Shown here piece after piece: positions 1 through 22,210 of a DNA stretch of 22,210 nt. Below the pieces are notes generated by a model that was not told where the DNA came from, ran no database searches, and worked only from the letters and a program-made list of their open reading frames with translations. The stretch is taken from positions 1-22,210 of the IMG/VR virus record IMGVR_UViG_3300025671_008344. One strand, 5' to 3'. Each line of letters starts with the position of its first letter. Within the stretch, counting starts at the first letter, position 1. Position numbers and translations under genes: made by a program. The stretch comes from a virus.

Positions 1-1392
1 TTCTATGGGGTTAAATCTAGAGAGGATGGAGTAAATGGTGATATTTTAGCCCACTATTACCCCTATGGTAAAACCAATATCACTGGTTATAAAATCAGGG
101 AACTTCCAAAAGACTTCCATGTCACAGGACAGATCGAGGGTCTATTTGGTCAGAATCTATTCTCAGGAGCAGGTAAAAGGGTTGTAATCACAGAAGGAGA
201 GATTGATGCTCTCTCTGTAGCCTACGCTATGTATGAGCACTATAAGAAATTCTATCCTGTAGTAGGTATGCCTAGCTCAACAGGCAAGAAAGCTATTATG
301 GAGAACAGAGAGTGGCTTCGTGGTTATGATGAAGTGATCTTAATGCTCGATAATGACCCTGCTGGTGAAAAAGCTTTAAACGAGGTCTGTAAGATCATTG
401 GTATTGATAAAGTAAGGATTGCCAAGATCAAAGAGAAAGACCCTAATGAAGAACTTCTTAAACATGGATGGAAAGAAGTATGCAGGGCAGTATGGGATGC
501 TAAAAAGTGGTGTCCAGCTAATATTCTAGCAGGTGAGCCTCTGTGGGGTCAATACATAGAACAGGAAACTAAAGAGGCTTTACCATTCCCCGCTTGTATG
601 CAAGGTGTTAATCATAAAACGAAAGGAGCTAGACTCGGAGAGATTGACCTATTTATCTCTGGAACAGGAGCAGGCAAGTCAACTATGACCAGAGAAATCC
701 TCTTAGAGTTCCACAAGACTGCTAAAGAAGATGAAGATATTGGAGTTATACCTCTTGAGGAATCCCCGGGAGAATATGTAAGAAAGCTTCTCCAGATGGA
801 AGTAGGTAAGGATTTCGAGGAAAACGAAGTATCTGAAGAGGAAAAGCGAAAAGCTTTTGAGAAACTCTTCTTAGATGAAAAGATTAAAGTTTTAGACCAT
901 CAGGGTTCTGTATCTGATGATACCTTAATGGAAAAGATTGAAACCCTTTGTGTTATGGGTTGTAAATATATTATATTAGATCACCTAACGATTGCTGTAT
1001 CAGAAGCAGAAGGTGATCAGAATAGTGCTGTTGATAAGGTTATGTCTGACTTGCTTAAAATGGTTAAACGACATAATGTCTGGATCGGTTTGATTTCACA
1101 CCTCAGAAAGACGTCAACAGGAGGACAAGCCTTTGAAGAGGGTAAGATGCCCTCAATGGATGATATTAAAGGTTCTGGTTCCGTTAAACAAGTTAGCTTT
1201 CAGATTATTGCTTTTGCAAGAGACATGACTGCTACTAACGAGTTAGACCGTAATAGAATCAGGGTAAGAGTACTGAAGAACAGATTTAATGGTAAAACAG
1301 GTGATGCAGGAGGGGCCATTTATAGTCCTGAGTCTATGAGATTAACTTATGTTGATGTTGACTTTACTGCCGAACCTAAATTGGGAGTCTAA
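1..1392 (+). CDS. Primase-helicase, T7 gp4-like (5' end cut by window)
   Basis: The reading frame is open from base 1 and starts before the window; 463 residues are visible. A TOPRIM primase fold shows as EGEIDAL (visible residues 65-71) and LDNDPAG (about 116-122), the metal-binding Glu and DxD-type motifs. A RecA-type hexameric helicase follows: Walker A SGTGAGKST (about 220-228), the catalytic-glutamate strand LEESP (about 252-256), Walker B YIILDHL (about 323-329) and the ISHLRK motif (about 365-370). This order is that of T7 gp4 and related phage replicative primase-helicases, which unwind DNA 5'-3' and prime the lagging strand. The N-terminal zinc-binding part is not visible. The next gene follows after one base, so it is probably co-transcribed with the AAA+ and dNTP genes. 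The family call is secure. Confidence 0.93.
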   Translation, partial: FYGVKSREDGVNGDILAHYYPYGKTNITGYKIRELPKDFHVTGQIEGLFGQNLFSGAGKRVVITEGEIDALSVAYAMYEHYKKFYPVVGMPSSTGKKAIMENREWLRGYDEVILMLDNDPAGEKALNEVCKIIGIDKVRIAKIKEKDPNEELLKHGWKEVCRAVWDAKKWCPANILAGEPLWGQYIEQETKEALPFPACMQGVNHKTKGARLGEIDLFISGTGAGKSTMTREILLEFHKTAKEDEDIGVIPLEESPGEYVRKLLQMEVGKDFEENEVSEEEKRKAFEKLFLDEKIKVLDHQGSVSDDTLMEKIETLCVMGCKYIILDHLTIAVSEAEGDQNSAVDKVMSDLLKMVKRHNVWIGLISHLRKTSTGGQAFEEGKMPSMDDIKGSGSVKQVSFQIIAFARDMTATNELDRNRIRVRVLKNRFNGKTGDAGGAIYSPESMRLTYVDVDFTAEPKLGV

Positions 1393-1393
1393 A

Positions 1394-3142
1394 ATGGAAT
1401 ACCATCCTATAATTAAAGATAGGGAAGGTTTTAGAAAAGTATTGGAAACAATGACTCGAATCCTTATTATGAATAATCCTGAAGAACATGAGTATTTCTT
1501 GTTCATGGTGGATGCTTATAATCAAGGCGTAGAGGATAAAAAGAAGTTTAATATTGAAGACTTCAAAGACAAAGCTCTAGAGAAGAATGATATCACTGTT
1601 GAAATCATGGATGAACTCCTGAGTAATTGGGAGAAGTCTATTGATTTCTATGAGGTAGCCAAGATCAACCCTCATTTATATGGGTCTCTTGTAATGATCT
1701 ATAATGAGTTAACTTTTGCGTTAGCAGTAAAGAAAGAAGCAGATGCAGAAGAAGCGAAGGGGTCTAACCTTGTTAAGATCCCAAAAGAAGAGGCTAAGAG
1801 TGTAGTTGAAAAGTTCCTTAATGGGACTTGGATCACTGACTTGTTTATTACAAGACCTGCTAAGGTTTTTGTTCCAGCTTATAAAAGCTGTATTAGTTAT
1901 GGTTGTTATAATGTATCTAAGAATCGATCTTTTGCTTACATCGTAGACAACCCTAAAACAGGAACTACGGGTTATATGACCCGAAACGAAGCTATTGAAG
2001 AATGGTTTACAGCACAGCTCAGTGCTTATGCACACTATATCAAATCTAACCAGAAAGTAGAAGAGGAAAATGATAGAGTAAACTTTATCGATAACCTTCT
2101 AAGTGGATTCTCTAAGAGAGAAACTAGTGCTTCTGAGAGGGAATGGTCTGAAGGAGAGTGGGCAGATACTACTTTCACAGGTCCTAATATTCCCGGAGTA
2201 GTATTAAGGGTAGATCCTGTAGAGTTTACTGAATCCGAACTTCAACACATGGCTTCTCTTATTATAGAGACAGAGAAGAACTCTTCCGCCGCTGCGGATT
2301 GTTGTATTGCACCAGATCAGCTTGATATCGGTGGTATTACAATTAATCTTCCTAAGAAAACCACTAGTAATCATCTGACTAGCATTGATCATAGGACATA
2401 CGATTTAGACCTTATTAACATTGACCGTTCTGCAGATGGTCTCGTTAAACAAATTGCAGATGTTATGTCAAGGCCTCTGAATGAAAGACCTGATCTTGTA
2501 TCTTGTCTCTTCTATGGCCCTCCAGGATGCGGTAAGTCTTTGTTAGCTAAGTATATTGGAGAAAGGTTGAACCTGAAGGTGGTCAAGAAGACCTATGCCG
2601 ATCTTCAGAGCATGTATGTAGGTGAAGGTGAAAAAGAATTGCAAGCAGCTTTTGAAGAGGCTAGTAATTCTGGGTCGATTCTCTTGATTGATGAGATTGA
2701 TTCTATTGCAGGTAGTAGAGCTACGGCTGATCGTAACTATGAGAAAACCTTTGTTAATCAGCTTCTTAATGAACTTGATGAGTATAAAGGAATCTTTATC
2801 GCTACGTCTAACCATATTAATTCTATGGATCCTGCAATCATGCGGCGATTGTATCTTAAGCTGAAGTTTGATTTCCTTAGTGAAGAACAGATTCAAGAAT
2901 GTTTTAAGATGTATTTCCCTCGTATGAAGAAACAAAAGCTTTGGTTGGAGAGAGAGAGGGATGCTACTTACTTTAAGTACTTAACTCCCGGTGATTTTAA
3001 GGCTATTCGCGAAGCCCTCGTATTTGAAGAGAGTGTGACTATTGGCAAAGTTAGAGAACTCCTTAAGCAGGAAGTAGAGCTTAAGAAAAAAACTATGCAA
3101 GACATTATTCAAATGGAGAGGCCTACAGGATATGAGCTTTAA
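1394..3142 (+). CDS. AAA+ ATPase (FtsH/p97/Vps4-like ATPase domain), unknown client
   Basis: This 582-residue protein has an AAA+ module in its C-terminal third: Walker A GPPGCGKS (375-382), a pore-loop-like MYVGEGEKE (408-416), Walker B ILLIDEID (429-436), sensor-1 ATSN (470-473) and an arginine-finger region DPAIMRR (479-485). The first 350 residues match nothing I recognise and probably bind substrate or partners. No HExxH protease domain follows, so it is a remodelling or unfolding ATPase rather than an FtsH protease. I chose ATG 1394 because GGGAG (1383-1387) lies 6 nt upstream; the in-frame start at 1349 lies inside the helicase gene. It overlaps the dCMP deaminase gene by 11 nt. Placement between helicase and dNTP genes suggests a role in the replication phase, but the role itself is inference. 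Confidence 0.85.
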   Translation: MEYHPIIKDREGFRKVLETMTRILIMNNPEEHEYFLFMVDAYNQGVEDKKKFNIEDFKDKALEKNDITVEIMDELLSNWEKSIDFYEVAKINPHLYGSLVMIYNELTFALAVKKEADAEEAKGSNLVKIPKEEAKSVVEKFLNGTWITDLFITRPAKVFVPAYKSCISYGCYNVSKNRSFAYIVDNPKTGTTGYMTRNEAIEEWFTAQLSAYAHYIKSNQKVEEENDRVNFIDNLLSGFSKRETSASEREWSEGEWADTTFTGPNIPGVVLRVDPVEFTESELQHMASLIIETEKNSSAAADCCIAPDQLDIGGITINLPKKTTSNHLTSIDHRTYDLDLINIDRSADGLVKQIADVMSRPLNERPDLVSCLFYGPPGCGKSLLAKYIGERLNLKVVKKTYADLQSMYVGEGEKELQAAFEEASNSGSILLIDEIDSIAGSRATADRNYEKTFVNQLLNELDEYKGIFIATSNHINSMDPAIMRRLYLKLKFDFLSEEQIQECFKMYFPRMKKQKLWLERERDATYFKYLTPGDFKAIREALVFEESVTIGKVRELLKQEVELKKKTMQDIIQMERPTGYEL

Positions 3143-3650
3143 TTCAGACGATTCATACTATGAGCTTATGTTTAACAGTATTGATGTCACTATTGGTGAT
3201 CTTATTCGAAAGGAAGATGAAGATGTAGGTTTTCTTATGAATGTATGTGATTTAGTAGCAGCTAGATCAAAAGATAAGAAAACAAAAGTAGGGTGTGTAA
3301 TTGCCCGAGATACTAATATCCTAGCATATGGCTATAATGGAACCCCGCATGGAGCCTCTAATGTAATGAGGGATAAGGGTGGTGTAACACTTCCTTGTGT
3401 TATTCACGCAGAGCTTAATGCTTTAGCAAAACTAGCGAAGTCTACACAATCAGGAGAAGGTGCAACTGCTTATTGCACTCTTCTACCTTGTATCCCTTGT
3501 ACAGTAGCCTTATTTCAGGCGGGTATCAAAAAGATGTACTATGAGACCATCTATCGAGACGATAGTTCTATCGATTACGCGAGGTCCATAGGTTTTAAAT
3601 TAATTAGAGTTGAACGAGAAGGAGACAGGATTGAACTCATACGGTCTTAA
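3132..3650 (+). CDS. Deoxycytidylate (dCMP) deaminase
   Basis: This 172-residue protein is a zinc-dependent cytidine/dCMP deaminase. It carries the HAEL signature (zinc-ligand His and proton-shuttle Glu) and PCIPC, the two-cysteine zinc site. Upstream it has a typical substrate-side segment, KVGCVIARDTNILAYGYNGTP. Such enzymes convert dCMP to dUMP, the thymidylate synthase substrate, and in phages help adjust dNTP pools. The start ATG 3132 has a GGAGAGG-type site (3115-3121) about 10 nt upstream and overlaps the AAA+ gene. It lies immediately before nrdA and nrdB, forming a nucleotide-supply operon. No thymidylate synthase or dUTPase is seen in this window. The length is typical of phage dCMP deaminases. 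Confidence 0.9.
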   Translation: MSFNSDDSYYELMFNSIDVTIGDLIRKEDEDVGFLMNVCDLVAARSKDKKTKVGCVIARDTNILAYGYNGTPHGASNVMRDKGGVTLPCVIHAELNALAKLAKSTQSGEGATAYCTLLPCIPCTVALFQAGIKKMYYETIYRDDSSIDYARSIGFKLIRVEREGDRIELIRS

Positions 3651-5649
3651 TATTGACCTCTCTCGTGATAACCGCTTATCGGAACAGTCTCTCAAGCTTA
3701 TCAAAGCATACTACCTTACAGGTCAGGAGACATCACCACAGGAGGCCTTTGCTAGAGCAGCTTTGGCCTATTCTGCAGGAGACACTGCACTAGCCCAACG
3801 TATCTACGATTACGTGTCTAAGGGTTGGTTCATGTTTTCCTCTCCCATACTAAGCAATGCACCGCTCCCCGGTGAGAAGCATTTGGGCCTACCTATTAGT
3901 TGTTTCTTGTCCTATGTAGGAGACACTATTCCCGATATCACAGGTCATCACGAAGAGACAGCGTGGCTATCAGTTAAAGGAGGAGGTGTTGGAGGACATT
4001 GGGGTAACGTTAGAGGGGTATCTGAAAAGAGCCCTGGCGTGATTCCCTTTATGAAAGTCACTGATTCTCAGATGACAGCTTTTAAACAAGGTAAAACAAG
4101 GAAAGGAAGTTATGCAGCATACTTGGACATCGATCACCCTGACATTTTGGAATTTGTTAATTTTAAAGTTCCAACAGGTGGAGACAGTCATCGTAAGTGC
4201 TTCAATCTATTTAATGCAGTTAACATAACTAACAAGTTTATGTCGGCAGTTAAGGAGAACAAAACTTGGGATCTTATATGCCGTAAAACGAAAGAACCAG
4301 TAGAAACAGTTAATGCTAGAGAATTATGGGAGAGAATTCTTGAAGTAAGGTTTAGAACAGGGTCTCCTTATCTTAATTTTATTGATACTGCAAATTACTA
4401 TCTGCCTAGATCTCAAAGAAAAAAAGGGTTAAGAATTCATGGTTCTAATTTATGTAATGAGATACATTTAGCCACCAGCGAAAAAAGAACAGCGGTATGT
4501 TGTTTGCTATCTACTAATATCGAGAAATACGATGAGTGGAAACATACCTCTATGATAAAAGACCTAGTAATTTTCTTAGATAACGTTCTTCAAGCATTTA
4601 TAGATGAAGCCCCTGATGAGATGTCAAAGGCAGTATTTAGTGCCGAACAAGAAAGATCTATTGGTATTGGAGCAATGGGCTTTCATGCTTATCTAATGAA
4701 AAAGAATATCCCTTGGGAAAGTGAAGAAGCTAGGTCCATTAATGAGGAAGTGTTTAAAACTATTAAGAACTCAGCCACAGCTGCTACAAAGAAATTAGCT
4801 ACTGAAAGGGGTCCTTGTCCCGATGCAGACAATTTTGATCCTGTAAGGAACATGCATTTACTTGCTATTGCCCCTAATGCTAATAGCTCTATCTTATGCA
4901 ATACTACAGCAAGTATTGAACCTATCAAATCTAACTATTATACCCACAGAACTAGAGTAGGCCCTGATGTGGTTATTAATCCATATCTTAAAGCTTGTCT
5001 TGTAGGGTATGGTATGGATAATGAGGAAATTTGGGCATCTATAATGGAAAATGACGGTAGCGTCCAACATCTAGATTTTATGGATGAACACGATAAATTT
5101 GTGTTTAAAACGTCTTTTGAGATTGATCAGGATTGGGTTGTTCAACATGCTGCTGATAGACAGAAATATATTTGTCAAGGCCAGTCAGTTAACCTGTTCT
5201 TCAGATCAGGAGCAGATAGAGCTTACGTAAATAAAGTTCATATGAAAGCTTGGTCTGAAGGTCTCAAAGGATTATATTATCTTAGAACAACAGCAGGAAG
5301 AACAGCAGATAAAGTAGGCAGTAAAGTAGAGCGTGTTGCCTTGAAGAGTGATGATAGAAATATTCTTTATGGCAAAGAGGATTGCCCTTGGTGCGTTAAG
5401 GCATCAGAAATCATGGATGAACTCTTTGGTCCAGAAGGATGGGAGTATGTATCACTAGAGAAAGAAGGGAAGACAGCAGCTCAAGTTACAGGTAGAGACG
5501 TCACTACTGTTCCTCAAATCTATATTGCTGGTGAGTATGTAGGAGGTTATGACGACCTTATTAACTATCTTATCCCTAAAGAAGAAGAGTTTAAACAACT
5601 AGATATGTTGTTAGACGGTGCTGATGAATGCGTAGCATGTGAGGGATAA
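3631..5649 (+). CDS. nrdA: Class Ia ribonucleotide reductase large subunit with internal glutaredoxin domain
   Basis: This 672-residue protein (from TTG 3631) reduces ribonucleoside diphosphates together with NrdB. Visible catalytic features are Cys91 (redox pair partner), NLCNE 273-277 (active-site Asn, thiyl-radical Cys275 and Glu277), Cys290/291 (second redox cysteine) and the radical-transfer pair Tyr549-Tyr550. A glutaredoxin domain follows (about 577-648) with CPWC (585-588), cis-Pro motif TVP (626-628) and GGYDDL, and then the usual C-terminal cysteine pair CVAC (667-670). The reductant is thus inserted between the catalytic core and the C-terminal tail it would reduce. There is no N-terminal ATP-cone, so dATP activity control is probably absent. 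TTG 3631 is preferred over TTG 3610 because AAGGAGA (3619-3625) sits 5 nt before it. It overlaps the deaminase gene by 20 nt and abuts nrdB. Confidence 0.93.
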   Translation: MNSYGLNIDLSRDNRLSEQSLKLIKAYYLTGQETSPQEAFARAALAYSAGDTALAQRIYDYVSKGWFMFSSPILSNAPLPGEKHLGLPISCFLSYVGDTIPDITGHHEETAWLSVKGGGVGGHWGNVRGVSEKSPGVIPFMKVTDSQMTAFKQGKTRKGSYAAYLDIDHPDILEFVNFKVPTGGDSHRKCFNLFNAVNITNKFMSAVKENKTWDLICRKTKEPVETVNARELWERILEVRFRTGSPYLNFIDTANYYLPRSQRKKGLRIHGSNLCNEIHLATSEKRTAVCCLLSTNIEKYDEWKHTSMIKDLVIFLDNVLQAFIDEAPDEMSKAVFSAEQERSIGIGAMGFHAYLMKKNIPWESEEARSINEEVFKTIKNSATAATKKLATERGPCPDADNFDPVRNMHLLAIAPNANSSILCNTTASIEPIKSNYYTHRTRVGPDVVINPYLKACLVGYGMDNEEIWASIMENDGSVQHLDFMDEHDKFVFKTSFEIDQDWVVQHAADRQKYICQGQSVNLFFRSGADRAYVNKVHMKAWSEGLKGLYYLRTTAGRTADKVGSKVERVALKSDDRNILYGKEDCPWCVKASEIMDELFGPEGWEYVSLEKEGKTAAQVTGRDVTTVPQIYIAGEYVGGYDDLINYLIPKEEEFKQLDMLLDGADECVACEG

Positions 5650-6597
5650 ATGGGATTACTAGATACTAATTTAACTTATAAACCATTCAAATATCCATGG
5701 GCCGTAGATTATGCGGTTACCCATGAAAAGATCCATTGGGGTGAATGGGAGTCCAAACTTCAGGATGATGTAAACCAATGGAAAACTTCTCTAACAAAGG
5801 AGGAAAAGAATCACATTACTCAAATCTTAAGACTGTTTACTCAGTCAGATGTAGCTGTAGGAACTAATTATCTAGAGCATTATATCTATCGATTTAAGAA
5901 CAATGAGATTCGGTCTATGCTAACTAGTTTTGCGAACCGAGAGTTTACACACCAGAGAGCATATGCGTTACTTAATGATACTCTAGGTTTACCGGAAGAA
6001 GAGTTTTCTGCATTCCTAGAGTATAAACAAATGGCAGACAAAGTAGAGTTTATGACTAATATAGACACTACCACCCTGTCTGGGCTGGCTCAAGCAGTAG
6101 CCCGAAGTGCTATTAATGAAGGTATGAGTCTATTCTCTGCTTTTGTTATGTTAATTAATTACTCCCGATTCGGAAAGATGAGGGGTATGTCTGAGATTGT
6201 TCAGTGGTCTATCAGAGATGAATCACTACATTGCGAAGGAATGACAAAGTTGTTCCGTACTTTTTGTGATGAGCATCCTCGTATCGTTAATGACGAATTC
6301 AAGAAGTCAATTTATGATATGGTTAAGGAAGCTGTGGCACTAGAAGATAAAGTAATCGATCTCGCTTATAATATGGGTGGAATCGAAGGCCTTACCTCGG
6401 ATGAAGTTAAGACTTACATTCGTTATATTGCCGATCGTAGGCTTATTGAGTTAGGATTTAAGCCCGTTTATAAACAAAAGAAAAACCCCCTACCGTGGTT
6501 GGAACCCCTAATTTCAACCACTTCTCATGACAACTTCTTCGAGACCGTTGTAACAGAATACAACTCCGATGGTATGTCAGGAGATTGGGAGTACTAA
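5650..6597 (+). CDS. nrdB: Class Ia ribonucleotide reductase small (radical) subunit
   Basis: This 315-residue diiron subunit generates the tyrosyl radical for NrdA. The ligand pattern is complete: Asp67, Glu98 and His101 in REFTHQRAY, radical Tyr105 seven residues after Glu98 as in E. coli NrdB, Glu157 in NEGMS, then Glu191 and His194 in RDESLHCEG. Tyr105 marks a canonical class Ia enzyme, not a metal-only or Phe/Leu variant. The acidic C-terminal tail ending DWEY is where NrdA binding is expected. The ATG directly follows the nrdA stop, with GAGGGA (5641-5646) as the ribosome site. The gene ends just before a strong terminator, so it is the last gene of the replication/dNTP operon. Confidence 0.95.
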   Translation: MGLLDTNLTYKPFKYPWAVDYAVTHEKIHWGEWESKLQDDVNQWKTSLTKEEKNHITQILRLFTQSDVAVGTNYLEHYIYRFKNNEIRSMLTSFANREFTHQRAYALLNDTLGLPEEEFSAFLEYKQMADKVEFMTNIDTTTLSGLAQAVARSAINEGMSLFSAFVMLINYSRFGKMRGMSEIVQWSIRDESLHCEGMTKLFRTFCDEHPRIVNDEFKKSIYDMVKEAVALEDKVIDLAYNMGGIEGLTSDEVKTYIRYIADRRLIELGFKPVYKQKKNPLPWLEPLISTTSHDNFFETVVTEYNSDGMSGDWEY

Positions 6598-6600
6598 AAT

Positions 6601-6633
6601 AACCCCTCGGTGCAATGCCGGGGGGTTTTTATT
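6601..6633 (+). terminator. Intrinsic terminator after nrdB
   Basis: AACCCCTCGG (6601-6610) pairs with CCGGGGGGTT (6618-6627), with one T-G wobble and a 7-nt loop TGCAATG. A run of T (6626-6630) follows. This is a textbook Rho-independent terminator closing the replication/dNTP block. Confidence 0.9.
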
Positions 6634-6643
6634 AACTTAACTC

Positions 6644-6666
6644 AGATATCTATCAGAGATATCTAT
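6644..6666. promoter_or_regulatory. Repeated palindrome, possible operator in leader
   Basis: The 8-bp palindrome AGATATCT occurs at 6644-6651 and again at 6657-6664 with 13-bp spacing, and the match extends to AGATATCTAT. It sits between the terminator and the ribosome site of the next small gene, where a promoter for the MoxR block is expected. I see no convincing -10/-35 pair. It could bind a protein dimer pair or form a hairpin; the function is unproven. Confidence 0.35.
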
Positions 6667-6678
6667 TAAGGAGAGATT

Positions 6679-6831
6679 ATGATAAGAAAATTCTTCGAGG
6701 AGAGTAGATCAGCTAGAGCTATTGTTTTCTATTTAGGCGTAGCTGCAGTACTGACTTATTTTACTTTCTTACCGTTAGAATTTAATTTAACAATAGCATC
6801 ATTGCTAGCCCTTAAAGATATATGGGTGTAA
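6679..6831 (+). CDS. Small membrane protein, 50 residues
   Basis: This short gene has a strong ribosome site, AAGGAGAG (6668-6675), 3 nt before ATG 6679. The product begins with a charged stretch, MIRKFFEESRSARA, then a hydrophobic span at about residues 15-33 (IVFYLGVAAVLTYFTFLPL) and a second weaker hydrophobic stretch (37-45). It is the first gene after the terminator and precedes the MoxR-like gene by 64 nt. No family is recognised. The good ribosome site and the sensible membrane topology argue that it is real. Its role, for example inner-membrane modulation early after infection, cannot be told from sequence. Confidence 0.65.
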   Translation: MIRKFFEESRSARAIVFYLGVAAVLTYFTFLPLEFNLTIASLLALKDIWV

Positions 6832-6895
6832 TCTCTATCAATAAAGGTGCAATGCCTAACTAGACATTTAAACCTAAATTGGAGATAAAAATTTA
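6832..6895 (+). promoter_or_regulatory. Leader of MoxR gene with 11-bp repeat of terminator loop
   Basis: This 64-nt untranslated stretch carries GGTGCAATGCC at 6845-6855. The same 11 bases occur at 6609-6619 in the terminator loop. A GGAG ribosome site lies at 6881-6884, 11 nt before ATG 6896. No clear promoter is visible. Confidence 0.3.
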
Positions 6896-7930
6896 ATGAA
6901 CATTAATCAAGCTCTTAAGATTGTAGAAGCTCAAGTTGAATTCAATGCATCACTTCCAGAAGATGCCAAAGATTCGGAATACTTGGTACCCATGCTGTGG
7001 TCCCTTCCAGGCGAAGGTAAGACCTCTGGTATCAAAACCCTCTGTGACCAGAAAGGTTGGGATTTCCGATCAGTAATCTTTGCTCAATTTGATCCGGGCG
7101 AGCTCGGCGGTTTTCCTGTAATTGATAAAGAGGAAGAACAATATATTCGCTATGCCCCCTTCTACATGAAGAACTTTGATCCAGAAAAGATTACTATTTT
7201 GCTTTTGGATGAACTTCCTCAAGCACCAGTAGCTAATCTTAATATTGCAGCACAATTGGTTAACGAACGAGCTATTGGTGAGCACCGGTTGCCACCTAAT
7301 GTCTTTCCTGTAGGTGCAGGTAATCCTATGTCTGCTCGTGCGGGCACTAACCAGATGCCCTCTCAGCTGAAAGACCGATTTAACCACTTGGAAATTGAGA
7401 CATGTGCTGAAACTTTCCGAGCACACGCTCTTCAACGGGAGATGTCTCCTGTTATTACAGACTTTATTAACAACCGACCGGAGTGGTTGCAGAAATTTGA
7501 TCCGAATCAAAATGCGTCTCCCTCTCCGCGATCGTGGGAGCGTGTTAACTCTATGTTGCAGCTTAACCTTACAGAGGCCCTCCAACGATTCTCTATCGAG
7601 GGGCAAGTAGGCGCGGGTGCAGTAACCGATTTCTTTGGTCACCTTCAAATGTTTGATAAGCTTCCTGATGTGGAGAAAGTAGTATTCGCTAATCCTACTA
7701 GTGCTCCTATTCCGGATCAGCCTGATATCCTTTATGCTCTGTGCTCAAATATGGCCCACAAAGTTACAAAGAAGACAGCTAAGGCGCTTGTAACTTATAT
7801 TCGTCGATTTGATAATGCAGAGTTTGCTGCTTTCTGTGTAAGGGATACCCTTGCTCGTAATGAAGAACTTCGTACTAATCCGGATATTGCTAACTGGATG
7901 GTTAAGGAAGGTAAGGATCTCCTTCTTTAA
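6896..7930 (+). CDS. MoxR-like AAA+ ATPase
   Basis: This 344-residue protein has an AAA+ ATPase core: Walker A SLPGEGKTS (36-44), Walker B ILLLDE (101-106), a sensor-1-like GAGNP (140-144) and a DRF arginine-finger region (160-162). The short N-terminus and the DPGELGGFP segment (66-74) suit the MoxR/RavA branch. Those ATPases typically work with a VWA-domain partner as chaperones for metal-cofactor insertion or complex assembly. Here the VWA partner lies 190 nt downstream, supporting the call. Codon use is unlike the neighbours: 16 of 17 Arg codons are CGN, and some lines are about 50% G+C. That suggests high expression or a separate origin. The target is unknown. Confidence 0.85.
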   Translation: MNINQALKIVEAQVEFNASLPEDAKDSEYLVPMLWSLPGEGKTSGIKTLCDQKGWDFRSVIFAQFDPGELGGFPVIDKEEEQYIRYAPFYMKNFDPEKITILLLDELPQAPVANLNIAAQLVNERAIGEHRLPPNVFPVGAGNPMSARAGTNQMPSQLKDRFNHLEIETCAETFRAHALQREMSPVITDFINNRPEWLQKFDPNQNASPSPRSWERVNSMLQLNLTEALQRFSIEGQVGAGAVTDFFGHLQMFDKLPDVEKVVFANPTSAPIPDQPDILYALCSNMAHKVTKKTAKALVTYIRRFDNAEFAAFCVRDTLARNEELRTNPDIANWMVKEGKDLLL

Positions 7931-8139
7931 TGAGGGCATTATGGATTGAGATTAAGGATTTTCCTTCAGCTCAAATCCCTAAGATTGATGAACAATCCCT
8001 GTTTTGGGCGTATGAAAGTGCGCCTAAATCGGGGAGGTTTGTTATAGATAGGGGAAGACATACTTTTTATGTATGGGAAGACGAGCTAAAGAATCCTTGG
8101 ATTAAAATACTAATGGAGTTAAAATGGATCCACAATTAA
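7930..8139 (+). CDS. Unknown 69-residue protein between MoxR and VWA genes
   Basis: ATG 7930 overlaps the MoxR stop by one base, and the gene end overlaps the VWA gene by 16 nt, so translation is probably coupled across all three. The product is soluble and rich in aromatic residues (FWAYES, FYVWEDE, a final LKWIHN). It has no motif I recognise. Its place inside the MoxR-VWA pair suggests a small subunit or adaptor, but only by position. Confidence 0.65.
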   Translation: MRALWIEIKDFPSAQIPKIDEQSLFWAYESAPKSGRFVIDRGRHTFYVWEDELKNPWIKILMELKWIHN

Positions 8140-9374
8140 AAGTAAGTAGGGCTGTGACTTGGATGTCATTTAAGAAGCCCTTCTTTGGTTCTTGTTTGAT
8201 GCAACTTGGAACTAAGGAGAAAGACCTAGGGGGTTGTTATGGCGCTACGGATGGCACTCATATCTACTGGGATAGGGATGCGATGGGGAGACTTCAGACA
8301 GAACCTGAAGTGCGTTATGTTATGGCACATGAGACCATGCATGTAGTTCTGTTTCACTGTGAAATCTTTAAGCATCCTGAGAAATGGGATCTTGATGTAG
8401 CTAACGTAGCTATGGATTGGTCTATTAACTGGGAACTGGATACTAACTGTTATGGTGAAATGGTTCGACCTAGTGATATGATTATTGATCCCACAGGGGA
8501 AACTAATGGTTGGCATTGGCAGGAAATCTATAAGTTCTTGATGAATATTAAGAACGATAATCCTCGACCATTTCAAGGAACCCCGAAAGAAGGCAAGGGT
8601 AAAGGAGGTAATGATCCCCAAATCTCTAAACCTAATATGGATAAAATCAAGCGTCAACTTGAGAACGCTCAAGGTCACTTGTTGGTTCCTTCACATAAGC
8701 CAACAGATGCAGATATGACTAAGATGCAGAACCGTATTAAAGACGTTACTATCCGTGCAGCTGAAGCAGATAAGAATTCAGGTATCGGGTCTACTCCCGG
8801 TAGTATCCTCCAAATCATCGAGGATATTCGTGAACCAAAGGTTAATTGGGAGGAACTGCTACATAACATTGTAGTATGTAGATACCCGCAAGACTACTCA
8901 TATGCTAGAATGAACCGAAAGCATTTTGGTAGTGATCTTATTCTACCTTCTACTATCGGTACTAAGGCTGGTACTATTTGTTTAGGAATGGATACTTCTG
9001 GTTCTGTAGGACAAGAAGAGATTTCTGCCTATACTTCAGAAATGGCTTGGATTATCAATGAGCTTAAGCCGGATAGAGTAATCATGCTCAGTGCTGATTG
9101 TGGTGATCCTGTTGTTATTGAATTTCCTGCAGGTCATTACTTTGCTCCTAAAGATTTGGAGATTAAAGGAGGAGGAGGAACCTCTTTCCGACCTGTCTTT
9201 AAATATATTGAAGACAATGCTATTAACCCTGATCAAATCATTTACTTTTCTGATATGCTTCTTGGGAGATCAGAAATACCAGAAGAAGAACCTAATTACC
9301 CCGTTACCTGGGTCTGCTCCCGAGACAGGGGTTATGTACCTCCTTTTGGTGAATTTATTAGACTGGAGGTTTAA
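8124..9374 (+). CDS. VWA-like protein with HExxH metallopeptidase-type N-terminus
   Basis: This 416-residue protein resembles the putative metallopeptidase plus VWA-like family (DUF2201 type). The N-terminal domain has MAHETMH (67-73), an HExxH zinc site, with a further His78. The C-terminal domain has the MIDAS start DTSGS (290-294) and a later GGGTSF segment fitting the MIDAS threonine. The linker (about 150-220) is charged and low in hydrophobics. Such proteins occur beside MoxR ATPases, and together they form chaperone-like pairs. ATG 8124 has GGAG (8115-8118) 5 nt upstream. Whether the HExxH domain cleaves protein is unknown; in many family members peptidase activity is only predicted. 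No signal peptide is present, so it acts in the cytoplasm. Confidence 0.85.
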   Translation: MDPQLKVSRAVTWMSFKKPFFGSCLMQLGTKEKDLGGCYGATDGTHIYWDRDAMGRLQTEPEVRYVMAHETMHVVLFHCEIFKHPEKWDLDVANVAMDWSINWELDTNCYGEMVRPSDMIIDPTGETNGWHWQEIYKFLMNIKNDNPRPFQGTPKEGKGKGGNDPQISKPNMDKIKRQLENAQGHLLVPSHKPTDADMTKMQNRIKDVTIRAAEADKNSGIGSTPGSILQIIEDIREPKVNWEELLHNIVVCRYPQDYSYARMNRKHFGSDLILPSTIGTKAGTICLGMDTSGSVGQEEISAYTSEMAWIINELKPDRVIMLSADCGDPVVIEFPAGHYFAPKDLEIKGGGGTSFRPVFKYIEDNAINPDQIIYFSDMLLGRSEIPEEEPNYPVTWVCSRDRGYVPPFGEFIRLEV

Positions 9375-9376
9375 AT

Positions 9377-10534
9377 ATGCAATATGTTAATATCCATGAA
9401 TTTGCTAGGGATGAAGAGTTCTATGATAGTATAGATAACCTTTTTGGGTGGTCTAGAAATATTAGAAGTGATTGTTGGGATCAATATTTCGATATAAAGA
9501 AAGGTTCTATTCTGAAGAAATGGAATTCTGCTATTAAGCTCGCTAGAACCAATGTGCAGTCTTTGCTTGATTTCTATACAATGTTTGCCCAGCTTGATCC
9601 TGATGATGTTAAAAATGCAATTCAAAATATAGTTGATTTTGAAAGGAGAAAGCTTGAAGAGAAAGCTATTGAGAGGAATGATATCCAAAAGGTGCTAGAA
9701 TCTGCAAACCATTTATGGAATCAAGGAACTCATTTTAGCTACAGCTGGTCCTACTCCGTATCACATGAGATTGATGATATAATAGAACCGGTTCTTCAGA
9801 AAAAAGATCCAGATCTTGAGAAATACGGGTCGGATAACATGATTAGTCATAGCCTACGTGCCTGTATGTGTAAACTATCTGCATTGATCCTTCTAGAAAC
9901 TGTAGGTTCCCTTCCTATCTTCTCAGAAACTAAGGAGAAGGCCAGAGCACAGGTAGAAGCCTTGGCTAGATTTTCTTATGATGTTAAACCTTCTGCCTAT
10001 CACTGTCAAAATGTAGAATTTAAGTTAAGACTTGACGGAGAGACTGAGATAACCGCTAGAGAATGGGGAGGGGAAGAGAGCAGAGATCCTGGCGAGTTAG
10101 AATGTAAGTTTAGTTACAAAGATTTGGCAAAAGGCTATGATAGTTTTAGAGAGAAAGGTATTCCTTTGCTAGGTAGCTATGTTTGCAGATTCCAAGGTAT
10201 GCGTTCTTTGATCATTAGCGTAGAAGAAGTTGACCCTGATGATGTTGAGAAAGCGGCTAAGAAACTTAGGGTAGAACCTGATCTTAGAGACGTAAAGGTT
10301 TACAAAGTAACGGAAGGTTATTCTTTCAAGCAGAAAAAACTTGGAGGACCTTGGAGTGCTTATAATCTAACAGTTCATAAGATACCTGAAGATAGTCACT
10401 TTGTTGTAGAAGGTAATAAGCCCCCTCAAAGTGAAGAGGGTTATACTATTTTAACCAGTCTTGGTAGAGCCTTGGGTAGTAGAAATAAGAAAACTCAAAA
10501 CAATATCATTTCTATGATGAATTTTGATGACTAA
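9377..10534 (+). CDS. Unknown 385-residue protein, last large gene of MoxR-VWA block
   Basis: It starts 2 nt after the VWA gene, with GGAGG (9365-9369) 7 nt before the ATG, so it belongs to the same operon. No family is recognised. The first half is helical-looking and acidic/aromatic (a helix near 85-125, a WNQGTHFSYSWSYS stretch at about 114-127). The second half is mixed, with likely beta strands and many Lys/Asp/Glu. No membrane span or signal peptide is seen. Position makes it a candidate client or third component of the MoxR-VWA machinery. A structural role is also possible. Confidence 0.75.
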   Translation: MQYVNIHEFARDEEFYDSIDNLFGWSRNIRSDCWDQYFDIKKGSILKKWNSAIKLARTNVQSLLDFYTMFAQLDPDDVKNAIQNIVDFERRKLEEKAIERNDIQKVLESANHLWNQGTHFSYSWSYSVSHEIDDIIEPVLQKKDPDLEKYGSDNMISHSLRACMCKLSALILLETVGSLPIFSETKEKARAQVEALARFSYDVKPSAYHCQNVEFKLRLDGETEITAREWGGEESRDPGELECKFSYKDLAKGYDSFREKGIPLLGSYVCRFQGMRSLIISVEEVDPDDVEKAAKKLRVEPDLRDVKVYKVTEGYSFKQKKLGGPWSAYNLTVHKIPEDSHFVVEGNKPPQSEEGYTILTSLGRALGSRNKKTQNNIISMMNFDD

Positions 10535-10550
10535 TATAGGACATGGTTAT

Positions 10551-10868
10551 ATGAAAGGTAAATTAATTTACCACAAAGATACCTTGTTGTGGGTTAAAGA
10601 AAAAGCGGAGAAAGCCATAGAAAGGTATACTAAGAATATAGAGGAGGTCATCAGTGATAATGCACGGTTAATTGCTAATCGTGCTAATTATCATGCTGAC
10701 TCAGCCGATAGAATTCAGATAGAAAATAAAAGAATGATTTCTGAGTATATGAAGTGGAGAGATACAGCCCGTGAGGATCACGAATGGGCTACCTCCCTTC
10801 TTAATAAAATGGGATCTGAAAATACGATAGAAATATCAGTTGATCACACTATAGAAGAAGAGGATTAA
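10551..10868 (+). CDS. Unknown 105-residue helical protein
   Basis: The product is charged and almost entirely helix-forming, with heptad-like spacing (WVKEKAEKAIERYTKNIEEV and later segments) and a very acidic C-terminus ending EEED. A coiled-coil protein is likely. I prefer ATG 10551, 10 nt after AGGA (10537-10540). TTG 10524 and ATG 10527 are in frame but lack a good ribosome site and would overlap the previous gene. No family is recognised. Confidence 0.65.
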   Translation: MKGKLIYHKDTLLWVKEKAEKAIERYTKNIEEVISDNARLIANRANYHADSADRIQIENKRMISEYMKWRDTAREDHEWATSLLNKMGSENTIEISVDHTIEEED

Positions 10869-10869
10869 T

Positions 10870-11220
10870 ATGGAAACAATGCAAGAAAACATTATGCTCA
10901 TTACACCTAATACAGTGGATACTAATGTATCCCATCTGGGTAATGAGGTTTGGGTAACAACACCTTGGGATATGGATGAGCGGAAAGCTCATAACTTTAT
11001 TGATGGTGTTATTAGTCTTCATAATCACAAGAAAGAGAAGGCTTATTGTGTAGGACGTATTATCGATGTTATTAGTCTTGGTAATGGTGATTGGGCTCGT
11101 AATCGAGTAGCATTCATCTTTGAGCGTCATCCTAATGCGGTTCTTAATCCGGATGATATTCGTCGTAAAGCCAAGTTTAAAGATACTCTAACAGAATCCC
11201 ATGAACAAGTGAGGTATTGA
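10870..11220 (+). CDS. Unknown 116-residue protein
   Basis: It starts one base after the previous stop, with an AGAGG ribosome site (10859-10863). The product looks like a mixed alpha/beta soluble protein with a central DGVISL...IDVISL near-repeat (about 46-51 and 65-70). The repeat reflects a 12-bp identical stretch, 60 nt apart. Seven of eight Arg codons are CGN, unlike most neighbours but like the MoxR gene, which suggests strong expression. No family is recognised. Confidence 0.65.
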   Translation: METMQENIMLITPNTVDTNVSHLGNEVWVTTPWDMDERKAHNFIDGVISLHNHKKEKAYCVGRIIDVISLGNGDWARNRVAFIFERHPNAVLNPDDIRRKAKFKDTLTESHEQVRY

Positions 11221-11540
11221 TGGAAGTTCCATCTGATGAAAAAGTGAGGGACACCGTTGTAGATGTAATGGTGTCCTTCTTGAAAGATAAAGTATATGTT
11301 GATCAAGAAGTTCCTGAAGAGGAATTAGTACATACTTGTTATCTATATTATGATCTGGTTAATACGGCTAAAGAAGAAGTTCTCGAAACTCTTGATAAAG
11401 AAATGAGAGCAGCCGCTAAAAGCGCCTTTAGTAAAGCAGCACCTATTGATGCTTCTAATCCGGATCAGGTTGATCTTGCTGGAGGACCTAGGGCGGTTGA
11501 TAACCAAACAGGTTTTAATCTAGACAGGAAAGATGATTAA
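11220..11540 (+). CDS. Unknown 106-residue acidic protein
   Basis: ATG 11220 shares its A with the preceding TGA, and GAGG (11211-11214) supports this start over the in-frame TTG 11217. The product has an acidic helical N-terminus, an Ala/Lys-rich helix (EMRAAAKSAFSKAA, about 61-74) and a disordered C-terminal tail rich in Asp, Asn and Gly. It overlaps the next gene by one base. No family is recognised; nearby coupling suggests it is expressed with the two genes around it. Confidence 0.6.
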   Translation: MEVPSDEKVRDTVVDVMVSFLKDKVYVDQEVPEEELVHTCYLYYDLVNTAKEEVLETLDKEMRAAAKSAFSKAAPIDASNPDQVDLAGGPRAVDNQTGFNLDRKDD

Positions 11541-12235
11541 TGTTTATGTTTAAAGAGGTGCTTAAGGCCCTGATTGGGTGGGCTCTTATTGTTCCAATCA
11601 GGTTGTTTCTTGTAATCTTAGGGCTACCTTTAGTAGCTCTTGGTTTACTGTTTAAACAAGAAAACTTTAATACTAATAAACCTTTTACTCAGCATAATAA
11701 ACATAGAGACTGGTGGCACGTAGGACTCCCTAAATTCCTTTGGATATGGTCTAATGATCGTGATGGGGCTAAGGGAGATAAACGTGGCTGGTGGGACAAG
11801 AACTGCCCAACAGGTAACTCAGAAGACTTTTATTCTCAATGGATCTGGATGGCTGTTCGTAATCCTGCTAATAATCTTAGGTTTACACCGGGATTCTCTG
11901 TTAACCTAGCAGATCATAATGTTATTATCCTTGGTGGTAAATACTATGTAGATGATGATGATGATGGGTCAGGGTTAGGTTGGCAATTCTGTAAAGTATA
12001 TAGTGGAATTGGGTATTACTCTTTTTACTATTTGAGTAATCCAATGCCTGATTGGTTAGTGAAGATTTTCCCTAGCCTTAAAGATCATGTATTCCAGTTC
12101 CGTATTGGTCATAAAATTAAACCTAGATACAATGAGAAGTATTGGCTTCGCAAAGATTCTCTTACAGAGGATGAGAGGCATAGTGCATGGAAAGGGTTCA
12201 CATTTAGATGTGGGTTCCTAGATTATAAGAATTAA
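11540..12235 (+). CDS. Membrane-anchored phage protein, 231 residues
   Basis: The N-terminus carries one or two hydrophobic spans (about residues 10-37, LIGWALIVPIRLFLVILGLP onward), then a large aromatic-rich soluble part. Core features are FLWIWSNDRD (about 66-75), WIWMAVRNPANNLR (101-114), a DDDDDG run (137-142) and a C-terminal FQFRIGHK motif (about 186-193). The W-x-A-x-RNP core recalls an uncharacterised phage protein family of similar size with an N-terminal anchor (I think DUF7338), but I cannot confirm it. The gene is the last before the terminator at 12239. Function unknown. Confidence 0.7.
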   Translation: MFMFKEVLKALIGWALIVPIRLFLVILGLPLVALGLLFKQENFNTNKPFTQHNKHRDWWHVGLPKFLWIWSNDRDGAKGDKRGWWDKNCPTGNSEDFYSQWIWMAVRNPANNLRFTPGFSVNLADHNVIILGGKYYVDDDDDGSGLGWQFCKVYSGIGYYSFYYLSNPMPDWLVKIFPSLKDHVFQFRIGHKIKPRYNEKYWLRKDSLTEDERHSAWKGFTFRCGFLDYKN

Positions 12236-12238
12236 TAT

Positions 12239-12265
12239 AAGGGGTCTTAATGGCCCCTTTATTTT
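12239..12265 (+). terminator. Intrinsic terminator after membrane-anchored protein
   Basis: AAGGGGTC (12239-12246) pairs with GGCCCCTT (12252-12259) with one T-G wobble around loop TTAAT. A T-rich tail, TATTTTAT, follows. It ends the 6679-12235 block. The next gene's ribosome site begins within 3 nt, so the lysis genes need read-through or another promoter. Confidence 0.82.
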
Positions 12266-12280
12266 ATGGAGAGATTATTT

Positions 12281-12472
12281 ATGTTATTTCTTTTTTATGT
12301 ATTAATTGGTATTGGTATAGAAGATCGTGTTGATCAGTATGAAGAAAATAAACTATCTTTTTTCGAAAAACTTACGGTAGTTGTAGGTTGGCCTGTATTA
12401 ATTGGTCAGATTATTGCGGATTATGCTATTAGTAGAGATCACAAACTAATTAAAACTTTTGTTAAAGATTAA
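12281..12472 (+). CDS. Small membrane protein, 63 residues
   Basis: ATG 12281 is preferred over the in-frame ATG 12266 because GGAGAG (12268-12273) lies 7 nt before it and would be inside the coding part otherwise. The product has a hydrophobic N-terminus (MLFLFYVLIGIGI), a charged loop (EDRVDQYEENK) and a second hydrophobic stretch (about 31-49, KLTVVVGWPVLIGQIIADY), then a basic tail. Topology with two spans and its place just upstream of the endolysin make it a possible lysis-related protein, but no family is recognised. Confidence 0.6.
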   Translation: MLFLFYVLIGIGIEDRVDQYEENKLSFFEKLTVVVGWPVLIGQIIADYAISRDHKLIKTFVKD

Positions 12473-12475
12473 ATT

Positions 12476-12748
12476 ATGGATACGCCCCGATTTACTAGCG
12501 AAACCGACATTAGAAAAATGATACAGGTATCTAATAAGGATCCCTCTAAGTTCTATGATGCTTTAGGGAGAGAGATTAATGTAGGAGATGTTTGTGCTCA
12601 TATTACTAACAAGAGTATGAAAATATCTATAACACCTAGGATTATTAAAAACTTGAGGAAAACAGGTACATACGTTGTACAAGACGAGATTCAATTTGAA
12701 GAATCTAGTAGATGGTGTTCTCCTCACAAAGTACTACTTATAAGGTAA
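12476..12748 (+). CDS. Unknown 90-residue protein, SH3/KOW-like
   Basis: The middle of the protein has YDALGREINVGDVCAH (about 28-43), a D-x-x-G-R-x-I-x-V-G-D pattern typical of small beta-barrel phage proteins of the KOW/SH3 kind. A C-terminal SSRWCSPHKVLLIR segment looks like a closing strand. The ribosome site upstream of ATG 12476 is weak; the close spacing to the previous stop (3 nt) suggests coupling. A later start at Met15 is possible. Function unknown. Confidence 0.6.
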   Translation: MDTPRFTSETDIRKMIQVSNKDPSKFYDALGREINVGDVCAHITNKSMKISITPRIIKNLRKTGTYVVQDEIQFEESSRWCSPHKVLLIR

Positions 12749-12754
12749 AGGAGT

Positions 12755-13183
12755 ATGAGTTTACTAGAAAGAATTATGGAGCATGAGGGATTCCGTCCAA
12801 GACCCTATCAATGCCCTAATGGAGTATGGACTATTGGACACGGATTGACGTATCTAACTAAAGAAGAATCCGAACATATTGTTAAAGGAAGGATCATTAA
12901 GCTGATGTTACATCTTAGAGATAGGCATAATGATTGGTTGACTCGTCACTATACAGATGAGGGTCAAGAAATTCTATTAGGAGTTATGATTGAAATGTGT
13001 TTTCAGATGGGTATTAGGGGTTTTCACAGGTTTGTGAATACCATTGCTTATCTAAAGAAAGGACAACCAGCAGAAGCAGCAGTAGAGATGTTAGACAGTT
13101 TCTGGGCTCGATCTGATTCACCTAGTAGAGCTAGGGAGCTCTCTGACATTGTTATGGGGGTTGAAGATCACCTGAGAGGATAG
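12755..13183 (+). CDS. Endolysin, T4-lysozyme type (GH24)
   Basis: This 142-residue muramidase hydrolyses the MurNAc-GlcNAc bond of peptidoglycan at lysis. The N-terminal active-site region HEGFRPRPYQCPNGVWTIG aligns number for number with T4 lysozyme: Glu11 is the catalytic acid, position 20 is Cys instead of Asp, and Thr26 is kept. T4 His31 is Leu here, while a His sits at position 29. Cys at position 20 is familiar in GH24 phage enzymes of the 'Y-x-C-P-x-G' kind, so activity is expected. There is no signal peptide or SAR span, so release needs a holin. AAAGGAG (12747-12753) precedes the start. A two-span membrane protein follows 4 nt later. Confidence 0.9.
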   Translation: MSLLERIMEHEGFRPRPYQCPNGVWTIGHGLTYLTKEESEHIVKGRIIKLMLHLRDRHNDWLTRHYTDEGQEILLGVMIEMCFQMGIRGFHRFVNTIAYLKKGQPAEAAVEMLDSFWARSDSPSRARELSDIVMGVEDHLRG

Positions 13184-13187
13184 CACT

Positions 13188-13391
13188 ATGGCTAAGAAAT
13201 CCAAACAGGAAAAAATACTTAGAAAGAAACTAATTATGGAAGCTGTAAAAGATCTTACATTAGCTGTAGGTATCTTATCTTCTGTGGTTAGTATAATTAT
13301 AATACCTTTTACCTCTCCTTATTGGTGGGTTGGTTTTATTGGATTTCTTCTTTTCTTTGGTATTATGATGGTAAGTGAAGAGGAAGATTAA
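13188..13391 (+). CDS. Holin candidate, two-span membrane protein
   Basis: This 67-residue protein has a Lys-rich N-terminus (MAKKSKQEKILRKK), two membrane spans (about 22-41 and 45-62) with a short Pro/Trp turn, and an acidic end SEEED. Size, two spans and position right after the endolysin fit a class II-like holin. No sequence family is recognised, so this rests on topology and context. The reversed charge layout (basic N-terminus, acidic C-terminus) is unusual among holins. GAGAGGA (13174-13180) precedes the start by 7 nt. Another two-span protein at 16927 is a rival or antiholin candidate. Confidence 0.6.
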   Translation: MAKKSKQEKILRKKLIMEAVKDLTLAVGILSSVVSIIIIPFTSPYWWVGFIGFLLFFGIMMVSEEED

Positions 13392-13394
13392 TCT

Positions 13395-13481
13395 GCTCAG
13401 GTGGTGGAATTGGTAGACACAACAGACTTAAAATCTGTCGATATTAATATCGTGAGGGTTCGAATCCCTCTCTGAGCACCA
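13395..13481 (+). tRNA. tRNA-Leu (anticodon UAA)
   Basis: An 87-nt tRNA with all arms. The acceptor is GCTCAGG (13395-13401) with TCTGAGC (13471-13477, last pair G-T). The D-arm carries GGTAGACAC. The anticodon stem is ACAGA/TCTGT around loop CTTAAAA (anticodon TAA). A long variable arm, CGATATTAATATCG, is typical of Leu tRNAs. The T-stem is GAGGG/CCCTC with TTCGAAT, discriminator A, and CCA encoded at 13479-13481. It reads TTA/TTG codons, which are frequent in this A+T-rich genome. It is inserted 3 nt after the holin candidate. Confidence 0.97.
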
Positions 13482-13491
13482 AAGGATAAAT

Positions 13492-14073
13492 ATGACAAGT
13501 ATACTTGAAGAACACGGAATTAAACATAGTAGAAGTCAAGAACTCATTGATTTCGCATATACATTTGCAAAACATGCACATGGAGAACAAAAGAGGAAGT
13601 ATACAGGAGAACCTTATATTAACCACCCTGTAGCTGTAGCTAAGATTGTAGCTAGTGTTACAGAGGATATTGATATGATCTGTGCTGCGCTTCTCCATGA
13701 TGTTATTGAGGACACTCCTTACCAGTATTATGATATCAATCTTAAGTTTGGTTTGAGAACTGCCCAAATGGTTTTAGGTCTCACAGAATTCTCTATTAAA
13801 GAAGATGGGAATAGGTTTATTAGGAAGGAGCTAGATAGGCGATACCTGTCTAGGCAAGAGCCTAATGTCCAAACTATTAAGACAGCAGATATGATTCATA
13901 ATGCAGAAGACATTATGCAGCATGATCCTAATTTTGCAAAAGTGTATCTTAATGAAATGAGAAGGCTTCTACAAGTTATGAATAGAGGCAATAAAGAGCT
14001 TTATGCTAAAGCCTCAGAAATAGTAGAGAGAGGCCTTATGGAGTATGAAATCGAAATCAAAGAAAAACACTAA
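13492..14073 (+). CDS. HD-domain (p)ppGpp hydrolase-like protein
   Basis: This 193-residue protein matches the hydrolase half of RelA/SpoT and the stand-alone MESH1-type enzymes. Motifs are RKYTGEPYINHP (35-46, first metal His45), LLHDVIEDT (67-75, HD and ED pair) and KTADMIHN (130-137, Asp133). These are the manganese-binding His/Asp set of alarmone hydrolases that remove the 3'-pyrophosphate of (p)ppGpp. There is no synthetase, TGS or ACT domain, so it is a small alarmone hydrolase. A phage would use it to lower ppGpp or block alarmone-based defence; this is inference. AAAGGA (13481-13486) precedes ATG 13492 and overlaps the final A of the tRNA. A related nucleotide substrate cannot be excluded. 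Confidence 0.85.
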   Translation: MTSILEEHGIKHSRSQELIDFAYTFAKHAHGEQKRKYTGEPYINHPVAVAKIVASVTEDIDMICAALLHDVIEDTPYQYYDINLKFGLRTAQMVLGLTEFSIKEDGNRFIRKELDRRYLSRQEPNVQTIKTADMIHNAEDIMQHDPNFAKVYLNEMRRLLQVMNRGNKELYAKASEIVERGLMEYEIEIKEKH

Positions 14074-14074
14074 G

Positions 14075-14188
14075 ATGCGGAATATAACCGCTAAGTTTTC
14101 TAGGATATTTAATAAAGCAAAAGTGTTTAAGGATAGGAAGAAGGCTAAAAAGAAAGGATACAGGAAACATAAGAATGAGGATTATTAA
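14075..14188 (+). CDS. Very basic 37-residue peptide
   Basis: This short frame fills the gap between the HD gene (stop ending at 14073) and the lipoprotein gene, which it overlaps by 14 nt. The product has 15 Lys/Arg among 37 residues, with a dense basic run DRKKAKKKGYRKHK (20-33). The charge suggests nucleic-acid or membrane binding. There is no good ribosome site, so it depends on coupling with the HD gene. It is plausible by position only. Confidence 0.4.
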   Translation: MRNITAKFSRIFNKAKVFKDRKKAKKKGYRKHKNEDY

Positions 14189-14450
14189 AGTGGTAATCCT
14201 GATGTTTGTAGTAGGATTAATAGGGTGTTCTACAGGCGGGGGAAATTATCTCAAGTCTCCATGCCCTCCAATTGAATATACTATGATGGGGGGATCAATG
14301 GTTCCTACTCGTACATACTATAGTACAATTGAAAAAAGAAAATGTGAAACATACCTTAGATCAATAGAGGTAGAGGCGAAACAATATCGCTTACAACAAG
14401 AGATGAGGAAATATAATGAAAGAAGAGAAGCTAACGGAAACGGTATATAA
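14175..14450 (+). CDS. Small lipoprotein, 91 residues
   Basis: The N-terminus is a lipoprotein signal: MRIIKVVILM, a hydrophobic core, then lipobox LIGC with the lipidated Cys18, followed by STGGG. The mature part (about 74 residues) has two more Cys and a charged helical C-terminal half (about 50-86). Phage lipoproteins of this size can be outer-membrane spanins, superinfection-exclusion proteins or receptor blockers. The proline content is too low to call an Rz1-type spanin and no matching i-spanin lies beside it. It overlaps the ClpP-like gene by 35 nt. Function open. Confidence 0.7.
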   Translation: MRIIKVVILMFVVGLIGCSTGGGNYLKSPCPPIEYTMMGGSMVPTRTYYSTIEKRKCETYLRSIEVEAKQYRLQQEMRKYNERREANGNGI

Positions 14451-14994
14451 TCGTCCGGGAAAGATTCTTACAGATAGTGGGGTTTTGTTATTGGTAGGCG
14501 AATTTAATAACGAGAATATTCTACCTATTATCGCTAGAATCATGGAGTTTAATCTTATGCCGGAGGGTGTAAGGCCGGAATTTATTACTTTAATTATTAA
14601 CTCCCCCGGTGGTTCGGTTTCTAGTATGTTCCAGTTAGTAGATGTTATGAAAAGTAGTAAAATCCCAGTTCATACAGTAGGACAAGGTTTTGTCGCTTCC
14701 TGTGGTATTATGACCCTAATGGCAGGCGAGCCGGGACATCGTTCTGCTACTCACAATACAACTATTATGAGCCATAGTTGGAGTTCAGGAACACAAGGGA
14801 CATCTTATGATTTAGAAGCTTCGGTTAAGCATCACGATTTCCTAACTGAGAAAATGATTAATCATTATAAGAAGTGTACAGGCAAATCAGAGAGTTATAT
14901 TCGTAAACATCTGGTATTACCTACAGATATGTATTTAAGACCTGAAGAGGCTTTACAACACGGCATTATTGATGAAGTTAAGGAGACATACTAA
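14416..14994 (+). CDS. ClpP-like serine protease
   Basis: This 192-residue protein has the ClpP fold and triad: NSPGGSV (62-68, oxyanion loop), nucleophile Ser95 in GFVASCG (91-97), His120 in IMSHSWSS (117-124) and Asp171 in LPTDMYL (168-174). The length matches ClpP, but the sequence is diverged from housekeeping ClpP. In phages, ClpP-like enzymes often serve as capsid maturation proteases, but no capsid, portal or scaffold gene is near here. Alternatives are a decoy or partner for host Clp ATPases, or targeted proteolysis of host proteins. No Clp-type ATPase lies adjacent; the FtsH/p97-like AAA+ protein at 1394 is far away. The start overlaps the lipoprotein gene in another frame. Confidence 0.88.
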   Translation: MKEEKLTETVYNRPGKILTDSGVLLLVGEFNNENILPIIARIMEFNLMPEGVRPEFITLIINSPGGSVSSMFQLVDVMKSSKIPVHTVGQGFVASCGIMTLMAGEPGHRSATHNTTIMSHSWSSGTQGTSYDLEASVKHHDFLTEKMINHYKKCTGKSESYIRKHLVLPTDMYLRPEEALQHGIIDEVKETY

Positions 14995-15182
14995 TGGCAG
15001 TAACAACACCCCGTAATAAAAAGGTGAAACGGCTTAACGCTAAGAATATTAAGAAATTTAGCAGGTATCCTAAAGGGAACCCTTTTTGTAATGTGAACTG
15101 GGATTGTACGTATCACTTTACCAAGGGTTATAGAAAATTCAGTAAGACCCGTAGGAAGTTATTGGGTCTTTTAGAAGACTAG
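14994..15182 (+). CDS. Unknown basic 62-residue protein
   Basis: The ATG overlaps the ClpP-like stop by one base, with AAGGAGA (14980-14986) 7 nt before it. The product has 17 Lys/Arg in 62 residues, two Cys (32 and 38) and an aromatic middle (NVNWDCTYHFTKGY). Such composition suits a small nucleic-acid-binding or ribosome-associated protein, but no family is recognised. Confidence 0.6.
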   Translation: MAVTTPRNKKVKRLNAKNIKKFSRYPKGNPFCNVNWDCTYHFTKGYRKFSKTRRKLLGLLED

Positions 15183-15191
15183 GAGGTTATT

Positions 15192-15572
15192 ATGCCTTTG
15201 GAAGTAGTAACATTTTGTCTAGCGGTAAACATGTATTATGAAGCTAGAAGTGAGCCTTTAAAAGGGCAAGTAGCAGTAAATCAAGTAGTTCAAAATAGAA
15301 AAGAAGATCCTCGGTTTCCTGATAACGAATGTGATGTAATTACTCAACCGGGGCAGTTCTCTTGGTATTGGCAAGGAAGGGATTACTTCCCTCTTAAGGA
15401 AACAGAGTCTTGGGTTCAGGCAGCTAAACTAGCTAACCTAATGGCTACCTATAGTTTCCAAGATATTACGGATGGAGCGCTATACTACCATGTTAAAACA
15501 GAAGATTGTAATCATCCCGGTAAGATTATAGGCTCTCATATATTTAGTAAGGAATATTATGGAAGACATTGA
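15192..15572 (+). CDS. Cell wall hydrolase, SleB-like (Hydrolase_2)
   Basis: This 126-residue protein consists only of the SleB-type lytic transglycosylase/amidase-like domain. It has NMYYEARSE (13-21, catalytic Glu17), GQVAVNQVVQNR (25-36), a FP...C region (42-47), GQFSWYW (54-60) and a C-terminal ALYYH stretch. The family cleaves peptidoglycan in spore cortex and, in phage and bacterial versions, vegetative wall. No signal peptide is present, unlike most bacterial SleB proteins. It may help lysis with the GH24 enzyme, or be a virion-associated hydrolase. AGGAGG sits just upstream of ATG 15192. The last 14 nt overlap the next small gene. Confidence 0.85.
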   Translation: MPLEVVTFCLAVNMYYEARSEPLKGQVAVNQVVQNRKEDPRFPDNECDVITQPGQFSWYWQGRDYFPLKETESWVQAAKLANLMATYSFQDITDGALYYHVKTEDCNHPGKIIGSHIFSKEYYGRH

Positions 15573-15699
15573 TATTAAAGAGGTTGCAGCGTTGCTTGCA
15601 GATCTCATAATCTTTCTTGAGAATGAAGCCCCTTACTCCCCCAATCTTATAGCGTTTGCTAATAGGGCTTATGAATTGAGGAATAAAATAAATGGCTAG
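15559..15699 (+). CDS. Unknown 46-residue protein
   Basis: This short frame has AAGGA (15549-15553) 5 nt before ATG 15559. It overlaps the SleB-like gene by 14 nt and the next gene by 8 nt, filling a gap of about 120 nt. The product is acidic and helical (EVAALLADLIIFLENEA, then a YELRNKING end). No family is recognised. Confidence 0.55.
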   Translation: MEDIDIKEVAALLADLIIFLENEAPYSPNLIAFANRAYELRNKING

Positions 15700-15928
15700 A
15701 AAAACGGTAGTTCACGTTAATCAGCACAATATAAAAGCCAACGATAAAGGCGCGAATTTAGAGGTGTTAACAGTTAAGGACTATAAGGATAATAGAAAAG
15801 GAAATACAGCCACAGTGTATGATCAGGACGGTCGCATTGTAGGGAAGTTTGTTTATAGACCAGATAACCCTCTTTCTTGTGGAGCCAAGGTCTGGTTCGA
15901 AACATTTAATAGGATTGAAGTAGAATGA
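15692..15928 (+). CDS. Conserved small phage protein, 78 residues
   Basis: The product begins MARKTVVHVNQHNIKAN and ends with PLSCGAKVWFETFNRIEVE. I recognise this pattern (VHVNQH..., LTVKDYK..., PLSCGA+VW) as a small uncharacterised protein found in many phages. It looks all-beta. Its usual context is among small early or middle genes, as here. GAGG lies about 10 nt upstream. The function is not known to me. Confidence 0.7.
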   Translation: MARKTVVHVNQHNIKANDKGANLEVLTVKDYKDNRKGNTATVYDQDGRIVGKFVYRPDNPLSCGAKVWFETFNRIEVE

Positions 15929-16143
15929 TTGAAGGAATTGAAGGTAAGCTCCTATATGTATTCTTTAATCCTGAAAAGAAGCTTCTTCAAACAGTGGATC
16001 ATCCGGTAGATAAAGAAGCAGCTATGAAGAATGAACACTGGGAATATATAGGGGCTATTAATGTCAGCGATTCATTGGCAAACGGTGCAATATGTAAAAG
16101 TAATGAACCGGATGATGAAGGAGTACTTGAGGATGAATCATAA
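15925..16143 (+). CDS. Unknown 72-residue protein
   Basis: It starts with an ATGA overlap on the previous stop. The product has a beta-rich start (GKLLYVFFNPEKKLLQTVDH) and an acidic C-terminal tail ending DDEGVLEDES. It overlaps the next gene by 11 nt. No family is recognised; coupled translation supports it being real. Confidence 0.6.
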   Translation: MIEGIEGKLLYVFFNPEKKLLQTVDHPVDKEAAMKNEHWEYIGAINVSDSLANGAICKSNEPDDEGVLEDES

Positions 16144-16351
16144 AAGAAAGATGGTTATAAACCCCGATGGTACAATGGTTGTTCCTTCCGAAATTAAAAC
16201 AGCTTGTGGGCATACTGCATACTATGATCTAGGATCAGGTATTGGATATCGTTGTGAATGCTGTAATGCAATTCTGGGTTCTATAGGTATGCCTCAAAAT
16301 TGTAAAGATATGGAAGATGTGTTAGAAGCAATGGGAATAGAATATGACTAG
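16133..16351 (+). CDS. Small zinc-ribbon-like protein, 72 residues
   Basis: ATG 16133 is preferred over in-frame ATG 16061 because AAGGAG (16118-16123) lies 9 nt upstream and the longer version would lie inside the previous gene. The product has CGHTAYYDLG (about 25-34) and a later CECC (about 41-44), a Cys/His set suited to one zinc ion, plus Cys56. It overlaps the next gene by 8 nt. A small regulatory or partner-binding role is likely but not shown. Confidence 0.6.
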   Translation: MNHKRKMVINPDGTMVVPSEIKTACGHTAYYDLGSGIGYRCECCNAILGSIGMPQNCKDMEDVLEAMGIEYD

Positions 16352-16610
16352 TAAAGAAGAATTCTTTGATGGAGGGATGGAGACAGCAGAAGATGCGTCC
16401 TTCCCCACATACTACATCAGCCGCAAGGATCATTCTTTCTGTATTGAGGTTCATGGTGATAAACAACTCAGAGATGATCTTATAGGTATCCTAAATGTTC
16501 GAGAGAAACTTATTAAGGAACTAAATGATTCTACATCAGAAATGCGTGTAAGAGAACTTAAAGCAGATATGGCCCGGGCTAAGCTTAAGGTTATGGGAGT
16601 GAAAGTATGA
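16344..16610 (+). CDS. Unknown 88-residue protein
   Basis: The start overlaps the previous gene by 8 nt. The first half is mixed (ASFPTYYISRKDHSFCIEVHGD) and the second half is a long charged helix (about 42-80), probably a coiled coil. It ends in an ATGA overlap with the next gene. No family is recognised. Confidence 0.6.
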   Translation: MTSKEEFFDGGMETAEDASFPTYYISRKDHSFCIEVHGDKQLRDDLIGILNVREKLIKELNDSTSEMRVRELKADMARAKLKVMGVKV

Positions 16611-16927
16611 AGATTCGAGTAACAATTGATGACTTATCCGAGACTCTTTTTAAAACAATAACTAACGAAGAGATAGATGTAGAAGCATTGCAATTCGTTA
16701 TTACGGAAGAGATTAACCGACAAAAGAATGGGCTCCCTCTTATAGGCGGGGTTCAGCCTGTTGTTGAAGAAGGTTACCTACAAGAAGGTTACTCACCAGA
16801 ATTAGTTGCAATTCTTATTGATGGCCTTAAAGAAATTACGCGTCAGACAGATGATGCCCAATTAAACTACAAGGTAATAAGTATCCTAAATGCATGGGAT
16901 ACAGCTAGAGCGGAGGCAGGTAAGTAA
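16607..16927 (+). CDS. Unknown 106-residue acidic protein
   Basis: It starts with an ATGA overlap and ends with a one-base overlap on the next gene. The product opens with a beta strand (MKIRVTIDDL), then helical acidic segments and a near-repeat EEGYLQEGYSPE (about 54-65). No cysteine, membrane span or known motif is visible, and no family is recognised. Confidence 0.6.
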   Translation: MKIRVTIDDLSETLFKTITNEEIDVEALQFVITEEINRQKNGLPLIGGVQPVVEEGYLQEGYSPELVAILIDGLKEITRQTDDAQLNYKVISILNAWDTARAEAGK

Positions 16928-17127
16928 TGGATCTTTTTATAGTAATTTATATTGCAGGAGTATTGGCTATGGCTACTCTTTGTGCATCAGCTGGTGATAT
17001 TGAGCCAGATGACTTTCCATTAGCCACTGCTATTTCTGTATTTTGGCCTATAACTACAGTATTTATTGTAGTGGGGGTGGTTAAAGATGCTTATCGTCAC
17101 TTTAAGGAGAAAAGAGACCTAGGATGA
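16927..17127 (+). CDS. Two-span small membrane protein, 66 residues
   Basis: Two hydrophobic spans are clear: about residues 3-21 (LFIVIYIAGVLAMATLCAS) and 32-52 (ATAISVFWPITTVFIVVGVV). A short acidic loop (GDIEPDD) separates them and a basic tail (KDAYRHFKEKRD) follows. This layout suits an N-out/C-in hairpin and is holin-like or antiholin-like, but it lies 3.7 kb from the endolysin. GGAGG (16912-16916) precedes the start by 10 nt. Function open. Confidence 0.65.
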   Translation: MDLFIVIYIAGVLAMATLCASAGDIEPDDFPLATAISVFWPITTVFIVVGVVKDAYRHFKEKRDLG

Positions 17128-17423
17128 AAACAGGTTGTGCTATTTGTTGGGAAGTTATTTATATCCCCAAAGGAATGAGCAAGAAGTTAAGACCTCATGG
17201 ATGGAAGTGGGATGAGGAATCGGAAGAGTGGTTCTGTTGGAATTGTTGGATTAGTTGTAACCCTCCAAAACCACCTGTGATTAATGAGAAGGAACCTACT
17301 AGAGCAGAAGCTAGAGCTAATAGGCTTTATCTAGTGGCACTAGCAAGGGCGGGTAGGCTTCCTAAGAAAACCTGTAAATGTGAGGAAAATATAAATGAGA
17401 AAGAAGAACGTAAAGCTGGGTGA
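17124..17423 (+). CDS. Zinc-ribbon-like protein, 99 residues
   Basis: It starts with an ATGA overlap. Cys pairs at CAIC (5-8) and CWNC (about 38-41) form a likely four-Cys zinc ribbon around KWDEESEEWF. A second Cys cluster, KTCKCEE, lies near the C-terminus. Many phage proteins of this kind are uncharacterised. It overlaps the following gene by 29 nt. Confidence 0.65.
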   Translation: MKTGCAICWEVIYIPKGMSKKLRPHGWKWDEESEEWFCWNCWISCNPPKPPVINEKEPTRAEARANRLYLVALARAGRLPKKTCKCEENINEKEERKAG

Positions 17424-17670
17424 CAAGGTTTGGTGTATACGTAATCTTCAAGCAGCAGAATACTATGTGATAGGGCTGTCAGAGTATTACGGAGGAGAAA
17501 GAGAGTTTTACTTGCTTCCAACTAAAGGCCATTGTATGCCTGATAACGTAAGTAGTTATTATGTAAGGGTGATTAGAGATGTTATTGACGCTTTTGAGAA
17601 TGAGATTTATATGACTAAGGCCTCGTGTAAAAGAGCACTAACCCGATTAGTAGAGGAGCCTTTTAAATGA
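17395..17670 (+). CDS. Unknown 91-residue protein, KOW-like start
   Basis: The N-terminus VKLGDKVWCIRN (6-17) is the G-D-x-V pattern of small beta-barrel (KOW/SH3-like) proteins, resembling the 12476 gene in style. The rest is mixed, with a helical basic end. TGAGG (17381-17385) lies 9 nt before ATG 17395, inside the previous gene. It ends in an ATGA overlap. No family is recognised. Confidence 0.6.
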   Translation: MRKKNVKLGDKVWCIRNLQAAEYYVIGLSEYYGGEREFYLLPTKGHCMPDNVSSYYVRVIRDVIDAFENEIYMTKASCKRALTRLVEEPFK

Positions 17671-18227
17671 ACATAGCAGAAAAGCAGCTGATGACTGAGC
17701 TGTACCATATTGCTAAAGAGTGGCGTGACTACTCGGGTAATGAATGGTCTTTCCATGGTAAAGAGAAGATAGATGATGTATTGGCGGAAGCTGAGAGAGT
17801 CTTGAATAATATTACCGATATCGAAGTAGAAGAGGCTATGAGTAACCTTGGTTTTAAAATAGTAGATCGAGGGTATAAGCCGCATTCTAATGGGGGCGGT
17901 ATGGTTCAATCAACCGCTAGTGTAGGGCCAGAGGTTTATGTAGGCAAGGGTTGTATTGTGGAAGAGAAGGCATCTGTTAATGGAGATGTTACCCTAGTAG
18001 GTAATGTTAGAGTTAAGGGACATGCAGTAGTAACAGGATATGCCGCTCTACGAGGGAATGCTATTGTTTGTGATAGGGCTATTGTAGATGGTTATTCTAT
18101 TATCATGGATAATGCTATTGTTTGTGGTGATGCTCATGTAACCAATGAATCTATTACCGGAGATGAGATTAGAGGTGATAGGAGACAGCATTATTTGAAC
18201 TCCCAATTACAAGAGGATATTAGATAA
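17667..18227 (+). CDS. Left-handed beta-helix (hexapeptide-repeat) protein
   Basis: Of 186 residues, about 83-160 form repeated hexapeptides of the [IV]-x-G/D-x-A-x kind (SVGPEV, YVGKGC, SVNGDV, VRVKGHA, AIVCDRA, AIVCGDA). This marks a left-handed parallel beta-helix with roughly four coils. The repeat NAIVC recurs at 131 and 149, exactly one 18-residue coil apart, with a 16-bp identical DNA stretch. The first 70 residues are helical and may be a separate domain. Such folds occur in acyltransferases, carbonic anhydrase-like proteins and phage fibre-related or YdcK-like proteins. No catalytic His is evident, so an enzymatic role is not claimed. Confidence 0.75.
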   Translation: MNIAEKQLMTELYHIAKEWRDYSGNEWSFHGKEKIDDVLAEAERVLNNITDIEVEEAMSNLGFKIVDRGYKPHSNGGGMVQSTASVGPEVYVGKGCIVEEKASVNGDVTLVGNVRVKGHAVVTGYAALRGNAIVCDRAIVDGYSIIMDNAIVCGDAHVTNESITGDEIRGDRRQHYLNSQLQEDIR

Positions 18228-18367
18228 TGAATCTTCCAGCAGCATTAGTATACTTAGGGTTCTTTAGTTGTGTTTTAGGAGCAGTTTATATCACAAGTTC
18301 TCCGTGGTGTCTGTGGGCATTACTTCTAATTCCTTCCTTTAAATATAGTGACAAAGAAACGGAGTAA
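18227..18367 (+). CDS. Small hydrophobic protein, 46 residues
   Basis: ATG 18227 overlaps the previous stop by one base, and an AGAGG-type site lies about 10 nt upstream. The product is hydrophobic with one or two spans (about 3-22 and 26-36, PWCLWALLLIP) and a charged end KYSDKETE. It fills the gap before the terminase-like gene. No family is recognised. Confidence 0.55.
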   Translation: MNLPAALVYLGFFSCVLGAVYITSSPWCLWALLLIPSFKYSDKETE

Positions 18368-18369
18368 AG

Positions 18370-19020
18370 ATGAGTGACAAGAAGTCTAAGAAGAAGGAAT
18401 CCAAAGATACGAAGAAGAATGAGAATCAAGAGAAAAATAGTTTTGATAAACAATTTGATGACATCTCTAAAGACTATGGAGTAGATTACGATTCAGCAGG
18501 AGGGGGCTTTAAAGAGGACCCTAATGTTGCTAAGGATAACCTTCTTCCAGTAGACCCTAATGCTACTGAGCCTGAAAAGCTCGTAGTCAAGGGCCAGAAC
18601 GGAGGTAGACGCCCGGGTGCGGGTAGGCCTAAAGGTTCTAAGAACCAGTTCTCTAAACACTCTGTAGAACGTCTTAAAGAGCTTAACTTTGACCCTATGG
18701 CAGCTATGGTTGAGCTCTACCATGAGACAGCACAGATTATTAGAGAGATGGAAGACCCTAATCACCCAAGGAGGTATAGTGCTCCCGCATTGGCCTCTCT
18801 AATTATTAATAAGCAAAAGATCGTTAATGATCTTATGCGATATGGATATCGATTTGTTCCTGATAAGGAGCAAGAAGAAGAGAAGGAGAAGCAACCTTTC
18901 CAGATTCAGCTTACCGGTCTTGGAGCAGAATCACAGGTTAAGGTTATTGCACCTATGGATGGTGATTTTAAAGATATAACACCTGATAAAGAGGATACTA
19001 AAGATGAAAGTAATGAATGA
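18370..19020 (+). CDS. Candidate terminase small subunit
   Basis: This 216-residue protein has a very charged Lys/Glu N-terminus, then NGGRRPGAGRPKGSKN (77-92). That basic Gly/Pro motif is common at the start of phage small terminase and related DNA-binding proteins. A helical section follows (about 96-160, including AAMVELYHETAQIIREM), then an acidic tail. Small terminases recognise the packaging site and feed DNA to the large subunit. No large terminase lies downstream in the window, so the call rests on the motif and length. GGAG (18361-18364) precedes the start. An alternative is a general DNA-binding protein. Confidence 0.55.
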   Translation: MSDKKSKKKESKDTKKNENQEKNSFDKQFDDISKDYGVDYDSAGGGFKEDPNVAKDNLLPVDPNATEPEKLVVKGQNGGRRPGAGRPKGSKNQFSKHSVERLKELNFDPMAAMVELYHETAQIIREMEDPNHPRRYSAPALASLIINKQKIVNDLMRYGYRFVPDKEQEEEKEKQPFQIQLTGLGAESQVKVIAPMDGDFKDITPDKEDTKDESNE

Positions 19021-19309
19021 TAAAGAAAAAACAAGATTCATGGAGTGTTGTAAGGCCTTCTCTGAGGGAGCCTTAGAATATTATTATAATGAAAGATGGG
19101 TTCCTGTAACTGGAGGAGTTTCTCTTGAAGATTTGGCTCGACGTCTTATGAACTATAGGGCACGTCCTAGTCATGCAAGATTGATGCATTTCTACTATAA
19201 TCCGGGAGCGGATTTGGTTCATGCTTATAGTAAACCACAAGAGACCATTGATGCTTATCTGGGAAATATTCTTATTGACACTAAATTGGATCTTGAAAAT
19301 GGAAATTAA
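19004..19309 (+). CDS. Unknown 101-residue protein
   Basis: It overlaps the terminase-like gene by 17 nt. The product has helices (MECCKAFSEGALEYYYNE, LEDLARRLMNYRARPSHARL) and a C-terminal acidic end. GAGG (18991-18994) lies 9 nt upstream of ATG 19004; Met4 is a possible later start. No family is recognised. Confidence 0.6.
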   Translation: MKVMNDKEKTRFMECCKAFSEGALEYYYNERWVPVTGGVSLEDLARRLMNYRARPSHARLMHFYYNPGADLVHAYSKPQETIDAYLGNILIDTKLDLENGN

Positions 19310-19556
19310 ATTAACCAAACCACAACAACAGAAGATTAATAAAGAACTTGCCGAGATGATCACTAATGTGGTAGAGGAGAGTGATATAATCTATCAGGTA
19401 ATAGTTGATTCTGTAGAAGAACAACTCTCAAAAAGGGAAGAGGTTATTCACGAAGAGGTCTCGAAGGCCATCGATAAAATGATTAATACTAGCTTTATCC
19501 AAGAAGAAGTTAAGAGTGTCTTTGTTAAAGCAATTGCTAATAAGATGGATCTATGA
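19299..19556 (+). CDS. Unknown 85-residue acidic helical protein
   Basis: ATG 19299 is chosen over the far upstream in-frame ATG 19221, which lies deep inside the previous gene. A GGA site (about 19288-19290) precedes it. The product is almost all helix with many Glu/Lys and hydrophobic spacing (VVEESDIIYQVIVDSVEEQL), so a coiled coil or helical bundle is likely. It ends with an ATGA overlap. No family is recognised. Confidence 0.55.
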   Translation: MEIKLTKPQQQKINKELAEMITNVVEESDIIYQVIVDSVEEQLSKREEVIHEEVSKAIDKMINTSFIQEEVKSVFVKAIANKMDL

Positions 19557-19738
19557 CAGACTGTAGAGTAAGAAGCCATGAAACAGAGGGAGGGGAGTAT
19601 ATTGCTTATATTGAGGGAGCATACACTACCGACTACGTAGTATTGGCTAGAGGTAAAGATCGAAATAAAGTACTTGAACAAGCGATTAGTATGCTTAATC
19701 GTTTTACAAGAACATTAATGAAAAGACATAAGGTATAA
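19553..19738 (+). CDS. Unknown 61-residue protein
   Basis: It starts with an ATGA overlap on the previous gene. The product has a beta-rich front (GEYIAYIEGAYTTDYVVLAR) and a basic helical end (LNRFTRTLMKRHKV). No family is recognised; coupling is the main support. Confidence 0.55.
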   Translation: MTDCRVRSHETEGGEYIAYIEGAYTTDYVVLARGKDRNKVLEQAISMLNRFTRTLMKRHKV

Positions 19739-19742
19739 TATA

Positions 19743-19988
19743 ATGGATACTCAAGTAAAAACTGTAGGTAATAACGAACAACTGACTGTACAACGGGCTT
19801 TTGCAATCTCAGATCAACTCCGAGCACTGCAGAAAGGGATGAATCGTAAGAATCGTAAGATTGCTCGTCTCCAAGAAGAGAACCAGCGTCTTCAAGAGAT
19901 CCTCTCCACTATCAGCGGATTGGGCCATAGTACCCATCATGGTAAAGGTTATACTCTTGCAGATATCGCTGAAGCGGCACTTAAATAA
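19743..19988 (+). CDS. Coiled-coil protein, 81 residues
   Basis: The centre (about 25-55, with KNRKIARLQEENQRLQEILS) is a strong leucine-heptad coiled coil preceded by a basic stretch. All six Arg codons are CGN, unlike most neighbours, suggesting high expression. A HisHis/Gly segment (STHHGKGYT) follows. It could be a DNA-binding dimer or a structural or scaffold piece; neither is shown. Confidence 0.65.
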   Translation: MDTQVKTVGNNEQLTVQRAFAISDQLRALQKGMNRKNRKIARLQEENQRLQEILSTISGLGHSTHHGKGYTLADIAEAALK

Positions 19989-20188
19989 TGCATCCTCATA
20001 CTCCCGGTAATGCTGGTATGGTATTTATGCTATATCAGCAAGGAGACCCTAATGCTATCGAAGCGATAGAGGGGATGGTTAAGAGAACAGGAGAATCGAA
20101 AGAATCGGTTCTTCAAAAGCTCCAAATGTTAATGGTAGGAATGGATACTCCTGCTGAAGATTTGAAGGATGATTCTTATGAACAATAG
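19988..20188 (+). CDS. Unknown 66-residue protein
   Basis: The ATG overlaps the previous TAA by one base. The product is rich in Met and Gln with a helical middle (PNAIEAIEGMVKRTGES) and an acidic end DDSYEQ. No motif or family is recognised. It overlaps the next gene by 11 nt. Confidence 0.55.
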   Translation: MHPHTPGNAGMVFMLYQQGDPNAIEAIEGMVKRTGESKESVLQKLQMLMVGMDTPAEDLKDDSYEQ

Positions 20189-20474
20189 AGTTATATTTGT
20201 TTGTTTAGTTTTAGCTTGGATGCTCTCTATGGTTGGTTTATATTTAGCCTTAGAACATGATACTGAAAAGCAAAGAATAACCACTCCTGAAGAATATGTA
20301 GAGGCTTGGGATAATTGTGTTATCTATTATGTAAAGAAGGATGCTTTCAAAACACTTGTTAATGCAGGTCATACAGATATTATTACTCGATTTTGTAATA
20401 GGGAAGTAAGAAAGAAATACTATGTAACCCAAAGCGCGGAAGTTCCGTCTAAGAGTAATGGAGATCAGAAATGA
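20178..20474 (+). CDS. Single-span membrane protein, 98 residues
   Basis: ATG 20178 is chosen over the in-frame ATG 20169 because AAGGA (20165-20169) then sits 8 nt upstream. One span (about residues 5-24, VIFVCLVLAWMLSMVGLYLA) is followed by a soluble part with two Cys (Cys42 and Cys71 or nearby) and a charged end. The N-terminal anchor suggests a periplasm-facing protein. It is not a clear i-spanin, lacking a coiled coil. The function is unknown. Confidence 0.65.
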   Translation: MNNRVIFVCLVLAWMLSMVGLYLALEHDTEKQRITTPEEYVEAWDNCVIYYVKKDAFKTLVNAGHTDIITRFCNREVRKKYYVTQSAEVPSKSNGDQK

Positions 20475-20698
20475 GTGATTTTGAGGATTATTATTATAAA
20501 AGCGATGAGGACATAACGTTTTTTGAGATAGATAAAACGGCCCCTTTGATTTCAATCATAAACAATACAGGCGAACATAAAGCCCATATTGATTTTGATG
20601 AGGATAAGGGGTCATTTGTATTAACAGGAGATTGGGATGACAGATCTAAACAAGAACTCTACGACTTCCTCATGCTCATACACAAGCATCGTACCTAG
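20471..20698 (+). CDS. Unknown 75-residue acidic protein
   Basis: It starts with an ATGA overlap. The product is very acidic (MSDFEDYYYKSDED onward, DFDEDKG, DWDD) and probably a small beta/alpha protein. Its last 62 nt also encode the start of the next gene in another frame, whose ribosome site AGGAG (20626-20630) lies inside it. No family is recognised. Confidence 0.6.
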   Translation: MSDFEDYYYKSDEDITFFEIDKTAPLISIINNTGEHKAHIDFDEDKGSFVLTGDWDDRSKQELYDFLMLIHKHRT

Positions 20699-21911
20699 TA
20701 ACCATTATGAATATGGTAGGATCAGTATTGTAGGTTCTATAGCAGAAAGTTTCTGGAGAGGCACGGCTTATAGCTCCGAGGCCCTACTGAAACCGAATGC
20801 AGATATTGATATATGGGTTGATAATCATAAACATGCAGAAGGTTTGAAAGAGGGTAAGATACCTCTGCCTCCCTATACCTATATTAATGATATGGCAAAT
20901 CACCCTAATCTTATTAGAGATATTAAGGTAATGCCTCCTTCTATTATGAGATTAATGCCTAAAGGATTAGCGGATATAGACACATTATACACAATATTGA
21001 TTAGTCATTTAGGTTGGGAGAGTCCTCATTGGTCTAAGTATAAAGCTAAGGCTATTACTTTTAAGATGAAGGAGCATGCGGCAGTAAAACTAGAGTTATA
21101 TCAAGAGCTACTAAAGTATTGGAAGAAAAAGTTTGGTAATAAGCCTTTCTTGTCTTTAAACAAAAGCAAGTCAGATTTCTTTACAGATTATGTTCCTTAT
21201 AAGTATGAACATGATTTATTGCATGGCTATGTAGCGTATCCGAATGTTCCTTTGTATACTAAAGTTCTAAAAGATGGGCAGGATATTGCTATTGATAAGA
21301 ATAAGTTTGAGGAACTTAGCTACCAAGATAAATTAGAATTATTTAGAGAAGAGATTACAGTAATTGCTGCAGAGAGGTGGTTGCTCGTTCCTAATCCTAA
21401 AGTGTCATGGTATAAAGCATATGAACTAGCTCTAGAGAAAACAGTCACTAAGCTAACAAAGAATTGGGCTAGTGAGTTTATAATTTATAACTTAGAAACA
21501 CTTTCTAAACCTGAATTTAGGAAGTTTGAGAACCTTTTAAAATATACGGAGAACGATTATATGAAAACAGATATTCAAGATTTTGAAGCCCTTTTGGTCA
21601 CTATGAAAATGATGGCAAAGAAGGATCAATATGTTCCTGATACTGTCAAAGAGCTCGTTTATGATCTATCAGAGAATGAAATTCATGGCATGAATAGAGA
21701 GCTTCTTGATGATTATGGCTTTGAGCATATGGAACAAGAGGGAGGAGGAGAAGGAGGTTCAGAATATTGTTGGGCAGTATTCCGATTTAAGAATAAGGTG
21801 TATAAGACAGAGTATTCTTATTATTCCTATGACGGTCATTATTATGACGAGATCCTTGATACACTGAGAGAGGTTTTTCCTACTCAAAAGATGGTTACTG
21901 TTTATGAGTAA
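20637..21911 (+). CDS. Nucleotidyltransferase-fold protein (DUF7275-like)
   Basis: This 424-residue protein opens with a nucleotidyltransferase signature: VGSIAESFWRG (32-42, Gly-Ser) followed by ADIDIWVDN (55-63, DxD metal site). After that come segments I recall from a large uncharacterised phage family (DUF7275 type): DIDTLYTILISHLGW, KSDFFTDYVPYKYEHDLLHG in pieces, and REEITVIAAERWL. These are joined to a long helical C-terminal half and an EGGGEGGSEY loop (about 370-379). The fold implies transfer of a nucleotide to a protein, RNA or small molecule, but the acceptor is unknown. ATG 20637 has AGGAG 6 nt upstream. Good confidence in the fold, low in the role. Confidence 0.75.
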   Translation: MTDLNKNSTTSSCSYTSIVPSNHYEYGRISIVGSIAESFWRGTAYSSEALLKPNADIDIWVDNHKHAEGLKEGKIPLPPYTYINDMANHPNLIRDIKVMPPSIMRLMPKGLADIDTLYTILISHLGWESPHWSKYKAKAITFKMKEHAAVKLELYQELLKYWKKKFGNKPFLSLNKSKSDFFTDYVPYKYEHDLLHGYVAYPNVPLYTKVLKDGQDIAIDKNKFEELSYQDKLELFREEITVIAAERWLLVPNPKVSWYKAYELALEKTVTKLTKNWASEFIIYNLETLSKPEFRKFENLLKYTENDYMKTDIQDFEALLVTMKMMAKKDQYVPDTVKELVYDLSENEIHGMNRELLDDYGFEHMEQEGGGEGGSEYCWAVFRFKNKVYKTEYSYYSYDGHYYDEILDTLREVFPTQKMVTVYE

Positions 21912-22122
21912 GCCACTTCAGGAAAAAACAAAGCGATTTAATCCGGTTTGCCAATATGATGAGGCCGATGGACATCCCTATACTGTTATGTTTCCGCACC
22001 CTTATGGGTTATGGGTGCTTTATGAAACCTTCGCTGAATTTGAGCGCCAACTGAAAGAGGCGCAGCGTTGTCCTCATTGTGGTTGGGCAGCACTGAAGGG
22101 AGAGAGTAAAGATGGGCAGTGA
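21904..22122 (+). CDS. Small zinc-binding-like protein, 72 residues, in G+C-rich tail
   Basis: The product has an aromatic middle (PYTVMFPHPYGLWVLYE, about 25-41) and a C-terminal CPHCGW (about 56-61), one half of a zinc ribbon. The first Cys16 may also take part. It overlaps the previous gene by 8 nt. The DNA here is about half G+C, much higher than upstream. No family is recognised. Confidence 0.6.
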   Translation: MSKPLQEKTKRFNPVCQYDEADGHPYTVMFPHPYGLWVLYETFAEFERQLKEAQRCPHCGWAALKGESKDGQ

Positions 22123-22210
22123 TATGCCAGAAAGGATATGGCTTCACAAGCAGAGCGAGGTTGTGCTGTCGCGGAAACCCGAGAGTTTGACTTCGGCGCT
22201 TTTTGAGAGC
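22112..22210 (+). CDS. Start of unknown gene cut by window end
   Basis: ATG 22112 follows a GGGAGAGAG purine run (about 10 nt upstream) and overlaps the previous gene by 11 nt. The visible 33 residues (MGSDMPERIWLHKQSEVV...) have no family I can name. The frame is open to the end of the window and the base composition is G+C-rich, as for the preceding gene. Confidence 0.55.
   Translation, partial: MGSDMPERIWLHKQSEVVLSRKPESLTSALFES

Follow-up and report, generated by a model that had tools for sequence, protein, structure and literature searches.

The window (the whole stretch of DNA analysed here, 22,210 bases) is the entire IMG/VR record IMGVR_UViG_3300025671_008344, likely a fragment, and was compared with more than 100 related virus fragments. 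On its plus strand, behind a strong terminator, lie genes for a MoxR-type ATPase, a protein of 69 residues, a protein with HExxH and VWA motifs, and a protein of 385 residues, hereafter u385:

6601..6627, plus strand: strong intrinsic terminator, 12-pair stem and T tail, between the nrdB and MoxR units
6896..7930, plus strand: MoxR-type AAA+ ATPase, 344 aa, PHROG 1297
7010..7024, plus strand: Walker A GEGKT of MoxR, K42 invariant in 83/83
7208..7213, plus strand: Walker B D105-E106 of MoxR, invariant in 83/83
7930..8139, plus strand: gene of the 69-residue protein, a passenger in a variable slot, with its one homologue in the L100/L101 lineage
8124..9374, plus strand: putative zincin-VWA co-chaperone, 416 aa, DUF2201_N and DUF2201, PHROG 1314
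8328..8342, plus strand: HExxH of the VWA protein, H69/E70/H73, invariant in 83/83
8991..9005, plus strand: VWA MIDAS DxSxS, D290/S292/S294, invariant in 83/83
9365..9369, plus strand: Shine-Dalgarno-like GGAGG of the 385-residue gene
9377..10534, plus strand: third component u385, 385 aa, variable helical N-terminal part and conserved alpha/beta C-terminal domain
10016..10531, plus strand: C-terminal domain of u385, about residues 214-385, predicted EEE-H-EE-H-EEE-H, common to the c0 family
10870..11220, plus strand: 116-residue neighbour gene, syntenic in five close relatives
11217..11540, plus strand: 107-residue neighbour gene, syntenic in seven close relatives

Rechecking the four open reading frames returned exactly the borders first described, with overlaps of 1 and 16 nt and a gap of 2 nt. 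The original prediction had read this spacing as the sign of one coupled module; the tightness is real, but it is not special to these genes, as 34 of the window's 41 pairs of adjacent genes overlap or are separated by at most 10 nt. Close packing being the norm of this genome, overlaps alone are no argument for a dedicated module. Shine-Dalgarno-like sequences precede the VWA gene and the 385-residue gene, one each, and the 69-residue gene starts at TAATG without such a sequence at the usual distance; it alone looks dependent on translation from upstream. The four-gene order, which had been proposed as something to seek in other phages, gave no match in a DNA-level search of phages with the four-gene stretch.

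Further genes of the window encode a ribonucleotide reductase large subunit with a C-terminal glutaredoxin domain (3610-5649), an AAA+ ATPase whose long N-terminal part has no family and which is conserved at 38-44% in eight relatives (1349-3142), a ClpP- or head-maturation-protease-like protein that seven relatives have in synteny at 51-66% identity (14416-14994), two different cell-wall hydrolases, of the phage lysozyme and Hydrolase_2 types (12755-13183 and 15192-15572), and an HD_4 phosphohydrolase, possibly a nucleotide or alarmone hydrolase (13492-14073).

Family matches bear out the earlier assignments of the MoxR, HExxH and VWA parts. MoxR matches phrog_1297 (E 4.6e-70), with a weak match to Pfam AAA_3, and the VWA protein matches DUF2201_N (E 2.5e-24) and DUF2201 (E 1e-17) in Pfam as well as phrog_1314 (E 5.9e-75). 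An ATPase, a metallopeptidase-VWA protein and their joint encoding are thus all found here, which places the two genes in the phage MoxR-vWA/zincin pair (PHROG 1297/1314) that was named in 2021 as a proposed chaperone/co-chaperone with a suggested part in virion assembly (Iyer et al. 2021, PMC7824862). The earlier view of a chaperone-type pair therefore agrees with what is known of these families; its remark that the role in phages is not settled is right in that the role is unproven, but the question is not untouched, given the virion-assembly proposal. Among 50,697 phage records, 705 encode a relative of MoxR and 716 a relative of the VWA protein; N4-like phages, Vequintavirinae, jumbo phages and Roseobacter phage CRP-7 are among the carriers. 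No VWA relatives were found in bacterial and archaeal genomes with the patterns used. A scan of viral contigs with the single MoxR protein gave no match; a MoxR alignment as query succeeded. In PHROG 1314 and in many phage records the zincin-VWA protein is called “HNH endonuclease”, a label that looks wrong, and looks to be propagating, because Pfam gives only DUF2201_N and DUF2201.

Across 83 MoxR sequences, K42, D105, E106, N143, R161 and R212 never vary, and the window copy has Walker A and B, N143 and R161 intact. Likewise, in 83 non-identical VWA sequences the HExxH residues are invariant together with H78, N94, D98 and N102, as are the MIDAS residues, including T353 and D377 (83/83 each). 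Because these catalytic residues never vary, both the MoxR and the zincin-VWA activities look maintained.

MoxR also stands out in its codons. The original prediction had noticed that its codon use differs from that of its neighbours, and its deviation is the highest of 15 genes tested (z = 4.05); only 1 of its 17 arginine codons is AGA/AGG, and it has no TTA/CTA, ATA or GGA. The same reluctance recurs in relatives: AGA/AGG make up 0-17% of arginine codons in MoxR of seven of eight genomes (30% in L099), and 21-90% in the VWA and u385 genes of the same eight. The separate descent once suggested for MoxR is therefore not supported, since the bias repeats across relatives with conserved gene order; the pattern fits translational selection instead, perhaps for a hexamer that is needed in excess. 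The window carries a tRNA-Leu (UAA) gene at 13395-13481, while MoxR uses no TTA codons.

The 69-residue protein had been put forward as a possible dedicated subunit, a proposal at odds with its distribution. It has a homologue in one other lineage only, L100/L101, where the two align at 34% identity with a z of 10.5 over shuffled sequences. Searches of Pfam, PHROGs, NCBIfam and PADLOC gave it no significant family, and BLAST in phages gave nothing useful. Three relatives (L102, L103 and L106) have just 14-17 nt between MoxR and VWA and no gene there, L099 and L104 hold unrelated small genes, and other relatives have cysteine-rich or other small genes in this slot; in L107 a thioredoxin-like gene (9666-9983, WCGPCK) occupies it. 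By gene content, the 69-residue gene is a passenger, outside the machine proposed below.

The 385-residue protein fared differently. By itself it is hard to place: no significant family was returned by Pfam, PHROGs, NCBIfam or PADLOC, BLAST in phages gave nothing useful, and a single-protein scan of viral contigs found no match. A weak match to the AAA protein at 1349-3142 extends into the P-loop and was judged to be chance. Relatives emerged from gene order, in loci fetched with the MoxR alignment and then the VWA alignment; eight distinct lineages, the window included, reach past VWA, and in 8/8 a u385 relative follows directly, at a spacing of -1 to 10 nt. Identity to the window copy in these lineages is 15-25% for u385, 54-63% for MoxR and 34-44% for VWA, and leave-one-out profile searches nevertheless recover every u385 member (E 1.3e-6 to 4e-53). 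Proteins at 15-25% identity can thus be recognised as one family through gene order and profiles. Divergence is uneven along the third protein, with a mean pair identity of 15% in the N-terminal part, 25% in the C-terminal part and 39% in the last 31 residues.

More distant loci carry, downstream of VWA, a second group of proteins of 244-370 aa, the c0 family, which includes CRP-7 gp16; none of the members tested matched a Pfam family above cut-off or, convincingly, a PHROG. Profile comparison (hhalign) aligned u385 and c0 collinearly at the C-terminus with 43.6 bits, at a probability of at most 75%, all other downstream families staying below 20 bits. In the reverse comparison from c0, u385 was the best non-c0 match. 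A 322-aa protein of L107 is detected by both profiles, each built without it (c0 E 4.7e-5, u385 E 1.3e-6), making it a bridge between them. With L107 left out, two c0 subfamilies took ranks 1 and 2 of 34 non-self families (39.3 and 23.0 bits), the second barely above the background of 21.9 bits set by the next family. Furthermore, separate AlphaFold models from separate alignments both give EEE-H-EE-H-EEE-H (11 elements) after a helical N-terminal part, with good confidence for c0 (pLDDT 87) and weak confidence for u385 (pLDDT 53). The likeness of the two domains is read from profiles and element order rather than from coordinate superposition, because the u385 model is weak and matched nothing in a fold search of its own. 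For the c0 model, a PDB fold search gave no significant match, and a viral fold search gave one, a 321-residue protein of the same length as CRP-7 gp16. Taken together, profiles, bridging sequence and matching predicted topology say that u385 and c0 are one “third component” family, u385 having both the conserved C-terminal alpha/beta domain and the same-strand position downstream of VWA.

This family keeps close company with the pair. Among the 79 MoxR-VWA loci that extend at least 2.6 kb beyond VWA, 68 have a third gene beyond it in the same orientation, and in 40 of these the gap is at most 50 nt, measured with the ORF starts used; several small genes may intervene. Conversely, two scans for the third gene alone returned 67 loci, with VWA upstream in all 54 that could be judged, the other 13 ending too near. 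Many of these contigs are related: clustering the VWA proteins gives 34 groups at 90% identity and 11 groups at 50%. A few other lineages lack the third gene, and no recognisable copy was seen in the N4-like, Vequintavirinae and jumbo pairs examined, where the pair can therefore function on its own. Judged by sequence and gene order, the third component is real and previously unnamed, joined to a pair that was already known, and the earlier idea of the 385-residue protein as a dedicated partner is upheld at the level of genomics.

On balance, we think that the three genes probably encode a phage AAA+ remodelling machine of three proteins. Beyond gene content, residue conservation and linkage, we infer how its parts could work together. 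MoxR would assemble as a hexamer, on which the VWA protein would dock as co-chaperone, like NorD on NorQ, and by the same analogy MoxR should pull on VWA. The conserved C-terminal domain of the third protein would bind the VWA/MoxR complex, its fast-changing N-terminal part presenting the client, which ATP hydrolysis would remodel and the zincin domain may clip. A conserved C-terminus joined to a variable N-terminus fits an adaptor, and the third protein could also be a client. In both the window and CRP-7 the module sits in the replication/nucleotide block, which suggests action in early-middle infection. That the third protein is obligate and directs a phage-specific, zincin-armed MoxR-VWA machine to a chosen client at that stage, possibly with proteolytic processing, is a more tentative proposal, and one we hold to be possible rather than probable.

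Were the third protein instead a client related to the virion or tail, it would be folded, matured or clipped by MoxR-VWA, a role suggested in jumbo phages and inferred in the case of p618/p892 of Acidianus two-tailed virus (ATV). Virion assembly is indeed the role proposed for the pair (PMC7824862), p618 of ATV binds p892 and virion proteins (PMC4124505), and in N4-like roseophages the gp24/gp25 homologues have close by the genes of four virion proteins that mass spectrometry detected (PMC4193335). Yet the replication-block location in the window and CRP-7 speaks against it, as do the CRP-7 module lying on the strand opposite the structural genes and N4 gp24/gp25 being middle genes, and we consider this rather unlikely. 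Early placement would also suit a machine for counter-defence or host takeover, in which the variable N-terminal part recognises host targets; the third protein diverges fast relative to MoxR and VWA, and MoxR-vWA ternary systems are known among bacterial conflict systems (PMC7159879). However, the third protein has no VMAP or other Pfam match and PADLOC defence models found none either (counter-defence proteins would not be listed there), which leaves such a role improbable.

The neighbourhood of nrdA and nrdB, which immediately precede the module in the window and several close relatives, raises by analogy the thought that the module might install or repair the metal cofactor of the ribonucleotide reductase, as NorQD drives metal insertion (PMC13036017). 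The linkage is not conserved, however: in L102 and L107 the stretch preceding the module gave no nrdA/nrdB match, nor did the c0-bearing loci, the annotation of CRP-7 places a B12-dependent reductase elsewhere, and in the window a terminator separates nrdB from MoxR. We rejected this link as highly improbable.

The three-protein machine that we favour shares its core with several known systems. NorQ-NorD, without a zincin domain, and RavA-ViaA, whose ViaA is without a zincin or protease domain, both combine a MoxR AAA+ ATPase with a VWA partner. The mechanical principle is likely the same as in NorQD, in which the VWA protein inserts a finger into the pore of the ATPase and whose target is a cellular metal insertion (PMC13036017). 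NorQD has no third phage protein. The window pair falls outside RavA-ViaA: its MoxR, at 344 aa, aligns over its length with phage MoxR and is too short for the triple-helical and LARA part of the RavA layout (PMC4124505), and its VWA protein has DUF2201_N. ATV has a viral MoxR-VWA pair with further viral partners, p618 binding the VWA protein p892 and virion proteins (PMC4124505); this pair differs in lacking a peptidase domain (PMC7824862), in belonging to an archaeal virus and in having p618 as part of the virion. Bacterial MoxR-vWA ternary systems (VMAP, iSTAND; PMC7159879) likewise join a third protein to MoxR and vWA, but by Pfam theirs is unrelated (u385 has no match, c0 members none above cut-off), and the window has no effector fusions, so it belongs to neither.

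The nearest kin is the phage pair itself (PHROG 1297/1314, N4 gp24/gp25), with the same two families and the same HExxH-plus-VWA architecture, to which the window adds a conserved third component absent from the PHROG and Pfam libraries alike. Hundreds of phages encode this pair, and a third protein that had VWA upstream in all loci that could be judged offers a way in: its binding partner is probably either the client itself or a lead to it. CRP-7, as an isolated phage with the full set, makes the question testable at the bench. Its gp07-gp15-gp16 comprise MoxR (42% identity), VWA (29%) and, directly after VWA, a c0-family member too divergent for BLAST, in the replication block as in the window; unlike in the window, MoxR and VWA of CRP-7 (L014) are parted by seven annotated genes (3416-5056), one of them MazG-like, and the third gene still adjoins VWA.
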